Origin: Acidobacteriota bacterium
Lineage (GTDB): Bacteria > Acidobacteriota > UBA6911 > RPQK01 > JAJDTT01
NCBI GenBank assembly: GCA_028874215.1
Contig: JAPPLF010000042.1
Location: 144,146-208,145, forward strand
DNA: 64,000 bases
Reading direction: 5' to 3'
A model generated the notes under the pieces. It was not told where the DNA came from. It made no database searches and saw only the letters and a program-made list of their open reading frames with translations. Position 1 is the stretch's first letter. Every line of letters begins with the position of its first letter. The position numbers and the translations under genes were made by a program. Of this stretch, positions 1 to 64,000 are shown one piece after another.

Positions 1-201
1 GGGTCCCCTCCCGGGCGTCAGGAGGTAGCGGATCCCCTCGCCGTCCCGGACCACCCACCGGCTGATGGCCCGATCGAACTCTCGAAGCAACAGCCTGCTG
101 GGGCCGGCGAGAAGGGGAGAACAGACGGGCAAGAGAGCCGGAAATGAGAGGAGCAAGAGGCAGCAGACCTTCGGCCTGCAAAATATAAGATTCTTGTCCA
201 T
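1..201 (-). CDS. Exported protein of unknown function, N-terminal part only
   Basis: The first 67 codons of a minus-strand gene run off the left edge. It starts at ATG 201 with a good ribosome site (GGAGG, 5 nt before the ATG). The N-terminus is a typical signal peptide: a basic start (MDKNLIFCRPK), a leucine-rich core (CLLLLSFPALLPV) and a likely cleavage after LLAGP. After it comes LLREFDRAISRWVVRDGEGI, which I cannot assign to a family. The gene is divergent from the propeller protein at 286, with an 84-bp shared upstream region. The signal peptide and ribosome site make it real; the function is unknown. Confidence 0.75.
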   Translation of the reverse strand, partial: MDKNLIFCRPKVCCLLLLSFPALLPVCSPLLAGPSRLLLREFDRAISRWVVRDGEGIRYLLTPGRGP

Positions 202-285
202 TTGATCCTCCACTTGGCGGGCGGTTCCCTTCCGGACGGCGCGGTCAGGAATACTGCAATACAATTCAGTATACGGAGAGTGAAC

Positions 286-1842
286 ATGACAACCAATCGT
301 CGCACCTTTTTGAATCGGATCCCCTGGATAACGGCCGCCGCCATGCAACCGGTCGCGCTTGCCCGCGCGGGCCCGAAGAGCACCGATGAACCCGTTTCCA
401 TAGGGTCGCGCCGCGAGTTGTTCCTGGACGACTTCATGATCGAGCAACTCTCAGGTAAAGCCCGGCTTCGGCTTCATCATCCGGCCTTTCGCGAGGTCGT
501 GATCGAACATGATGCCCCTTGGGAAGGAAACGCCAGCGGATCCCACACCGTACTCCGGGATGGCGACGGCTACCGCATGTACTATCGCGGTTGGAACTTC
601 AAGACCCTCCCGGGAAAACTCGTATTCGACGGCACGCCGGTCACCTGTCTTGCCCGGAGCCGGGATGGAATTCACTGGGTCAAGCCCGACCTCGGCATCG
701 TCGAATACCAGGGATCGAAACAGAACAACATCATTCTGGATGGAATCGGCACCCATAATTTCATGCCGGTGATCGACGAGAACCCGGCCTGCCCCAGGGA
801 GGAACGGTACAAGGCATTGGCCGGCATCAAGCGAGAGGGCGGACTGTTCGCCTACAAATCCCCGGACGGCGTCCACTGGTCCTTGATGCAGGAAAAACCG
901 GTGATCACCAACGGCGCGTTCGATTCCGCCAACCTTGCCTTCTGGGATCCCACCATCGGCCGGTACCGTGCCTACTGGCGAACCTTCACCGGCGGCGTCA
1001 CCGAAAAGGACAATTGGAAGCCGGCCGGCTTCCGGGCCATTCGTACCGCTACTTCCGGGAATTTCCTTGACTGGGACAACCATGCCGATTTGACCTATTT
1101 CGATTCTCCCGAAGAGCACTTGTATATAAACAACGTGGCGCCCTACTATCGGGCGCCCCACATCCTGGTGGGAACGCCGCAGCGATATATCGAACGAGGT
1201 TGGTCCGCTTCGATGAGAGCTCTTCCGGACCTGGAGAAACGGGAATTGAGAGCCAGCTCGCATCTACGCTATGGGACGGCTTTGACCGAAACCCTGATCA
1301 TGGCAAGCCGTGATGGTGTGAAGTTCAAGCGCTGGAATGAAGGTTTCATTCGACCGGGCATACAACGTGACGATTCGTGGTATTACGCTCACCAGACAGT
1401 GGCCTGGCAGATGCTGGAAACCAAAGCGGCCCGGGCCGGAGCCCCCAATGAACTGTCTTTTTATGCCTCCTCGGGTTATTGGCACGGCAAGGGTGGAAAG
1501 ATGAGCCGCTACACCCTGCGCCTGGATGGATTCGTCTCAGCCTCGGCGCCGATGCGAGGCGGCGAGTTGCTGACCCGGGTCTTGAAGTTCGAAGGAAGCA
1601 AGCTGAGGCTGAACTTCGCCACCTCGGCGGCGGGCACACTCAAAGTTGAAATGCAGGACGCCGAGGGCCGTCCGATCCCCGGCTACTCGTTGCCGGAAGC
1701 GGATGAGACCTTCGGGAATGAGATCGACCGAACGGTTTCCTGGAACGGTTCCACGGACGTGAGCAGGATTGCGGGTCAGGCGATTCGCTTGCGCTTTATC
1801 CTGCAAGACGCCGATCTGTATGCGTTTCAGTTCGGGGAATGA
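286..1842 (+). CDS. Tat-exported glycosidase-like beta-propeller protein (paralogue 1)
   Basis: A 518-aa exported protein. The start at ATG 286 is preferred over an upstream in-frame start at 202 because it has a ribosome site (GGAGAG) and begins a twin-arginine-type signal (NRRTFLNRIPWITAAAMQP). Recurrent SRDGIHW and SPDGVHW blocks, GDGYRMYYRGW and FWDPTIGRYRAYWR are typical of five-bladed-propeller proteins related to GH32/43-type glycosidases and widespread in planctomycetes and acidobacteria. The C-terminal ~110 residues (LRLNFATSAAGTLKVEMQD onward) look like a beta-sandwich. It is closely similar along its length to the broken gene at 7625 and more distantly to 10348-12024. The 3' end overlaps the convergent ASPIC/UnbV gene by 16 bp. 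Substrate and catalytic residues are not established. Confidence 0.85.
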   Translation: MTTNRRTFLNRIPWITAAAMQPVALARAGPKSTDEPVSIGSRRELFLDDFMIEQLSGKARLRLHHPAFREVVIEHDAPWEGNASGSHTVLRDGDGYRMYYRGWNFKTLPGKLVFDGTPVTCLARSRDGIHWVKPDLGIVEYQGSKQNNIILDGIGTHNFMPVIDENPACPREERYKALAGIKREGGLFAYKSPDGVHWSLMQEKPVITNGAFDSANLAFWDPTIGRYRAYWRTFTGGVTEKDNWKPAGFRAIRTATSGNFLDWDNHADLTYFDSPEEHLYINNVAPYYRAPHILVGTPQRYIERGWSASMRALPDLEKRELRASSHLRYGTALTETLIMASRDGVKFKRWNEGFIRPGIQRDDSWYYAHQTVAWQMLETKAARAGAPNELSFYASSGYWHGKGGKMSRYTLRLDGFVSASAPMRGGELLTRVLKFEGSKLRLNFATSAAGTLKVEMQDAEGRPIPGYSLPEADETFGNEIDRTVSWNGSTDVSRIAGQAIRLRFILQDADLYAFQFGE

Positions 1843-3608
1843 GTTTCGGAGCCAACGCCGATCTCATCCCTTGAGTCTGGTGACTCATTTTTGCCCCTGA
1901 CCGGAACTCCTGCCGCGGCTGCTGTCGCCGGCTGGTTGGTGCTTCCTTCCTCCACCACGACGATCTGCCGGGGTTGAAGCTCTCGCAGATGATCTCGGAT
2001 TCCACTTGGCCAGTGAACCGTGATCTCGACCTTGCCCTGATATTCTCCCAGGCCGAAGTGAACTCGATAGTCGCTGGCCGAAAGATAGCTGCCGGCTGAG
2101 GTGACCTGGGAGACCCGGCGTTTCTCGCCAGATTTGATCTCTACCAGAGCCCCGAAGCCGTTTCGGTTGGATTTATTGCCGACCAGTCTCAATTGCAGCC
2201 AGGTATTTTCGTTGCCTCCCTCGTTGCGCAACAGCACCGGGCTTCCGCCGCAATTGCTGACCAGCACATCCAGATCGCCGTCATTGTCGTAATCCGCCCA
2301 GGCCAGACCCCGGCTGACCTGGGGTACCGTCAATACTTCGCCACGCTCAGAGGTGACGTCCTCGAACAGGCCGCCGGCGTTCTCCAGCAGAAGTTTGGGT
2401 TGCCGGTAAGAGGCCCCTGCTCTCAGTTGGGCCGCGTTGTCCATAATGTGGCCATTGGCGACAACCAGGTCCGGATCCGAATCGTTGTCCACGTCGATCA
2501 AACCCAGCCCAAAACCCACAAAGGGCCGGCTGGGAGCCAGAACGCCGGCACGGGAGCTCATGTCTTCAAAAAAGCCGTCACCCATGTTCTTGTAGAGGGC
2601 CAGGTATTCCAGGTCCAGATTGGTCACCGCCAGATCGAGAAGCCCGTCCCCGTCGTAGTCTCCGGCGACGACTCCCATGCCTGCCTGCGGCTCTCCGTTC
2701 TCGTCCAGAGCGGTTCCGGTCAACAGCCCCACCTCGGAAAAGGATCCATCTCCCTGGTTCCTGAAGAGGAAATTGTCGACTCCGTCGTTGGCCACGTAAA
2801 TGTCGACCAGGCCGTCCCGGTCAAAATCCAGTGGCGCCACCCCCAGACCCTTCCCCGCAAACTGAGCCACGCGAGCCTTGTGACCCACCTCGGCAAAGGT
2901 GCCGTCGCCCTGGTTTCGATAGAGGACGTCAGGGACGCCGTTGAAGGCCTCGGGACCACAGGTGGCCACCATGGGTCCGTGTTTGCAGATCGGATTGTTT
3001 TTATCGAGTGAATGATCTGTGTAACCAACGACATAGAGATCCAGGAAACCGTCATTGTCATAATCGAAGAAGGCGGCACTGGAGCTCCATCGTCCGTCGC
3101 CTCCCACACCCGCCGCCAGCGACCGGTTGCGAAAGGTTCCGTTTCCATTATTGCGATAAAGAAGATCGGGACCGGCAAAATTGGTGATGAAGAGATCGTC
3201 GAATCCGTCGTTGTCGTAATCGCCGACGGCGACGCCCATTCCGTAGTACCGGTTGGATTCAATTCCGGCCTGGGCGGTCACCTTCCGGAAGGTGCCGTCA
3301 CCCCGGTTTCGATAAAGGGAGTGATCGAAGGAGAGGTTCTTGTCGGTACCCGGAGTCCAACCGCCGTTGATGAGCAGAATGTCCTGGTAGCCGTCTCTGT
3401 CAAAATCGATAAAACCGCATCCTGATCCCACCGTTGCTACGGCGTATCTCTTGGGAGTCGGCGAATTTTGGTGCAGGAAACGGATACCGGCTTGTGCGGT
3501 CACATCCCGAAAGGTTATTGAGGAGCCGGAGTCGGGAGCTTCACCCAGGGCCCAGGCTTCGACGGCCAGCAGCGGGAAAAGCACTGCGGTCATGAGTCGA
3601 CGCGGCAT
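1827..3608 (-). CDS. CRTAC1-family FG-GAP/VCBS repeat protein with ASPIC/UnbV domain
   Basis: A 593-aa secreted protein. It has a signal peptide (MPRRLMTAVLFPLLAVEAWA), then FRDVTAQAGI, then about seven calcium-binding-type repeats of the form DFDRDGYQD or DYDNDGDLD (FG-GAP/VCBS propeller). The C-terminal ASPIC/UnbV domain is seen from NTWLQLRLVGNKSNRNGFGA to TVHWPSGIRDHLRELQPRQ. Such proteins are extracellular calcium-dependent adhesion or scaffold proteins; no catalysis is known. It begins immediately after the TPR gene: TAG at 3611-3609 is followed directly by ATG at 3608, so the two are translationally coupled. This CRTAC1-TPR pairing is recurrent in Acidobacteriota and Planctomycetota. 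No separate ribosome site is evident, fitting coupling. Confidence 0.93.
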   Translation of the reverse strand: MPRRLMTAVLFPLLAVEAWALGEAPDSGSSITFRDVTAQAGIRFLHQNSPTPKRYAVATVGSGCGFIDFDRDGYQDILLINGGWTPGTDKNLSFDHSLYRNRGDGTFRKVTAQAGIESNRYYGMGVAVGDYDNDGFDDLFITNFAGPDLLYRNNGNGTFRNRSLAAGVGGDGRWSSSAAFFDYDNDGFLDLYVVGYTDHSLDKNNPICKHGPMVATCGPEAFNGVPDVLYRNQGDGTFAEVGHKARVAQFAGKGLGVAPLDFDRDGLVDIYVANDGVDNFLFRNQGDGSFSEVGLLTGTALDENGEPQAGMGVVAGDYDGDGLLDLAVTNLDLEYLALYKNMGDGFFEDMSSRAGVLAPSRPFVGFGLGLIDVDNDSDPDLVVANGHIMDNAAQLRAGASYRQPKLLLENAGGLFEDVTSERGEVLTVPQVSRGLAWADYDNDGDLDVLVSNCGGSPVLLRNEGGNENTWLQLRLVGNKSNRNGFGALVEIKSGEKRRVSQVTSAGSYLSASDYRVHFGLGEYQGKVEITVHWPSGIRDHLRELQPRQIVVVEEGSTNQPATAAAAGVPVRGKNESPDSRDEIGVGSETHSPN

Positions 3609-5207
3609 CTAATCGGGTTTCCCTCCGCCGGACAGCCGGAAGTAGATCTCTCTTTCTCTTTCGGCCTCATGAGCGGCCCCGATCTTGGGCAGCGTCGTGG
3701 CCAGATTCAAGTGCGGGATGGGGTCGTCCGGGTCCATTTCCACGGCCCGGCGATAAGCTTGGACGGCGCCCTGAAAGTCATCCCGTTTGAAGAGCAGATT
3801 GCCCAGGAAGTTGTGGTAGTCCGCATTCGTCGGGTTCAATTCGATGGCCGTCCTGACGGCGTCGAGGGAGCCGGCCACATGAGTCTGCTCCAGGAGTCTG
3901 GCCAGCACGAAGTGGTACCGCGCGTCAAGCGGATACACCTGAATCGCCTGGCGAATCCAATCGGCCGCACGTTGGCGGTTCCCCCTTTCGGTATCGATTT
4001 GGGCCAATCGATAGAAACCCAGATCCATGTCGGGGGAAGCCTCAACGGATTCGAGGAAGGCCGCATACGCCTTCTCCGGCGCAGCCTGCTTGGACAAGAG
4101 GTCCACTCCCTGCGCGTATAGCCTTGGGCCTCTGTTCTCCACCGCCAGCCGTTCCCGGGCGGCCGTCCTCAGAGATTGGAATCGTTTCAGAGCGGCTGCC
4201 GCTTTCTCCTTCATCCCCAATTTGCGGAATGCATCCGCCAGCAGAAAATGGGGTTCCACATAGTCCGGGCTGCCTTGCAAAGCCAGCTCCAGTTGTTCCA
4301 CCGCTTTCTCATGCTCCCCCAGTTTGAGGAGTACAAAGCCCAGGCTCTTGTGAACGTCCGGTCGAACCAATCCTGACGAGATCGCCAACTCCAGGTGCTC
4401 AACGGCCAGGCCAAAGGTCTTGTGATCGGCGCTGTAAAGTAAACCCAACTCCAGGCGGGCCTCGGCGAACGAGGGGGCCAGGGCAACGGCCTGCTCCAAT
4501 GCAGCTTGCGATTCCTCGAATTGCATCAGCCCCTTGTGGCTGACTCCCAGGAGGTAATGTCCGTAGCTGTCGCCGGGGTCCAGCGTGAGGCCCTTCCGAG
4601 CCAGAGCCAGCGCCTGATCATGCTGGCCCTCCCGGACGTATATCCGGCACAGTAAGCGAATACAGGGGAGAGACTCCGGATGCCGTTCCAGAAAGGCCCG
4701 CAGCACTTGAATGGCTTCTCTGGCTTGCTTACAGTGGAACAAAACCGAGGCTAGGGCGAGCGGATATAGATCCGAGTCCTCATCCAGGTGTCTGCTCTTC
4801 CAATATTGGGCGATGGCTTTCCGGAACTGGTTTTGGGCCTGGTAGAGGATTCCCAACTGATAATTGAGCATGGGATCCTGAGGGTTCGAGCGCAGACGAT
4901 CCTGCAACACCCGCACAGCCTGCTCCGGTGATTTCTGCTCAAACGCCCATTTGGGGAGCGTCTGGTTCGCCGCGCCGCAGACTTCTTGGGAGCGGATGGT
5001 CCAGGAATCCCCGGATCGATTCTGCTGAGACCGGGCCCCGGTCCCAGCCAGAATGAGGAAGACCAACAGGCTGGACGCAATAACAGGCCACACCGGATAT
5101 CTCGGGTCCTGCTTGCATCGTCGCAACAGCCCCTTTCGTTCGAGGCTGTCCGTGACCGGAATCCGGTGCGAGAACAGATCGCGCGCGAAGGATGGGTGAT
5201 TCCCCAT
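3609..5207 (-). CDS. Membrane-anchored tetratricopeptide repeat protein
   Basis: A 532-aa protein. A basic cytoplasmic N-terminus is followed by one membrane segment at about residues 40-58 (PVWPVIASSLLVFLILAGTG), then many TPR units from about residue 85 to the end. Examples are NYQLGILYQAQNQFRKAIAQ, LGFVLLKLGEHEKAVEQLE and HNFLGNLLFKRDDFQGAVQA. TPRs bind proteins, so this is probably a periplasmic partner of the ASPIC/UnbV protein encoded immediately downstream in the same transcript. The start at ATG 5207 has no strong ribosome site, and slightly different starts are possible upstream of the membrane segment. It is divergent from the ceramidase-like gene at 5414. Confidence 0.9.
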   Translation of the reverse strand: MGNHPSFARDLFSHRIPVTDSLERKGLLRRCKQDPRYPVWPVIASSLLVFLILAGTGARSQQNRSGDSWTIRSQEVCGAANQTLPKWAFEQKSPEQAVRVLQDRLRSNPQDPMLNYQLGILYQAQNQFRKAIAQYWKSRHLDEDSDLYPLALASVLFHCKQAREAIQVLRAFLERHPESLPCIRLLCRIYVREGQHDQALALARKGLTLDPGDSYGHYLLGVSHKGLMQFEESQAALEQAVALAPSFAEARLELGLLYSADHKTFGLAVEHLELAISSGLVRPDVHKSLGFVLLKLGEHEKAVEQLELALQGSPDYVEPHFLLADAFRKLGMKEKAAAALKRFQSLRTAARERLAVENRGPRLYAQGVDLLSKQAAPEKAYAAFLESVEASPDMDLGFYRLAQIDTERGNRQRAADWIRQAIQVYPLDARYHFVLARLLEQTHVAGSLDAVRTAIELNPTNADYHNFLGNLLFKRDDFQGAVQAYRRAVEMDPDDPIPHLNLATTLPKIGAAHEAEREREIYFRLSGGGKPD

Positions 5208-5413
5208 AATATGTTGACATTACCTGGAAGGGCCGGTGGTGAACGCCCTGCGGCGAAACGCGATTTTCACCACTCACTACTCTCTAGCATACAACTGTGG
5301 GGGTCGAATCAGCCATAGACTTGGGGAGAGCCAGTGTTGCCGAATTGTTCGACCTTCAAGCGATCCATATCCGCACCATGTAGCGGTCTTCCACGTCCAG
5401 AAGGGAACATCAC

Positions 5414-7540
5414 ATGAAGCCGCATGCAGCACTTCTTCTGTTTTGCGCCTTGCCGGTATTGACGACAGTGGACGCTTGGGCTGAGTTCAGGGCCGGGGCA
5501 GCGGTGGTGGACGTGACGCCCCTGCAGTTCCCGGTCGTCGTCAACGGCGGCCTCGTCGCCCGCACCGTCGACCAGGTGAAGACCCCATTGAATGCACGGG
5601 CGATCGTGCTCGACGACGGACGGGTGCGTCTCGGGATGGTGGTTGTCGACAGTTGTTTTATGCAGCGTCCGTTCTTGGATGAGGTGAAGCAACTGGCGGC
5701 ACGGCGAACCAAGATCCGAACCGATCGGATGCTCATCTCGGCGACGCATACGCACTCCGCGCCGTCGGTCGCGGATAGCATGGTGCACGCTGACCCGACT
5801 TACCTGCCCTATCTTCCGGGGAGGATCGCTCAAGCCTTGGCCGAGGCGGAAGCCAACCTCGAACCCGCTCAAGTGGGCTGGGCGATCGTGAACGCCGAGA
5901 AATTCACGGCCACGCGGCGCTGGATTCGCCGGCCGGATCGAATTGTCGACGACGTATTCGGCAACCCCACCGTACGCGCGACCATGCACGCCGCCAGCAA
6001 CTGGGACAACGTCACCGGCCCCTCCGGTCCGGAGGATCCGGACCTGTCGCTGATTTCCTTTCAAGCGTTGGACGGCCGCCCGATCGCGGTGCTGGCCAAC
6101 TTTTCCATGCACTACTTTTCGGGCGAGCAGGGCCTCAGCGCGGACTACTTCGGATTGTTCTGCGAAGGGCTGAAGTCCCATCTTGGCAACGACCATGCCG
6201 ACAGCGATCCTCCCTTCGTCGGGATCATGTCGCACGGCTGTAGCGGAGATATCTGGCGGCGCGACTACGCAAAACCCCCGGCCTCCAGGTATGAGCCTAC
6301 GATCGAAGGTTACTCGGCGGAGATGGTGGACCTCGTCCTCGGTGCCTATGGCACGATCGAATATCGCGAGGATCCGGACTTGGCCATGGCCGAGAAGCGA
6401 CTGGAACTCAAGTATCGCGTCCCGGACGGACAGCGCCTGGAGTGGGCCCGCCGAATGGTCGAAGCGATGGGAGACCGGATCCCCAAAGTGAGCGTGGAAG
6501 CCTACGCTCGTGAGCAAATCGTCATGCACGAACGGCAGTCGACCGAAATCGTGGTTCAGGCCGTCCGCATCGGCGACATCGCAGTCGCAACGACTCCCAC
6601 CGAAACCTATGCCCTCACCGGCTTGAAGCTGAAGCTGCAGAGCCCGCTGCCGAAGACCATGGTCATGGACCTGGCCAACGGCGGGGATGGCTACATTCCG
6701 CCACCCGAACAGCATTTTCTCGGAGGCTACAACACGTGGGCGAAACGCGGGGCCGGACTGGAGATCGAGGCCGAGCCGAAAATCACCGAAGTCGCCCTCC
6801 AGTTGTTGGAAACAGTGGCCGCCAGACCCCGGCGTCCGTACCGACAGAGCCGAGGTCCCGCCTTCGACCTCCTCCTGAAGGCCGGACCCGCGGCCTATTG
6901 GAGACTCGATGAATTCACCGGTTCACGGGCCCTGGATTCGTCCGGCCGGGATCGCGACGCGCTGTACGAGCCGGGCGTCGCGTTCTTCCTCGAGGGTCCG
7001 CGCTCGGAGGCTTACTGCCTGGACAATGAGCAGAATCGAGCTGCCCACTTTGCCGGAGGACGGCTGCGTGCGCGAATTGCCGGTCTGGGCGACCGGTACT
7101 CCGTGGTTCTCTGGTTCTGGAATGGGATGCCGACGGATGCACGCGAGGTCAGCGGCTGGATGTTCTCACGGGGGCGGGACCATGGCCTGGAAGGGGACCA
7201 CCTCGGTCTGGGAGGCACGAGCCATGCGGGTAAGCTTGTCGTCCTCCGCGGTGAGAATGGACGGGGAGGCAAGCTGGTGGCGGGTCGGACGGAGATTCGG
7301 CGCTGGACTTGGAATCAGGTTGTGTTCATACGTGACGGTGAAACCGTACGGGTTCATTTGAATGGAGGGCGCCAGCCCGAGATCGAGACCGAGTCAACCG
7401 CAGGTTTTCCCGTCCCGTTCGACCAGTTTTTCTTCGGCGGCCGCTGCGACAATCGGTCCAATTGGGAAGGCCGTCTCGACGAGGTGGCGGTGTTCGACCG
7501 GGCCCTGTCGGCGGAAGAGATCGAGCAGATGGCTCGTTGA
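5414..7540 (+). CDS. Neutral ceramidase-like hydrolase with C-terminal LamG/ConA-like domain
   Basis: A 708-aa secreted protein. The signal peptide is MKPHAALLLFCALPVLTTVDAWA. The N-terminal ~460 residues match the neutral/alkaline non-lysosomal ceramidase superfamily: FRAGAAVVDVTP, RMLISATHTHSAPSV (zinc-site histidines) and IMSHGCSGDIWRRDY. From about residue 480 a lectin-like domain follows: AAYWRLDEFTGSRALDSSG, then SVVLWFWNGMP, WEGRLDEVAVFDRALSAEEI. This is the laminin-G/concanavalin A-like fold often attached to planctomycete and acidobacterial exoenzymes. In this superfamily many bacterial members are annotated ceramidases without a tested substrate; glycolipid or N-acyl amide cleavage is an inference. 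A ribosome site (AAGGGAA) precedes ATG 5414. Its neighbours are propeller proteins on both sides. Confidence 0.85.
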   Translation: MKPHAALLLFCALPVLTTVDAWAEFRAGAAVVDVTPLQFPVVVNGGLVARTVDQVKTPLNARAIVLDDGRVRLGMVVVDSCFMQRPFLDEVKQLAARRTKIRTDRMLISATHTHSAPSVADSMVHADPTYLPYLPGRIAQALAEAEANLEPAQVGWAIVNAEKFTATRRWIRRPDRIVDDVFGNPTVRATMHAASNWDNVTGPSGPEDPDLSLISFQALDGRPIAVLANFSMHYFSGEQGLSADYFGLFCEGLKSHLGNDHADSDPPFVGIMSHGCSGDIWRRDYAKPPASRYEPTIEGYSAEMVDLVLGAYGTIEYREDPDLAMAEKRLELKYRVPDGQRLEWARRMVEAMGDRIPKVSVEAYAREQIVMHERQSTEIVVQAVRIGDIAVATTPTETYALTGLKLKLQSPLPKTMVMDLANGGDGYIPPPEQHFLGGYNTWAKRGAGLEIEAEPKITEVALQLLETVAARPRRPYRQSRGPAFDLLLKAGPAAYWRLDEFTGSRALDSSGRDRDALYEPGVAFFLEGPRSEAYCLDNEQNRAAHFAGGRLRARIAGLGDRYSVVLWFWNGMPTDAREVSGWMFSRGRDHGLEGDHLGLGGTSHAGKLVVLRGENGRGGKLVAGRTEIRRWTWNQVVFIRDGETVRVHLNGGRQPEIETESTAGFPVPFDQFFFGGRCDNRSNWEGRLDEVAVFDRALSAEEIEQMAR

Positions 7541-7624
7541 CCGCCGAACCTTTACTCCTGCACCCGTTGGAAGGCGGGGAGCTTGGCCTTGTCCGGATGT
7601 AATTTCAATTGAATGGGTTTTCCA

Positions 7625-9178
7625 ATGAACCAGAAAAGAAGAGAGTTCCTGCAATCTGCGGCGCTGGGGTTCACGGCCCTGGCTCCCTTGACTTCCTGCG
7701 CCGGCAAGCAAGGGAGGCAGACCCTGATCGACGTCGGCTCGCGGCGCGAGCTGTTTGTCGACGACTTTCTCATTGAACGGTTTGAGGGGAAGGCCGAAAC
7801 GAGGCTGCACCACCCCATTCCGCGTGAGATCGCACTTGTCCACGATGCGCCTTGGGAAGGCACCAGCAGTGGTTATCATACCGTTTTTCAGGATGGCGAC
7901 CTCTACCGGATGTACTATCGCGGGTCACAGCTCGAGGTGAAAGACGGCCGACTCATCACGAATCGCCACAAAACGGTCTAGTGCTACGCGGAGAGCCGGG
8001 ACGGAATCGTTTGGACGAAACCGGTCCTGGGCCGGTTTGAGTTCAACGGGTCGAAGCAGAACAACATCGTGTGGGACGGTGTGGGCACTCACAACTTCAC
8101 ACCGTTCAAGGACACTCGCCCGAACTGTCCTGCCGAGGCCCTCTACAAGGGGCTGGGTGGGCTCCGGGGAGAAGGCGGCCTGTTCGCATTCAAGTCGCCT
8201 GACGGTATCCATTGGTCGCTGATGAGCGACACCCCGGTCATTACCAACGGAGCGTTCGATTCCCAGAATCTGGCTTTCTGGGATCCGACACTTGGGAAGT
8301 ACCGGGCTTACTGGCGGACTTTCACGCAGGGGACCACGACGGAAAAGGTCTGGAAGCCGGCCGGCCACCGAGCCATCCGCACGGGATCATCCAGCGACTT
8401 TCTCAACTGGGGTGACGAAGCCGACCTGACCTACGAGGACTCGCCCGGCGAGCATCTCTACACGAATCAGGTCAAACTCTACTACCGGGCGCCGCACATC
8501 CTGATCGGCTTTCCGGTGCGTTATATCGAACGTGGCTGGTCCGATTCGATGCGTGCCTTGCCGGAGCGTGAACACCGCGAAATGCGAGCCGAGGCCAACC
8601 TGCGATACGGCACGGCGATCACGGAAGCGCTGCTCATGGCCAGCCGCGACGGCGTGAGATTCAAACGGTGGAACGAAGCCTTCCTGCGTCCCGGAATCGA
8701 GCGGCAGGACACCTGGAACTACAGCCAGCAGTTCACGGCTTGGCATGTCGTCGAAACCAAGTCGGAACTCAAGGGAGCGCCGAACGAGCTGTCGCTGTAC
8801 GCGAAGGAGGGTGGCTGGACCGGGACCAGTTGTGCGATGCGGCGTTACACCCTTCGCCTCGACGGCTTCGTCTCGGTGAGCGCCCCGATGAGTGGCGGCG
8901 TATTGGTGACGAAGCCGCTCACCTTTTCGGGACGAGAACTTCGCCTGAACTTCGCCACCTCCGCCGCTGGTGGTATCCGCGTCGCACTGCGGCGTCCCGA
9001 CGGATCGCCGATACCGGGATACTCAATGGCGGACTGCAATGAGGTCTTCGGCGACACGCTTGACCGTGCCGTCACCTGGAAATCGGGCAGCGATGTGGGC
9101 AGGTTGGCCGGAACGCCGGTCCGGCTCCACTTCCAACTGAAGGATGCGGATCTGTATGCGTTTCAGTTTGTGGCTTGA
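7625..9178 (+). pseudogene. Glycosidase-like beta-propeller lipoprotein (paralogue 2), interrupted by one in-frame TAG
   Basis: Full-length paralogue of the protein at 286-1842, broken only at codon 119 by TAG (7979-7981). Before it: a signal with both a twin-arginine motif (KRREFLQSAALGF) and a lipobox-like LTSC. After it the same frame continues without gap: CYAESRDGIVW aligns with CLARSRDGIHW of paralogue 1, and the TAG stands where paralogue 1 has the Thr of PVTCLAR. The frame then stays intact and similar to the stop at 9178 (SPDGIHWSLMSDTP, DADLYAFQF). It is therefore a very recent nonsense mutation, a sequencing error, or a read-through or suppressed codon. The downstream part could restart at GTG 8069 but would lack signal and first blades. 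Confidence 0.85.
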
Positions 9179-9196
9179 CGGGCCCCATTTGCTCGA

Positions 9197-10276
9197 TCAC
9201 GGCGTTTGTTTTTCCAGGCGCCATCCCGACCCGTCGGCGCTGAGGGCGCGGTGACCCAGGTAGCGGTCGTTCACGGCGTGCATTTCCTCGATGCTGTCGA
9301 AGTAGCCGACGATGAAGGCGGCGCTGAAGGATTCGCCGGCCTTGATCGGCCGACCCCCGATCTCATGGATGAAGATCACGATCCCGGGCCGCTGGTTGCA
9401 CCACGATTCGTAGACGACGGAGGGTTCAAGTGTGATGCCTGCCAGCCACGGACCCTGTTGGCCCGTTTTCGGATCGCGCAAGCGGTAGGCGCGGATGAAA
9501 TGCTCCGGCATTTCGTGCGTGTCTCGCCGGTAGTTGAATTTCTCGTCGGGCGGGAAGACGTCGTAGAACTCGCTGGGCGGGATCCGCAGCCCTTCCGGAC
9601 CACCCAGGTAACTGAGGTAGATCTCGCTGAACGTCTCGCCGCGCCGGTGGCGGACGCAGCCCGGCATGTCGATGCGGAGGAACATTTCGTCCGAGTCGTT
9701 GACGCTGTCGATCCGGTCCATCGAGAAGAAGTATCGCTTGCCTTTCGGGAACACCAGTAGCTGAGTCCATTGGGATCCGGCGTTGTAGCCGGGGGCGGCG
9801 TACTCGTAACGGTAGGTCGTCTTTACGGCGACGAAATCCTTGCCCCGGATCACCTGGGGTTGGACCGGCTTCATCCGGTGGCAGAGCTGGGGCCCCTCGA
9901 TGATGCGCTTGGCCCGCTTCCCGTGATTGTCGTTGTTGTAGCGGTAAGGAACCGTCTCGGTCCCTTGCTTCTGCCAGGCCGCGTCGCTGCCGGGCTCCAT
10001 GATCCAGTCCACGATGCACAGCCCGTCGCCGGCTTCGCGAAAGCCGGTGCTCTTGTCGAGAAACGATCCCTTTTCGATGCCGGTCATCCATTGCTTGGGG
10101 TTCTTCTTGGGGATGACGGCTTCGAGTTGGTCGGTCTCGATCCTGATGGTGGCGTCGTCTTCGGTAATCCGCGCCCACGGCGTCTGGCCCGCCGGCTCGG
10201 CCGGCAGCGTTCCGGCGCCGGCCAGCGCCATGAGAGTCAGCACCATCAGCGGTTGGGATGAGCGATGGGTTGGCAT
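9197..10276 (-). CDS. Exported protein of unknown family
   Basis: A 359-aa secreted protein. The start at ATG 10276 is chosen because it gives a clean signal peptide (HRSSQPLMVLTLMALAGAGTLPAEP) and has a weak AAGGG site upstream; a longer open frame reaches 10351 but would overlap the gene behind it. The mature part begins ARITEDDATIRIETDQLEA and is rich in beta-strand-like stretches (QWTQLLVFPKGKRYFFSMDR, PGIVIFIHEIGGRPIKAGES). The ending SFSAAFIVGYFDSIEEM resembles the last strands of galactose-mutarotase-like sandwiches, but I cannot assign a family. It lies downstream of the third propeller protein on the same strand, 71 bp apart, so they are probably co-transcribed. It is convergent with the broken propeller gene. 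Confidence 0.75.
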   Translation of the reverse strand: MPTHRSSQPLMVLTLMALAGAGTLPAEPAGQTPWARITEDDATIRIETDQLEAVIPKKNPKQWMTGIEKGSFLDKSTGFREAGDGLCIVDWIMEPGSDAAWQKQGTETVPYRYNNDNHGKRAKRIIEGPQLCHRMKPVQPQVIRGKDFVAVKTTYRYEYAAPGYNAGSQWTQLLVFPKGKRYFFSMDRIDSVNDSDEMFLRIDMPGCVRHRRGETFSEIYLSYLGGPEGLRIPPSEFYDVFPPDEKFNYRRDTHEMPEHFIRAYRLRDPKTGQQGPWLAGITLEPSVVYESWCNQRPGIVIFIHEIGGRPIKAGESFSAAFIVGYFDSIEEMHAVNDRYLGHRALSADGSGWRLEKQTP

Positions 10277-10347
10277 GGATGTTTCCCTTGTCGTTCGGTC
10301 AGGTTGAGATGTCCCGGTTGGAATTGATCCCGAAGTCGAAGGCCCTT

Positions 10348-12024
10348 TCACTGCCTGAACTGAAAGGCGTACAGGTCGGTATCATTCATGACGAACCGGA
10401 GTTTGACCGGCTTTCCGGAGAGGCGACTCACGTCCGGCTCCCGGCGCCAGGTGACAATCCGGTTCATCTCGTTGGTGGTGTGGATACGGTCGCAGTCCGC
10501 CAGCCGAAAACCTTCCAGGGGATTGTCGAACTCGTCCAGTATTTCCACCCGGAGTGTGCCCAAGGCTGAGGTGTCGACGTTCAAGGCCAACTCACTACCC
10601 TCAAATGTCAGGACGGGGGTGGTGAACTGCCCTCCCGGATACGATGCTCGAACCGAGATGAACCCGTCCCTGCGCAGGACCAGCCGGCTGAGGGCTCGAA
10701 TGTTGCGAATCGGACCCAGCCCCTCCCTTCGAACCGCTTCGCCTTGAGGCTGAAAGCCCCAGGCATGGATCTGATCGCTTCCGCTGTAGTACATGTACAT
10801 CTCGCGCCCGTTGAGAGCGGGAACCAGCCCGAGAATCATGTAGTTGGACTTGGAATCGAATTCGCCCTTCATCCCCAGGTCCACAAAGGCGCGGCGGTCG
10901 TACCGCTGCCATTCAATGCCATCCCGACTCGCTGCGAAACGGATGTCCAATGGTCCGGTGTTGGCAGCCGTCTGACCTTCCCGGGGCATGGTCTCTCCCT
11001 GCTTGTCCCAGAAAGATTCAAAGTCGAAGACCGAATCGTTTTCGAATTCGCGGAGGAACCTGCTGTGGTAGTGGTAATAGGCCGAGGGGAACATGTAGTA
11101 GGCATCCTGGGCCCAGGGATACTTCACCGTGGCGTTCGTATACAGATCCATGACCTGGACGTTGCGGTCTTCCCTCGAATCGTAGTGGTGGGGATCCAGG
11201 TGATCCACAGCCAGGACGACAGGGGTCGCTTCGGCATTCAAGAACCGTTCGAGACGGCCCGATTCGCTGCGGGCCACGGCCCTGCCCTGGGATCCGGGAG
11301 GACGCAGGTTTCGCCGGATGTAGGCCACATACTTGTGGATGCGGTCATCCCAGAAGATCACGTTTTGGGTATCCAGGTGGTGCTTTTTCGACTCGAAAAC
11401 GATGACCGATTTGCGGGTGAGGCTCCAGTGGATTCCGTCCGGCGAAGAAAACAGGTGCAGGGCGGAGGCGGGGAGCGCAGGCGGGTTCCTGACGTAAGCG
11501 ATCTGGCGAAATCGCTCTTCGGCAACTGCGTTGGGGTCCAGAAACACGGAGGTGGCAATGAGTTGCTCCTCGAAGCCACCGGCACCGTAGCCAAGAACGA
11601 TGTTGTTCTCCTTGCTTCCGAAGATCTCTGCCAGACCCAGCATGGGCTTTTCCCAGTGAATCCCATCCCGGGAGCGGGCATAAGCCAGACTCTGAAACCT
11701 TCCTTTGTTCCACATCGGTTCGCCGGTGTCGGGATCCCTCTGCTTGGGAGCCCTGGCGCCGTACCAGAGGTGATAGACATCCCCGATCTTGATGACGGTG
11801 GAGGAACCGGATATTACGGTTTCCCAGGGGTGTTCCGGCGCAATCGTGAGCTCGTTGGTCTTGATCGGCGGGTGAACGACCAGCTCGACGCCCTCCGAGA
11901 CCTCCAGGAAGCGCCCGTCGATGAACACCTGTCTTCGGCCGGCGACATCCAGCGGGTCGCTCTGGGCAGGCAGTGCCGTCGGAACCGTCAGCATGCCCAG
12001 CAGCGCAAACCAGATTGCTCGCAT
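10348..12024 (-). CDS. Exported glycosidase-like beta-propeller protein (paralogue 3)
   Basis: A 558-aa secreted protein starting at ATG 12024, which has a strong ribosome site (GGAAGGAGG) and a signal peptide (MRAIWFALLGMLTVPTALPA). A longer frame to 12090 would run through the upstream terminator and is rejected. Motifs shared with the two propeller genes at 286 and 7625 are GRRQVFIDGRFLE (compare SRRELFLDD), SRDGIHWEKP, SPDGIHW and the ending VKLRFVMNDTDLYAFQF. It is about 40 residues longer and more divergent than that pair, with insertions around FWDKQGETMPREGQ. Probably a secreted glycan-binding or glycan-cleaving protein; the substrate is unknown. It is separated from the TonB receptor upstream by an intrinsic terminator. 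Confidence 0.83.
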   Translation of the reverse strand: MRAIWFALLGMLTVPTALPAQSDPLDVAGRRQVFIDGRFLEVSEGVELVVHPPIKTNELTIAPEHPWETVISGSSTVIKIGDVYHLWYGARAPKQRDPDTGEPMWNKGRFQSLAYARSRDGIHWEKPMLGLAEIFGSKENNIVLGYGAGGFEEQLIATSVFLDPNAVAEERFRQIAYVRNPPALPASALHLFSSPDGIHWSLTRKSVIVFESKKHHLDTQNVIFWDDRIHKYVAYIRRNLRPPGSQGRAVARSESGRLERFLNAEATPVVLAVDHLDPHHYDSREDRNVQVMDLYTNATVKYPWAQDAYYMFPSAYYHYHSRFLREFENDSVFDFESFWDKQGETMPREGQTAANTGPLDIRFAASRDGIEWQRYDRRAFVDLGMKGEFDSKSNYMILGLVPALNGREMYMYYSGSDQIHAWGFQPQGEAVRREGLGPIRNIRALSRLVLRRDGFISVRASYPGGQFTTPVLTFEGSELALNVDTSALGTLRVEILDEFDNPLEGFRLADCDRIHTTNEMNRIVTWRREPDVSRLSGKPVKLRFVMNDTDLYAFQFRQ

Positions 12025-12072
12025 TCCAAGCCTCCTTCCAATCCAAGGTTGGCAAACCTTGCGGGGCCCACC

Positions 12073-12114
12073 AAAAAAGCCGGCCGTCAAGCCTGACAGC
12101 CGGCTTTCTTTTTT
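12073..12114 (-). terminator. Intrinsic terminator after the TonB receptor gene
   Basis: Read on the minus strand, a GCCGGC arm, a second GTCA/TGAC helix and a 4-nt loop form a long hairpin followed by six T residues; six A residues precede the hairpin on the same strand. The structure is nearly symmetric, so it could stop transcription in both directions. It sits 22 bp after the stop of the TonB receptor (12136) and 49 bp before ATG 12024, separating the two transcription units. Confidence 0.85.
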
Positions 12115-12135
12115 CCGGTTGCAACCGGGCCCGGT

Positions 12136-15100
12136 TCAGAAAATGAACTTCACACCGAACTGGACGATTCGCGGGCCCGAGGAGAAGCCCTGCGTCCCGA
12201 ACCCGCTGCTTCTGGGGTTGGTATTGACCGCGTTGCGGTGGGCGCCCCAGAAGTAGTGCGAATTCAAGAGATTATAGGCTTCCAACCGAAACTGGGCGTG
12301 AAACCGCTCCCCGATGTAAGTGTTCTTGATAAGAGTCAAACCGACGTCCGTAGGCCCCTGATCCCGAACCCCGGAAAGACGAAAGGGAAAGCTGCGCAGA
12401 TTGTAGGCAGGCTGTTTGGCCGCGCTCGTCTCAAACCCGGCATTCTGGTTGAACATTCGAGTCGCTTGATGCTGGCTGACCGGAATGTTCTTGATGTTGC
12501 CCCGGAAAATAATATTCCCCCAATTCATGGGGATTCCACTCTGCGCGAACCCAATGAAGGTCGCACTCCACCCGCTGATCAGGTAACCGGCAACGCCCGA
12601 GTTTGGTCCAAAGCGCTGGCCCTTGCCGAAGGGGAAGGTGAAGGTGCCCGCAAAGCGAAGGACGTGGGGACGGTCGTTGATGCCGATCGCCCTTTCCGGC
12701 CCCGGGTCAATACCGAATCCATTGAGGTATTGCAGCTCCTCCATGGTCTTGCCCCAGGTGTAGCTGCTCTGGATGTCCCAGCCCCCAAGGTCCTGGGCCC
12801 GGAATTCGACCTGCATAGCGTTGTAGTCAGTCGAGCCCACCTTGTCGGCCCAGGAGCGAAGCCCGGTGATATGGGGATAGGGACGCAGCAGAGACTGCCG
12901 TTGGATGGTCGACGACACTCCCAGAGAGCCACCCACACCTTCGACACCCTGGAACGGATTCGGGACCCGCTCCGTCATGTAGTCGATATGGGTCTGATCC
13001 CGCTCGATCGACCGGGTCAAGTATTGCCCCGGCAGCCGGTTATGGTCGTTGTTGGCAATGCCGAAGTCCCTGGTTCGATTCCCCACATAGCGCACCTCCA
13101 GGGTGGCATTGGGCGACAATCTGCGCTGGATGCCCAACTGAAACTGGTGGGCATAGGGATTTGTGGTACTCCGATCGAGACCGTGGTTCATCCAGATGAG
13201 CTGGCCCAGATTGGTTTTAAGTCCATCGCTGGACCCCCTGGGTTGGTTCAAGCCATTGGGGAAGAGATCGTCCAGAGTGCCGGTAAAGGTCAAGCCGGCA
13301 TCGGTGCTGGAAAAGGCGAATGTGCTGGTGTCGAATCCGGCAATGGGAAAACGGGCCGCGAAGTGACGCTGGTTCAGGGGAATGAACGTACGGGAGTAGC
13401 CGCCTTTCAGGACCGTGTGGTCATTCAAGCGGTAGGCCGCGCCGGTCCGCGGAGAAAAGTTGTTGTTGTCGGAATCGTAGACGGTGCGCGGTTCTCCATC
13501 GACTCCGGCGAAGATCACGCCTCCCATCAGACGAAACTGATCCACTGGGATTTCCTGAATCGGATTCTTGGCATAATTTGCCTGGACCGCTGCCGAGATC
13601 GGATTCTCCACGTCGGCCGCCCATCGCGCGAGAGCCTGGTCATGCATCTCGGTGGGGGGACCTTCGCGCTCCCACCGGAGGCCGAGGTTCAAGGTGAGTC
13701 GGGGCGTGACCTTCCAGTCGTCCTGGAGATAGATTCCGGTATAGGTGGAATAATTCGCATAATCCGCGCGTACGTTCCGGTTGGTGGAGGAGTGGAGGCC
13801 CAACAGAAAGTCTGCCAGACCGTGGCCCCGCGGCGGGGGCGGCGAGTTGTCGAAGGGACCACTGGTAAATTGACCGGTGAAGAAAGTTCGGGCTTGATCG
13901 CTTCGAACGGAGTTGTAGACATAGCCCCGCCAATCGGCTCCGAACCTGAAACTGTGGTTCCCCGAAATCTTGGTGAAGTGGGCGGAAGCGCTTCGAATCT
14001 CGTCGACCTGCAGGCCCGGATCGAAATTGGTGAACCCGTTGTGGCCACCGGGAATGTTGCTCAGTTTGGGGTAGCCGGTGATTGAAACATAGGGAAAACC
14101 GGTGAACTCGACGTCAACAAACTCGGCCATATTGGTGGGGAGGTCCGCCCAGGTCAGTCCCCCCGCATTGTTCCGGGACCTCGACGTATGCCGATTGTTC
14201 GTGGCGCGAAAATCAGCCACGAAAGTGGGGTCGATGGTCCAGACGTCGCCGATCGAGAAATTCCAAATCTGGTGTCGCGTACCGTGCACGTCGACGCAGT
14301 CGCAGCCCGGACCTCCCGGGTGGTTGTCGAACATGGTCCACCCGCTGGAAGGACCGTCTGAATTGAGATACCTGCCGAACAAGGTGTGGGATTCGTTCAA
14401 GTCATGGTCGATTCGAAGCACCGTGTGCCGGTCCGTTCGGGGCAGCGGGGTATAGCCTTTGTCGTAAAGATAGTTGCGAAAGCCGTCCGGACTCGCCCCA
14501 CTCGAATTGTTGGGGGCGAGGAAGAACTCGAGGAGGGGCGCCGCAATCGGGTGGATGCGGCTGGATGGAATGACATTGTTGGGGAAGGGTTGGCGCTCCA
14601 CTCGCCCCTCCGCGTTCAGAACCCCGGTCATTGGATCGTAGAGCTGATACTCCGGATCCAGTGCCAGCAGGTCCGAAAAGTCGCCGGACTTGTGCGCCGC
14701 TCTGGGTACGGTTGCCTGAGAGTCGCCGAACCTGACCTGTTCCCAATGGGTCCAGCCCAGAAAGAAGAAGGTCTTGTTCTTGATCACCGGACCTCCTCCG
14801 GTAAAACCGTAGCGCTTGTAGGGGAAACTGCTTCGCTCCTGTCCCGCCCGGTTGCGGACCCAACTGTTGGCGTTGAACATGTCATGGCGCCCGAAGTAAA
14901 AGGCCTCGCCGTGATAGTCATTGGTGCCCGTCTTCATGATGACGTCAATGGTCGTGCTGCCGGTATGCCCCACACTGGCATCGAAGGTCGTGGTCTGGAT
15001 GCGCACTTCCTTCACCAGTTCCGTGGTCGCATTGAAGGAAACGGCGCCCCCGTCGACCGCGTTGTTCCGCTGCGTATTGGGAGTTCCGTCCATCGTGAAC

Positions 15101-15705
15101 TCGGCAGTTCCCGTGGGCATTCCGTTGAACCGGACCAGACCGGACCCGGCCCGCTGATAGGGCTCCTGGTTCATGCTGAAGTTGCCATACCCCGCGGCGG
15201 AGTCGGCCGAGGGTGAAAGCAGGAACAGATAAGTGGGATTTCCCTGGCCGATGGGCAGCGAAGTCAGCGGCTTCTGCCCGAAGGCGACGCCCAGATCGGC
15301 ATCCGCCGACTGGAGCAGCGCGCGATCGGAGGTCACCGTCACGCTGTCTTCGACCTCCCCGACTTCGAGACTGAGGTCGATCCGCACCCGCTCGTTGCTG
15401 GCGACGGGAATGTCCTCGACGACAGCGGTCTTGAAGCCCGCCAGTGCGGCCTCAATCCGGTACTGGCCGGGGAGCAGTCCCGGAGCCTCGTAGTAGCCGC
15501 TGTCGCTGGTAATCGTATTGTGGCCAATGTTGGTGGATTGATTGATGACCCTCACCTCGGCTCCCGGGACACTGGCGCCGCTCGCGTCGACGACCAGGCC
15601 CGAGATGATGGCCCGATGTCCCTGAGCCAACAACGCCGAGCCGGCGCCCGTCAGGCAAATCAAACAGATTGCGATCACGGTCCTGTAATTTACGGCCCAC
15701 ATCAC
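12136..15705 (-). CDS. Oar-like TonB-dependent receptor with carboxypeptidase-regulatory domain
   Basis: A 1,189-aa outer-membrane protein, the usual size for acidobacterial Oar-type receptors. Order: signal peptide (YRTVIAICLICLTGAGSALLA); a carboxypeptidase-regulatory-like Ig domain at about 30-115 (ISGLVVDASGASVPGAEVRV, YYEAPGLLPGQYRIEAAL); a plug domain (TAEFTMDGTPNTQRNNAVDG); and a long beta-barrel with aromatic-rich strands ending in Phe (QFGVKFIF). It presumably takes up or binds large oligomers with TonB/ExbBD energy. No SusD-like partner is seen. Two ATGs at 15705 and 15702 follow a GGGAGGAGG site. The gene is followed by an intrinsic terminator and is upstream of exported propeller proteins, fitting a polymer-utilisation role. 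Confidence 0.92.
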   Translation of the reverse strand: MMWAVNYRTVIAICLICLTGAGSALLAQGHRAIISGLVVDASGASVPGAEVRVINQSTNIGHNTITSDSGYYEAPGLLPGQYRIEAALAGFKTAVVEDIPVASNERVRIDLSLEVGEVEDSVTVTSDRALLQSADADLGVAFGQKPLTSLPIGQGNPTYLFLLSPSADSAAGYGNFSMNQEPYQRAGSGLVRFNGMPTGTAEFTMDGTPNTQRNNAVDGGAVSFNATTELVKEVRIQTTTFDASVGHTGSTTIDVIMKTGTNDYHGEAFYFGRHDMFNANSWVRNRAGQERSSFPYKRYGFTGGGPVIKNKTFFFLGWTHWEQVRFGDSQATVPRAAHKSGDFSDLLALDPEYQLYDPMTGVLNAEGRVERQPFPNNVIPSSRIHPIAAPLLEFFLAPNNSSGASPDGFRNYLYDKGYTPLPRTDRHTVLRIDHDLNESHTLFGRYLNSDGPSSGWTMFDNHPGGPGCDCVDVHGTRHQIWNFSIGDVWTIDPTFVADFRATNNRHTSRSRNNAGGLTWADLPTNMAEFVDVEFTGFPYVSITGYPKLSNIPGGHNGFTNFDPGLQVDEIRSASAHFTKISGNHSFRFGADWRGYVYNSVRSDQARTFFTGQFTSGPFDNSPPPPRGHGLADFLLGLHSSTNRNVRADYANYSTYTGIYLQDDWKVTPRLTLNLGLRWEREGPPTEMHDQALARWAADVENPISAAVQANYAKNPIQEIPVDQFRLMGGVIFAGVDGEPRTVYDSDNNNFSPRTGAAYRLNDHTVLKGGYSRTFIPLNQRHFAARFPIAGFDTSTFAFSSTDAGLTFTGTLDDLFPNGLNQPRGSSDGLKTNLGQLIWMNHGLDRSTTNPYAHQFQLGIQRRLSPNATLEVRYVGNRTRDFGIANNDHNRLPGQYLTRSIERDQTHIDYMTERVPNPFQGVEGVGGSLGVSSTIQRQSLLRPYPHITGLRSWADKVGSTDYNAMQVEFRAQDLGGWDIQSSYTWGKTMEELQYLNGFGIDPGPERAIGINDRPHVLRFAGTFTFPFGKGQRFGPNSGVAGYLISGWSATFIGFAQSGIPMNWGNIIFRGNIKNIPVSQHQATRMFNQNAGFETSAAKQPAYNLRSFPFRLSGVRDQGPTDVGLTLIKNTYIGERFHAQFRLEAYNLLNSHYFWGAHRNAVNTNPRSSGFGTQGFSSGPRIVQFGVKFIF

Positions 15706-16309
15706 GACCTCCTCCCGTTGGCGGATAAAATTGTCGGCCTGGATGGCAAGATCACGCTCTTAGAAAAACTCAGTCAAAACCAGCCGGTTTTTTCCCTGTT
15801 TTTCTGTCCGTGGTGAAAGTCGCGTGCAGCCCCGGTCGAATGCCGTGGCGATTATTACCACAGGCAGTTGGAAGAGAAATTGCTAGGTTACTAGCAGTGT
15901 CCTAAACCTTGCCCTGAAGTATAGCAAGATTGGTGCCATTTTGCTCTGGAAGCGTACCAAGTGCAGTCAGCTTCGTACTTATGTCAACCGGACGGCGGTC
16001 GCAAGCAACCGCCAGAACCCAAAATTTTGGATGCCCAAGAGGCCAAAAAAGGCAAACAATCAAGAATTTGGATTTATCGGTTGCTCTTGCCACCCGTCCT
16101 ATTCGCCTGTGGCAAAGGTCCGGAAGAGTCCGTCCGGCAATTTGAAAACAGTGCTATGGCGGCGGGAAAGAAACCGTCCGGAGGACGGCAGCGTGAGATG
16201 TGGGTGGCGACGGAGAAACTGCCGTGCAGCCCCGGACTTTTTCCCCACCGGCGGCCATCGTAAAGACCGCGGACACAATCAGATGGATTTTTGAGGCTTA
16301 TATACTTGG
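15706..16309. other. 604-bp spacer between TonB receptor and tnpB
   Basis: No convincing gene here. It must hold the promoter of the leftward TonB receptor gene in its left third and the 3' flank of the TnpB element in its right third. It contains several short hairpins, for example GGCGGT/ACCGCC at 15994-16013, and repeated GTCCGG words between 16119 and 16237. The base composition in 15840-16110 is clearly more AT-rich than the surrounding genes, as expected for an inserted element flank. A 63-codon open frame on the minus strand (15902-16093) has no ribosome site and no recognisable sequence. Confidence 0.6.
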
Positions 16310-16312
16310 CTA
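16165..16312 (-). ncRNA. Candidate omega RNA (TnpB guide scaffold)
   Basis: In TnpB elements the guide RNA is made from the 3' end of tnpB and the DNA just beyond it. Here, 70-135 nt past the tnpB stop, there is a long two-part stem: GTCCGG 16176-16181 pairs with CCGGAC 16232-16237, and inside it ACGGCAG 16185-16191 pairs with CTGCCGT 16219-16225, with small asymmetric bulges. Further GTCCGG words follow to 16119. Position and structure fit an omega RNA; the exact ends, and the element boundary where the guide would begin, cannot be fixed from one copy. Confidence 0.35.
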
Positions 16313-17491
16313 GCCACCGGCCCTTCCAATACACAGTTCCGGCGCCACGCTCGGCCCATCGGCCCACGTTCCGGCGCCCAGGGCGGAAACCCCAGCCCTG
16401 AGAATGTTGATCGCGGCGTTGTGGTCGCGATCCATTTTGAGTCCGCAGGAGACGCAGCGATACATCTCGCTCCTCCCAGGTTGGTTCCTGGCACCACACC
16501 GGTGGCAGTCCTGCGACGTGTATTCAGCGTTGACTTCCACGAACTCCCGACCGGCCCACTCTGCCTTGTACTGGAGTTGATTACGGAGAAGCCCCCAGGA
16601 TTGGGTGAGGATCTCCCGATTCAGACCCCTCTTGTTCGGGCCCTTCTTGGTCATCCCCTGGACGTTCAGCTTCTCCACTGCGATCAGTCCATGCTCACGG
16701 ACGATCCGGGTCGTGGCCCGATGGCATGCGTTCCGGCTACGGACGCCCTCCCGGAACCGAATCGTCGCCAACCGTCGAACTCGCTTCCGGCGCCGGTTCG
16801 ACCCGCGCTGGCACCGGGAAACCTTTCGCTGCTGCTTTCGGATCTCTCCCCAGTCCCGTCGATTCCGTTCGATCCTCTCACCCGAGGACAGCACCGCCCG
16901 CTTGCGGACTCCCAGGTCGATCCCCACCGAAGACCCGCATTTCGGTAGCGGCTGTTTCTCCACCTCGTAGGTCAGGTCCACATACACCCGGTTCGGCTTG
17001 CGGACGATCCGCAACGCCTTCAACGGGCATCCGTGCGGCAACGGACGGGACGGAAAGATCCGGATCGTCGGGAAGCCCTTGGGCCGGATGGCGTAGCCTC
17101 GAGCCCGCTTCTTCACCATCGTCGCCTTCGGGTCGACGACGTCGATGGTCTCCATCCTCGCAATGGGCCGGAACCGAGGATACCCTGGCTTCTCCCCCGC
17201 CTTGCAGCGACGGAAGAACGCCTTGAAGGCCCGGTCCAATCGTATCAACATTCCACGCTCCGCTTTGACCGCCACGGACCCGAGCCCCTCCGGATCGTCC
17301 TTCCTCTGGGAGGTCAACCCCTTCATCTGATCGTACAGGGTCACGCCGCGTTGCTCGGATTCCCAGGCCGTCTTGCGTTCCTCCAATGCAGCATTGTACA
17401 GCCGATTCAGGACCGACCTCACCCAGTCCAACCGTCGGAGTCCGCCCTTGGACAGCTTGGCTCTGCACTGGATAGTGGCGCGAGCTTTCAT
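16310..17491 (-). CDS. tnpB: RNA-guided endonuclease TnpB (IS200/IS605 superfamily, IS1341-like)
   Basis: A 393-aa protein, normal length for TnpB, which cuts DNA guided by an RNA from its own 3' end and helps retain the element. N-terminal basic helical region (LRRLDWVRSVLNRLYNAALE), then the split RuvC nuclease: Asp in SVGIDLGVRK (about residue 192), Glu in IAVEKLNVQGMTK (about 271) and Asp in MDRDHNAAINIL (about 353). Between the last two is a four-cysteine zinc ribbon (CHRCGARN ... YRCVSCG). All three acidic residues and four cysteines are present, so it may be active. Start at ATG 17491; a frame extending to 17788 runs into the next gene and is rejected. No TnpA transposase gene is adjacent, so the element is either solitary or mobilised in trans. 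Confidence 0.92.
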   Translation of the reverse strand: MKARATIQCRAKLSKGGLRRLDWVRSVLNRLYNAALEERKTAWESEQRGVTLYDQMKGLTSQRKDDPEGLGSVAVKAERGMLIRLDRAFKAFFRRCKAGEKPGYPRFRPIARMETIDVVDPKATMVKKRARGYAIRPKGFPTIRIFPSRPLPHGCPLKALRIVRKPNRVYVDLTYEVEKQPLPKCGSSVGIDLGVRKRAVLSSGERIERNRRDWGEIRKQQRKVSRCQRGSNRRRKRVRRLATIRFREGVRSRNACHRATTRIVREHGLIAVEKLNVQGMTKKGPNKRGLNREILTQSWGLLRNQLQYKAEWAGREFVEVNAEYTSQDCHRCGARNQPGRSEMYRCVSCGLKMDRDHNAAINILRAGVSALGAGTWADGPSVAPELCIGRAGG

Positions 17492-17714
17492 GGTAGGAAT
17501 TGTCGAACAACTGTGTGACGTCTTGGCTTGTTTGTTATATGAGCCCCCGATTTTTTCTGTTGCAACGAGCCTTGGAATATTTGATGTACAATTTCCCACC
17601 GGGATCCGATGCCGGGCCAGGGATGTCCGGCTGCGAGGATGCTTCGTCTTCATGTCGGAGGCGGGGCGGATCCGGGTCGGCGACTCCATCCGTAAGCTGT
17701 AACCGAGGAAGACC

Positions 17715-18854
17715 ATGAAGATCATCGACGTCCAGACCTTCGGCGTGAACCTGGGGGACGGCAACCACGTCTTCGTCAAGATCCTCACCGACGAGCATCT
17801 GCACGGGATCGGCGAGGCTTACCGCGTCGGTCCCGACCATGCGGTGGAGGAGGCGGTCCACTATTTCAAGGACTGGATCCTGGGGCTGGATCCGACTCGG
17901 ATCGAGTACATCTGGCGTCTCCTGTACAACGGATCCCGATTCCCCGGAGGCTCCATCCTGAATGCCGCCATCAGCGGCATCGAGATCGCCTGTTGGGACC
18001 TGAAGGGCAAGGCGCTGGGGGTTCCCGTCTATGAACTGATCGGTGGCCGCTGCCGGGATCGGGTCCGGGTTTACCTGGGCGTCAGCGGGAGCACCCCCCG
18101 CGAGGTGGCCGACTCGGCCAAGCGGGCCCAGGACCTGGGGTTCACGGCCGTCAAGATGGCTCCGCACCCGCCCAACGCCGAGAAGCTGCCCTGGGACCAG
18201 GTGCTCCGGGGGACGGCGGCGAGGCTGGCGGCGGTGCGCAAGGCCGTGGGCGACGACATGGACGTGGGCCTCGATCCCCACGCCCGCATCTTCGAGCCGG
18301 TCCGCGCCCTCCAGATGGCCCAGGCGGTCGAGCCCTACCACCCCATGTTCTTCGAGGAGCCGCTCCGGCCCGAGAATATCGAGGCCATGGGGAGGCTGCA
18401 CCGGAAGATCCCCGTTCCCATCGCCACCGGGGAGATGCTCTACACCAAGTACGAGTTCAGGGACGTGATCGCGGCCGAAGCCGCCGACATACTGCAGCCG
18501 GACCTGCTGTTGTGCGGCGGGCTCATGGAGTCCAAGAAGATCGCCGCCATGGCCGAGGCCGAATATCTGACCATCGCCCCGCACAGCCCGCTGGGTCCCG
18601 TCTCCACGGCCGTGTCGACCCACTTTGCCGCGTCCACGCCCAATTTCATCATTCTGGAGTACCGGGACGACAGCCAGGGTCCCATGCGCAACCTGATCCT
18701 GGAGCCCCTGAAACGAAATGGGGGCTACCTGGAGCTGCCTCAGGATCCGGGCCTGGGAATCGAACTCAACGAGAAGGCCTTCGCCGGCAACCCGCTCAAG
18801 AAATGGCATCGCCCCTTTGTCATTGAGCCCGACGGCAACATCGCCTACCAATGA
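17715..18854 (+). CDS. Enolase-superfamily sugar-acid dehydratase (mandelate racemase/galactonate dehydratase type)
   Basis: A 379-aa cytoplasmic enzyme. The capping domain is residues 1-125 and the barrel about 125-350. Metal ligands are Asp in VGLDPHARI, Glu in MFFEEPLRPEN and Glu in PIATGEMLYTKYEF. Catalytic histidines are the DxH His in LDPHAR and His in IAPHSPLGPVS. This DxH plus APHSPLGP pattern is typical of the D-galactonate/D-mannonate dehydratase group, which removes water from aldonic acids to give 2-keto-3-deoxy sugar acids. The precise substrate is not determined. A GAGG ribosome site precedes ATG 17715. The stop overlaps an in-frame ATG (ATGA) of the following sialidase-like gene, so the two are probably one transcript. 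Confidence 0.9.
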   Translation: MKIIDVQTFGVNLGDGNHVFVKILTDEHLHGIGEAYRVGPDHAVEEAVHYFKDWILGLDPTRIEYIWRLLYNGSRFPGGSILNAAISGIEIACWDLKGKALGVPVYELIGGRCRDRVRVYLGVSGSTPREVADSAKRAQDLGFTAVKMAPHPPNAEKLPWDQVLRGTAARLAAVRKAVGDDMDVGLDPHARIFEPVRALQMAQAVEPYHPMFFEEPLRPENIEAMGRLHRKIPVPIATGEMLYTKYEFRDVIAAEAADILQPDLLLCGGLMESKKIAAMAEAEYLTIAPHSPLGPVSTAVSTHFAASTPNFIILEYRDDSQGPMRNLILEPLKRNGGYLELPQDPGLGIELNEKAFAGNPLKKWHRPFVIEPDGNIAYQ

Positions 18855-18940
18855 TCGAGAGTCCGGGTCCCAATTCCCATTCCGTTCGCCCCTGTCTCCG
18901 GCTGAGGCCGGAGGACATTGAACCGAGAGCGAGGTCCATC

Positions 18941-19981
18941 GTGAGCCGAATCCTCCTGATCTGCATCCTGGTCATTGGTATGTCCACCCTTCTGCCGGCC
19001 GGACCTCTGGAGCGGTACGTGGCGGTGGACGACGTCTGCGCCTGGCCCAACCTGACGCTGCTCAAGAACGGGACGCTGACCGCCACCATCTTCAACCAGC
19101 CCCATCACGGCCTGGGAGAAGGTGACGTGGAATCGTGGGTCAGCACCGACGGCGGCCGCAAGTGGGAGCTCGGGGGCGTCGTGGCCCCCCACGAGGACGG
19201 GTCGAACCGCATGAACGTGGCTGCCGGCGCGGCCCATGACGGGTCGGTGGTGGTGTTGGCCTCCGGCTGGGGAGGAGCAGGCTTCCGGGAGCGGATACTC
19301 CCGTCCCTGGTGTGCCGCTCCAGCGACGGCGGCAGGACCTGGGAGCAGAGTCCCGGCGTGACCCTTCCTGACGGCGTCCAAAACCTCATCCCCTTTGGAG
19401 ACATCGTTCAGGCTCCGGGGAACGTCCTGGTGGCTCCCGGCTACTCCTGGAAACTGCCCAATATCCCGAGCGGTTCGACGGCCTACGTGCTCTTCAGCCT
19501 CGACGACGGGCGGACCTGGACGGAGAATGCCGTCATCGCCGAGGACGACTTCAACGAAACGGCCCTGATCCGCCTCAAGAGCGGCCGCTGGCTGGCGGCC
19601 ATCCGGACTCGTGGAGACGGCCACCTGGAACTGTTCAGCTCGGAAGACGAGGCCAGGAGCTGGACCCCCGGAGGAACGCTGACGCCGCCGCGCCACCACC
19701 CCGCGCACCTGGTTCAACTCTACGACGGGCGGGTGATCCTGACTTACGGGATCCGGGAGGCCAGCCGCAAGGGAGTCGGCTACCGCGTCAGTTCCGATGA
19801 CGGCAGGACCTGGGGTCCCCCCGACCAACTGGTCCATCTGGAGGGAACCGGCGACGGCGGTTATCCCGCTACGGTGCAGTTGGCGGACGAGATGTTGGTG
19901 ACGGCCTACTACAGTGACGGAATCGGTGAGCACCGGCGCTACCACATGGGGGTCGTCCGCTGGCTTCCGCCCGGGAAGTAG
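18941..19981 (+). CDS. Exported sialidase-like (BNR/Asp-box) protein
   Basis: A 346-aa protein with five Asp-box motifs: STDGGRKWEL, SSDGGRTWEQ, SLDDGRTWTE, SEDEARSWTP and SSDDGRTWGP. These mark a six-bladed sialidase-type propeller. The start is taken as GTG 18941 because it has a GAGG ribosome site and begins directly with a signal peptide (SRILLICILVIGMSTLLPAG). An alternative ATG at 18851 overlaps the preceding stop (ATGA) and would add 30 residues before the signal. Such proteins in this lineage are mostly untested; many lack sialidase activity. Being next to the sugar-acid dehydratase, it may act on the same carbohydrate. Confidence 0.85.
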   Translation: MSRILLICILVIGMSTLLPAGPLERYVAVDDVCAWPNLTLLKNGTLTATIFNQPHHGLGEGDVESWVSTDGGRKWELGGVVAPHEDGSNRMNVAAGAAHDGSVVVLASGWGGAGFRERILPSLVCRSSDGGRTWEQSPGVTLPDGVQNLIPFGDIVQAPGNVLVAPGYSWKLPNIPSGSTAYVLFSLDDGRTWTENAVIAEDDFNETALIRLKSGRWLAAIRTRGDGHLELFSSEDEARSWTPGGTLTPPRHHPAHLVQLYDGRVILTYGIREASRKGVGYRVSSDDGRTWGPPDQLVHLEGTGDGGYPATVQLADEMLVTAYYSDGIGEHRRYHMGVVRWLPPGK

Positions 19982-20038
19982 CGCTGACGGTCCCGGATTC
20001 CAGCCCGTTCGAGCCGCTGTGTCCGCCCGGAGGGATTC

Positions 20039-21094
20039 GTGAAGTCCATCCCCAGTGTCAAGCTGAAGAGCGGTGAGACCCTATCGGTCGAGTACTTCGA
20101 GCCGGGACCCCAGGTTCCCGCCTCCCTGGCCGAGGAGATCACCCGGTTCGCGATCCAGGTGGAGACCCTGGACTCGTGGGCCTCGGTGGCCGAGTCCGAG
20201 TACCTGAAGCGGTGCCTCCAGGGGCGATTCGCCGCAACCGGATTGGACCCCCTCTTCCTGGGGCGCCTCGACGGGAGGATCGCCGGGGACGTGGGATGCC
20301 AGGTCTCCCGCGACAGCCCCGAGGTGGGGAGCCTCGGCTGGGTCTTCACCGATCCGGCCCAGCGGGGGAAGGGAATCAGCTCGCACCTGACCCGACTGGC
20401 GGTCCAGTGGTTCCAGGACCGGGGCGGAGTCTGCATGCTGCTGGGCACCGGGAATCCCATCGCCCATCACGTCTACGAAAAATACGGGTTTCGAGATTAC
20501 AGCGGACACGTGATGCGGCGCCTCAGTCCCGGCGCCGAGGAGAAGGGATTCGAACGGAGGCTGTTTGCCCGCACCGGGCCGGCCGCCGTCCGGCCCGCCG
20601 TCTGGTCAGACGTCTCGAGAGTCGCGGCCCTGTACGCCGCCCCTCATCCCTGGCTCGTCCAGGACTACCAGGAAGGCCTCATCACTCATCCCTCCCTCAA
20701 GAAGCTCCGGTATTTCTCCATCTTTCCCGCGCTCATGCTCCGGGCGGAGCGGCCCGGGGGATCGGTGCAGGTGCTGGAGACGAGCCGCAAGCGCATCGTG
20801 GGGCTGGCCGCGCTCCTTCCCGAACCTGCTCCCTTCCAGCAGCACGTGGGGCGTCTCGATTTCCTGATCCGGCCCGAGTTTCTGGATCAGGGACAGGAGT
20901 TGCTGGCGGCTGTTGTGAACCAGGCCGGACAAGGAGGCATCCGGATAGTGGAGGCTCGCTTTGCCTCCTGCGACGAGGCCAAGGTGAAGTTGGCCCGTGA
21001 ATCGGGCTTCCGGAGGACCGCCCGGTTCCCGGACCGGTTCCGCATCGGCGCCGAGAGTGCCGATTTGGATCTTTACGTCTCGACGGACGTTTGA
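20039..21094 (+). CDS. GNAT-family N-acetyltransferase, probable tandem domain
   Basis: A 351-aa cytoplasmic protein starting at GTG 20039 with a GGAGGG ribosome site. The first GNAT domain is at about residues 60-165, with the acetyl-CoA loop in FTDPAQRGKGISSHLTRLAV and the C-terminal motif NPIAHHVYEKYGFRDYSGHV. The second half (about 190-345) has a similar order of elements (IVGLAALLPEPAPF, LDFLIRPEFLDQGQELLAAV, ARESGFRRTARFPDRF) but no clear pyrophosphate loop, so it is probably a degenerate second GNAT domain. The substrate is unknown. It follows the sialidase-like gene by 57 bp and precedes the M16 peptidase by 25 bp. Confidence 0.85.
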   Translation: MKSIPSVKLKSGETLSVEYFEPGPQVPASLAEEITRFAIQVETLDSWASVAESEYLKRCLQGRFAATGLDPLFLGRLDGRIAGDVGCQVSRDSPEVGSLGWVFTDPAQRGKGISSHLTRLAVQWFQDRGGVCMLLGTGNPIAHHVYEKYGFRDYSGHVMRRLSPGAEEKGFERRLFARTGPAAVRPAVWSDVSRVAALYAAPHPWLVQDYQEGLITHPSLKKLRYFSIFPALMLRAERPGGSVQVLETSRKRIVGLAALLPEPAPFQQHVGRLDFLIRPEFLDQGQELLAAVVNQAGQGGIRIVEARFASCDEAKVKLARESGFRRTARFPDRFRIGAESADLDLYVSTDV

Positions 21095-21119
21095 AGGGTT
21101 GCCAGGGAGGAGGATTTCC

Positions 21120-23963
21120 ATGATCTGCAGGTCGCGGCGCATCGTCTGGATTCTGGCGTTCTGGCTGCTTGCGGGTGGCCTGGGGTCCGCCGCCGTTCCG
21201 GCCGTGGAATCGCATCAATCACCCGCCTCCGACGCGTTGCCCTTGGACCCGGCCGTCACCAAGGGGCGCCTGGACAACGGGCTCAGCTACTTCGTCCGGG
21301 TCCACCGGCAGCCGGAGAAGCGGATGGCGCTCTGGCTGGCGGTCAATGCCGGGTCCATGCAGGAGGACGACGATCAGCAGGGTCTGGCCCACTTCCTGGA
21401 GCACATGGCCTTCAACGGGACGCGCCGGTTCCGGAAGCAGGAGATCGTGGACTACCTGGAGACCATCGGGATGCGTTTCGGTCCCGACGTCAACGCCTAC
21501 ACCTCGTTTGACGAGACGGTCTACATGCTGGAGGTCCCCACGGACAATCCCGAGTACATGGAGAAGGCCTTTCTGATCCTCCATGAGTGGGCGCAGGGGA
21601 TTGTCCTGGATCCGGACGAGGTGGAGAAGGAACGGGGTGTGGTCCTGGAGGAGAGGCGCGCCAGTCTGGGCGCCCAGTCGCGGATCCGCGACCAGCAGTT
21701 TCCGGTCATCTTCAAGGGGTCGCGTTACGCGCAACGCCTCCCCATCGGCACCGAGGAGGTCCTGAAGGCGGCCCGGCCCGAGGACCTGAAGCGCTTTTAT
21801 CGAGACTGGTACCGGCCCGACCTGATGGCGGTCATCGCGGTGGGTGACTTTGACGGAAAACAGGTGGAGAAAGCGATCCGGGAGCGGTTCGGCGACCTGA
21901 CAGGTCCCAAAAATCCGCGTCCCCGGGTCATTCATCCGGTTCCGCCCCATGAGGAGACCCTGGTCAGCATCGTCACCGATCCGGAGGTTCCCGGCACCTC
22001 CGTCTCGCTGCTCAAGAAGCTTCCCTCCCTGCCCCAGAACAGCCGGGCCGCCTACCGGCAGATGGTGATCGAGCGGCTGTTTCACGCCATGCTCAATGCG
22101 CGCTTGGAGGAAAAACGGCGCACGGCCACCGCTCCCTTTCGTTTTTCCATGTCTCAGACCGTTCGTTCCATGGTTCGGTCCGCCGACATCCTGGTGCAGG
22201 CCGCCATGGCCAAGCAGGACCAGATTGCCCAGAGCATGGAGACTCTCTTGACCGAGGTGGACCGGGCCACCGTCCATGGTTTTCAGCCCTCGGAGCTGGA
22301 GCGGGCCAAGAAGGAGATGTTGCGCGGTTACGAGACGGCTGCCCGGGAGAAGGACAAGGTCCGGTCGCGGCGCTACACCTCTGAGATCCTGCGGCATTTC
22401 CTGGTGGGTGAGGGAATGCCTGGGATCGATTATGAACTGGAGCTGCTGAAGGAGCTGCTTCCCGGCATCGCCGCCGACGATCTGAACGCCGTCGCCCGGG
22501 AGTGGGGACGTCCCGGAAGCCGGGTCGTCACCGTCACCGCGCTGGAAGGGACCCAGGTTCCCGACGAGGAGGCGCTACTGGCCCTGATGGACCGCGGCGG
22601 CCGGAAGGTCGAGGCCTATCAGGATCAGGCCAAGGCCGGACCTCTGGTGCCGGAACCACCCGCGGCCGGCAGCATTGCCGGAGAATCCCGGATCCCGGAA
22701 CTGGGGGTCACCGTCTGGAAGCTCTCCAACGGGGTTCGGGTGGTCCTGAAGCCCACCGACTTCAAGAACGACGAGATCCTGCTCTCCGGCTTCAGCCCGG
22801 GAGGCCATTCCCTGGCTTCGGACCAGGACTACCCGTCGGCCCTGTACGCCGACTCGGTGGTCGGGACGAGCGGAGCGGGAGGGTTCAGCGCCGTTGAGCT
22901 GGAGAAGACCCTGGCCGGCAAGGTGGTCCGGGTCTCCACCTCGATCTTCGAGCTGGAGGAAACGGTGCGCGGACGGGCGTCTCCCCAGGATATGGAGACC
23001 ATGCTGCAGTTGATCTACCTTCGCATGACCGCTCCCCGCCTCGACCCGGATGCCATCGCCGCGTGGAAAGCCAATGCCCTGGAATCGGTGCGCAACCGCC
23101 TGGTCATGCCCCAGGCCGTCTTCGGCGACCGGCTCCAGGAAGTGTTGAGCCAAAACCATCTCCGGCGCCGGCCGCCCACCGAGGAGAGCCTGGGCCGGAT
23201 GGATCCGCAGAAGGCGCTTGAGATCTACCGGGAGCGGTTTCAGGACGCCGGCGACTTCACCTTCGTCCTGGTGGGGAACCTGGATCTGGAAGCTCTCCGG
23301 GGACCGCTGCTCACCTATCTGGGCGGGTTGCCCACCAGCCGGCGCGAGGAGGTCTGGAGGGACGTTGGCGTCCAGTCCCCGAAGAAATCGGTCCGTTTCA
23401 AAGTGAACAAGGGACTCGAGCCCAAGAGCCGGGTTCATCTGCAGTATTTGGGCGAAGCCTCCTGGAGCCGCCAGAGCCGGCATGACCTCACGTCCCTGGC
23501 CCGGGTCTTGAGCATCCGCCTGCGGGAAGTGCTCCGGGAGGACATGGGAGGGACCTACGGCGTCCGGGTGCGGAGCCGGATGCGCCGCCGGCCCACCGAG
23601 TCCTACACCTTCACCATCTCCTTCGGCTGCGCCCCCGAGAACGTGGATCCGCTCGTGAAGGCCGCCCTCGACGAGATCGAGAAGCTCCGCGAGCACGGAG
23701 TGGACGACGAGATCCTGGTCAAGGTCCGGGAAGGCCAGGCGCGTTCCCGGGAAGTGGCTCTGAAACGCAACGGGTTCTGGTTGAACGGGCTGGCCGGCCA
23801 TTACCGTTACGGCACCGACCCCCGCCTCATCCTGGACTACCGGCCGCTGGTCGAAAGCGTCACCTCCGACCGCATGCGGGACACGCTGCGGCAATACCTG
23901 AACCCGGAGCGCTACGTGATGGGTGTGTTGAATCCCGAGAAGACCGCTCCGCCTGCGGAGTAG
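21120..23963 (+). CDS. M16 family zinc peptidase (PqqL-like)
   Basis: A 947-aa exported peptidase with two M16 halves. The signal peptide is RIVWILAFWLLAGGLGSAAV. The zinc site is the inverted motif HFLEHMAFNG (HxxEH), with the third ligand Glu in EVEKERGVVLEERR about 75 residues later. The second, inactive half starts near VTVWKLSNGVRVVLKP (about residue 530) and contains the usual RLREVLREDMGGTYGVRV. Length and arrangement match periplasmic PqqL/YmxG-like proteases that degrade peptides. The start at ATG 21120 has a GGGAGGAGG site and is preferred over the in-frame 20997, which lies inside the GNAT gene. Confidence 0.93.
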   Translation: MICRSRRIVWILAFWLLAGGLGSAAVPAVESHQSPASDALPLDPAVTKGRLDNGLSYFVRVHRQPEKRMALWLAVNAGSMQEDDDQQGLAHFLEHMAFNGTRRFRKQEIVDYLETIGMRFGPDVNAYTSFDETVYMLEVPTDNPEYMEKAFLILHEWAQGIVLDPDEVEKERGVVLEERRASLGAQSRIRDQQFPVIFKGSRYAQRLPIGTEEVLKAARPEDLKRFYRDWYRPDLMAVIAVGDFDGKQVEKAIRERFGDLTGPKNPRPRVIHPVPPHEETLVSIVTDPEVPGTSVSLLKKLPSLPQNSRAAYRQMVIERLFHAMLNARLEEKRRTATAPFRFSMSQTVRSMVRSADILVQAAMAKQDQIAQSMETLLTEVDRATVHGFQPSELERAKKEMLRGYETAAREKDKVRSRRYTSEILRHFLVGEGMPGIDYELELLKELLPGIAADDLNAVAREWGRPGSRVVTVTALEGTQVPDEEALLALMDRGGRKVEAYQDQAKAGPLVPEPPAAGSIAGESRIPELGVTVWKLSNGVRVVLKPTDFKNDEILLSGFSPGGHSLASDQDYPSALYADSVVGTSGAGGFSAVELEKTLAGKVVRVSTSIFELEETVRGRASPQDMETMLQLIYLRMTAPRLDPDAIAAWKANALESVRNRLVMPQAVFGDRLQEVLSQNHLRRRPPTEESLGRMDPQKALEIYRERFQDAGDFTFVLVGNLDLEALRGPLLTYLGGLPTSRREEVWRDVGVQSPKKSVRFKVNKGLEPKSRVHLQYLGEASWSRQSRHDLTSLARVLSIRLREVLREDMGGTYGVRVRSRMRRRPTESYTFTISFGCAPENVDPLVKAALDEIEKLREHGVDDEILVKVREGQARSREVALKRNGFWLNGLAGHYRYGTDPRLILDYRPLVESVTSDRMRDTLRQYLNPERYVMGVLNPEKTAPPAE

Positions 23964-23967
23964 CACG

Positions 23968-24092
23968 GAGCGGCGGTTTTCCTACCGCCGCTCAGGGAGG
24001 TTAGGGGGACGGAGTCCCCCTGTACACTTTCGGACAAGAAGAGCAGGCGACAGGAAAGTCGCCTGTCCCAGTGGGCGGTAAGAAAACCGCCC
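23968..24092. repeat. Cluster of four short palindromes (REP-like)
   Basis: Between the M16 peptidase and the cytochrome gene lie four hairpins. 23968-23993 has arms GAGCGGCGGT/ACCGCCGCTC around TTTCCT. 24004-24020 has arms GGGGGAC/GTCCCCC. 24044-24065 has arms CAGGCGAC/GTCGCCTG around AGGAAA. 24073-24092 has arms GGGCGGT/ACCGCCC around AAGAAA. The first, third and fourth belong to a family found also at 37038-37308, 44201-44272 and 62189-62269. They may stop transcription or stabilise the mRNA end of the upstream gene. Confidence 0.75.
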
Positions 24093-24123
24093 CTCCTTTC
24101 CTCTCTCCGGCCCCCGGCCATTC

Positions 24124-24153
24124 TTGACCCTCGCGCAATCCGCATCCTATGAT
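24124..24153 (+). promoter_or_regulatory. Sigma-70-type promoter for the cytochrome/WD40 gene
   Basis: TTGACC at 24124-24129, an 18-bp spacer, then TATGAT at 24148-24153. The expected start of transcription is about 9 nt before ATG 24169, so the mRNA leader would be very short. The match to consensus is good; not tested. Confidence 0.55.
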
Positions 24154-24168
24154 GGCGGAACGCGGGAA

Positions 24169-25548
24169 ATGACTCTATTGATTGCCTTTCTGAGCATTGT
24201 CGTCCTCTCGGTGTCCGGCCTTTTCGGAGGGGGCGGGGCGGAAACGAAAGCGGCCGAGGCGGTGAGCTACTCTCAGGACATCCAGCCCGTCCTGCAGCGC
24301 AGTTGCCAGGGCTGCCACCAGCCTTCCAGCCGTCAGGGTGGACTGGATGTCACCAATTTCGAGAGTCTTCGGACCGGGGGCCAGCATGGAGCCTCCTTCG
24401 TCGCGGGCGCCCCGGACAGGAGCCTTCTCCTGGCGCATCTCACCGGGGACAGGGAGCCTCGAATGCCGCTGGGTCAGCCGCCGCTGGAGGCTTCCGATAT
24501 CGAGCTGTTCCGTAAATGGATCGGGTCGGGGGCCCGGGACGACTCCTCGGAAATGGCGACCCGGCTGGCCGGCGGGAAGCCGCCCGTTTACCGGCAGCCG
24601 CCTGTCATCACCGCCTTGGCCTACTCTCCGGATGGAAGCACTCTGGCGGTGTCCGGCTACCGGGAAGTTCTGCTGCACCGGGATTCGGACTCGGTACCCG
24701 ACGCCAGGCTGGTGGGGACCGCGGACCGGATCCAGTCCCTGGGCTTCACGGCCAACGGCAAGACCCTCATGGCGGCAGGGGGCAGGCCGGCCAGCTTCGG
24801 AGAGGTGCAGTTCTGGGACATGGACTCGGGACGCCTTCTCAGGGCGGTCCGGAGTTGCCACGACACCCTCTTCGGGGCGTCGCTTTCTCCGGACGGGACC
24901 CGGGTGGCCTTCGGTTGCGCCGATCACACCGTCCGGATTGTGTCAGTGGCCACGGGCAAAGAACTGCTGAAAATGAGTCATCACGAGAACTGGGTCCTGG
25001 GAACCGTTTTCGGGGTGGACGGTAGACGGATCATATCGGTGGGGCGAGACCGGGCGGCCAAGCTGGTGGACGCCACCAGCGGGGCCTTCATCGAGAACGT
25101 CAATCTGCTGAAGGGAGAGTTGACGGCCATCGCCCGGCATCCCAGCCGCGAGACCGTCGCCATCGGCGGGGAGGACCGGACGCCGTTTCTCTACCGGGTG
25201 GACAAGGCTGCCAAAATGCAGATCGCAGACACCACGAACCTGCTCCATGAGTTGGAGAAGCATGACGGCGAGATTTTCGATCTGGCCTTCAGCCCGGACG
25301 GCAAAACGCTGGCCGTATCAGGCGCCTCGAGCCGGGTCTCCCTGTACGACGTGGAGAGGGGAGCCGCGACGGTAGCTTGCGACGCCGGCCAACAAGGCGT
25401 CTACGCCGTAGCCTTCCATCCGGAAGGCGCCAAGCTGGCTATGGGTGGCTTTGACGGCAACGTGAGAATCTGCGAGTTGGACTCGGGACGGATCGTATCC
25501 GAATTCATCCCGGTGCCGATCCAGGGGACGCTGGTCTCGTCCAGGTAA
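24169..25548 (+). CDS. Exported c-type cytochrome with WD40 propeller
   Basis: A 459-aa protein. Signal peptide at residues 1-30 (TLLIAFLSIVVLSVSGLFGG), then a planctomycete-type cytochrome c domain (PSCyt1-like) at about 35-130. This has heme motif CQGCH in QRSCQGCHQPSSRQGGLD and MPLGQPPLEASDIELFRKWI. From about 145 to the end are WD40-like blades (ALAYSPDGSTLAVSG, GASLSPDGTRVAFG, DLAFSPDGKTLAVSG). The start ATG 24169 is chosen because the promoter lies just upstream and the signal peptide follows directly. It is the first gene of a same-strand group (24169-32184) typical of planctomycetes and acidobacteria. Its biochemical role is unknown. Confidence 0.88.
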   Translation: MTLLIAFLSIVVLSVSGLFGGGGAETKAAEAVSYSQDIQPVLQRSCQGCHQPSSRQGGLDVTNFESLRTGGQHGASFVAGAPDRSLLLAHLTGDREPRMPLGQPPLEASDIELFRKWIGSGARDDSSEMATRLAGGKPPVYRQPPVITALAYSPDGSTLAVSGYREVLLHRDSDSVPDARLVGTADRIQSLGFTANGKTLMAAGGRPASFGEVQFWDMDSGRLLRAVRSCHDTLFGASLSPDGTRVAFGCADHTVRIVSVATGKELLKMSHHENWVLGTVFGVDGRRIISVGRDRAAKLVDATSGAFIENVNLLKGELTAIARHPSRETVAIGGEDRTPFLYRVDKAAKMQIADTTNLLHELEKHDGEIFDLAFSPDGKTLAVSGASSRVSLYDVERGAATVACDAGQQGVYAVAFHPEGAKLAMGGFDGNVRICELDSGRIVSEFIPVPIQGTLVSSR

Positions 25549-25608
25549 CCCAGGAATCTGACACTGGACGGGTGTAGACTGAGCGTAAACCGACGGTCCG
25601 CCAATTCC

Positions 25609-28101
25609 ATGGACGCACCCATGAACGAATCTGGTCCCTTCCAGCGAACAGGACATCGAGCCGGTCGTGTAACCGTGTTGCTGTCGCTGCTCAGCGGTTC
25701 CCTTCTGCTGGCTGAAGCCCCGCAGTTGAAGCAGATGCATCCGCCCGGCGCTCAAAAAGGAGCGGCCGTGACCCTGACCCTGTCGGGAACGGCACTGGGC
25801 GGGAATCTGGAGGTCCTCTCATCGCTTCCTGGTAGTTTCACTCCGCTGGCGGCGCTGGACCCGGACACCCCGGCTCCGGACGTGAAATCGGCAGCCTTTC
25901 TGGTGGAGGTTCGAAAAGACGCAGCCTCCGGCCTTTACCCCATTCGCGTCCGCAGCGACCGGGGACTTTCCAACGTCCTGCTCTTTTCAGTGGGCGATTT
26001 CCCCGAAGTCAACGAGCAGAAGGGAGGGGCCAACGACACTCCCTCGGGAAGCCGGACCGTGCCGGTCCCGGTGACGGTGAACGGGACCCTGGAGGGACCG
26101 GACCGCGACATCTATCGGTTCCGTACCGGGGAAGGGAAGAGGGTCGTCCTTGAGGTGGAGAGCCGCCGGATCGCTTCGGCCCTGGACCCTGTTCTGCTGG
26201 TGCTCGATTCCAAGGGAAAACAGGTCGCCAGAAATGATGACGCTGCCGGGATCGGCGTCGATTCACGCCTCGACCTGAAACTTCCCGAGGGCGATTACTA
26301 TGCGGTGGTCCACGACGCCCGTTTCAGCCGCCAGGACCAGAACTTCTATCGCCTCAAGATAGGCGCCTTCGACTACGCCGAGGGGGTCTTTCCCCTGGGT
26401 TGGCAGAGAGGTGGAGAGATCCGGGTCGAAATGCTGGGGGGACATGGCGCCGGTCCCCGGGAGATCCCTCTGGACCTGTCGGGAGTGGACCAGGACTACG
26501 TGATGCTGCAGGTTCCCGGAGCGCCGGGCGCGCTTCCGCTGCCCTTCGTCGTGGGCGACCTTCCCGAGCGACTGGAACGGGAAGAACAGCCGTCGGAAGT
26601 GCTGGAACCCTCAACGGTGGTCAACGGGCGAATCTCGGCGCCCGGCGAAGTCGACCGCTATCGTCTCCAGGTTGCACCGGGTGAGGAGTGGTCGGTTCAT
26701 CTGGCAGGTTCGCGGTTGGGCACGACACGCCTCTTCGGTCGGGTTTCGGTCCTGGATTCCGAGGGGAAGATACTGGCCTCGGGAGGCGATCGGGTGCCCT
26801 TGAGGAATGACTCGTTCCGGACCCACGGCGCCGTCAGCCGCGATCCCCACCTGAAATTCAAGGTCCCCGATGGGGCGCGGGAAGTGACCGTCACCGTGGA
26901 GGATCTGGTAGGGCGCGGCGGTTCCGATTACGCCTACCGGCTATCGGCGTGGCGAGGTGGGGGCGATTTCACAATCAGCTTGCTGACTCCGTACTTGAAT
27001 GTCCCTCGAAACGGCACCGCATGGATCGAAGTCAGGATCGACAGGCGGGGGTATGCCGGCGCCGTACGATTGGAGGTCCCGGATGCAGGAGAGGATCTGC
27101 TGGTGGAGGGGGGTGAGGTGCCCCCCGAATTGGTGGCTCCCGAGAGTCCCTTCCGCTCCACCACCGGGGTCCTGACCGTCACGGCCAAGGGCGGAGCCTC
27201 CCTGGGAGTCCGCCGGGTCTCGGTCCGGGGAACGGCCGTGTTGCCCGACGGCACCCGAACCGAACGCTGGGCCGAGGCGCCGGGTCTCGTGACTGCCGTC
27301 AAGCCGGGAACGGGATTGCCGGAACCCGCCATGCGGATGCGTGAAGAGCCGTTCAAGGCTCCCTGGCTGGGTCTTGGATTGCCGGTGAACGTGCGCCCGG
27401 AGATTCCCGTTCGCCTGGAATTGGCGGGAGTGACCTCAGAGCGCCTGCTGCCCGGCATGGACCAGCGAGTGACTTGGCGCATGGTGGCCGCCGATCCCGC
27501 GGTGACGCTGCCGCGGGAGCTCACGACCAATCGAGCAATCACCCGCGAACTGCGGATCCGGACAGTGAAAGGGCAGGGGGAACCGGGCGCCGGCGCCATT
27601 GTCCTTGCCACCACCATGGGCACGGTCCATGGAAAGTTCAACTTCCTGGCGGAGGGCGAAGTGGAGTTCCGGGGACGGAAGCAGATGGTCCGGAGCCGCG
27701 CGCTGACCTTCGACGTGGTGCAGGGCTACCACATCCGGGTGGCGGAAACGAGTCTGACGCTCCAGCCGGGTGGTCGTGGGCAATTGCGGGGCCGGGTCGA
27801 ACGCGATCCGCTTTTCGACCGGTCGGTAAACGTTCAGCCTGAGAATTTCCCGAATGGGGTTCTTTGCGAGTCGGTCCAAGTGGACCCGGAGCAGGAGGAA
27901 TTTCGGATCCCTTGCACAGCCGGTGAATCGGTTCAGCCGGGTGAGTACGCCATAGAGTTGTCATCGTCCTCGACTCTGGCGACCCGAACGGAAACGCAGG
28001 TTCCCTATCGGATTCCATCCGTGGCAACCCGTTTGATCGTCGCGGGCAAGGAGTCTAAGAAGAACGAAGCGGGCGTGGTTTCTCTCCGGACGAGGGACTA
28101 A
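25609..28101 (+). CDS. Exported PPC-domain protein of the PSCyt cluster
   Basis: An 830-aa secreted protein. After a signal peptide (RVTVLLSLLSGSLLLAEAP) comes a TIG-like segment (MHPPGAQKGAAVTLTLSGTA), then repeated pre-peptidase C-terminal domains: GTLEGPDRDIYRFRTGEGKR and GRISAPGEVDRYRLQVAPGE are the two clearest. The C-terminal half is beta-rich without a catalytic motif I can name. Such proteins regularly sit next to DUF1549/DUF1553 and DUF1501 genes, as here (21 bp to the next gene), and probably bind or scaffold a polymer or the partner proteins outside the cell. The start may be ATG 25609 or 25621; neither has a clear ribosome site. Confidence 0.85.
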   Translation: MDAPMNESGPFQRTGHRAGRVTVLLSLLSGSLLLAEAPQLKQMHPPGAQKGAAVTLTLSGTALGGNLEVLSSLPGSFTPLAALDPDTPAPDVKSAAFLVEVRKDAASGLYPIRVRSDRGLSNVLLFSVGDFPEVNEQKGGANDTPSGSRTVPVPVTVNGTLEGPDRDIYRFRTGEGKRVVLEVESRRIASALDPVLLVLDSKGKQVARNDDAAGIGVDSRLDLKLPEGDYYAVVHDARFSRQDQNFYRLKIGAFDYAEGVFPLGWQRGGEIRVEMLGGHGAGPREIPLDLSGVDQDYVMLQVPGAPGALPLPFVVGDLPERLEREEQPSEVLEPSTVVNGRISAPGEVDRYRLQVAPGEEWSVHLAGSRLGTTRLFGRVSVLDSEGKILASGGDRVPLRNDSFRTHGAVSRDPHLKFKVPDGAREVTVTVEDLVGRGGSDYAYRLSAWRGGGDFTISLLTPYLNVPRNGTAWIEVRIDRRGYAGAVRLEVPDAGEDLLVEGGEVPPELVAPESPFRSTTGVLTVTAKGGASLGVRRVSVRGTAVLPDGTRTERWAEAPGLVTAVKPGTGLPEPAMRMREEPFKAPWLGLGLPVNVRPEIPVRLELAGVTSERLLPGMDQRVTWRMVAADPAVTLPRELTTNRAITRELRIRTVKGQGEPGAGAIVLATTMGTVHGKFNFLAEGEVEFRGRKQMVRSRALTFDVVQGYHIRVAETSLTLQPGGRGQLRGRVERDPLFDRSVNVQPENFPNGVLCESVQVDPEQEEFRIPCTAGESVQPGEYAIELSSSSTLATRTETQVPYRIPSVATRLIVAGKESKKNEAGVVSLRTRD

Positions 28102-28122
28102 ATAGTTTAATCGGGGGCGTCT

Positions 28123-30615
28123 ATGTTCACGGTACGCGTATCGATGCGGTTGATCCCCATAAGTGCCATGTTCGCCGGTCTGCTCTGGGCCTTGATTCCG
28201 TCCTCCGCGCTCGGAGCCGGAGCAACTGGGGCGACTATTGAGGAGTTCCAGGAAATTCGGGTCGAGCCTTCTCCTCTGGTCTTCTCGGGACCGGGTTCCG
28301 TCAGAAGGATTCTGGTCACCGGAATCACGGCGACGGGCGAAAGACGTGACTTGACGGCGACGGCCGATTACGAAGATCCGGCCGGTCTGGTGGAGGTTCA
28401 GGGCGATGGCTACCTCCACCCGAATAAATCCGGAGAAACAACCCTCAGGGTGACGGCTGAAGCCCTCGTTGCGGACGTGGCGGTTCGGATCGAGCCGGCG
28501 CGCGAACAACCGACCACCTTCCTGAAGGACGTCCTGCCGGTCATCAACAAGGTGGGCTGCACCCAGGGAGTTTGTCACGGAGCGGCCAAAGGGAAGAACG
28601 GCTTCAAGCTCTCGCTCCGGGGCTACGATCCCCGGTTCGACTACCAGTCGCTGCTCTATGACATGTCGGGCCGGCGCTTCAATCGGGCCGATCCGGCTCG
28701 AAGCCTGATGTTGGCCAAGCCGACCCAGGAGGTGGCCCATGGCGGCGGCCTCAGGTTGAAGCGCGATTCGCGCTACTACGACACCCTCCTGCAATGGATC
28801 AGCGACGGAGTGCCGTACGGCGAGGACTCGGCGGATCGTGTGCGGCGGCTGGAGGTCCTGCCGGAGGAGGTCTTCCTGACCGCACCCGGCCAGACGCAGA
28901 GCGTGGTCGTGTTGGCCGAATACGAGGACGGCAGCCTCCGGGACGTCACCCGGGAGGCACATCTCGGCAGCAGCAACACCGAGGCCATCGCCGTGACGGA
29001 CAGCGCCGTGGTGGAGGGCCAGCGGGTCGGAGAGGGAGCCCTGCTGGTCCGTTACGAGGGCAAGTTCGTGACGGTTCCGGTCACGGTGCTGAATCCCAGC
29101 TCCGGTTTCGCGTGGCGTCCTCTGCCTCAGTACAACTATATCGACCGATTGGTGGACGGGAAGTTGGAGCGGATCCGGGTTCAGCCTTCGCTTCCGGCGA
29201 CGGACAGCGATTTCCTGCGACGGGTCTCTCTGGACCTGACCGGGCGTCTCCCCAGTCCCGGGGAGGTCCGGGCCTTTCTGGCGGATCCGGCCGACAGGCA
29301 GGAGAAACGCCGCGAGGCTATCGATCGGCTCATGGGAAGTGACGCCTATGTCGATCACTGGACCCTGAAATGGGGCGATCTCCTGCGCAACAACCGGAAG
29401 TTCCTGGGCCACAAGGGCATCTGGTCCTTCCGGGAGTGGATCCGGCAGTCGGTGGCCGACAACAAACCCTACGACCAACTGGTCCGGGAACTGCTGGCCT
29501 CCAAGGGAAGCACGCTGGAGAACCCTGCCGTCAATTACTTCCGTGTGGCCCGGACTCCCCAGGACGCCATGGAGACCACCACGCAACTGTTCCTGGGCGT
29601 CCGCATGGTCTGCGCCCAATGTCACGACCATCCCTTCGAGAGATGGACCCAGGACCAGTACTTTCAGATGTCGGCCTTCTTCTCCGCCATCGGGATCCGG
29701 CCCGGATTCAAGAGTGGGGAGGAGATCGTCTACGAAAAGCGCCAGGACGCCGATTTGAAGCACCCCAAGAATGGGCGAGTGGTGGAGCCCGATTATCTCG
29801 TTCCCGTCGAGGGAGCTCCTGCGTTGAAGGCCGAGGGCGACCAGCGCCCCGCGCTGGTGGAGTGGTTGACCTCGAAGGAGAACCCCTTCTTCGCTCGGGC
29901 TGTGGCCAATCGCGTCTGGAGCTACTTCTTCGGGCGGGGCATCATCGAACCGGTGGATGACATCCGGGCCTCCAATCCGGCGGTCAACGCTCCCCTGTTG
30001 GACGCCTTGGCGAAGGATCTGAAGGACCACGATTACGATCTTCAGCATCTCATGCGGACCATTGTCGAGTCCCGGACCTACCAGGCGTCGATCCAGACCA
30101 ACTCCTGGAACGAGAACGACGGAGTCAACTTCTCCCGGCGGATTCCCCGGCGGCTCAGCGCGGAGCAGTTGGCCGACGCCATCACAGCTGCGACCGGCTC
30201 GCGAGTCGAATTCGAGACGGTTCCGGACGACTCTCGTGCGGCCCAGTTACCCGATCCCCACGTGGAGAACGGCGAGTTTTTGGACCTCTTCGGGCGGCCC
30301 CAACGGGACGATCCCTGCGAGTGCGAGCGCAAAAGCGACATGAGCCTTTCCCAGGCGTTGAATCTGGTCAACGGCCCCACCGTGGGACGGGCCGTGGCGG
30401 ACCCCCAAGGGCGAGTCGCATCCCTGATTCTGGGAGGCGCCTCGAACCGCGAGTTGATCGAGGACCTATACTTGTCCACGCTGAGCCGTCCGCCCACGGA
30501 ATCCGAGTACGCGTCGGCGGCCCTTCTGTTCCGGGAACGGGAGAGCCGGGCCGGGACGGCCCAGGATCTGCTCTGGGCGCTGCTGAACAGCAACGCATTC
30601 CTGTTCAATCGGTGA
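28123..30615 (+). CDS. DUF1549/DUF1553 protein with Ig-like and cytochrome-like domains
   Basis: An 830-aa exported protein. Signal peptide (LIPISAMFAGLLWALIPSSA); a Big2-type Ig domain at about 40-125 (SGETTLRVTAEALVADVAV); a PSCyt2-like region with a spaced heme-type motif CTQGVCHG (C-x4-C-H rather than CxxCH). Then DUF1549 from about 340 (YIDRLVDGKLERIRVQPSLP, FLRRVSLDLTGRLPSPGEVR, CAQCHDHPFERWTQDQYFQM, which contains a true CxxCH) and DUF1553 from about 580 (VANRVWSYFFGRGIIEPVDD, YLSTLSRPPTESEY). The family is abundant in planctomycetes and acidobacteria; its function is unproven. It is coupled with the PPC protein upstream and DUF1501 downstream. Confidence 0.92.
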   Translation: MFTVRVSMRLIPISAMFAGLLWALIPSSALGAGATGATIEEFQEIRVEPSPLVFSGPGSVRRILVTGITATGERRDLTATADYEDPAGLVEVQGDGYLHPNKSGETTLRVTAEALVADVAVRIEPAREQPTTFLKDVLPVINKVGCTQGVCHGAAKGKNGFKLSLRGYDPRFDYQSLLYDMSGRRFNRADPARSLMLAKPTQEVAHGGGLRLKRDSRYYDTLLQWISDGVPYGEDSADRVRRLEVLPEEVFLTAPGQTQSVVVLAEYEDGSLRDVTREAHLGSSNTEAIAVTDSAVVEGQRVGEGALLVRYEGKFVTVPVTVLNPSSGFAWRPLPQYNYIDRLVDGKLERIRVQPSLPATDSDFLRRVSLDLTGRLPSPGEVRAFLADPADRQEKRREAIDRLMGSDAYVDHWTLKWGDLLRNNRKFLGHKGIWSFREWIRQSVADNKPYDQLVRELLASKGSTLENPAVNYFRVARTPQDAMETTTQLFLGVRMVCAQCHDHPFERWTQDQYFQMSAFFSAIGIRPGFKSGEEIVYEKRQDADLKHPKNGRVVEPDYLVPVEGAPALKAEGDQRPALVEWLTSKENPFFARAVANRVWSYFFGRGIIEPVDDIRASNPAVNAPLLDALAKDLKDHDYDLQHLMRTIVESRTYQASIQTNSWNENDGVNFSRRIPRRLSAEQLADAITAATGSRVEFETVPDDSRAAQLPDPHVENGEFLDLFGRPQRDDPCECERKSDMSLSQALNLVNGPTVGRAVADPQGRVASLILGGASNRELIEDLYLSTLSRPPTESEYASAALLFRERESRAGTAQDLLWALLNSNAFLFNR

Positions 30616-30723
30616 GTGGAAGTTCACGAGGTTGCAAGACGGAGATCGAGAATAGAAAATAAGACGAAACGGTCGGCTCTCCACCGGCCGTCATGCGCAA
30701 GCTTTTGAACACGGAGGTATCCA

Positions 30724-32184
30724 ATGCTAGTCGTACCAGGTCATCGCGCTTTTCTATGTGACGGTCCGACGCGCCGGGAGTTCTTGCGGGTCGGTTCCAT
30801 CGGCCTCTTCGGCCTCGGCCTTCCCAATTTCTTTTCCTGGCAGGCCGCCCAAGCCGCCTCTACGGCGTCGGTTGCCGGCGACCTGGTGGCCAGCAAAGGC
30901 TTCGGTTCCGCCAAGAGCGTGATCCTCCTCTTTCTCCAAGGGGGACCCAGCCACATCGACATCTGGGATCCCAAGCCGGACGCCCCGGCCAACATTCGGG
31001 GCGAGTTCAAGCCCATCAAGAGCAAAGTTCCCGGTATCTGGCTCAGCGAGACCATGCCCAAGCTGGCCCAGCAGGTGGACAAGTGCACCCTGATCCGCTC
31101 CATGAGCTACACGCCCAAGGGGCTGTTCAACCACACTGCGGCCATCTACCAGATGCTGACGGGATATCCCCCTGACCGGGTGTCACCGTCGGGCCAGTTG
31201 GAGCCGCCGTCCCCCGCCGATTTCCCGACTGCGGGGTCTCACATCTCCAAGATGCTCCCCCTGGATGAACCGGTGCTGCCCTTCGTGGAGATGCCGCGAC
31301 CGCTGCAGGAATCCAACGTGGTGGGGAAGGGAGGAGCCGCCGGGTTCCTGGGCAAAGCCTACGATCCCTACCGGCTCTACCAGGATCCCAACAAGGCGAT
31401 CCGCCTGGATGACCTGTCCCTGCGCCAGGAGGTTCCGCCCCAGCGGTTGAAGGATCGCTTCACTCTGCTCAAGGGAATCAACAAGTCCATGCCCGACCTG
31501 GAGAAGGCCGTGGGCCAGCACGCGCTCGACGAATACTACGAGCGGGCCTATGACCTGGTCCTCTCGGGCAAGGCCCGGGCCGCCTTCGATCTGGAGCAGG
31601 AGCCGGTCGCGGTGCGGGAACGTTACGGGCGGACCACCTTCGGCCAGGGGGCGCTGATGGCCCGGCGTCTGGTGGAGGCGGGAACCCGCTTCGTTCAGCT
31701 CAACTGGCCATCCGTGGCCAACGGGGACCCGGAAACCACGGCCTGGGACACCCACGCCGCCAACTTCGGTCCCCTGAAGAACCTGCATTGCCCGGTCCTG
31801 GATCAGGCGCTCTCGGCGCTCCTGGAGGACATGGACGATCGGGGACTGTTGGACGAGACGTTGGTCGTGACGGTAGGAGAGTTCGGCCGGTCGCCGCGCC
31901 TGGGCGTGAGCACGTCGGGGAACACCAACGCTCCTGATGGCCGGGACCACTGGCCCTACTGCTACACGGCGCTGGTGGCGGGTGCGGGCGTCGCTCGCGG
32001 GACGCTCTACGGAGAGTCGGACGAGACCGGATCCTCGCCCAAGGAAAAGCCGGTCCATCCCAACGACCTGCTGGCATCCGTCTACTTCAGCCTGGGCATC
32101 GACCCGCACATGGAGGTCCTCAACCACTTGGATCAGCCGCGTGAGCTGGTCAAGGGGAACCCCCTGCTGGATCTTTGGGGATAG
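30724..32184 (+). CDS. DUF1501 protein, Tat-exported, sulfatase/alkaline-phosphatase-like fold
   Basis: A 486-aa protein. A twin-arginine signal ([20 protein letters not shown]) is followed by the DUF1501 core: [45 protein letters not shown]-like [11 protein letters not shown] and [16 protein letters not shown]1501 belongs to the alkaline-phosphatase/sulfatase superfamily by fold and nearly always follows a DUF1549/DUF1553 gene, as here (108 bp). Tat export means it folds, perhaps with metal, before export. The substrate is unknown. ATG 30724 has a GGAGG ribosome site. Confidence 0.92.
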
Positions 32185-32225
32185 TTCGGCCGGACGAGAG
32201 CAATTCTGACGCCGGACAACCAGCG

Positions 32226-32243
32226 GCGGCCGGGACCGGCCGC
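32226..32243. terminator. GC-rich hairpin after the DUF1501 gene
   Basis: Perfect inverted repeat GCGGCCGG/CCGGCCGC lies 42 bp past the stop of the DUF1501 gene, between it and the convergent BCCT gene. There is no T-run, so it would be a rho-dependent pause or an mRNA-end stabiliser rather than a classical intrinsic terminator. Confidence 0.35.
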
Positions 32244-32347
32244 GCAATCTCCATCCCTGTCATTGGAAGGCACGCGCTCCCATGCACCGGTTCGGAGCCG
32301 CGTCCGCCTGTAGGTCGCCGAGCAGTGGCACGCGTGGCGGGTTAACC

Positions 32348-33904
32348 TCAACGGACCCGGCCCGCCGTGCTCGCGCGCAGACCCTTCCAGGTGCTGTAGC
32401 ACAGGGCGACGAGTACCAGCGCAAAGGGGACGGCGGCGGCGAGCGTCGCCGCCTGTGCAGCCACAAGGCCGCCGCCGAGCAGCAGCGCGATGGCGGTCAG
32501 CCCCTCGAAGACGCACCAGAACGCGCGCTGGACAACCGGCGCATCCAGTTTACCGCCGGCGGTGATGGTGTCGATGACCAGTGATCCGGAGTCGGACGAG
32601 GTGACGAAGAACACCACGACCAGCACGAGGCCGATGAACGACGTGACGGTCGCAAGGGGCAGCGATTCCAGCAGCGCGAACAGGGCAAGTTCCGGCTGCT
32701 GTGCCTGCACTGCCGCGATCACGGCGGGATGACCGCGGTCGACGTACTGCGACACCGCGGTCCCGCCGAAGGCATTCATCCAGATCGTCGCCGTCAGTGT
32801 CGGGAGGACCAGCATGCAGGCGACCAGTTCGCGCACGGTCCGGCCACGCGACACCCGGGCGATGAACAGGCCGACGAAGGGGGACCACGAGAGCCACCAG
32901 GCCCAGTAGAAGGTTGTCCAGCCGTGCATGAAGTCGAGATCCTCGCGGCCCACCCAGTTGCTGAGCGGTCCGATCGACGCGAGATACTGGCCGAGGCTGG
33001 CGACGGCGCCGGTGGCAATGGCGCGCGTCGGCCCCACCGTCAGCACGAACGCCAGCAGCAACAGGGCGAGTAGCAGGTTGGCCTGGCTCAGCCGCTTGAC
33101 CCCCTTCTCCATGCCGCTGATCACCGACGCCAGCGCCATACCGGTGATAACGGCGATCAGCAGCACCTGGGTGGTGTCGGTCGATGGCGTGCCCCACAGG
33201 CGGGCCACCCCCGCCGCCAACTGCTGGGCGCCGAGGCCGAGCGATGTGGCCAGCCCGAAGAGCGTGGCGAAGACGGCAAGGGTGTCGAGGCCGTGTCCGA
33301 ACCGCCCCCACACAGCCTCCCCCATGAGCGGATAGAACGCCGACCGCAACGCCAGCGGCAGGCCGAGGTTGTAAGACGCGAAGGCGATCGCAACCGCCAC
33401 CACGGCGTACATGGCCCATCCATGGATACCCCAGTGGTAGATGGCGCTGGCCATGCCGAGGCGCGCCGCCGCCGCCGTGTCGGCTGCATCGAGGCCCAGC
33501 GGCGGTTTCAGGAAATGCTCCACCGGTTCCGACACCCCGAAAAACATGAGGCCGATGCCCGTACCGGCGGCGAACAGCATGGCGAACCAGGCCGGCCGGG
33601 AGTAGTCCGGCCGGGCATCCGGACCGCCCAGGCGCACGCGGCCCGGCGGCGTCACCAGCAATAGCAGGCAGAAGAGCACGAAGAGGTTGCCCGTGCCCAT
33701 CAACAACCAGTCGAAGGTCGACGTGAGCCACGCGCGTAGCGCCTCGAATGCGAACGCCGCCTCGGCCTGGAATGCCAGCACCCCGGCGACGAATGCGATG
33801 ATGGTGAGGCTGGAGACGATGAATACGGGATTGTGAATGTCCAGACCGAGGAACCGGACGTTGTCTTGACCCAGCCGGTAGTCGATCCCGGAGTTCTCAG
33901 CCAT
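32348..33904 (-). CDS. BCCT family transporter (betaine/carnitine/choline type)
   Basis: A 518-aa inner-membrane protein with twelve predicted membrane segments. Early signature is LGLDIHNPVFIVSSLTIIAF; the family core is WTTFYWAWWLSWSPFVGLFI followed by ARVSRGRTVRELV, the tryptophan-rich helix of sodium- or proton-coupled BCCT carriers. These carriers import quaternary-ammonium compounds such as glycine betaine, choline or carnitine for osmoprotection or food. The C-terminal regulatory tail is short. ATG 33904 is chosen; an in-frame TTG at 33913 is also possible. The start codon abuts one arm of a 20-bp inverted repeat. The gene lies behind an M20 peptidase and a D-aminoacylase on the same strand. 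Confidence 0.92.
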   Translation of the reverse strand: MAENSGIDYRLGQDNVRFLGLDIHNPVFIVSSLTIIAFVAGVLAFQAEAAFAFEALRAWLTSTFDWLLMGTGNLFVLFCLLLLVTPPGRVRLGGPDARPDYSRPAWFAMLFAAGTGIGLMFFGVSEPVEHFLKPPLGLDAADTAAAARLGMASAIYHWGIHGWAMYAVVAVAIAFASYNLGLPLALRSAFYPLMGEAVWGRFGHGLDTLAVFATLFGLATSLGLGAQQLAAGVARLWGTPSTDTTQVLLIAVITGMALASVISGMEKGVKRLSQANLLLALLLLAFVLTVGPTRAIATGAVASLGQYLASIGPLSNWVGREDLDFMHGWTTFYWAWWLSWSPFVGLFIARVSRGRTVRELVACMLVLPTLTATIWMNAFGGTAVSQYVDRGHPAVIAAVQAQQPELALFALLESLPLATVTSFIGLVLVVVFFVTSSDSGSLVIDTITAGGKLDAPVVQRAFWCVFEGLTAIALLLGGGLVAAQAATLAAAVPFALVLVALCYSTWKGLRASTAGRVR

Positions 33905-34038
33905 ATCCCGCAATTCTCACCAGGGGGCGCGCGCCCAGCGCAGTCTGTCCCGAAGCAACCTCGCAACAAATTGCGCAAATGCTCAAAAATAGATTCTTTT
34001 TCGTCATACACGTAGCGACCTGGTGAGAAATGCGGGAT
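33905..34038. repeat. 134-bp segment bounded by 20-bp inverted repeats
   Basis: Positions 33905-33924 and 34019-34038 are inverted copies of each other with 19 of 20 bases identical (ATCCCGCAATTCTCACCAGG against ATCCCGCATTTCTCACCAGG). The similarity ends sharply at both arms. The 94-bp interior is AT-rich for this genome and holds a small CGCAA/TTGCG hairpin at 33962-33975. No target duplication is visible at the flanks. It occupies the upstream region of the BCCT gene, so it could be a small non-autonomous element or a regulatory inverted duplication. Confidence 0.75.
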
Positions 34039-34066
34039 GGGACCGTCAACAACTTGGCACAGCGCT

Positions 34067-35434
34067 CTACCCGTCGAATCCGCACCAATCCAGGATGGTC
34101 AGCGCGTAGATCGCAAGTCCTTCCACGATCTGATCCAGTTCCAGGTACTCGTCGTAGCAATGCGCCCGCCGGTAGTCGCCCGGCCCCATGAGCAGCGAGG
34201 GCACGCCGCATTCCTGGTAGAAGCGGGCGTCGCTCACCGGTTGCCAGGTCATGTAACGCGGCTCCTGCCGCAGCACCGTCTCGTAGGCGCGGCCGGCGGC
34301 GGCGACCAGCGGATGGTCCTGCTCGATGCGGAACGGCGGCCAGTCCAGCCGCCACTCGACGTTGGGCGGATGCTCCCGGAGCCAGGGGTCCATTTGGCAG
34401 ACGGCATGAATCCGCTCGTCGACCTCTTTCCGGACCCGTTCGTAGCTGTCCCGCGGGTCCCGCCAGACGGCCGCCCCCAGCTCGCAGTGGTCCGCCACGA
34501 AGAAGGGGATCTCGATCCCCTTGGGATGGCCGTGGATCCAGGCCGTGATGATGGACGGATAACCCATGGGCGTCAGTCCCTGCGGGTCCAGCTTGCTGGC
34601 GGCCCATTCCTCGTCCAGGTCCGCCAGGCCCCGGTAGATCTTCAGGGCCTTGCCGATGGCGTCCATCCCCACTTCGCCCCCTTCGTATCCCATTCGGTAG
34701 GTGCGGTAACCCATGGCGGCGTGGACCGGTTTGCCGGCGACCTCGATGTGCAGCCAGGATGCGCCGCCGGAAGCCAGGCAGATGCCGTGGCGGTGGGGCG
34801 GCGCCGACGACTCGCACACCAGGCAGGCGTCGGTGACGCAACGGGGGTTGCGGGGCAGGAAGTAACCGGGGCCGTGGGTCTTCCCGTCCATGGTCTCCTC
34901 GCCCACCGTGGCGTGGAGCTGCAGCTCGCCTCGGAGGCGAAAACCGGCTCTTTGGATCACTTCCGCGGCCTTGATCATGCAGGCCAGCGGACCCTTGTCA
35001 TCGGTGGAGCCGCGGCCCCAGAGCCTCCCCTCCTCGAGACGCGCGCTGAACGGGTCTCCCCAGCGCCACTCCTCGTGGGGACCCGTGGGGACGGTGTCGG
35101 TGTGGGCGTTGAGCGCCAGGGACCGGCCCCCGCCGCTGCCCGGGAGAATGCCGATGAGATTGGGCCGAAGCGGCTCCTTGGCCTCCATGAAGGTCTCGGC
35201 TCCCAACGACGTGAAGACCGGCTCCAGGTGCTCGGCCACCTTCCTCTCGCCGCCCAGGGTGACCGGAGCGTCGTACAGCTTGGTGTAGCCGCGCTCCTGG
35301 TAGATCTTGGCGTACGCGTAGTTGGGGCTCTCGCTGGGAATCCGCACCAGCTCACGGATGAGCTGGACGGTCTCGCCGTAGAGTCCCTCGGCCGCGGCGG
35401 AGATTCGCTCGTGGACCTCTGGATCGATGCTCAT
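34067..35434 (-). CDS. M20 family metallopeptidase
   Basis: A 455-aa cytoplasmic enzyme of the ArgE/DapE/carboxypeptidase-like M20 family. Zinc-site pattern: His in LALNAHTDTVPTGPH, Asp in WGRGSTDDKGPLA, the catalytic Glu pair in ATVGEETMDG, and a late His in MGPGDYRRAHCYDEYL. The dimerisation domain (about residues 210-330) contains GASWLHIEVAGKPVHAAMGY. M20 enzymes hydrolyse dipeptides or N-acyl amino acids with two metal ions. It begins 21 bp after the D-aminoacylase gene, so the two are probably one operon acting on N-acylated or D-amino-acid-containing peptides. Confidence 0.93.
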   Translation of the reverse strand: MSIDPEVHERISAAAEGLYGETVQLIRELVRIPSESPNYAYAKIYQERGYTKLYDAPVTLGGERKVAEHLEPVFTSLGAETFMEAKEPLRPNLIGILPGSGGGRSLALNAHTDTVPTGPHEEWRWGDPFSARLEEGRLWGRGSTDDKGPLACMIKAAEVIQRAGFRLRGELQLHATVGEETMDGKTHGPGYFLPRNPRCVTDACLVCESSAPPHRHGICLASGGASWLHIEVAGKPVHAAMGYRTYRMGYEGGEVGMDAIGKALKIYRGLADLDEEWAASKLDPQGLTPMGYPSIITAWIHGHPKGIEIPFFVADHCELGAAVWRDPRDSYERVRKEVDERIHAVCQMDPWLREHPPNVEWRLDWPPFRIEQDHPLVAAAGRAYETVLRQEPRYMTWQPVSDARFYQECGVPSLLMGPGDYRRAHCYDEYLELDQIVEGLAIYALTILDWCGFDG

Positions 35435-35455
35435 GGCGCGCTCCTGTCAGGAGGA

Positions 35456-37015
35456 CTATTGGTGAAATCGCAGGGCTCGCCCCGGCAACGGGCTATCCGG
35501 ACCCTCTACCGGCTGGGATTGCCGCAGGATCGGAACGCCGTTGATCACCACGTGATCGATCCCAATGGGAAGCTGATGGGGGTTCTTGTACGTGGCTCGA
35601 TCCCGGACCGTGTCCGGGTCAAAGACCACCAGATCCGCGAAATTCCCCTCCTTCAGGACTCCCCGGTCCCGCAGCCCGAAACGGCGGGACGGGTAGCCGC
35701 TCAGCTTGTGAACCGCATCTTCCAGGGAAAAGAGTTTCCGGTCCCGGACAAGGGGGCCCAAAAGGCGCGGGGCCGATCCGTAGTGCCGGGGGTGGATGAG
35801 GCCCCCTTCCTGGTAGATGCCGTCGCTGCCCATCATGTAGTGGCTGTGGGTCAGGAAGGGCTCCACCATGGAGTCGTCCCCGCGGTGGAATACCAGCAGG
35901 ATCGACAGGTTCTCCTCGATCAACAGGTCGGCAACGGCGTCGGCCGGCGGGAGTCCGCGCCGGGAGATGTATTCGCTCATGGACATGCCCTGAAGGTGGT
36001 GGTTGCCCTTGCTGGAGGTCCAGGCGACGATCGCCCGTTCCAAGGCCGGGACGTCCAGGATCGAGGCCAACCGGTCCCGGAACCTGCGGGTCCGGAGCTG
36101 ATCCAGAGCCGCCAGCGGTCCTTGGTCCCATGCCTCGTAGGGCAGTAGGAAATTGAGCATGGTGGACCCGGGCAGGTAGGGGTAGACGTCGAAGGAGAAG
36201 TCCACCTCCTGGGTGGCAACACGGTCGACGTAGTCGAGGACCTTTTCGGCTGTAGCTTCGTCGATGGCCTTCAGATGGGAGATGTGGACGGGGACTCCTG
36301 CCCTCCTGCCGATCTCCACGGCCTCCTCGAGGGCTGCCAGGATTCCCATCTTGTAGCGCATGTGGGTCGCGTACAGACCGTGGGGAGCCATGATCCGGCA
36401 GGCTTTGACCAGTTCGTCGGTGGAGGCGTGGCATTGGGAGATGTAGTCCAGTCCCGTGGAGATCCCGACCGCGCCGGCCTCCATACCCTTTTCGATCTCC
36501 GTCAGAATCCGAGCCATCTGGATGTCGTCCGGCGCCTGCCGTCCGAACCCGCAGGCCAGCGCCCGGACGTTGGCGTAGGGAATGTGGGGAATGCTGTTCT
36601 GAGCGGTCCGGCCATCCAGCGCCGCCATGTAGTCGGCGAGGCTCTCCCAGCCCTCGTACTCCTCCAGCCTGAGTCCGTTGAGCGACCGCAGGTAGTAGAT
36701 CCAGGCGTGGACCGTGTGCCGGTCCACGGGGGCATAGGAGATTCCGTCGGCCATGATCACCTCGGTGGTGAATCCCTGGGCCGTCTTGGACAGGAAGTTG
36801 GGGTTCGAGAGCAGCCACGAATCGGAGTGGTTGTGCACGTCCACGAAGCCCGGAGCGACCACCCGCCCTCCGGCGTCGATCCGGTCCCGGGCCTCCTGGC
36901 CGTTCAGGTCTCCGATCTGTTGAATCCGGTCCCCGCTGATGCCCAGATCCGCCTTGAAGCGAGACCTGCCGGTGCCGTCGATGAGAATTCCGCCCTGAAT
37001 GATGAGATCCAGCAT
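35456..37015 (-). CDS. N-acyl-D-amino-acid deacylase (D-aminoacylase, amidohydrolase superfamily)
   Basis: A 519-aa enzyme. The N-terminal beta domain (MLDLIIQGGILIDGTGRSRF) leads to the metal-binding HxH in VAPGFVDVHNHSDSW. Then come IMADGISYAPVDRHT, VGISTGLDYISQCHASTDEL and PVHISHLKAI, with the C-terminal return strand LKEGNFADLVVFDPDTVRDR. These are features of D-aminoacylases and D-glutamate/D-aspartate deacylases, which free D-amino acids from N-acyl derivatives. Start at ATG 37015: upstream in-frame codons to 37111 only translate palindromic repeats. There is no ribosome site, but TAGAAT lies 8 nt before the ATG on the minus strand, suggesting a leaderless mRNA. Confidence 0.92.
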   Translation of the reverse strand: MLDLIIQGGILIDGTGRSRFKADLGISGDRIQQIGDLNGQEARDRIDAGGRVVAPGFVDVHNHSDSWLLSNPNFLSKTAQGFTTEVIMADGISYAPVDRHTVHAWIYYLRSLNGLRLEEYEGWESLADYMAALDGRTAQNSIPHIPYANVRALACGFGRQAPDDIQMARILTEIEKGMEAGAVGISTGLDYISQCHASTDELVKACRIMAPHGLYATHMRYKMGILAALEEAVEIGRRAGVPVHISHLKAIDEATAEKVLDYVDRVATQEVDFSFDVYPYLPGSTMLNFLLPYEAWDQGPLAALDQLRTRRFRDRLASILDVPALERAIVAWTSSKGNHHLQGMSMSEYISRRGLPPADAVADLLIEENLSILLVFHRGDDSMVEPFLTHSHYMMGSDGIYQEGGLIHPRHYGSAPRLLGPLVRDRKLFSLEDAVHKLSGYPSRRFGLRDRGVLKEGNFADLVVFDPDTVRDRATYKNPHQLPIGIDHVVINGVPILRQSQPVEGPDSPLPGRALRFHQ

Positions 37016-37023
37016 GGCGCAAG

Positions 37024-37029
37024 ATTCTA
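37024..37029 (-). promoter_or_regulatory. -10-like TAGAAT immediately before the D-aminoacylase start
   Basis: On the minus strand TAGAAT ends 8 nt before ATG 37015. A -10 element here would start the transcript at or next to the ATG, and no ribosome site is present. No convincing -35 can be seen; the upstream DNA is the palindromic repeat array. Confidence 0.4.
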
Positions 37030-37037
37030 ACATCCCC

Positions 37038-37234
37038 GGAAGCGGCGGTTCCCAAACCGCCGAACAGGAACGGTGGTTTCCCAGCCGCTGAACAGGAACG
37101 GCGGTTTCCAAACCGCCGAACAGGAACGGCGGTTTCCTAGCCGCTGAACAGGAACGGCGGTTTCCTAACCGCTGAACAGGAACGGCGGTTTCCTAACCGC
37201 TGAACAGGAACGGCGGTTTCCTAACCGCCGAACT
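37038..37234. repeat. Seven-unit tandem array of a 28-bp palindromic repeat
   Basis: Seven head-to-tail units start at 37038, 37067, 37095, 37123, 37151, 37179 and 37207. All are 28 bp except the first (29 bp). Each carries a palindrome of the GGCGGTTTCCTAACCGCC type followed by a GAACA linker. Units 5 and 6 are identical; others differ at a few bases, some with compensating or near-compensating changes in the arms. No unique spacers occur between units, so it is not a CRISPR. It lies between divergent genes. Confidence 0.9.
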
Positions 37235-37250
37235 CCTAATCAGACAACAA

Positions 37251-37308
37251 AAGACTGGGCGATTGGAAATCGCCCCTCCAAGACTGGGCGATTGTAAATC
37301 ACTCCTCC
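37251..37308. repeat. Two 29-bp direct repeats carrying a GGGCGATT-type palindrome
   Basis: Units 37251-37279 and 37280-37308 both begin AAGACTGGGCGATTG. The first holds a perfect palindrome (GGGCGATT, GGA, AATCGCCC); the second has decayed (AATCACTC). It is the same palindrome type as 44201-44219 and 62189-62207. Confidence 0.85.
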
Positions 37309-37348
37309 AGCGGCCCCTCCACCTGGCGGAGGCGCGGCCGGATTCTGC

Positions 37349-37354
37349 TAGAAT
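37349..37354 (+). promoter_or_regulatory. Extended -10 element before the chorismate-lyase-like gene
   Basis: TGC-TAGAAT at 37346-37354 matches an extended -10 and ends 11 nt before ATG 37366. Transcription would begin about 5 nt before the ATG, giving an essentially leaderless mRNA; no ribosome site is seen. Confidence 0.4.
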
Positions 37355-37365
37355 CTGGGGCCCGA

Positions 37366-37905
37366 ATGACCCCCCGGCAATTGGATCCTCTGGCTGACGC
37401 GTATTCCCGGCGGGGACTCCGTTTGCCCGCCATCGAGCGGGTCGAGGGTTTGGTGATTCCTCAGCCATACCGGGACCTGCTGGTGCACGACCGGGACATG
37501 ACTCCCACCCTGGAAGCGTTCCACGGGGAGCCGATCCATCTCCGGGTAGTGAGCCGCGGCGCCCCTTCCGGCATCCTTTTCCGGGAAGTCGTCCTGATCA
37601 CCGCGGAAAGCGCCAGGCCGGTGGAATTCGGCGCGATCCGGATCCGGCTCGACGGGTTTGGGAATTCGGCCCGGGAACTGATCCTGGAAGGGCTGATCCC
37701 GCTGGGAACCATCTTGAAGCAGATGGAGATCCCCCACCGGAGCGATCCCCGGCGCTACTTCCGGGTCGAACCGGACCAGGTCGTCGCGCGGGCCTTGGAA
37801 ATGGAAGGCCGCGAGCCACTCTACGGGCGGCACAACCTGATTTCCAGTCCGGACGGCCGGGTCCTGGCCGAGATGGTGGAGATTCTTCCTCCCTGGTCCG
37901 GATAG
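37366..37905 (+). CDS. Chorismate-lyase-like (UbiC/UTRA fold) protein
   Basis: A 179-aa soluble protein. The pattern LLVHDRDMTPTLEAFHGEPI, then REVVLITAESARPVEFGAI, LEGLIPLGTILKQMEIPHRS and the closing LYGRHNLISSPDGRVLAEMV is typical of chorismate pyruvate-lyase-like proteins, in which the YGR-type arginine helps bind the carboxylate. Known members make 4-hydroxybenzoate from chorismate for ubiquinone; others in bacteria have unknown roles. There are no ubiquinone or menaquinone genes nearby, so the reaction is only inferred. Start at ATG 37366. It is convergent with the sulfatase gene (39 bp between stops). Confidence 0.6.
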   Translation: MTPRQLDPLADAYSRRGLRLPAIERVEGLVIPQPYRDLLVHDRDMTPTLEAFHGEPIHLRVVSRGAPSGILFREVVLITAESARPVEFGAIRIRLDGFGNSARELILEGLIPLGTILKQMEIPHRSDPRRYFRVEPDQVVARALEMEGREPLYGRHNLISSPDGRVLAEMVEILPPWSG

Positions 37906-37944
37906 CCGCTACAAGAAGTCTCGCGCCCCACGGAAGAGGCCGGA

Positions 37945-39264
37945 TCAATCGCCGGCGACGGCGGACGGGCGGGTCTCGAAGAGGGTGTCCAAAGCGGTCT
38001 GAAGACGTCCGCGGACGGCAGGCTCCTGATCCGAGGCAACGGCCTGGGTCTCGTCGGGATCATCCGCCATGTGGAAGAAGCGGCCGTCCCGGTACAACTT
38101 CCAGTCCCGCGTTCGAACCCAACTGCGGCCCCGGTGCTCCGCGAAGACCCAGTCCCGTCCCTCGCCCGGCCCGCCTCTCAAGAGCGGAGCGAAACTGGTC
38201 CCGTCCAGGGTCTCCCCCGGGGGGACCTCGGCGCCCCCCAGCTCCGCCAGCGTGGGCAGCAGGTCGCTGAAATCCACCAAGGCTTCGGTCGATTGACCCG
38301 GGGACAACGTCCTGGTCCAGTTGGCGATCGTAGGCACCCGGGTGCCGGCGTCGGTGAGATCTCCCTTGCCTCCGCGGATTGTCCGATCTCCCATCCTGCT
38401 CGATACCGGTTCCCGGACGAGATTCCCGCCCTGGGCAGTGATGATGGACCTCTTCGGAGTACCGTTGTCCGTGGTGAAGAGGATCAAGGTCTTTTCCCGC
38501 AATCCGAGGCGGTCCAGAGCTCCGGCCAGACTGCCGATCCGCTGGTCCATGGCCTCCACCATCTCGGAATAGCTGTCGTAACGCCCTCGGGGACCGAAGG
38601 GGACGGGTGCTTCCAGGTCGTCGGTGACGTCGTGGCAGAGCGCCATGGAGTAGAACGCGAAGAAGGGACCCGACTGGTGGCGTTCCATGAATTCGGTGAG
38701 GAACCGGACATAGACGTCCGGTCCGTACTGGTCGCGGACGTCGCCACGAACCCGGCCGTTCTCCCAAATCAGTGGTTCGTAGTACCGGGGTCCTTCGTGC
38801 CACCCGAAGAGGCAGTACTGGTCGAAACCCAGCCGGACGGGGTGTTCGGGGTCTTCCCGGAGCAGCGTGAGCTGCCACTTGCCCGCGATGGCGGTGGCGT
38901 ATCCGGTGCGCTTCAGCATCTGGGGCAGGGTCCTTTCCTCCCATTGTTCGGGAAAGGTTCCCCAGACCGGATGACCCAGCCGGAAGGGGTAGCGCCCGGT
39001 CATGAGACAGACCCGGGAGGGGTGGCAGACGGGCATGCTGTAGGCATGCTCGAAGCGCAGCCCGGTTCGGGCCAACCGGTCCAGGTTGGGAGTCGAGTAG
39101 GAACTGCCGCCGTAGCTGCCCAGCACCTCGCGTCCCACGTCGTCTGCCAGGATCAGGAGGATGTTGGGCTGGTCCGGTTTCCCAGGGACTTCCCGGTGCT
39201 GCTCACAGGAGGTATTGGCCGTCAACAGGAGGACAGCCAGCAGGATCAGAGCGTTCGTTTTCAA
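37945..39264 (-). CDS. Type I sulfatase, exported
   Basis: A 439-aa enzyme. The formylglycine site is CHPSR in SMPVCHPSRVCLMTGRYPFR, which matches the C-x-P-S-R motif modified in type I sulfatases. Metal ligands are in NILLILADDVGREVLGSYGG and LILFTTDNGTPK. The N-terminus LKTNALILLAVLLLTANTSC is a signal peptide with a cysteine that might be lipidated. The best start appears to be TTG 39264; GTG or longer starts cannot be excluded and no ribosome site is visible. Such sulfatases remove sulfate esters from glycans or small molecules; the substrate is unknown. No formylglycine-generating enzyme gene lies in the window. Confidence 0.9.
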   Translation of the reverse strand: MKTNALILLAVLLLTANTSCEQHREVPGKPDQPNILLILADDVGREVLGSYGGSSYSTPNLDRLARTGLRFEHAYSMPVCHPSRVCLMTGRYPFRLGHPVWGTFPEQWEERTLPQMLKRTGYATAIAGKWQLTLLREDPEHPVRLGFDQYCLFGWHEGPRYYEPLIWENGRVRGDVRDQYGPDVYVRFLTEFMERHQSGPFFAFYSMALCHDVTDDLEAPVPFGPRGRYDSYSEMVEAMDQRIGSLAGALDRLGLREKTLILFTTDNGTPKRSIITAQGGNLVREPVSSRMGDRTIRGGKGDLTDAGTRVPTIANWTRTLSPGQSTEALVDFSDLLPTLAELGGAEVPPGETLDGTSFAPLLRGGPGEGRDWVFAEHRGRSWVRTRDWKLYRDGRFFHMADDPDETQAVASDQEPAVRGRLQTALDTLFETRPSAVAGD

Positions 39265-39391
39265 TGAATCGTGAGAATAGTCCAAATTGTTGAAGGGGTC
39301 CACGGTCCCGAGTGGTCTTATTTCTGGTCTTGTTACAGACCACCGTAGTAAGCTGAACTCCACAGGGCACCCGAACGCGGCCCAACCCCAA

Positions 39392-40828
39392 ATGATGTCC
39401 ACCAGGAGCCGGCCCCGAACCAAGATCGTCTGCACTTTGGGGCCATCGGTACGATCCCGGACCAGCATTAAGCAGTTGGTCGAGGCGGGAATGAACGTGG
39501 CCCGCCTCAACATGGCCCACGGGACCATGGAGGACCACACGACGGCGTTCAGCCACGTTCGTTCCATCGCCGAGGAACTGAAACGACCCGTTGGGATCAT
39601 GGTGGACGTGCCCGGCCCCAAGTACCGGACGGGCGATGTTCCTTCGGGTTCCATCTCCTTCAAAGAAGGCCGACGGGTCACGCTCACCAGCCGCCAGGAC
39701 GGGGCGGATGGGGAAGACTTCGTGGTCCCAGTGAAACCTGCGGGAATCCACCGGGACGCCCGGCCTGGAAACCGGGTTCTTCTGAATGACGGAATGATCA
39801 CCCTGGAGATCCGGGAGGTTCAGGGCGAGGACGTTCACTGCGAGGCTCTCACCGCGGGTCGAATCACACCCGGCCGGGGAGTTACGACTCCGGGCGTCGA
39901 GCCCTCCCAGCCTTTTCCCGACGAAAAAGCGACGGCCGCAATGGGATTTGCCGCTCGGCAGCAGGCGGACTTCGTCGCGCTATCCACAGTGACCACATCC
40001 GATGACGTGGCGAAAGCCCGTGAGATCCTGTTGGCAATGGGATTCGGCGGCGGGATCTATTCGAAGGTTGAACGCTCCCGGGCCGTCACCAATCAGGCGT
40101 CCATCATCAATGAAAGCGACGGCATCATCGTGGCCCGGGGGGACCTGGGAACGGAGATCCGGCTGGCCCGGGTACCCGTCGTTCAGAAGGAGCTCATCGC
40201 CCTGTGCAACGAGCTGGGAAAACCGGTGATCACGGCCACGCAGATGCTCGAGTCCATGATCTCCCTGCCGGTCCCCACGCGAGCCGAGGTGACGGACGTG
40301 GCCAACGCCGTGTTCGATGGCACGGATGCCGTCATGCTCTCAGGGGAGACTTCCATCGGACGGTATCCCCTGGAAGCGGTCCGGGTCATGGCGGAGGTGT
40401 CGATGGAGGCCGAAAAAGCCCTGCCCTACGACGCCATGCTGGTGGACAAGCGGGACCACCTGGAGCCTCTGACCGACGACGCCATCTCCTACAATGCCTG
40501 CCAGACCGCCCATCAACTGGGCGCCTCCCTGATCGTGGCGTTCACCGAATCGGGGGGCACCGCGAAACGGGTCTCCAAGTACCGGCCCCGGACGCCTGTC
40601 CTGGCTCTGGTCCACAACGAGCGGACGCGGCGATCCCTGACCGTGACCTGGGGAGTCCAGCCGGTGACCACCCGAAGCCTGGAGCAGACCGACGACTTCT
40701 TCGACCGGGCACGGGAGGAAGCCGTGCGCCGGGTCGGTCTGAAAAAGGGTGCGCTGGTGGTGCTGGTGGCCGGCGTCCCCATCGGCCATCCCGGAGGAAC
40801 CGATCTGCTCCGGGTCCTGACTATCTGA
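39392..40828 (+). CDS. pyk: Pyruvate kinase, potassium-independent type by signature
   Basis: A 478-aa enzyme converting phosphoenolpyruvate and ADP to pyruvate and ATP. Canonical parts: RTKIVCTLGPSVRS at the start, YSKVERSRAV (catalytic lysine strand), GIIVARGDLGTEI, KPVITATQMLESMI, PTRAEVTDVANAVFDGTDAV and MLSGETSIGRYP. Unusual parts: the potassium-site strand reads DVPGPKYRTG instead of DTKGPEIRTG, so the usual Glu (117 in rabbit muscle enzyme) is Lys, and LNFSHG is LNMAHG. Lys at 117 is the known mark of potassium-independent pyruvate kinases. The domain after LSTVTTSDDV also departs from the usual SFVR. Start at ATG 39392 (or 39395); upstream codons overlap the divergent sulfatase promoter region. 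Confidence 0.9.
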   Translation: MMSTRSRPRTKIVCTLGPSVRSRTSIKQLVEAGMNVARLNMAHGTMEDHTTAFSHVRSIAEELKRPVGIMVDVPGPKYRTGDVPSGSISFKEGRRVTLTSRQDGADGEDFVVPVKPAGIHRDARPGNRVLLNDGMITLEIREVQGEDVHCEALTAGRITPGRGVTTPGVEPSQPFPDEKATAAMGFAARQQADFVALSTVTTSDDVAKAREILLAMGFGGGIYSKVERSRAVTNQASIINESDGIIVARGDLGTEIRLARVPVVQKELIALCNELGKPVITATQMLESMISLPVPTRAEVTDVANAVFDGTDAVMLSGETSIGRYPLEAVRVMAEVSMEAEKALPYDAMLVDKRDHLEPLTDDAISYNACQTAHQLGASLIVAFTESGGTAKRVSKYRPRTPVLALVHNERTRRSLTVTWGVQPVTTRSLEQTDDFFDRAREEAVRRVGLKKGALVVLVAGVPIGHPGGTDLLRVLTI

Positions 40829-40887
40829 CCATTTTCTGAGAGGATGTCCGCGTCGTTCTTCCCGGGTGTCGAAGGGGAGAGTAGTCC

Positions 40888-42843
40888 ATGATTCTGACTC
40901 AAACCGTTTGGCTGGGACTTCACTGGGTGGACTGGGTCGTCCTGATCTTCTACCTGCTGGCCGTCTCCTTCATCGGCTTCTGGTCCTACCGGAAGGTGAA
41001 GGACCTCACCGACTTCTTCATGGGGGGACGCCGCTTCGGCAAGGTCTTCATGATGTTCTTCGCCTTCGGAGTCGGAACCAGCAGCGAGCAGGCCCTGAGC
41101 GTCGCCGCCGGGTCCTTCCGCTACGGCCTGGCCGGGATCTGGTACCAGTTTCTGTGGCTCTGGGCCACACCCTTCTACTGGATCATCGCGCCCGTCTTTC
41201 GCCGCATGCGGGCCCTGACCACCAGCGACTTCTTCCAGGCCCGTTACGATTCTTCCACCGCAACGCTCTATTCGTGCCTGGGGATCATGATGTCGGTGAT
41301 CTTCATGGCCGGAGCCCTGTACGGCAGCGGCGAGATGATCGAGGGACTTGCGGGAGGCACCGACCCCGCGACGGGAAAGCCTTATTTCCCCATGGAATAC
41401 GCCGTCGCCGGGATGACGGTGCTCTTCGTCCTCTACGGAATGGCCGGAGGTCTGGGCGCCGCCATCATCACCGACTTCATCCAGGGCGTCCTGACCATCG
41501 TCTTCTCCTTCCTGCTGCTCCCCTTCGCGTTCAACGCCGCGGCCCGGGTGGCCGGGACCTCCAGCGGATTCGAGGCGCTGCACCAGGGCGTGCCAGGCCG
41601 GAGCGGCTCCGAGTTGTTGAGCCTCACGGTCACGGAACAGGTGAGCAGCCTCATGGGTCAGGAACCCATCACGCTCTTCTATGTCGTGATGCTCTCCCTC
41701 ACCGGGCTCATCGGGATCGTGGTCCAGCCCCACATCATGGGGGTCTGCGGCGCCGGACGCACCGAGTTCGAGGGGCGCTTCGGCTTTACCGTCGGCAACT
41801 TCATCAAGCGGTTCTGCACCATCGCCTGGACCTTCACCGGGCTGGCCTGCATCATCATCTACCTGACGCCCGAGAACGGGTACCTGTCGGCCGCCGAGAT
41901 CCAGCGGGTCCAGTCCGATCCCGGGACCCTGGCCGCCTTCGCCAACCAGGTCTTCGGCCGGGCGGCCCACGACATTCTGCCCACCATATCCGTCGGGCTC
42001 GTAGGGCTCCTCATGGCTTCGCTGCTGGCGGCGGTGATGAGCACCTGCGACGCCCAGATGGTGGTGGGATCCGGGCTCTTCACCGAGAACATCTACAAGC
42101 GCTTCATCCATCCCGGCGGCAGTGAACGCCACTATCTGTGGGTCGGGCGCCTGACCGGCCTCGGGATCGTCTGCCTGGCGCTGCTGATGCTGACCCAGTT
42201 CGACAACGTGATTCAGGTCCTGACTCGCTACATCCAGCCCATTCCCACCTTCATGGGCCTGGCCTTCTGGTTCGGCATCACCTGGAGAGGCTATACGGCC
42301 AAGGCCGTCTGGGCTTCCACCGTGGCCACCGCTCTGGCCTGGTACCTGACCCAGACCCACAATCCGTTCGAGACCATCGCCGCCCTGGGGAGCTCCCAGT
42401 TCTTCCAGCTCAACATCGACTATCTTCCCGGCCTGGTTCGGGTCTGGCTCCATGAGCAGGTCCCGGGAATCATGCAGGTGGTCCAAGGAGCGGGAGGCGA
42501 AGCGGCCTACCGGACCCGCCTGCCCTACCAGATTCTCATCTATCTCTCCTGCGGCGCGGCGGCCGGCCTGGTCACCAGCTTTCTGACCCGGCCCGTGGCC
42601 CGGGCCAAGCTGGACCATTTTTTCCGGCTCATCCACACCCCGGTCCGGGAGGGCGAAAAGATCGACGAGCCTTGCACCCTCCCGGAGAATCCCTTGCCGG
42701 CCGAGACCGAAAAGCTGATCTCGGCGGGTGGACTGGAGATTCCCCGGCCCGGTCTGGTGGGCCTGGTGGGATTCGGTCTGGCCTGGGTCGCCGTGGGAGG
42801 ACTGATCTGGCTGACCGTGACGTTGGCCGGGATCGGCGGATAG
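40888..42843 (+). CDS. Sodium:solute symporter family transporter
   Basis: A 651-aa inner-membrane protein with about 13-14 membrane segments. The N-terminal helix VVLIFYLLAVSFIGFWSYRK and the loop KDLTDFFMGGRRFG are typical of the SSS family, as are VLYGMAGGLGAAIITDFIQG and SLLAAVMSTCDAQMVVGSGL. The latter includes the sodium-site serine region. A soluble C-terminal loop (about 570-620) precedes a last helix. Substrate class (sugars, amino acids, organic acids) cannot be told. ATG 40888 has a GGGGAGAG site. It follows pyruvate kinase on the same strand by 59 bp and is convergent with the MFS gene. Confidence 0.92.
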   Translation: MILTQTVWLGLHWVDWVVLIFYLLAVSFIGFWSYRKVKDLTDFFMGGRRFGKVFMMFFAFGVGTSSEQALSVAAGSFRYGLAGIWYQFLWLWATPFYWIIAPVFRRMRALTTSDFFQARYDSSTATLYSCLGIMMSVIFMAGALYGSGEMIEGLAGGTDPATGKPYFPMEYAVAGMTVLFVLYGMAGGLGAAIITDFIQGVLTIVFSFLLLPFAFNAAARVAGTSSGFEALHQGVPGRSGSELLSLTVTEQVSSLMGQEPITLFYVVMLSLTGLIGIVVQPHIMGVCGAGRTEFEGRFGFTVGNFIKRFCTIAWTFTGLACIIIYLTPENGYLSAAEIQRVQSDPGTLAAFANQVFGRAAHDILPTISVGLVGLLMASLLAAVMSTCDAQMVVGSGLFTENIYKRFIHPGGSERHYLWVGRLTGLGIVCLALLMLTQFDNVIQVLTRYIQPIPTFMGLAFWFGITWRGYTAKAVWASTVATALAWYLTQTHNPFETIAALGSSQFFQLNIDYLPGLVRVWLHEQVPGIMQVVQGAGGEAAYRTRLPYQILIYLSCGAAAGLVTSFLTRPVARAKLDHFFRLIHTPVREGEKIDEPCTLPENPLPAETEKLISAGGLEIPRPGLVGLVGFGLAWVAVGGLIWLTVTLAGIGG

Positions 42844-42861
42844 CTTCGGCTTCCCGCTCGG

Positions 42862-42887
42862 CGTCGGGGGATTCGGCTCCCCCGGCG
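42862..42887. terminator. Hairpin between convergent transporter genes
   Basis: Arms CGTCGGGGGA and TCCCCCGGCG around a TTCGGC loop lie 19 bp after the symporter stop and 13 bp before the stop of the convergent MFS gene. A TTTT follows only 9 bp later on the plus strand. Position supports a shared terminator. Confidence 0.5.
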
Positions 42888-42899
42888 AACTACAGGTTT

Positions 42900-44168
42900 T
42901 CAGGCAGCGAGCTTTCCCGACCGGGCGTCCGATCCGGGGCCGGCGTCCGGCTCCCGAAAGACTCGCCAGAAGACGAGGGCGCACAGGGCCGTGATCACTG
43001 CGGGCACGGCAAACACGATGTCGTAGCGGGTCGTTCCGCCCACTGTGGCCACCTCCTTGAGCCAGCCTGAGAACAGGCTCCCGATGAACAGTCCGATGCC
43101 CAGGACCGCCACGTTGATCAGCGACTGGGCCGAAGCGCGGATATCGGACGGCGCCACCATGTCCGTGTAGATGAACGCCACCACGAAGAAGAAGACGTAG
43201 CAGAAACCGTGCAGCGCCAGTGAGCCCACCACGACCCAGACCAGAGTCGGAGCCGTCTCGTACAGCGGCCAGGCGGCCGCAAAGATGACGTAGCGGACGG
43301 GCCAGGCCAGGATGCCCACCAGCATGGAGACCCTCACGCCCCAGCGGGCCAAAGCGTAGGGGAGGATCAGCGCCATGGTGAAGATCTCGGCGATCTGACC
43401 GATGGTCATCCAGGCGGGCAGATTCTCCGAGGTGATGCCCACTGTGGGACCGATGGTCTGGAGGTAGGGAAAGGTGAGGATGTAGTAGAGCTGCAACTCG
43501 GTGGCCACCACGAAGGCGATGATGAAGAAGCTGAGGTAGTTCCGGTCCTTGAGGAGCCCGAACGACTTCCGGAAGGCCAGCGGGTCCGGAGCCTCGCGGG
43601 CGGGGGGCGTGTGGGGCAGCGCCAGGGAGAAGAGGCCCAGGACCAGGGAGAATGCAGCCGCCAGGACGAAGGTGTCGATGTAGCCGGCCGCTTCCGTGTC
43701 CAGCGCGACCCGCATGCCGGTCAGAGCCCAATTGGCGCCGATCCAACCCAGCGTGCCCCAGACCCGGATGGGCCCGAAGTCCCGCTGTCCGTCGGCCAGA
43801 TGCTGAAACGCCAGGGCATTGGTCAGGGCCAGGGTGGGCGCGAAGACCAGGCAGTAGAGGAGCATCAGGATCAACATGGCGCCCAGGGTTTCGGTGTACG
43901 CCATCCAGAGGAGGAATCCCGCTCCCAGAAGATGAAAGATGGCCAATGCCACCTGGGTCGGAAGCCAGCGGTCGGCGACCTGGCCTCCGGTAAACGGAGC
44001 CACCAGGTTGGCCAAGGGAAAGGCCGCGTAGATCAGTCCCAGCCCCCACCCCGAGAACCCCAGTTGCGCTTCCAGGTATCCGGCCAGGGCCGGTGCCCAG
44101 GCTCCCCAGATGGCGTACTGCAGGAACATCATCAGGCTGAGCCGGGGATGACTGAACATCCTCTTCAT
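42900..44168 (-). CDS. MFS permease of the nucleoside:proton symporter (NupG-like) group
   Basis: A 422-aa inner-membrane protein with twelve helices. The opening LSLMMFLQYAIWGAWAPALA and the loop NLVAPFTGGQVADRWLPTQV match the NHS branch of the major facilitator superfamily (NupG/XapB). So do DFGPIRVWGTLGWIGANWAL and the C-terminal YTDMVAPSDIRASAQSLINV. Many relatives in this lineage sit near sugar-catabolic genes and may carry sugars rather than nucleosides. Start at ATG 44168 with an AAGGAGAGG site; the in-frame extension to 44243 only translates palindromic repeat DNA. Confidence 0.88.
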   Translation of the reverse strand: MKRMFSHPRLSLMMFLQYAIWGAWAPALAGYLEAQLGFSGWGLGLIYAAFPLANLVAPFTGGQVADRWLPTQVALAIFHLLGAGFLLWMAYTETLGAMLILMLLYCLVFAPTLALTNALAFQHLADGQRDFGPIRVWGTLGWIGANWALTGMRVALDTEAAGYIDTFVLAAAFSLVLGLFSLALPHTPPAREAPDPLAFRKSFGLLKDRNYLSFFIIAFVVATELQLYYILTFPYLQTIGPTVGITSENLPAWMTIGQIAEIFTMALILPYALARWGVRVSMLVGILAWPVRYVIFAAAWPLYETAPTLVWVVVGSLALHGFCYVFFFVVAFIYTDMVAPSDIRASAQSLINVAVLGIGLFIGSLFSGWLKEVATVGGTTRYDIVFAVPAVITALCALVFWRVFREPDAGPGSDARSGKLAA

Positions 44169-44200
44169 CGATTCCTCTCCTTGCTTCCAAGAAAACGGAG

Positions 44201-44272
44201 GGGCGATTTCCAATCGCCCGGTCTTCGTCGCCAAATATGCCACACGGGAGTTCGGCGGTTAGGAAACCGCCG
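44201..44272. repeat. Two palindromic repeats upstream of the MFS gene
   Basis: 44201-44219 is GGGCGATT-TCC-AATCGCCC, a perfect palindrome. 44253-44272 is CGGCGGTT-AGGA-AACCGCCG. They are the two types found in the 37-kb array, here in opposite orientation of the TTCC loop, in the spacer between the MFS start and the mutarotase-like gene end. Confidence 0.85.
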
Positions 44273-44310
44273 GTCCTCCTTTCGTTGTCGGTCGACCAGG
44301 CCCCGGACGG

Positions 44311-45480
44311 TTACGGCAGGGCCCCCACGTCGACGGTCAAGCTCCTGGGTTGGTCATCGCGGCGCTCCCGGATGCGGAGTTGGGCGCCATCGTATTCGGC
44401 AGACGCCACGCCCCGGAAGTCGTTGGGGATCCGCGCCAGAAACAGGATGTAGCTCCGGGTGTGGGTTTCTCCCGCGTCCAGGTATTCGTAGACTCCTTTG
44501 TCCAACACTTTCCCCAGTTCGAGGAGGGTCGGGAATGGTTGGTGGATCCCCGTGGTCCCGAACTCGAGCCCGCGGGCACTCACCTTCCCCTGGTGCCGGT
44601 AACGCCACATGTTCAGCCATGGATACTCGGAGATCTTCCAGAGATAACCCACCAGAAGACCGGCCGAAGGCGTCGCGGCCGTCACCCATCCGTACTCGAC
44701 TCCGGGGTCGAAGATGAACGCGGTGACGTCGTGTCCCGAGGAGCCGTCGTCGGTGCTGTTGAAGAAACGAAGGTTCGCCGGCGTTCCCCCAATGGAGATC
44801 CGGGGCCACCGGTCGGCGTCGTCGGTCGATTGGGGCACCGGTTCCTCCTGGACCAGCCCGTGGGAGGCGTTGCAGTCCACGATGGTGGAGTCGTCCAGGA
44901 AGGGAGGAGCGATGCTGGGGTGCTGCACCAGGTTGTAGACGCGTCCCGCCGCCCGGACGTTGGTGACCGCTTCAGTCACCGTGAGGGACGCCTCATTCTC
45001 CTGGAGCCGGACGGTTCGCTTCACCTCCATCCCCGCCAGGGGGAGTTCGCATCCCATCCGGAGCTCGCTGTCCGCGGCTTCGCCGGCGCCCGGGTCGAGC
45101 CGTTCCCAGACCACCCGGGGAGCTTCTCCGTGGTAGGGCATCCCCATCTTCTCCTCGGCCGGCGACGGGGCGCCCCAGCGGTCGAAGCAGATGAAGTGCC
45201 CCTGGAGGTTGGGTCCTTCCGGACTCAGCGGTTCGATATCCTCCGTGGCTCTCCAACTCAGCGGGTTGACGCCGTGGTCCAGATAGTGGAAATCAATGAT
45301 GCCCCCTCCCCAGCGGTCGAGCGTGACCTGGGAGAGTCCATTCTTCAGGACCATCGAGCGGGGTGTGGACGCCGGCTTCTCCGGAGCAGGCGTGCAACCG
45401 GTCATTCCGGCCAGAATCGCCAAGACCAGTCCCAACCATAGAGGGTCGACAAATTCCAGAGTCTTCAAGATCATGTTCAT
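44311..45480 (-). CDS. Lipoprotein with galactose-mutarotase-like fold (function unknown)
   Basis: A 389-aa exported protein. Signal peptide with a lipobox-like end (LVLAILAGMTGC), then a beta-sandwich pattern resembling aldose-1-epimerase-like proteins: VLKNGLSQVTLDRWGGGIID, MEVKRTVRLQENEASLTVTE, NLVQHPSIAPPFLDDSTIVD and GKVSARGLEFGTTGIHQPFP. In this superfamily, members are epimerases, lyases or binding proteins; I see no decisive catalytic set. Start at ATG 45480, which has AGGAG upstream; the frame is open to 45663 but without a ribosome site. It precedes the MFS permease on the same strand, so it could sense or process its sugar. Confidence 0.75.
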   Translation of the reverse strand: MNMILKTLEFVDPLWLGLVLAILAGMTGCTPAPEKPASTPRSMVLKNGLSQVTLDRWGGGIIDFHYLDHGVNPLSWRATEDIEPLSPEGPNLQGHFICFDRWGAPSPAEEKMGMPYHGEAPRVVWERLDPGAGEAADSELRMGCELPLAGMEVKRTVRLQENEASLTVTEAVTNVRAAGRVYNLVQHPSIAPPFLDDSTIVDCNASHGLVQEEPVPQSTDDADRWPRISIGGTPANLRFFNSTDDGSSGHDVTAFIFDPGVEYGWVTAATPSAGLLVGYLWKISEYPWLNMWRYRHQGKVSARGLEFGTTGIHQPFPTLLELGKVLDKGVYEYLDAGETHTRSYILFLARIPNDFRGVASAEYDGAQLRIRERRDDQPRSLTVDVGALP

Positions 45481-45518
45481 GCTCTCCTGACAGCAGTCTG
45501 CGGCTGATATCGCCGCCC

Positions 45519-46553
45519 CTACAAGTTCTGCTCCCTCCAGCGCGTCAACTGGTGCGCCAGTTGACGCGGCTTCGCCGTACCGGTGACGGCCAGTTGCCGG
45601 ATCGTGACCGAAGCCGCCAAGTTGCCCACCAGGGCGGCTTCCGGAAGGCTCGCTCCGCCACACAGCGCCAAGACCGCGCCGGCGGTGAAGCTGTCGCCGG
45701 CGCCGGTCACGTCCAGGGGACCCTCCACCCGGACGGCCGGCACCCGGGTCAACTCGGGGTCGGTCACCAGAGCTCCCGCATCACCCAGGGTCACACAAAT
45801 GGGTGCGCCGTTCCGGGACCGGAACCGGGGCAGGGCCTGTCGAATGGAATCGATCGGGACCCTCTCCCCGGGTCCGGGACTGGAACGCCTCACCACCTCG
45901 AACTGGTTCGGCTTCAGAATCATGCCGCGGAAGTGGTGGATCTGGGCCCGGCTGTCCGCCCAGAAGATGACCCGGGGGTGACGGAGTGCCAGATTCGTCA
46001 AGCCGTCGCGGACCTCGGCAGTCACGACGCCCAGGTCCGGTTGTTCCACCTGATCCTCGATGATGACGGCATCGACACGATCCAGCAGGCCTTCAAGATC
46101 GGCCAACATCTCCTGGAGGAGATCCGGCGGGACGGGGTCGCGGTTGCGGATGTCGTACCGCTCGTGTTCGCCGGATAGTTCTTTCCGGGACAGGTCTCTC
46201 GGTTTCAAGTAGGTGGGCGTCAGCATTGCCTTCCGGCGCCGCAATCCCCGGGTCGTGCAGCCGATGCGGTCCAGGCACTTCCGCAACTCGAATCCCGGGC
46301 CGTCATCCCCGGTGATTCCCAGGGCGTGGATCCGGCCGCAGTCCAGCGCGGCCAGGTTGTTCGCCACCGTTCCGGCGGCGCCGGGACTGGAGCGAACGGC
46401 GGCAACCTGGTGGGCACTCTTTCCGGTCTCCAGGCTTCTCTCCTCCAGATCCGGATCGACCTCCAGGTACTGGTCCAGAAAGAAATCTCCCAAGACGGCG
46501 ACCCGGCACGAGGGGAACCGGCCCGTCAGTTCTTCCAGCCGGGGTCTCTTCAT
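45519..46553 (-). CDS. PfkB-family carbohydrate kinase, RfaE/HldE kinase-like
   Basis: A 344-aa cytoplasmic kinase. N-terminal substrate strand VAVLGDFFLDQYLEVDP; glycine motif SPGAAGTVANNLAALDC; ATP-site signature DVTGAGDSFTAGAVLAL with the catalytic Asp of GAGD. The overall order is closest to the kinase half of HldE (heptose-7-phosphate 1-kinase), but it lacks the cytidylyltransferase half. The exact sugar is unknown. The start codon overlaps the preceding gene's stop (ATGA at 46553-46550), showing translational coupling in a three-gene operon with an unknown protein and a HAD phosphatase. Confidence 0.88.
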   Translation of the reverse strand: MKRPRLEELTGRFPSCRVAVLGDFFLDQYLEVDPDLEERSLETGKSAHQVAAVRSSPGAAGTVANNLAALDCGRIHALGITGDDGPGFELRKCLDRIGCTTRGLRRRKAMLTPTYLKPRDLSRKELSGEHERYDIRNRDPVPPDLLQEMLADLEGLLDRVDAVIIEDQVEQPDLGVVTAEVRDGLTNLALRHPRVIFWADSRAQIHHFRGMILKPNQFEVVRRSSPGPGERVPIDSIRQALPRFRSRNGAPICVTLGDAGALVTDPELTRVPAVRVEGPLDVTGAGDSFTAGAVLALCGGASLPEAALVGNLAASVTIRQLAVTGTAKPRQLAHQLTRWREQNL

Positions 46554-47554
46554 GATTCCGGTGAAGGATCGTTTGCTGAGAGCTCCCCTGCCTGAATCCG
46601 GTCGAGGACCAGATCGTAGAGGGCCGGGACCGTCGCCGCGTGGTTCCCCTGGACGTAAAAGCTCTCCCCGCCGTCGGCCACGGTTCGTACCAGGATGGTC
46701 TTGAAAGGCCGGAAATAATATCTGGGGTCCGACTTGCCGGCCTCCCGGGAGGTGTCCCCCAGGGGAACCAGGTCGAAGACGGCCGTGGTGAAACGGGCGA
46801 TGCGCCGGCCTTCCGGGTGAGCCACGTTGCGGGCCATGGCCAGGGCCTTCAGGTAGATCTCGGGTCCCATGACGGCCGACCCGATATTGAGAAAGACTCC
46901 ACCCTGGAGGCGGGTCACCGACTCGGTGAAGATCAGGAAGTCGGTGTAGGAGGCCGCCCCGGTGGCGGCTCCGTCGAATCCCGGGTGCTGGTGGATGATG
47001 TCCTGGCCGATGGAGACGTGGACCGTAGCCGGGACCTGCAGCCGGTAGGCCGCGGCCAGGACGCTCTCTCGCCGGTACGGGAAGGACTCCTCCTGGATCA
47101 TCCGGCCTACGGCCTCCCCCAGGCCGATCCCGTCCCGAGCCGCGGCTGACGCCGCCTCGTTGATGCGCCCGGTCTCGCGCCAGAGACCAAACTGCCCTTC
47201 GGCCACGTAGCGGGCCACGCTCTCGCAGGTCTCCCCCACCAGCGCCAGTTCGAAATCGTGAATGGCGCCGGCGCCGTTGAGGGCCAGGTGGCCCAGGATT
47301 CCCCGCTCCATGAGATCGATGAGCAGCGGGGCGTTGCCCTCCCGCAGGACATGCGCGCCGCAGGCGAAAATGACGGATCGGTCCGTCCGAGAGGCTTCCA
47401 CGATCCGCTTGGCCAGCAGGGGCAGCGCCGGATGCTCGAAAGGTTCTCGACTTCCCTCCGGCCTCTTCGACACGTCCGCCGCCTTCAGGTCGTGGGTCCG
47501 CCGGCTCAGGGGCAGAAGGCGCAGGCGGCTGCGGTCGAATTGAGGGAAGGGCAT
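46550..47554 (-). CDS. Conserved protein of unknown family in kinase/phosphatase operon
   Basis: A 334-aa soluble protein. It contains a Rossmann-like stretch (SVIFACGAHVLREGN, then LGHLALNGAGAIHDFELALV at about residues 87-106) and a strongly patterned middle (VHVSIGQDIIHQHPGFDG, GGVFLNIGSAVMGPEIYLKA, ALAMARNVAHPEGRR). The glycine-rich GAGAIHDFE part faintly recalls deoxyhypusine-synthase-like NAD-binding folds, but I cannot make a firm assignment. Its stop overlaps the kinase start (ATGA) and its ATG 47554 directly follows the HAD stop (TGA then ATG), so all three are made together; a role in the same sugar-phosphate pathway is an inference. Confidence 0.8.
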   Translation of the reverse strand: MPFPQFDRSRLRLLPLSRRTHDLKAADVSKRPEGSREPFEHPALPLLAKRIVEASRTDRSVIFACGAHVLREGNAPLLIDLMERGILGHLALNGAGAIHDFELALVGETCESVARYVAEGQFGLWRETGRINEAASAAARDGIGLGEAVGRMIQEESFPYRRESVLAAAYRLQVPATVHVSIGQDIIHQHPGFDGAATGAASYTDFLIFTESVTRLQGGVFLNIGSAVMGPEIYLKALAMARNVAHPEGRRIARFTTAVFDLVPLGDTSREAGKSDPRYYFRPFKTILVRTVADGGESFYVQGNHAATVPALYDLVLDRIQAGELSANDPSPES

Positions 47555-48412
47555 TCACGTTCGCTGGAACAGGCAGCGGATGAGGACCTTCCAGTCCCGG
47601 AAGTCGGGCACCAACAGGTCGGCGCCCGCCGCGCTCAACCGTGTTCGTTTCCAGGGATCGGGAGCCCCGCCCGGATTGGCTTCGTCGGTGGCCAGCGCAA
47701 CGGCGACTCCGCCGCACGACTTTACGTTTTCGATCTCCACGTAACCGTCGCCGAAGCCCACCAACGAGGCGCCTTCGATCCGGTTTTCCCGGAGGATTCG
47801 TTGGATGACCATTCGCTTGGAGTGGTTCGCGTAGTCTTCCCGGGCGCCGTAGATGTGGCCACCGAAAAATCCGTCCAGCTCCAGGAGGCGGGCTTCTTCC
47901 CGGACGTACTGCTCATCGGTGCCGCTGGCCAGGTAGAGCTGGACTCCATGCTCCCGGAGGGCGCGCAGCATCTGAACCGATCCCGGAACCAGGTAGTCGG
48001 CGGGGCGGGCCTTTCCGGTGCGCAGGCGCAGGCGCCGGTGACGGATCTTCTCCATCAGAAGGTCCAGGTAACGGCTCTTGTAGTCCTGAGGATCGGCAGG
48101 TGCGCCCCCCCTTTTCCCCAGCTCCTCCGCCAGCCGGATCATCTGGTAAATGGTCTGGCGTCCCGTCAGCTCGGTGACGAAGTCGGTCACCACACGCTCC
48201 AGCTCCTCATCGCTCTCGCCGGTGCCGCTCTCCTTCAGGATGTCCACCATCATGGGGATCATGATCTGGGGCCAACCTTCGCGGATCAGGCTGAGCGTGC
48301 CGTCGAAGTCGAAGAGGGCGCAACGGGGAGGCCGGGTCCCGGAGACGTCCCGGAGCACCTCGACGGTGGAGGCGTCCAGAAAACCCGGTGTCGCAGGAGT
48401 CGTCAGCGCCAT
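47555..48412 (-). CDS. HAD-family hydrolase (probable sugar phosphatase)
   Basis: A 285-aa enzyme. Motif I is ALFDFDGTLSLIREGW (nucleophile Asp and acid Asp), motif II is in LYLASGTDEQY, the conserved Lys in SKRMVIQRI, and motif IV is in SLVGFGDGYVEIENVK. The alpha-helical cap lies between about residues 45 and 140. HAD phosphatases of this type act on sugar phosphates. First gene of the operon leading to the unknown protein and the PfkB kinase. Start at ATG 48412; an in-frame TTG at 48460 is less likely. No ribosome site, but TATCCT stands 10 nt upstream, compatible with a leaderless transcript. Confidence 0.88.
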   Translation of the reverse strand: MALTTPATPGFLDASTVEVLRDVSGTRPPRCALFDFDGTLSLIREGWPQIMIPMMVDILKESGTGESDEELERVVTDFVTELTGRQTIYQMIRLAEELGKRGGAPADPQDYKSRYLDLLMEKIRHRRLRLRTGKARPADYLVPGSVQMLRALREHGVQLYLASGTDEQYVREEARLLELDGFFGGHIYGAREDYANHSKRMVIQRILRENRIEGASLVGFGDGYVEIENVKSCGGVAVALATDEANPGGAPDPWKRTRLSAAGADLLVPDFRDWKVLIRCLFQRT

Positions 48413-48523
48413 AATGAAGAAAAGGATACCGTCAAAGACCAGCGGATGCGAACTTGGCAACCGCTGATTTCGACCTGGAAGGGGACGAGCGAAACCGCTG
48501 TCTGGCAGCGGTTGGCGGAGCCC

Positions 48524-48552
48524 TTGTGAGGCGCCTCCGACTGGGCTATGGT
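48524..48552 (+). promoter_or_regulatory. Promoter of the PPOX gene, near-leaderless
   Basis: TTGTGA at 48524-48529, a 17-bp spacer, TATGGT at 48547-48552, then only 9 nt to ATG 48562. No ribosome site is present. Transcription would start within 2-4 nt of the ATG. Confidence 0.5.
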
Positions 48553-48561
48553 GATCCGGCG

Positions 48562-49059
48562 ATGGGTCGAAAGACGGACGAAGACCGGAGCTGGCGGGGT
48601 AAGGTAGGGAAGCTGTCCCCGGCGGAGCTGGAGGAATTCCTGTCCGGAGACCCCATTTGCCGGCTCGGTTGTCTCGACCGGGAGGGATGGCCTTATGTGG
48701 TGCCGTGCTGGTTCGAGTACAGTGACGGCGGCTTCTACATCATTCCACGAGCCCGTTCCGCCTGGGCCAGGCACATTCAACGGGAATCCCGGGTGTTTCT
48801 GTGCATCGACGACTCCACCCGCTACAATCGGAGGGTCCTGGTACGGGGCGAGGCCGAGGTCCTGGAAGAGCCCAACGTCGGCGGCAGATGGGTCGAGATC
48901 GCCCGCAGAATGTCACTGCGCTATCTGGGACACCGGGGACCGGACTATCTGGTTCCGACTCTGAATGAGCCCAGGTGGCTGTTGTTCGTCCGGCCCCGAA
49001 AGCTCATGAGCTGGCAAGGGGTCGATTGGGCCAGGCGATACAAGCACGGCGAATGGTAG
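48562..49059 (+). CDS. Pyridoxamine-5'-phosphate-oxidase-like flavin-binding protein
   Basis: A 165-aa protein with the split-barrel PPOX pattern: ICRLGCLDREGWPYVVPCWF, GGFYIIPRARSAWARHIQRE and RVFLCIDDSTRYNRRVLVRG, ending PRWLLFVRPRKLMSWQGVDW. Relatives bind FMN or F420 and reduce or oxidise small molecules; the name does not imply vitamin B6 synthesis. Start at ATG 48562, matching the promoter just upstream; an in-frame TTG at 48454 would lie in the upstream HAD leader. Divergent from the HAD operon. Confidence 0.85.
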   Translation: MGRKTDEDRSWRGKVGKLSPAELEEFLSGDPICRLGCLDREGWPYVVPCWFEYSDGGFYIIPRARSAWARHIQRESRVFLCIDDSTRYNRRVLVRGEAEVLEEPNVGGRWVEIARRMSLRYLGHRGPDYLVPTLNEPRWLLFVRPRKLMSWQGVDWARRYKHGEW

Positions 49060-49129
49060 CGGCCTCGGGCCGCCGCTGGCCGCGGCGTTTTTTGGTGCTG
49101 ATGTTGGATTATTTCAGGAGGGCGCTCTG

Positions 49130-49315
49130 ATGGCTGGACCCAAGGTCGAAGCGATTTATCAATTGAATCCGAATCACGTGGACTGGCTCAAGCAGATGGC
49201 CGACAAGTACGATCTGGGAGATCAGGACAAGGCTCTGCGGGTGGTCATCGACTACGTACTGACCGAGGCCGACGAATCGACGGTCTTCGAAGACATCCGC
49301 TGCCTCTACTGCTGA
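49130..49315 (+). CDS. Small protein of unknown function ending in CLYC
   Basis: A 61-aa protein with a strong ribosome site (AGGAGGG) before ATG 49130. It reads as two or three helices (HVDWLKQMADKYDLGDQDKA, LRVVIDYVLTEADESTVFED) and closes with IRCLYC, a CxxC that could bind metal or be redox-active. The first half resembles short ribbon-helix-helix-like regulators, but I cannot assign a family. It sits between the PPOX gene (same strand, 70 bp) and the convergent glnS (16 bp). Confidence 0.75.
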   Translation: MAGPKVEAIYQLNPNHVDWLKQMADKYDLGDQDKALRVVIDYVLTEADESTVFEDIRCLYC

Positions 49316-49331
49316 TCAGTTTTCCGGGCTG

Positions 49332-51083
49332 CTAGCGTCGGCCGCGGCGCCGCTTCCGAGCCACCTTTTTCCGGGATTTCCGGATCTTGGCCCAGGCGTC
49401 CCGCAGGGTCACGGTGCGATTGAAGACCAGCCGCCCGGGAGACGAATCCTCCGAATCCACGCAGAAATACCCCAGCCGTTCGAACTGCACCCGCCGCCCA
49501 CCCTGGGCATCGACGAGGCTGGGCTCTAATTTACAGTTCTCGAGCACCTTTAGAGACTCGGGGTTGAGGTTCGAGATGAAGTCCGAACCGGCGCCGGCGT
49601 CGTAGGGGTTGTCCTTGGTGAACAGGCTGTCGTAAAGGCGAACCTGAGCGTTCACGGCGTGGGCGGCGGAGACCCAGTGCAAAGTGGCTTTGACCCGTCG
49701 TCCGTCGGGCGCATCTCCTCCCCGCGTTGCCGGGTCGTAGGTGCAGCGCAACTCCACGACTCGTCCCTCGTCGTCCTTGACGACGCCGACGCAGGTGATG
49801 AAGTAGGCGTAGCGCAGTCGGACCTCGCGTCCGGGGGCCAGCCGGAAGAATCTGCGGGGCGGGTCCTCCATGAAGTCCTCCCGCTCCAGGTAGAGGACTC
49901 GTGAGAAGGGGACCTTCCGGACCCCCGCCTCGGGACACTCGGGATTATTGATGGCCGTCAACTCCTCCACCTGGTCGGGAGGATAGTTTTCGATGACCAC
50001 CCGGAGCGGACGGAGCACGCCCATGACCCGGGGGGAAGTCTGGTTCAGGTGTTGGCGGAGGCTGTGCTCCAGCATCTGCGCCTCCACGATACTGTCTTTC
50101 TTGGAGACCCCGACCTTGGCGCAGAAGTCCCGGATCGCTTCCGGCGTGTAGCCCCGGCGGCGCATCCCCGACAGCGTCGGCATGCGGGGATCGTTCCAGC
50201 CGCTCACGTAGCCCTCCTTCACCAGCCGGGAGAGTTTTCGCTTGCTCAAGATGGTCTTGGTGATGTTGAGGCGAGCGAACTCGATCTGCTGGGAGCGGTA
50301 GATTCCCAGGTTCTCCAGAAACCAGTCGTAAAGGGGACGATGGTCTTCGAACTCCAGGGTGCAGATGGAATGAGTCACCTTCTCGAGGGAGTCGGACTGG
50401 CCGTGGGCGAAGTCATAGGTCGGGTAGATGCACCATTTGTCTCCCGTTCGAAGGTGGGAGGCATGGAGGATCCGGTACATGACCGGGTCTCGAAGGTTCA
50501 AGTTGCCTGAAGCCATGTCGATGCGGGCCCGGAGCACGTGAGTGCCGTTGGGGAACTCCCCATTCCTCATCCGTTCGAAGAGGTCCAGGTTCTCTTCCAC
50601 CGTCCGTTCCCGATAGGGGCTGTTGCGGCCCGGCTCGGTGAGAGTGCCCCGGAATTCCCGGATCTGGGTGGCGGTGAGGCTGTCCACATACGCCTTGCCG
50701 TCCCGAATGAGTTGACAGGCGAATTCGTAGAGCTGCTCGAAATAGTCCGAGGCGTGGTAGAGGCGGTCCCCCCAGTCGAAGCCGAGCCAGCGCACGTCTT
50801 CGAGGATGCTCACCATGTACTCCCGCTCCTCCTTCGTGGGATTGGTGTCGTCGAAGCGCATATTGCAGAGACCCCCGTACTCTTCGGCCAATCCGAAGTC
50901 GAGGCAGATGGCCTTGGCGTGCCCGATATGGAGGTAGCCGTTGGGCTCGGGAGGAAATCGGGTCTGGACGCGGCCCTGAAAGCGTCCGGTCTTCAGGTCG
51001 TCCTCGAGAATCGCCCGGAGGAAGTCCAATGACCGGGACGGCCGGGCATCTCCCGCCGCTTTGGGGTCCGTCTTTTTCGGCAT
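49332..51083 (-). CDS. glnS: Glutaminyl-tRNA synthetase
   Basis: A 583-aa class I synthetase that charges tRNA-Gln. The HIGH motif is [20 protein letters not shown], followed by [20 protein letters not shown]; the KMSKS equivalent is [20 protein letters not shown]. The two C-terminal anticodon-binding barrels are recognised by [20 protein letters not shown] and [19 protein letters not shown]. The basic tail ([15 protein letters not shown]) is longer than in E. coli. Presence of GlnRS means Gln-tRNA can be made directly. On the minus strand TAGAAT ends 6 nt before ATG 51083 with no ribosome site, suggesting a leaderless mRNA. Confidence 0.97.
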
Positions 51084-51266
51084 TCGCCGATTCTAACCCG
51101 ATTCGGCCAGCCATGGGCAAGCGGCCGGCGCCGGAGCAATCGACCCGGGGCGGCCGGTCCGGCTCGACATTTTCGCGTCGCGTTTTTCTCCCGCTTGGAC
51201 GTTATAGCGATTGGAGTTGTTGTCGAAAACCGGTGACCACAGGGACTTCTGGAAGGGAGGCAGGCC

Positions 51267-51683
51267 ATGGACTACAAGACGGAAGGTTGGGTGTATGGAA
51301 CGGTGGTGTCGTGGGGTGTGATCTTCTTCATCGTGGGTGGTATGTACGGTTGCCCGAAATACAAGGTCTGGGAGCAGGGGCTGGCCGGGGAGGCCAAGCT
51401 GCGGGAGTCTCAGTCCAGTCGCAAGGTGAGAGTGGAAGAGGCCAAGGCCAGACTCGAATCGGCAAAGTTCGAAAGCCAGGCGGAGATCGAACGGGCCAAG
51501 GGAGTGGCGGAGGCCAACCGGATCATTGGGGACAGCCTCAAAGGGAACGAAGCCTACCTGAGATATCTCTGGATTCAGGGACTCCAGGACGGCTCCAGCG
51601 AGACCATCTACATCCCCACCGAGGCGAATCTCCCGATCATGGAGGCGACACGGCGACGGGAATCGAGAAGGCCGACGGAGTAG
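51267..51683 (+). CDS. Small membrane protein with SPFH-like helical tail
   Basis: A 138-aa protein. One membrane segment at about residues 11-30 (VVSWGVIFFIVGGMYGC), then a charged coiled coil from about 40 to 90 (VEEAKARLESAKFESQAEIE) and the stretch AKGVAEANRIIGDSLKGNEA plus IYIPTEANLPI. The last parts resemble the C-terminal helix of prohibitin/SPFH proteins, but the SPFH domain itself is absent. It may be a stand-alone oligomerising membrane protein or a remnant of one; similar short proteins occur in phages and free-living bacteria. A GGAGG site lies 7 nt before ATG 51267. Confidence 0.7.
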   Translation: MDYKTEGWVYGTVVSWGVIFFIVGGMYGCPKYKVWEQGLAGEAKLRESQSSRKVRVEEAKARLESAKFESQAEIERAKGVAEANRIIGDSLKGNEAYLRYLWIQGLQDGSSETIYIPTEANLPIMEATRRRESRRPTE

Positions 51684-51805
51684 AGAGAGGGGACTCTCTT
51701 CCCGGCACGTTGTCCATCCATTTCGCCGGCTGCGAGCGTTGCCGGGAATCTGACGGTTGATGGGCAATGGTATAAATGCATGAGCAGAGCGGAGGATCAG
51801 GTCCG

Positions 51806-52042
51806 ATGTCCCATAGAGTCAACATTGTTGTTCAGGATGAAGCGTGGGACGTGTTGGCGAAGCTGCCTCGCGGCGAACGCAGTCGAGCCGTCAGTGTCGC
51901 GATTCTGGAATGGGTACGGCTGCGCAAACGTTTGGACGCCGCCGCCAAGATGGATGAGTTGCGCGCCACGATGCCACCGGTCAGCACCGACGAAGTGGTC
52001 CGTTGGCTTCGACAAGACCGGGAGCGACGGCCATCAGCGTAG
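51806..52042 (+). CDS. Antitoxin-like DNA-binding protein (ribbon-helix-helix type)
   Basis: A 78-aa protein. The N-terminus SHRVNIVVQDEAWDVLAKL with GERSRAVSVAILEWVRLRKR is a beta-strand/helix/helix layout of RHH antitoxins; the C-terminal part (MPPVSTDEVVRWLRQDR) would bind the toxin. Start at ATG 51806 with GGAGG upstream; TATAAA at 51771-51776 may be its -10. The PIN toxin frame begins inside its last codons, as usual for vapBC pairs. Such antitoxins repress their own promoter with the toxin. Confidence 0.8.
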   Translation: MSHRVNIVVQDEAWDVLAKLPRGERSRAVSVAILEWVRLRKRLDAAAKMDELRATMPPVSTDEVVRWLRQDRERRPSA

Positions 52043-52458
52043 TCGTCCCTGACGCCTCGGTGCTGCTCAAGTGGGTCCTGCCCGGCGACGATGAGCCGGG
52101 CACCGCGTCTGCATTGTCGTTGCTTGACGAAGCCCGAGCCGGTGCCATTAAGTTGGCCGTCCCGCAACTCTGGCTCTATGAAGTGGGGAATACTCTGGTC
52201 CGCCGGTTCCCCGATCAGGCCAACGATCTTCTGACTTCGCTGGTCGATTTTCAGTTGACGGAAGTGCGGCCCGACGAACGTTGGCGGGAGCAAACCGTGG
52301 AACTTGCCATTGCCTACGGCGTCACGTTTTACGATGCTGCCTACCACGCGGTTGCATTGCTTCGAGACGGGATATTCGTCACTGCAGATGAACGCTATAT
52401 ACGTCGAGCATCCGGTGGCGGCAATGTCGTGCTTCTTGGCCGCTGGAGTTCCGTGTGA
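52003..52458 (+). CDS. PIN-domain toxin (VapC-like ribonuclease)
   Basis: A 151-aa protein. Acidic active-site residues: Asp in VVPDASVLLKWVLPGDDE, Glu in LWLYEVGNTLVRRF, Asp in GVTFYDAAYHAVALL and Asp in GIFVTADERYIRRA, a complete PIN set for a metal-dependent RNase. No ATG lies near the start; TTG 52003, inside the antitoxin gene (40-bp overlap), is the most plausible first codon, giving about ten residues before the PIN core. The antitoxin gene is directly upstream. All key residues are present, so the toxin may be functional. Confidence 0.85.
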   Translation: MASTRPGATAISVVVPDASVLLKWVLPGDDEPGTASALSLLDEARAGAIKLAVPQLWLYEVGNTLVRRFPDQANDLLTSLVDFQLTEVRPDERWREQTVELAIAYGVTFYDAAYHAVALLRDGIFVTADERYIRRASGGGNVVLLGRWSSV

Positions 52459-52473
52459 CGTCTCGACCAAGGA

Positions 52474-52752
52474 TCACCACGCTTCCCGCTTGGCCATTCG
52501 GCGTAGAGTACTAACGACTGAATCCGGTCGACTCACGTTGATTGCCGCGATATCCAATCGACGGGGGGATCCGGTCGCGCGCCAACGTCTGAGGAATCCC
52601 TCCTTTTCCAATTCCTCAAGCCAGGGGTATAGAAGAAGGAGACGTTTGGCGTTGTATGCTTGGGCGCAGGCGAGTATCTGATAGATGTCGGATTGCCCAA
52701 CATCAAGGGTCTCTTTGGATGTAAGTTCCTTCCACTTGGCGACGAAGCGGGA
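52474..52752 (-). pseudogene. Remnant of McrC (5-methylcytosine restriction nuclease subunit), C-terminal part
   Basis: About 93 residues match the end of McrC: AKWKELTSKETLDVGQSDIY, then QILACAQAYNAKRLLLLYPW and further weak sequence to the stop. McrC carries a PD-(D/E)xK nuclease; here the K-W-K of the catalytic D-x-K strand and the following Q-S-D-I-Y-Q helix are kept, but the Asp before it (here Val-Ala-Lys) and everything upstream are missing. The homology ends abruptly near 52745, exactly where a different small gene begins on the other strand. No mcrB gene is present. Clearly non-functional as a nuclease. Confidence 0.7.
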
Positions 52753-52870
52753 CATCCTTGAGATCAAGGCCGAAGTGGCCGAGGAGTTCAAGACTCTCTA
52801 CCGCTGGCTCCGGGTCATGGCTGCCGGCATCGTGACGCTGGTGCTTGCTCTTGGCCAACTCGTTTTCTAG
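52685..52870 (+). CDS. Small coiled-coil membrane protein, fused or truncated at the McrC junction
   Basis: A 61-aa open frame. Its second half, LATKRDILEIKAEVAEEFKT followed by a membrane helix (VMAAGIVTLVLALGQLVF), is the classic layout of short DUF1640-like proteins: a TK-DI-x-E-IK-AE heptad coil then one membrane segment. The first ~18 residues read antisense McrC sequence, so the original start was probably lost or replaced when the two pieces joined near 52740. Whether it is translated is uncertain. It lies between a toxin-antitoxin pair and the SMP-30 gene. Confidence 0.45.
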   Translation: MSDCPTSRVSLDVSSFHLATKRDILEIKAEVAEEFKTLYRWLRVMAAGIVTLVLALGQLVF

Positions 52871-52959
52871 TTTGTGAAACGAAAGAGGGCGCCCTCTCAA
52901 GGAGTGCCCCTGCTTCATCCTCGCGAATGGATGTGCCATGCTGAGGGGGGAGGTTCAAC

Positions 52960-54069
52960 ATGAAGGCAGGCGCCAGCGCGGAATTGACACCAAAACAAGT
53001 TCAGACGGCGAGAACTTCGTCCTACCGATGGGACCGGTGGGGGCGGCGCTCCTTCCTGGCGGCTGCGGCGGCCTCGGTTCCCGTCCTGGGCCGGGAATAT
53101 GGTCCCTCGGCGCAGCCGGTGCGCTATCCGGATCCCGACATCGTGGTGCTGGACCAACGCTTCGCCCGCTACAAATTGGGGAATACCCCCATCCAGCGTC
53201 TTTACACCGGAACCCTTTGGGCGGAGGGGCCCGCCTGGAGCGGGGTGGGGCGCTACCTGGTCTGGAGCGACATTCCCAACAACCGCCAACTGCGCTGGCT
53301 GGACGAGGACGGACACGTGAGCGTCTTCCGGTCCCCCTCGGGCAACAGCAACGGGAACACGTTCGACTACCAGGGACGCCAGATCTCCTGCGAGCACGGC
53401 ACCCGGAGGGTGGTCCGCTACGAGCCGGACGGCACGGCGACGGTGCTGGCCGGCGAGTGGGAAGGGAAGCCGCTCAACGCACCCAACGACGCGGTGGTGC
53501 ATCCGGACGACGGCGCCATCTGGTTCACCGATCCGGGATACGGCAGCCTCATGAACTATGAGGGGCACAAGGGAACGCTCCACATCAAGGAAGCCGTCTA
53601 CCGGATCGATGCCGTGAGCGGCCGGATGGACAAGGTGACCGACGAGATCTTCAAGCCCAACGGGATCTGCTTCTCTCCAGACTACAAGATGCTCTATGTG
53701 GCCGACACCGGCGCCTCCCACTACCCGGAAGCGCCCAAGAACATCAAGGTCTGGGATATCGTCGACGGGAAACGCCTCTCCGGCGGCCGCGAGTTCACCT
53801 CCATGGAGTTGAACGGCAAGGCGGGATTCGCGGACGGGATCCGGGCGGACGTGGACGGCAACATCTGGGCCAGCGCCGGCTGGGTCGGAGACGGCTACGA
53901 CGGAGTCCACATCTTCGCGCCGGACGGAGAACGCATCGGGCAGATCCGCCTCCCCGAGATCTGCGGCAATGTCTGCTTCGGCGGCCGGAAACGGAACCGC
54001 CTCTTCATGACCGCCAGCCAATCCCTCTACGCCGTTTACGTGGAGACCCAGGGCGCCCATATCTCCTGA
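52960..54069 (+). CDS. SMP-30/gluconolactonase-family protein, Tat-type signal
   Basis: A 369-aa protein with a twin-arginine-type N-terminus (WGRRSFLAAAAASVPVLG). The six-bladed propeller shows the metal-site residues of the family: Glu in TLWAEGPAWSGVGRYLVW, Asn in LNAPNDAVVHPDDGAIWFTD, Asn in DEIFKPNGICFSPDYKMLYV and Asp in GFADGIRADVDGNIWASAGW. Family enzymes hydrolyse sugar lactones to aldonic acids. A GGGGGGAGG site precedes ATG 52960. It is followed after 13 bp by the TIM-barrel-like gene, so they are probably one operon. Confidence 0.9.
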   Translation: MKAGASAELTPKQVQTARTSSYRWDRWGRRSFLAAAAASVPVLGREYGPSAQPVRYPDPDIVVLDQRFARYKLGNTPIQRLYTGTLWAEGPAWSGVGRYLVWSDIPNNRQLRWLDEDGHVSVFRSPSGNSNGNTFDYQGRQISCEHGTRRVVRYEPDGTATVLAGEWEGKPLNAPNDAVVHPDDGAIWFTDPGYGSLMNYEGHKGTLHIKEAVYRIDAVSGRMDKVTDEIFKPNGICFSPDYKMLYVADTGASHYPEAPKNIKVWDIVDGKRLSGGREFTSMELNGKAGFADGIRADVDGNIWASAGWVGDGYDGVHIFAPDGERIGQIRLPEICGNVCFGGRKRNRLFMTASQSLYAVYVETQGAHIS

Positions 54070-54082
54070 CGGCCGGGACTCA

Positions 54083-55951
54083 ATGCCCACGGTTCGGGTC
54101 GACCGGGAGCCGCCTTTCAAGCTCTCCATGACGGTGGACTTCTTCGGCGACGGGGGCCGGGGCCTCTACACGCCCCGCACCCTGGACCTGATGATGCGGG
54201 AGGCCCGCCGCCTGGGCGTCAGCCGGGTTTACTGGCAGTACCTGGGAGACCTGGAGCAGCACCGGTACGGCGCCGGGACCAACATGCTTCGCACCCCCTG
54301 GGCGAAGTACGGACCCCGCACGTTGGCGGCCGTCGGCGAGCCGCTGGAAGCCGCCGTGGGGGCGGCTCACCGGCGCGGGCTGGAGATCTTCGGTGTCCTG
54401 AAGCCCTACCACACCGGGATGTCGGCCACCTTTCCCGAAGGCTCTCCCGAATCGGATCCCGACACCCCCATGAGCCGGATCGGGGGCAGCCTCCAGTGCT
54501 TCAACCCCTTCATGGAGCGGTTTCCCCACACCCGGATTCAACGCCGTCCCCTCAAGGGTCCACCGGACCTTCAGTCCCTTCCCATCCGCCAGATCCGCCT
54601 GATCAAGCGGGACGATTCCCCCACCCGGATCCGGGCCCGGCATCTGGAGATCTGGAGCAGTCCGGACAACTACCGCTACCGGCGCCGGCGGATGGGCTTC
54701 CGGCTCGAAGAGACGGTGGAGCCCTGCTTCCAAAAAATTCGAGACTATTACGGGCAAACAGTTTCTGAGAAAGGAGATCCTGTCCGGGTTCTCAATCTCA
54801 CCGGCCTCGATCTTCGAGATCGCTATCTGGTGTTGGCCACAAACTTCAAAGCTGGACCCGCCGACTTCGAGAACACGGCTCTGGGAATGATCCAGGTCTT
54901 CGGTCCGGATCGCGAACCTCTGCCCATCGTGGTGGCCACCGGCGACGCCACCTGGGTTCGGCCGCGCGACTTTCGGACTTACGGTCTGGAGTTCGACTCG
55001 GGTTACGGCACCCGCCGGTTCCATCTGGATGGCGTTCGCAGACCGGGCGCCGAAGGGACGACGCCGGAAGGATCGCAGACCAGTTCCTGGCATGAACACC
55101 GCGCCGAGCTGGGCCGGGGGGCCGGAGGCGGTTTCATTGCATTCGCCCGGGGCAAGAACGAATATCTTCCGGCCGCGCCGTGCGAGTTCCATCCCGAGGT
55201 GCAGCGACTCTGGAACTGGCGGGTCAACCGCATGTTGGAGAAGGGGGTCGACGGCGTGGTGCTCCGGGTGTCGGCCCATGGAACCCTCACCGACGAGCCC
55301 TATGAGTACGGGTTCAACCCGCCCGTAGTGGAGGCCTACCGTAAACGCTACGGTGTCGACATCAGGCGCGAAGACTTCGATCCGGACCTCCTGGGCGCTC
55401 TCCGCGGCGAGGCCTACACCCGATTCGTCCGCGACGCCAGCGCCATGACCCGGAGAGCCGGCAAGCTCTTCCAGGTGCAGGTCCACACCGAGGCCTTCCG
55501 CCCCGATCCCGTCTTCGGTCAGCTCATGGGTTTCCCGGCCAACGTCCACTTCGCCTGGCGTCAGTGGCTGGAAGAAGGACTCGCCGACGCCGTGACCCTG
55601 AGATCCAGTTGGTACGAGGCCGCGGAGGATCCGTTGGACGGAACTCCCGCCCGGAGGAGCAAGCTGACAAACATCCTGGCCGACCCGGTGGTCTCCGAGG
55701 TCCTGGGGGTGACGGATCGTCTGGCCCTGCCGGTCTACCTGAACCGGTACGTGGCCCGGGCCATCCCCATCGAGGAGTATGTCGGCGACATGGAGCGGAC
55801 CTGGCGGGACCGCCGCTTCGCCGGCTTCGATCTCTACGAGTTCTTCCACCTGGCCCGTGCCACGCCCGACGGTGCGCGGCTGGTCCCGGTCCTGGATCGA
55901 ATGCGCCACATCCGGCGGAAGGCCAGGGAACTGGGTCTGGTGGAGAATTGA
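54083..55951 (+). CDS. TIM-barrel glycosidase-like protein of unknown specificity
   Basis: A 622-aa protein without signal peptide. Pattern of a glycoside-hydrolase-like barrel in two parts split by a beta-rich insert: LGVSRVYWQYLGDLE and AHRRGLEIFGVLKPYHTG near the start, an insert of about 150 residues (PVRVLNLTGLDLRDRYLVLA, GYGTRRFHLDGVRR), then barrel again (RMLEKGVDGVVLRVSAHGTL, AWRQWLEEGLADAVTLRSSW). Candidate acidic residues occur at strand ends (WQYLGD, DEPYEYG) but no family signature is certain. The cytoplasmic location and coupling to the SMP-30 gene suggest action on an imported oligosaccharide or glycoside. Confidence 0.75.
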   Translation: MPTVRVDREPPFKLSMTVDFFGDGGRGLYTPRTLDLMMREARRLGVSRVYWQYLGDLEQHRYGAGTNMLRTPWAKYGPRTLAAVGEPLEAAVGAAHRRGLEIFGVLKPYHTGMSATFPEGSPESDPDTPMSRIGGSLQCFNPFMERFPHTRIQRRPLKGPPDLQSLPIRQIRLIKRDDSPTRIRARHLEIWSSPDNYRYRRRRMGFRLEETVEPCFQKIRDYYGQTVSEKGDPVRVLNLTGLDLRDRYLVLATNFKAGPADFENTALGMIQVFGPDREPLPIVVATGDATWVRPRDFRTYGLEFDSGYGTRRFHLDGVRRPGAEGTTPEGSQTSSWHEHRAELGRGAGGGFIAFARGKNEYLPAAPCEFHPEVQRLWNWRVNRMLEKGVDGVVLRVSAHGTLTDEPYEYGFNPPVVEAYRKRYGVDIRREDFDPDLLGALRGEAYTRFVRDASAMTRRAGKLFQVQVHTEAFRPDPVFGQLMGFPANVHFAWRQWLEEGLADAVTLRSSWYEAAEDPLDGTPARRSKLTNILADPVVSEVLGVTDRLALPVYLNRYVARAIPIEEYVGDMERTWRDRRFAGFDLYEFFHLARATPDGARLVPVLDRMRHIRRKARELGLVEN

Positions 55952-55976
55952 GGCTGGCGGACCGGAGCGCTCCGGC

Positions 55977-56855
55977 TCAGAGGGAGCGGACGTCCGCCGA
56001 GTCCCTCAGTCCATCGCCGATGAAATTGACGGCCAGCACGGTCAGCGCGATGGCGGCCCCGGGCGCCATCCAGAGCCAGGGCATGCCGGCCAGGACCGTG
56101 GGTGATTGGGCCTCGTTGAGCATCCCGCCCCAACTCGGCGTGGGAGGGGGAACTCCCAGGCCCAGAAAGCTGAGGGCCGCCTCCAGCAGGATGGCGTTGG
56201 CGAAGCCGAAAGTGGCGATGACGCTCAGTGGGCCCACGGTGTTGGGCAGGATGTGCCGCAGGATGACGCGGGCGTGGCCGTTGCCCAGGGAGCGGGCCGC
56301 CACGATGAACTCCTTCTCCCGGAGCACCAGGACCTCTCCCCGCACGACCCGGCAGGTGCTGGACCAGCCCAGCAGCCCGATGACCAGGGTGACCGAAGCG
56401 AGACTGGGACCCAGGAGGGACACGAACAGCATCACCATGAGCAGGACCGGGATGCTCATCATGACTTCGGTGGCCCTCATGACGGCCTGATCGACGGGAC
56501 CGCCCGAATATCCCGCCAGCGCTCCCAACAGCGAACCGATCAGCGTGGAGAGGGCGACCGCCAGGATTCCCACGGTCAGCGAGGTGCGGCTGCCGTGGAT
56601 CACGCGGCTCCAGACGTCCCTTCCGATCAGATCCGTTCCCAGCCAATGGACCGAGTCGGGCGCCTGGTTGAGATGCTCGAGTTCCGTGTGGAAGGGGTCA
56701 TGCCGGCCCACCCAGGGAGCCAGAAGGGCGGCCAGGATGATGACTCCCAGGAATATCGCACCGCCGCAGGCGAGCCGGTGGCGGAGGAATCGCGCCCAGG
56801 GGCCGGGACCCCGGCGGGTTCTCGCCGGTCTCTGTTCGTCTCGGGTCAGATCCAT
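55977..56855 (-). CDS. ABC peptide transporter permease (DppC/OppC-like)
   Basis: A 292-aa inner-membrane protein. Typical OppC opening after a short cytoplasmic tail (RFLRHRLACGGAIFLGVIIL, WLGTDLIGRDVWSRVIHGSR) and the EAA loop EFIVAARSLGNGHARVILRH that contacts the ATPase; last segment LTVLAVNFIGDGLRDSADVR. Start at ATG 56855, overlapping the DppB-like gene by 10 bp. An open frame reaching 57680 is only antisense-free noise and is rejected. It forms the membrane pore with the DppB-like protein. Confidence 0.92.
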   Translation of the reverse strand: MDLTRDEQRPARTRRGPGPWARFLRHRLACGGAIFLGVIILAALLAPWVGRHDPFHTELEHLNQAPDSVHWLGTDLIGRDVWSRVIHGSRTSLTVGILAVALSTLIGSLLGALAGYSGGPVDQAVMRATEVMMSIPVLLMVMLFVSLLGPSLASVTLVIGLLGWSSTCRVVRGEVLVLREKEFIVAARSLGNGHARVILRHILPNTVGPLSVIATFGFANAILLEAALSFLGLGVPPPTPSWGGMLNEAQSPTVLAGMPWLWMAPGAAIALTVLAVNFIGDGLRDSADVRSL

Positions 56856-57829
56856 GTCTTCTGCTTCTGAGTGAGACGGACTCTCGGGTCGGCGACGGCG
56901 TAGGCGATGTCGGCCGCGAGAGTGCTGATCAGGACTCCGATCCCCACCACCAGGACCACACCCATGAGCATGGAGGGGTCGCGGTCCGCAGCCGCCCGGA
57001 CGGCCATGAATCCCATCCCCGGCCAGGCGAAGACCTGTTCCGTGATCACCGCTCCCACCACCAATTCCGGCAGCAGGAATCCCAGGACGCTGATGATGGG
57101 GATGAGGGCGTTCCTCAGGACGTGCCGCAGGAAGACGACCCGCCGGGACAATCCCTTGCCGCGGGCCGTGGTCACGTGGTCCTCGCGCAGGACCTCCAGC
57201 AGGCTGCTCCTGGTGTGGCGCATCAGCAATGCCGCGTTCCGCAGTCCCAGGACCGTGGCCGGCAGCACCAGGTGCCGCAATTGATCGGCCAGGTTGGGGA
57301 TGGCGCCCAGGGTCGCCATCCCTCCCGTCGGAAGCAGCCGCAGATGGACACCGAACAGGTAGATGGCCAGCAGGCCCAGAAAAAAGGTCGGGGTCGAGAT
57401 CAGGAGCATGGTGAGGGAACTGAGGGCGTAGTCCAGCCGCGAGTGTTGCTTGAGCGCGGCCAGCGCGCCGAATGGAACTCCCAGGACGATACCGAACAGC
57501 AGGGCCGCCCCCATGAGTTTCAGGCTGACGGGTAGACGGGTCCGAAGCTCGTCGCCCACCGACCGGCGGGTCGCCACCGAGTAACCCAGATCCCCTTGGA
57601 CCAGGCCCGACAGCCACCTGACGTATTGGACGGGAATCGGTTGATCCAGACCCAGCTCGCGGCGGCGCTCCTCGATCCATTCCGGCGACTGCTGGGCCAG
57701 GATGCTGGGATCGATCCGGGCCAGAATCGGGTCTCCGGGAGCGAGGGCCAGGGCGGCGAAGGCGACGAAGGTGATCCCCAACAGGACCGGGATCGCGATG
57801 AGCAGGCGGCGGAGCAGGTAACGGCCCAT
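56846..57829 (-). CDS. ABC peptide transporter permease (DppB/OppB-like)
   Basis: A 327-aa inner-membrane protein with six helices. Signatures: GRYLLRRLLIAIPVLLGITF, LGLDQPIPVQYVRWLSGLVQ followed by GDLGYSV, the EAA loop DHVTTARGKGLSRRVVFLRH, and PELVVGAVITEQVFAWPGMG. Imports oligopeptides or similar compounds with a binding protein and two ATPases. It lies 10 bp after the binding-protein gene and overlaps the DppC-like gene, so all are one transcript. No dppD/dppF ATPase gene lies in this window. Confidence 0.93.
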   Translation of the reverse strand: MGRYLLRRLLIAIPVLLGITFVAFAALALAPGDPILARIDPSILAQQSPEWIEERRRELGLDQPIPVQYVRWLSGLVQGDLGYSVATRRSVGDELRTRLPVSLKLMGAALLFGIVLGVPFGALAALKQHSRLDYALSSLTMLLISTPTFFLGLLAIYLFGVHLRLLPTGGMATLGAIPNLADQLRHLVLPATVLGLRNAALLMRHTRSSLLEVLREDHVTTARGKGLSRRVVFLRHVLRNALIPIISVLGFLLPELVVGAVITEQVFAWPGMGFMAVRAAADRDPSMLMGVVLVVGIGVLISTLAADIAYAVADPRVRLTQKQKTWI

Positions 57830-57839
57830 GGATGGTCCG

Positions 57840-59459
57840 CTAAGGATTCAGGGCCCAGGTCTCGACGTTGCCGAATGTCCGGCGTGCGTCGCGGTGCAGA
57901 GCGAAGCCTCCCCCCAGCCGCCGGTGACGCGCGTGGACCTCGTCGGGCGCCCAGAGAGGCATGATGGGCAGATCCCGGTTCAGCAGGCGGGCGGCCTGGA
58001 AGTAGATCTCGCGCCGCCGGTCCGGGTCCACGGTAGCCGTCGCTTCCTCGAAGTAACGATCCAGGTCGCAATTGGTATAGCCGTACTGCCAGTCGTGCCG
58101 TTGGCAGTTGAAGTAGGTGGAGGTCACCTGAGGCCCAAGGCCGTAGGCGCCGCCGTGGGAGCCGGACATCTCGTAGGTGTCCCGCTGCTCGTAGCGGCGG
58201 GCGATGTACGCCGTCGACTCCATGGCATGCAACTCCAACCTCAGGCCCAGGGCTCTCAACTGCTGCCCGATGATGGGATAGATCTGAGCCGCGCTGGGAT
58301 AGGTCTGGTCGTAGATGAGGCGAAGGGGCGTCGCCGTGTCGAAGCCCGATGCCCTCAGCAATCTCTTTGCCCTTTCCAGGTCATACTCGTAGGGGTCCAG
58401 TCTCGCGTCAGGCTCCATGCCCAGCGGGATCCCCTCCATGGGTTTGGCCCGGCCCCGGAAGAGGGTCCGGGCGACGAGCTTCCGGTCGATGGCGCAGTAG
58501 ATGGCCTGGCGCAAGCGCCGGTCCTGAACCACGGGGCGGTCCAGGGGAAATCCTACCGAGATCATGCCGATGCCGGGACGGGTCGTCGTCTCCAGATGGG
58601 ACAGTTCCGCCAACCGGTCGTAGTCCAGCAACTGAAGCCGCATTCCCAGGTCCAGCTCGCCGCTCTCCAATTGCGCCACCGTCACCTCGGGCCGGAGACG
58701 CTTCATGTAGACCTTGCGGATGGAAGGAGCCCCCCGGAAGTAGTCCGGGTTCGACTCCAACTCCACGTAGAGATCGGTCAGGTATTTCACGAAACGAAAG
58801 GGGCCGGTGCCCACTGGACGAGTGGTGGTGAAGGAAGCCGACTGCACGGCGTCCGGCTCGATTCCCGCCAGGAGGTGAGCCGGCATGATCACCATGGACG
58901 GTTCGGCTAGCTTCTGCAGGAACGTGACGTCGGGTCCCCGAAGCGTGATTCGGACCGTGAAGTCGTCGAGTGCCTCCAGACCCTCGAGCCGGTCGGAGTT
59001 TCCGTCCTCGTAGGATTCCGCGCCGGCGATCGCCCCGGCGTACTTGACGTACCGGTAGGGCTCCAGGAGCTGACGGCTGAAGCTGAACACCACGTCCCGG
59101 GCCGTGAAGGGCTCGCCGTCGTGCCAGTGGACGTTTTGCCGCAAGCGGAACGTGAAGATGCGGGCGTCGGGCGAAACCTCCCAACTCTCGGCCAGGTCGG
59201 GAAGTATGGTCGCCAGATTCGGACCGAGCCGCACCAGTTTGTTGAAGACGAGAAAGAAAATGACGGCCTGACTGAAGGTTTCGTATCCGGACGGGTGCCA
59301 CATGGGCGTCAGATCCCCCTGCCACGCGAAACGGAGGCTCTCGGAACGGTCGGCGGCGGTGTCGGGAACAACACTCGGGTCGATCCCGGGGGCGCACGAC
59401 GAGGTCCACGCCAGCAGAACGACCAGCTTGGCCACCAGGAGGCTGCGGTTACGAATCAT
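57840..59459 (-). CDS. ABC transporter substrate-binding lipoprotein, family 5 (DppA/OppA-like)
   Basis: A 539-aa lipoprotein. Signal and lipobox-like end (AKLVVLLAWTSSCAPG), then the SBP_bac_5 fold: LPDLAESWEVSPDARIFTFR, LRQNVHWHDGEPFTARDVVF, VGTGPFRFVKYLTDLYVELE, DRRLRQAIYCAIDRKLVART. Binds the peptide-like substrate at the outer face and delivers it to the DppBC-like permease. Length is normal. Its start overlaps the end of the upstream oxidoreductase gene by 11 bp. Confidence 0.93.
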   Translation of the reverse strand: MIRNRSLLVAKLVVLLAWTSSCAPGIDPSVVPDTAADRSESLRFAWQGDLTPMWHPSGYETFSQAVIFFLVFNKLVRLGPNLATILPDLAESWEVSPDARIFTFRLRQNVHWHDGEPFTARDVVFSFSRQLLEPYRYVKYAGAIAGAESYEDGNSDRLEGLEALDDFTVRITLRGPDVTFLQKLAEPSMVIMPAHLLAGIEPDAVQSASFTTTRPVGTGPFRFVKYLTDLYVELESNPDYFRGAPSIRKVYMKRLRPEVTVAQLESGELDLGMRLQLLDYDRLAELSHLETTTRPGIGMISVGFPLDRPVVQDRRLRQAIYCAIDRKLVARTLFRGRAKPMEGIPLGMEPDARLDPYEYDLERAKRLLRASGFDTATPLRLIYDQTYPSAAQIYPIIGQQLRALGLRLELHAMESTAYIARRYEQRDTYEMSGSHGGAYGLGPQVTSTYFNCQRHDWQYGYTNCDLDRYFEEATATVDPDRRREIYFQAARLLNRDLPIMPLWAPDEVHARHRRLGGGFALHRDARRTFGNVETWALNP

Positions 59460-60591
59460 CGGCGGGCGGAGAGCCGTCCTTTGCGGTGGCGCGGTAGAAG
59501 GTGGTGCCGTCGGGCTTTTGCCACTGGAACGGCGGGCTCGTCTCTCGATCCTGAAGGGGCAATTGGAGTTTGACGTTGCCTCTCCGGGAGGATTCGTGGG
59601 TCGCCAGGATCAGCTCCAGGGCATTCCGGGCCGTGATTCCGTTGGAGAGGGGCTCGCGCCTTGTTTCCACCGCCTCCAGCAGGTCTTCCAGCAGGTAAAC
59701 CATGGGCGCGGTATGGTGCATCATCTGAGGGAAGGGGTGTTCCAGGAGCTCCCGGAACACGCTCCCGGAGTTGGTCTTCCGGAGGCGGACTTCGGTGGTC
59801 CCGATGCTGAGTACGCCCTTGGTGCCGTTCACCTCCACCCGGTAGCCGGCATGACTGTCCCTGCCGTTGAAGAACGCCCGAATCCCATTCGGATACACGG
59901 CATAGAGGCTGCCGCCCAGATCCCGTCCCCGCTGCGTGGGAATGGCCACCATGGATATTTCGGGATCTTCCGAGTGTCCCACGACCCACACCGGCGGTTT
60001 GTCTCCAGCCAGGCAGTTCACCAGGTCGAACCAGTGGGTTCCCGACAGGAATAGACGGCCGGGCCAGGTGGCGACGATGCTGAGGACCTGCCCGATTCCC
60101 CCCTCGTCCAGGAGGCGGCGGGAACGGAGGATCAGAGGGTCGCCTCTGCGGGTGTGGTTGACGGCCAGGCTGGTGCCGCTCTCACGGCAGGACGCGATCA
60201 TCCGGTCGGCCAGCGCCAGCGTGGTGGTGAAGGGTTTCTCGCAGAAAATGCCCTTCACGCCGTTGCCGGCGCAGTCGACGACCTGGGAAGCGTGGAAATC
60301 CGGAGGGCTGGCGATGGCGACGATCTCGGGACGCTCGGCCTCGAGCATCTCGCGGTGGTCCGAATAGAGGGCATCGACCCCCCATCGTTTCCCGAAGTCC
60401 TCCAAACGTTCCCCGTCCGGATCCGCACCCGCCACCAACCGGGTGCGCGGATGAGTCTTCAGGATCTCCGCGTGTCCGAAAGGAAGCAGGATTCGGCCCG
60501 GCGCGTCCTGGAGCTCGTCCATGCAGTAGCTGCCCATGGAGCCGCAACCGATGAGGGCGGCCGAGTAGATCTTCCCGGGGTCGTGCACCAT
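59449..60591 (-). CDS. Gfo/Idh/MocA-family NAD(P)-dependent oxidoreductase
   Basis: A 380-aa cytoplasmic enzyme. N-terminal Rossmann domain with SAALIGCGSMGSY, and the signature lysine strand GVKGIFCEKPFTTTLALADR. The active-site His-type motif is within FLSGTHWFDLVNCLAGDKPP. Family members oxidise or reduce sugars, inositols or amino sugars with NAD(P). No signal peptide. It is the first gene of the transporter operon (overlap of 11 bp with the binding-protein gene), so it probably acts on the imported compound. GGGAG lies about 10 nt before ATG 60591. Confidence 0.92.
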   Translation of the reverse strand: MVHDPGKIYSAALIGCGSMGSYCMDELQDAPGRILLPFGHAEILKTHPRTRLVAGADPDGERLEDFGKRWGVDALYSDHREMLEAERPEIVAIASPPDFHASQVVDCAGNGVKGIFCEKPFTTTLALADRMIASCRESGTSLAVNHTRRGDPLILRSRRLLDEGGIGQVLSIVATWPGRLFLSGTHWFDLVNCLAGDKPPVWVVGHSEDPEISMVAIPTQRGRDLGGSLYAVYPNGIRAFFNGRDSHAGYRVEVNGTKGVLSIGTTEVRLRKTNSGSVFRELLEHPFPQMMHHTAPMVYLLEDLLEAVETRREPLSNGITARNALELILATHESSRRGNVKLQLPLQDRETSPPFQWQKPDGTTFYRATAKDGSPPADDS

Positions 60592-60719
60592 GTTCGTCAG
60601 GCTCCCGAATTCAGAGGAGAAGAGTCCGTCTCAGGGCGACTCATCATATTGGATCGAGGACGGGCGCGCGAGTCCCCATGCCAGGCCTCGAAGCCATGGG
60701 GTGTGGTCAACCAGGACTG

Positions 60720-60748
60720 TTGACCGGGCCCCGGTGGTTGGATATCTT
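60720..60748 (+). promoter_or_regulatory. Sigma-70-type promoter for the aminotransferase gene
   Basis: TTGACC at 60720-60725, a 17-bp spacer and TATCTT at 60743-60748. The leader would be about 65 nt and ends in an AT-rich stretch with an AGGAGA ribosome site before TTG 60820. Same -35 hexamer as the promoter at 24124. Confidence 0.5.
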
Positions 60749-60819
60749 TCGCTTCAATACCGGCGCGAAGTCTTACTTGAAGTCATTGGAAAAGATCAGG
60801 CAACTTAGGAGATAGTAAA

Positions 60820-62181
60820 TTGCAAATAGTTAACAAAAAAGGAAATAAAAGAATCCTGGGTCAGAAGATGTACGACCGGGCCCGGGAGCTCATCCCAGGC
60901 GCGACGCAGCTTTACGGCAAGCGCCAGGAGATGACCGCTCCGGGGCAATGGCCCGCCTATTTCACTGAGGCCCGGGGCTGTGAGACGGTGGACGCGGACG
61001 GAAATCACTACATCGACATGTCCATGTGCGGCATTGGCGCCACGCTCTTGGGCTATGCCGACCCCGATGTTACCGAAGCGGTGATCCGGCGGGTCCGCAA
61101 TGGCTGCATGTCTTCCTTGAATCCTCCCGACGAGGTGGAATTGGCCGAGCTGGTGCTGGAGCTCCACCCTTGGGCTCAAATGGTCCGGTTCGGGCGCCTC
61201 GGTGGAGAAAGCATGACCATCGCGGTGCGGATCGCCCGGGCCTATACCGGACGGGACAAGGTGGCCTTCTGCGGCTACCACGGTTGGCACGACTGGTATC
61301 TGGCCGCCAACATTCCGGTGGACCCCAGCGAGGAGACGGTGGACCGGTTGGGAGGCGGGCACCTGATGCCGGGATTGGAACCGGCCGGAGTGCCCAGCGG
61401 ACTCGCCGGCACCGCCATGCCCTTCACCTACAACCGGATCGAGGAACTCAGGGCCATCGTGGACCGGCACGGCTCGAATCTGGCCGCCATCGTCATGGAG
61501 CCGACGCGCAACTTCGATCCCGATCCCGGTTTCCTGGAAGAGATTCGTGAACTGGCCACCCGCTGCGGAGCTTGCCTGATCATGGACGAGATCACCATCG
61601 GCTGGCGGCTGTGGTTGGGAGGCGCCCATCTCAAATATGGGCTGGAGCCGGATATGGCGGTTTTCGCCAAGACCACCGGAAACGGGCACCCCATCTCGGC
61701 GGTGGTGGGCCGGCGCGACATCATGCAGGCCGCCCAGAACAGCTTCATCTCCAGCGCGCTCTGGACGGAGGCGGTGGGTCCGACGGCGGCGCTGGCAACC
61801 ATCCGCAAGTTCCAGCGGGTGGACGTTCGTTCACACGTGGCCCGGATCGGGGAGGCGGCGCGGCAGGGACTGAAGGAGCTGGCAGACCGATGCGGCGTTC
61901 CCTTCGGCGCCACCGGTCATCCGGCCCTCACCTTCTACCATTTCGACCACCCTGAAGCGGCCGCTCTCCAGACCCTTTGGACCGTGCGCATGCTGGATTT
62001 GGGTTTCCTCGTGGCGGGGGGATTCTATCCCACGTTTGCCCACCAGGAGACGCATGTGGAGCAGTTCCTGGAGGCCTGCGAGCCGGTGTTCCAAGAACTG
62101 GCTGAGGCGATTCAGAAGGGGGATATCGAGCCGCGGATCGGCGGTCCGGTGAAACACACCGGGTTCCGGCGGCTCGTTTAG
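60820..62181 (+). CDS. Class III aminotransferase, glutamate-1-semialdehyde aminomutase-like
   Basis: A 453-aa PLP enzyme. Signatures: ELIPGATQLYGKRQEMTAPG, FGRLGGESMTIAVRIARAYT, KVAFCGYHGWHDWYLAANIP, the cofactor-ring Asp in CLIMDEITIGWRLWLGG and the PLP lysine in AVFAKTTGNGHPISAVVGRR. Closest in layout to HemL-type aminomutases, but many relatives without tRNA-pathway neighbours act on other amino sugars or amino acids; no heme genes are near. The start is TTG 60820, with AGGAGA 7 nt upstream. The first ~12 codons are AT-rich (QIVNKKGNKRI), unlike the rest of the gene. Confidence 0.88.
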   Translation: MQIVNKKGNKRILGQKMYDRARELIPGATQLYGKRQEMTAPGQWPAYFTEARGCETVDADGNHYIDMSMCGIGATLLGYADPDVTEAVIRRVRNGCMSSLNPPDEVELAELVLELHPWAQMVRFGRLGGESMTIAVRIARAYTGRDKVAFCGYHGWHDWYLAANIPVDPSEETVDRLGGGHLMPGLEPAGVPSGLAGTAMPFTYNRIEELRAIVDRHGSNLAAIVMEPTRNFDPDPGFLEEIRELATRCGACLIMDEITIGWRLWLGGAHLKYGLEPDMAVFAKTTGNGHPISAVVGRRDIMQAAQNSFISSALWTEAVGPTAALATIRKFQRVDVRSHVARIGEAARQGLKELADRCGVPFGATGHPALTFYHFDHPEAAALQTLWTVRMLDLGFLVAGGFYPTFAHQETHVEQFLEACEPVFQELAEAIQKGDIEPRIGGPVKHTGFRRLV

Positions 62182-62188
62182 TCTGGAG

Positions 62189-62269
62189 GGGCGACTTCCA
62201 GTCGCCCACGCTTTCTCCGGAGGGAGTCCGGCGGTTAGGAAAGGGAGTCCGGCGGTTAGGAAACCGCCG
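62189..62269. repeat. Palindromic repeats and a 21-bp tandem duplication
   Basis: 62189-62207 is GGGCGACT-TCC-AGTCGCCC. 62221-62241 and 62242-62262 are identical 21-bp direct repeats beginning AGGGAGTCCGGCGG. The complete palindrome CGGCGGTTAGGAAACCGCCG lies at 62250-62269. They fill the space between the aminotransferase stop and the convergent oxidoreductase stop. Confidence 0.85.
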
Positions 62270-62282
62270 CTCCCGCTCCCGC

Positions 62283-63602
62283 TCAACCCGCCTGGATGGT
62301 CCGCTTCACCGGATCGAAGGTCATGCGCCTTCCGGCCCAGTAGGCATCGTTGGACATGATGCAGGCGATGGAATGGGCGTAACCGTGGTCGACGTTGCAG
62401 TAGAGCCTCTTGGCGTCCCGCTGGCGAACCGCATCGAGCCAATTGGCCATGTGGCTGACTTCGCCCGGAGCATCGGGCACCTCGACCATGTCGGCAACCT
62501 TCCCGTCGGCTTTGACGCCCTTGCCGGTGAATCGCCAACCGTGAGACGGATCGGCGTTGGGCTCCTCCTTGCCCTGTTTCCAGTCCATCCCGCCGCCGGG
62601 TGAAAAGCTGCCCAGGGTCCCGTGGACCTGCGTCGCCTTCCCGTAGCCGTTGATGAGATTGGTGGAGTAGACGGCCAGGAGTTTCTTGCCGTCCTTCTCA
62701 TATTCCAGGGCCGCTTCCAAGGTGTCGGGATTCTCTCTCCAGTCCTTGTACCGGTAGATGCCGCCGTGGGCCACGGCGCTCAACGGCGTCGTCACCCCGG
62801 CCAACATGTGGGCCAAGTCGATGCCGTGAGTCATCCACTGGTCGATGATGCCGCTGGAGAAGTCCTTCCAGAGGCGGAAGCAGCGGAAGATCCTGGCATC
62901 GAAGGGACGATCGGGCCTTCCCATGAGCCAGCTCTTCCAATCCACGTCGCTCTCTTTGACCATGGCGCGCTGCTCGGCTCGCCCGGCCCAACGGTAGGGG
63001 CTGTAGGCGTTCCAGAGGATATCCACCTTGACCACGTCGCCGATGATGCCGTCGGCGATCATCTTGGCCGCCTGCCGGTACTTGGGCCAGGAGCGCCTCT
63101 GGGTCCCGATCTGAACGATGGTTCCGGCCTTCTTGACCGCGTCGAGGGCGTCGTTGGCCTCTGCCAGGACATTGGACATGGGCTTTTCGCAGTAGGCGTC
63201 CTTGCCGGCCTTGGCGGCCGCCGTCAAGACCTGGGCGTGGGCGTGGTCGGGAGTGGCGATGATGACGGCGTCCACGTCGGCGTCGGCCAGGATCTCTTCG
63301 TGGTGACGGTAAACCTTGGGGGCCTGTCCCTGGTTCTCCGTCACGAACTTGGAGGCCTTGTCCCGATGGTAGCTCCAGAGATCGGCGATCGCCGTCAGGT
63401 GAGCGTTGAAGCGATTGTTGTCGGCAAAAAAGTTCTTGAGGAGGCTTGTGCCGCGGCCGCCCGGACCCACGATCCCCACGTTGAGCCGGTTGTTCACGTT
63501 GCGGGCGCTGGCGATCCCGGGGAAACCGGCGACGGCCAGTCCTGCCCCTGCTCCAGCGGAACGAGACAGAAACCGACGGCGGCTGATGGATGACTTGCTC
63601 AT
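62283..63602 (-). CDS. Tat-exported Gfo/Idh/MocA-family oxidoreductase
   Basis: A 439-aa protein. It begins with a strong twin-arginine signal (SISRRRFLSRSAGAGAGLAV), followed by the Rossmann domain (NRLNVGIVGPGGRGTSLLKN), the signature GKDAYCEKPMSNVLAEANDA and the C-terminal sheet domain (RFTGKGVKADGKVADMVEVP, near the end). Export by Tat of a cofactor-containing oxidoreductase is characteristic of this planctomycete and acidobacterial subfamily; some relatives are glycosidases using NAD. Start at ATG 63602 with AAGGAG upstream. Substrate not known. Confidence 0.92.
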   Translation of the reverse strand: MSKSSISRRRFLSRSAGAGAGLAVAGFPGIASARNVNNRLNVGIVGPGGRGTSLLKNFFADNNRFNAHLTAIADLWSYHRDKASKFVTENQGQAPKVYRHHEEILADADVDAVIIATPDHAHAQVLTAAAKAGKDAYCEKPMSNVLAEANDALDAVKKAGTIVQIGTQRRSWPKYRQAAKMIADGIIGDVVKVDILWNAYSPYRWAGRAEQRAMVKESDVDWKSWLMGRPDRPFDARIFRCFRLWKDFSSGIIDQWMTHGIDLAHMLAGVTTPLSAVAHGGIYRYKDWRENPDTLEAALEYEKDGKKLLAVYSTNLINGYGKATQVHGTLGSFSPGGGMDWKQGKEEPNADPSHGWRFTGKGVKADGKVADMVEVPDAPGEVSHMANWLDAVRQRDAKRLYCNVDHGYAHSIACIMSNDAYWAGRRMTFDPVKRTIQAG

Positions 63603-63727
63603 GACGACTCCTTTTTTCCGGTGCATGGCTCCCGGCCCGAGGGCGCTCGAAGACGGGAATAAGACGATTATGGACGCCGGCCCCTGCGGTCGACTGCCGC
63701 CATGGTAGCGGAACCGGCGCCGGAGGA

Positions 63728-64000
63728 TCAAGCCTCCGCGGCGAGCCTGGCCACGGTGGCCCAGAGGCCCGAGGGGAGGTATTTGTCCCATCCCGACCAG
63801 CTCTCGATGGAGGTGGACTCCCAGAGGACGACGGCCCGGGCTCCCGCTTCACCAGCCGCCCGAACACCCGCTTCCAACCGCGCCGAACCCTCCACGAGTC
63901 CGAGCTGGTCCATGTTGTAGCAGTAGATTCCGGCCAGGATGCCGCTTCCGCCGCCGGACGAGCGCCTGGCGTGGCGGATCTGGCGTTTCACCTCCTCCGG
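63728..64000 (-). CDS. C-terminal end of a protein running off the right edge
   Basis: The last 90 codons of a minus-strand gene whose start lies beyond the window; the frame is open to base 64000, so the GTG at 63991 need not be the start. Sequence such as GILAGIYCYNMDQLGLVEGS, GARAVVLWESTSIESWSGWD and a short helical end (WATVARLAAEA) looks like the last strands and helices of a barrel-type enzyme, possibly a glycosidase-like protein. No family assigned. It precedes the Tat-exported oxidoreductase by 125 bp on the same strand. Confidence 0.65.
   Translation of the reverse strand, partial: PEEVKRQIRHARRSSGGGSGILAGIYCYNMDQLGLVEGSARLEAGVRAAGEAGARAVVLWESTSIESWSGWDKYLPSGLWATVARLAAEA

Follow-up and report, generated by a model that had tools for sequence, protein, structure and literature searches.

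A conserved unit of HAD phosphatase, GSU2086-family protein and PfkB-type kinase in an acidobacterium, with possible links to heptose-phosphate metabolism

Heptose pathways supply sugars of the LPS core and of capsules, as well as the innate-immune signals HBP and ADP-heptose. The ADP-heptose pathway runs through GmhA, HldA, GmhB, HldC and HldD. In a different field of metabolism, deoxyhypusine synthase (DHS) and the NAD-dependent type of ornithine cyclodeaminase (OCD) hold NAD, by which a hydride is taken off and given back with zero net redox change. To our knowledge, the DHS/OCD fold is known solely from amine chemistry, and all its characterised members act on amines via NAD. A third point of comparison is NCBIfam family NF052581 ("GSU2086 family protein", GSU2086_dom), a family without assigned function whose namesake is GSU2086 of Geobacter sulfurreducens, a protein encoded next to hldE and gmhA.

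The window, that is, the whole 64,000-nt stretch of DNA analysed here, lies on contig G000:C42 of a 5.7-Mb genome in 113 contigs, whose relatives found by sequence are titled Acidobacteria or Aminicenantes. Computation was used to establish how the genes are laid out, their homology, the fold, linkage and fusions, as well as co-occurrence and the pathway gaps. The initial annotation had described three proteins locked into one unit by two stop/start contacts, and both contacts are indeed present, on the minus strand (Table 1). These contacts go beyond chance, as distant phyla show the three genes equally packed and in an identical order. A 732-aa open reading frame at 45519-47717 was rejected as an artefact, in which the kinase frame is extended through the middle gene.

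Table 1. Features of the three-gene unit and of its possible extension, in window coordinates
Feature	Position	Strand	Remarks
HAD phosphatase	47555..48412	-	285 aa, opens the unit
X (334-aa GSU2086-family protein)	46550..47554	-	second gene of the unit
PfkB-family kinase	45519..46553	-	344 aa, kinase domain only
TGA/ATG stop/start contact, HAD to X	47554..47557	-	HAD TGA at 47557-47555, X ATG at 47554
ATGA overlap of X stop and kinase start	46550..46553	-	seen in the sequence
Possible fourth gene: lipoprotein weakly similar to DUF4432 (aldose-1-epimerase-like)	44311..45480	-	38 bp separate it from the kinase
Possible fifth gene: MFS permease, nucleoside permease family	about 42900..44168	-	

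The unit may extend further. The kinase gene is followed on the same strand by genes for a lipoprotein (PF14486, 9e-4, under the Pfam cut-off) and for an MFS permease (TIGR00889, 5.8e-82, 276 bits, below the cut-off of 446), and this order is kept in L022 and L023, the two nearest loci, which are from the same genus. Thus, the operon may include the region 42900-45480 and comprise five genes with a sugar-uptake flavour.

The 334-aa protein, hereafter X, had initially been described as having no family that could be named. This did not hold, since X matches NF052581 over its full length (residues 5-313, profile positions 1-299 of 301) at 1e-117 and 393 bits, above the cut-off of 250. Profile and structure searches, which had been suggested for this protein, gave an uncharacterised family and a recognisable DHS/OCD superfamily fold rather than no family at all. 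The two blocks singled out earlier as conserved-looking both lie within X; across 65 homologues, the motif NGAGxIHDFE and the stretch GSAVxGPExxLKAL are almost unchanged. Moreover, H68, H99, D100, S164, D185, K236, D261 and R282 are invariant across subtypes and divergent viral members. The window protein is of the longer subtype, which shares about 41% identity with a shorter acidobacterial one. A single-sequence search of the PDB with X gave no match, PHROGs contained no family for any X tested, viral ones included, and a fold search of BFVD returned nothing significant for X.

One scan of genome contigs revealed 293 places encoding relatives; among the best 80 of these 293, which were kept, identity ranged from 96% down to about 55% over Acidobacteria, Planctomycetes, Chloroflexi, Clostridia, Spirochaetes and Armatimonadota. 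The survey of gene order in other genomes that had been called for shows that HAD-X-kinase is conserved in all of these groups. Considering type-A loci with adequate flanks, which are not phylogenetically independent and include MAGs whose titles can be wrong, a HAD gene lies within 300 bp upstream of X in 41 of 83, a kinase gene within 1 kb downstream in 49 of 79, and the complete triple occurs in 34 of 76, from at least six phyla. With the HAD profile, 60 related genomes yielded 9 strong homologues, all 9 adjoining X; a tenth, weaker match, in genome G031, has an HldA-like kinase match as its neighbour, and their contig shows no X match. The shorter subtype (type B), found in other acidobacteria, lies directly downstream of a GmhA-like gene and often beside a gene that its sequence suggests is uvrA. 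Many acidobacteria (L104, L110, L112, L114 and L115) have type-B X right next to this apparent uvrA, whether the GmhA-like gene is there or not. In a genome of the same genus (L122:1875-4787, G003:C4), the unit occurs in a further, divergent copy with the order HAD-kinase-X.

The labels of HAD phosphatase and RfaE-like kinase given by the initial annotation were borne out. The HAD protein matches the Pfam HAD/Hydrolase model at 1.6e-12, and its catalytic set (DFDGT, SGT, SK and GDG) is kept in 23 homologues. No match to the GmhB model TIGR00213 was listed for this protein (P0002), and among solved structures its profile came nearest to general HAD or phosphoserine phosphatases, with weak E-values that are uninformative as to substrate. 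The kinase matches PfkB (PF00294) at 2.7e-19, and the PfkB fold is accompanied by an invariant GAGD catalytic motif. Its nearest equivalog is HldA (rfaE domain I; TIGR02198, 1.4e-32), with 113 bits against a cut-off of 345. A search of the PDB with the kinase profile gave no relative at 1e-20.

In the window's own genome, an HldC-like nucleotidyltransferase scores 176.8 bits (cut-off 181.5) and is directly followed by the gene for HldD, which scores 408.9 bits, above its cut-off of 274.6; one GmhA-type SIS protein is encoded away from the operon. The operon kinase is the only HldA-like (TIGR02198) match in this genome at E ≤ 1e-25, and a search with TIGR00213 at 1e-10 gave no GmhB. Since HldC, HldD and GmhA are present, the kinase and the HAD protein plausibly fill the two missing steps, the latter as a candidate replacement for the heptose-1,7-bisphosphate 7-phosphatase GmhB. 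It should be noted that other acidobacteria with HAD-X-kinase also possess a canonical HldA and, in most cases, a GmhB match, so that the module there is not simply the LPS heptose pathway and has a role of its own.

Linkage to heptose genes is also seen outside the triple. In several loci, the module has nearby a gene for a GmhA-like SIS protein of about 190 aa, and 12 of 21 type-B loci have a GmhA-like gene next to X. SIS-HAD fusions occur in four loci (L078, L089, L096 and L098), and in Ornatilinea apprima a second X is fused to a GmhA-like SIS domain in a protein of 566 aa (L061:1837-3534, minus strand). O. apprima also has a HAD-X-kinase operon apart from this gene, with LarC2-like and ROK genes after it. 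The SIS proteins of the module score 102-121 bits against the GmhA equivalog, under its cut-off of 209, and a search with their profile retrieves phosphoheptose isomerases of solved structure with E-values from 1e-52 to 1e-65. Among related genomes that are at least 90% complete, a GmhA-type protein is present in 23 of the 24 that have X and in 9 of the 22 that lack it (Fisher 6e-5, not corrected for phylogeny). In G006, which has X, GmhA was not found, nor was it found in the viruses that have X and HldA/HldE-type kinases. Replacement of GmhA by X was considered and is disfavoured, as the two are adjacent or fused and X is almost always accompanied by GmhA.

In one acidobacterium (L120), an HldE-like gene, a SIS gene, X and a split transketolase stand in a row. 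The Geobacter namesake resembles the window protein in its full-length family match and in its linkage to heptose genes; it differs in that its neighbours are hldE and gmhA, whereas the window X is linked to a HAD protein and a separate kinase. In G. sulfurreducens, the Tn-Seq scores of the three genes nearly coincide, with -3.1 for GSU2085 (hldE), -3.2 for GSU2086 (X) and -3.7 for GSU2087 (gmhA) (PMC5585712). This study was the only one found in the literature on GSU2086 and on gmhA/hldE with DHS, Geobacter or phage.

X is also encoded on 9 virus contigs. All four virus records longer than 70 kb that carry X encode an HldA/HldE-type kinase as well, and one of the viruses (L173) has rmlA, a dTDP-glucose-dehydratase-like gene, X and HldE; GmhA was not found in these four records, which may be fragments. 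On three smaller virus contigs, X lies beside genes for terminase, portal and head, and no sugar gene is visible there. Divergent GSU2086-family proteins were seen on virus contigs of 10-201 kb at L173:5932-6990, L174:5836-6858, L177:5938-6927 and L179:4004-4915. At L179:4004-4915, L180:452-1363 and L181:5899-6810, X is flanked by the genes for the large terminase subunit and the portal, an odd position for a metabolic gene.

The initial annotation had suggested that X may be a new enzyme in heptose-like sugar metabolism. This is a reasonable reading given the conserved gene order, a kinase nearest to HldA, a GmhA-like isomerase as partner and the association of X with hldE and gmhA elsewhere. 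Heptose itself stays a candidate substrate, since the kinase and the SIS proteins miss the HldA and GmhA cut-offs and the HAD protein is not GmhB. We consider, with a probability of roughly 0.5, that the unit belongs to a heptose-phosphate module in which X would be an NAD-holding enzyme of the DHS/OCD fold acting on a C7 sugar phosphate.

Several points count against this reading. GmhA, the kinase and the HAD protein would complete the pathway without X, for which the known ADP-heptose pathway has no place. A genome of the same genus (G002) keeps GmhA and HldC while X, HAD and kinase are jointly absent, and the virus contigs with X by packaging genes have been described above. Moreover, the clostridial module, found beside sugar transporters and dehydrogenases, looks catabolic, and Clostridia normally have no LPS. 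The main rival explanation, which we regard as rather unlikely, follows from there: the module would be a general non-heptose sugar-phosphate pathway, mainly catabolic, in which an imported or oxidised sugar passes through a ROK kinase, a SIS isomerase, X and a PfkB kinase, with the HAD protein trimming phosphate, and the resemblance to GmhA and HldA would be at the level of superfamilies only, in keeping with the missed equivalog cut-offs. Clostridial and Chloroflexi loci do carry sugar ABC transporters (assigned from sequence and context), a Gfo/Idh/MocA dehydrogenase (IolG-like), an IolE-like TIM barrel and a ROK kinase beside the module; L116 has a PPi-dependent phosphofructokinase there, and in the window itself the unit is followed by the aldose-epimerase-like lipoprotein and the MFS permease. 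However, the HldE-SIS-X-transketolase row in L120, the viral HldE genes with X, the matching fitness of hldE, X and gmhA in Geobacter (PMC5585712) and the HldA/GmhB gap in the window's own genome all point to C7 sugars.

The fold of X bears on what it may catalyse. An AlphaFold2 model built with 65 homologues reached a pLDDT of 92 and a pTM of 0.90. Foldseek with this model gave as best match 3c2q, a LOR/SDH protein (1.6e-8), followed by the deoxyhypusine synthase 8put (2.5e-8) and AgrE (6lrh, 1.4e-7; AgrE/ArgZ about 1e-7), all with a probability of 1.00, yet a TM of only about 0.5. With hhalign, X matched DHS-like proteins of related genomes over most of the length (probability 93 in local and 95 in global mode, E 8e-9), and OCD proteins with a probability of 93 over 68 residues. 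X (P0001) scores 15 bits against PF21570, the ArgZ-like C-terminal Rossmann domain (gathering cut-off 27), which a few relatives in G022 and G005 pass with 27.1-31.5 bits; several X relatives are above the Pfam DS or ArgZ cut-offs. Taken as modelled, these comparisons place X in the superfamily of deoxyhypusine synthase and NAD-dependent ornithine cyclodeaminase.

With DHS (PF01916), X has in common the fold, a profile match over most of the length and an HD motif at the same place. It differs in lacking the catalytic lysine motif, SGxTxxEAVSWGK, which is found in most of 13 aligned DHS-like proteins and whose WGK is absent from the X alignment, and in having no eIF5A or polyamine context. For want of WGK, X was rejected as a true deoxyhypusine synthase. 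The window's own genome has a separate DHS-like gene (G000:C3:32577-33542, minus strand; PF01916, 5.3e-69). With NAD-dependent OCD, LOR/SDH and the ArgZ/AgrE C-terminal domain (PF21570; 3c2q, 6lrg), X shares the motif N-x-x-x-x-H-D-x-E, and 3c2q is its nearest Foldseek match, whereas the sequence likeness is limited to about 68 residues. Such neighbours raise the possibility that X keeps the amine chemistry of DHS, homospermidine synthase and ornithine cyclodeaminase, placing nitrogen on a sugar or taking it off, or acting on a diamine, as the fold members known to us all use NAD on amines and both Foldseek and profiles put X among them. We consider this improbable: X shows no linkage to amino-acid, polyamine or aminotransferase genes, its partners are sugar-phosphate enzymes, and the WGK motif is missing. 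A non-catalytic or regulatory role of X at the side of GmhA and the kinase, which its fusion or adjacency to GmhA and its solitary position among packaging genes on three small virus contigs might suggest, is very improbable, since the eight residues invariant even in divergent viral members make it look catalytic.

Returning to the heptose-phosphate module, we propose the following scheme. The GmhA-type isomerase encoded elsewhere in the genome would convert sedoheptulose 7-phosphate into aldoheptose 7-phosphate, the operon kinase would, like HldA, phosphorylate C1, and the HAD protein of the operon would stand in for GmhB and remove the C7 phosphate, after which HldC and HldD, also encoded elsewhere, would lead to ADP-L,D-heptose. 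X, with bound NAD, would transiently oxidise a carbinol on a C7 sugar phosphate and so bring about a redox-neutral change, e.g., an epimerisation next to the GmhA step, with K236 and R282 as candidates for acid-base and phosphate contact. NAD binding, substrate and reaction of X are our inference.

An unrecognised enzyme in heptose-type metabolism is thus the best-supported reading of X, and a plausible one. More tentatively, X may found a sugar-acting branch of the DHS superfamily, i.e., a redox-neutral NAD enzyme for an undescribed heptose-phosphate step, spread over many phyla and over large phages with HldA/HldE-type kinases. If this is true, the textbook pathway would lack a reaction, that of an additional, widely distributed enzyme tied to GmhA and HldE, and the GmhA-X fusion, the viral HldE-X genes and the Geobacter Tn-Seq phenotype make the idea directly testable.
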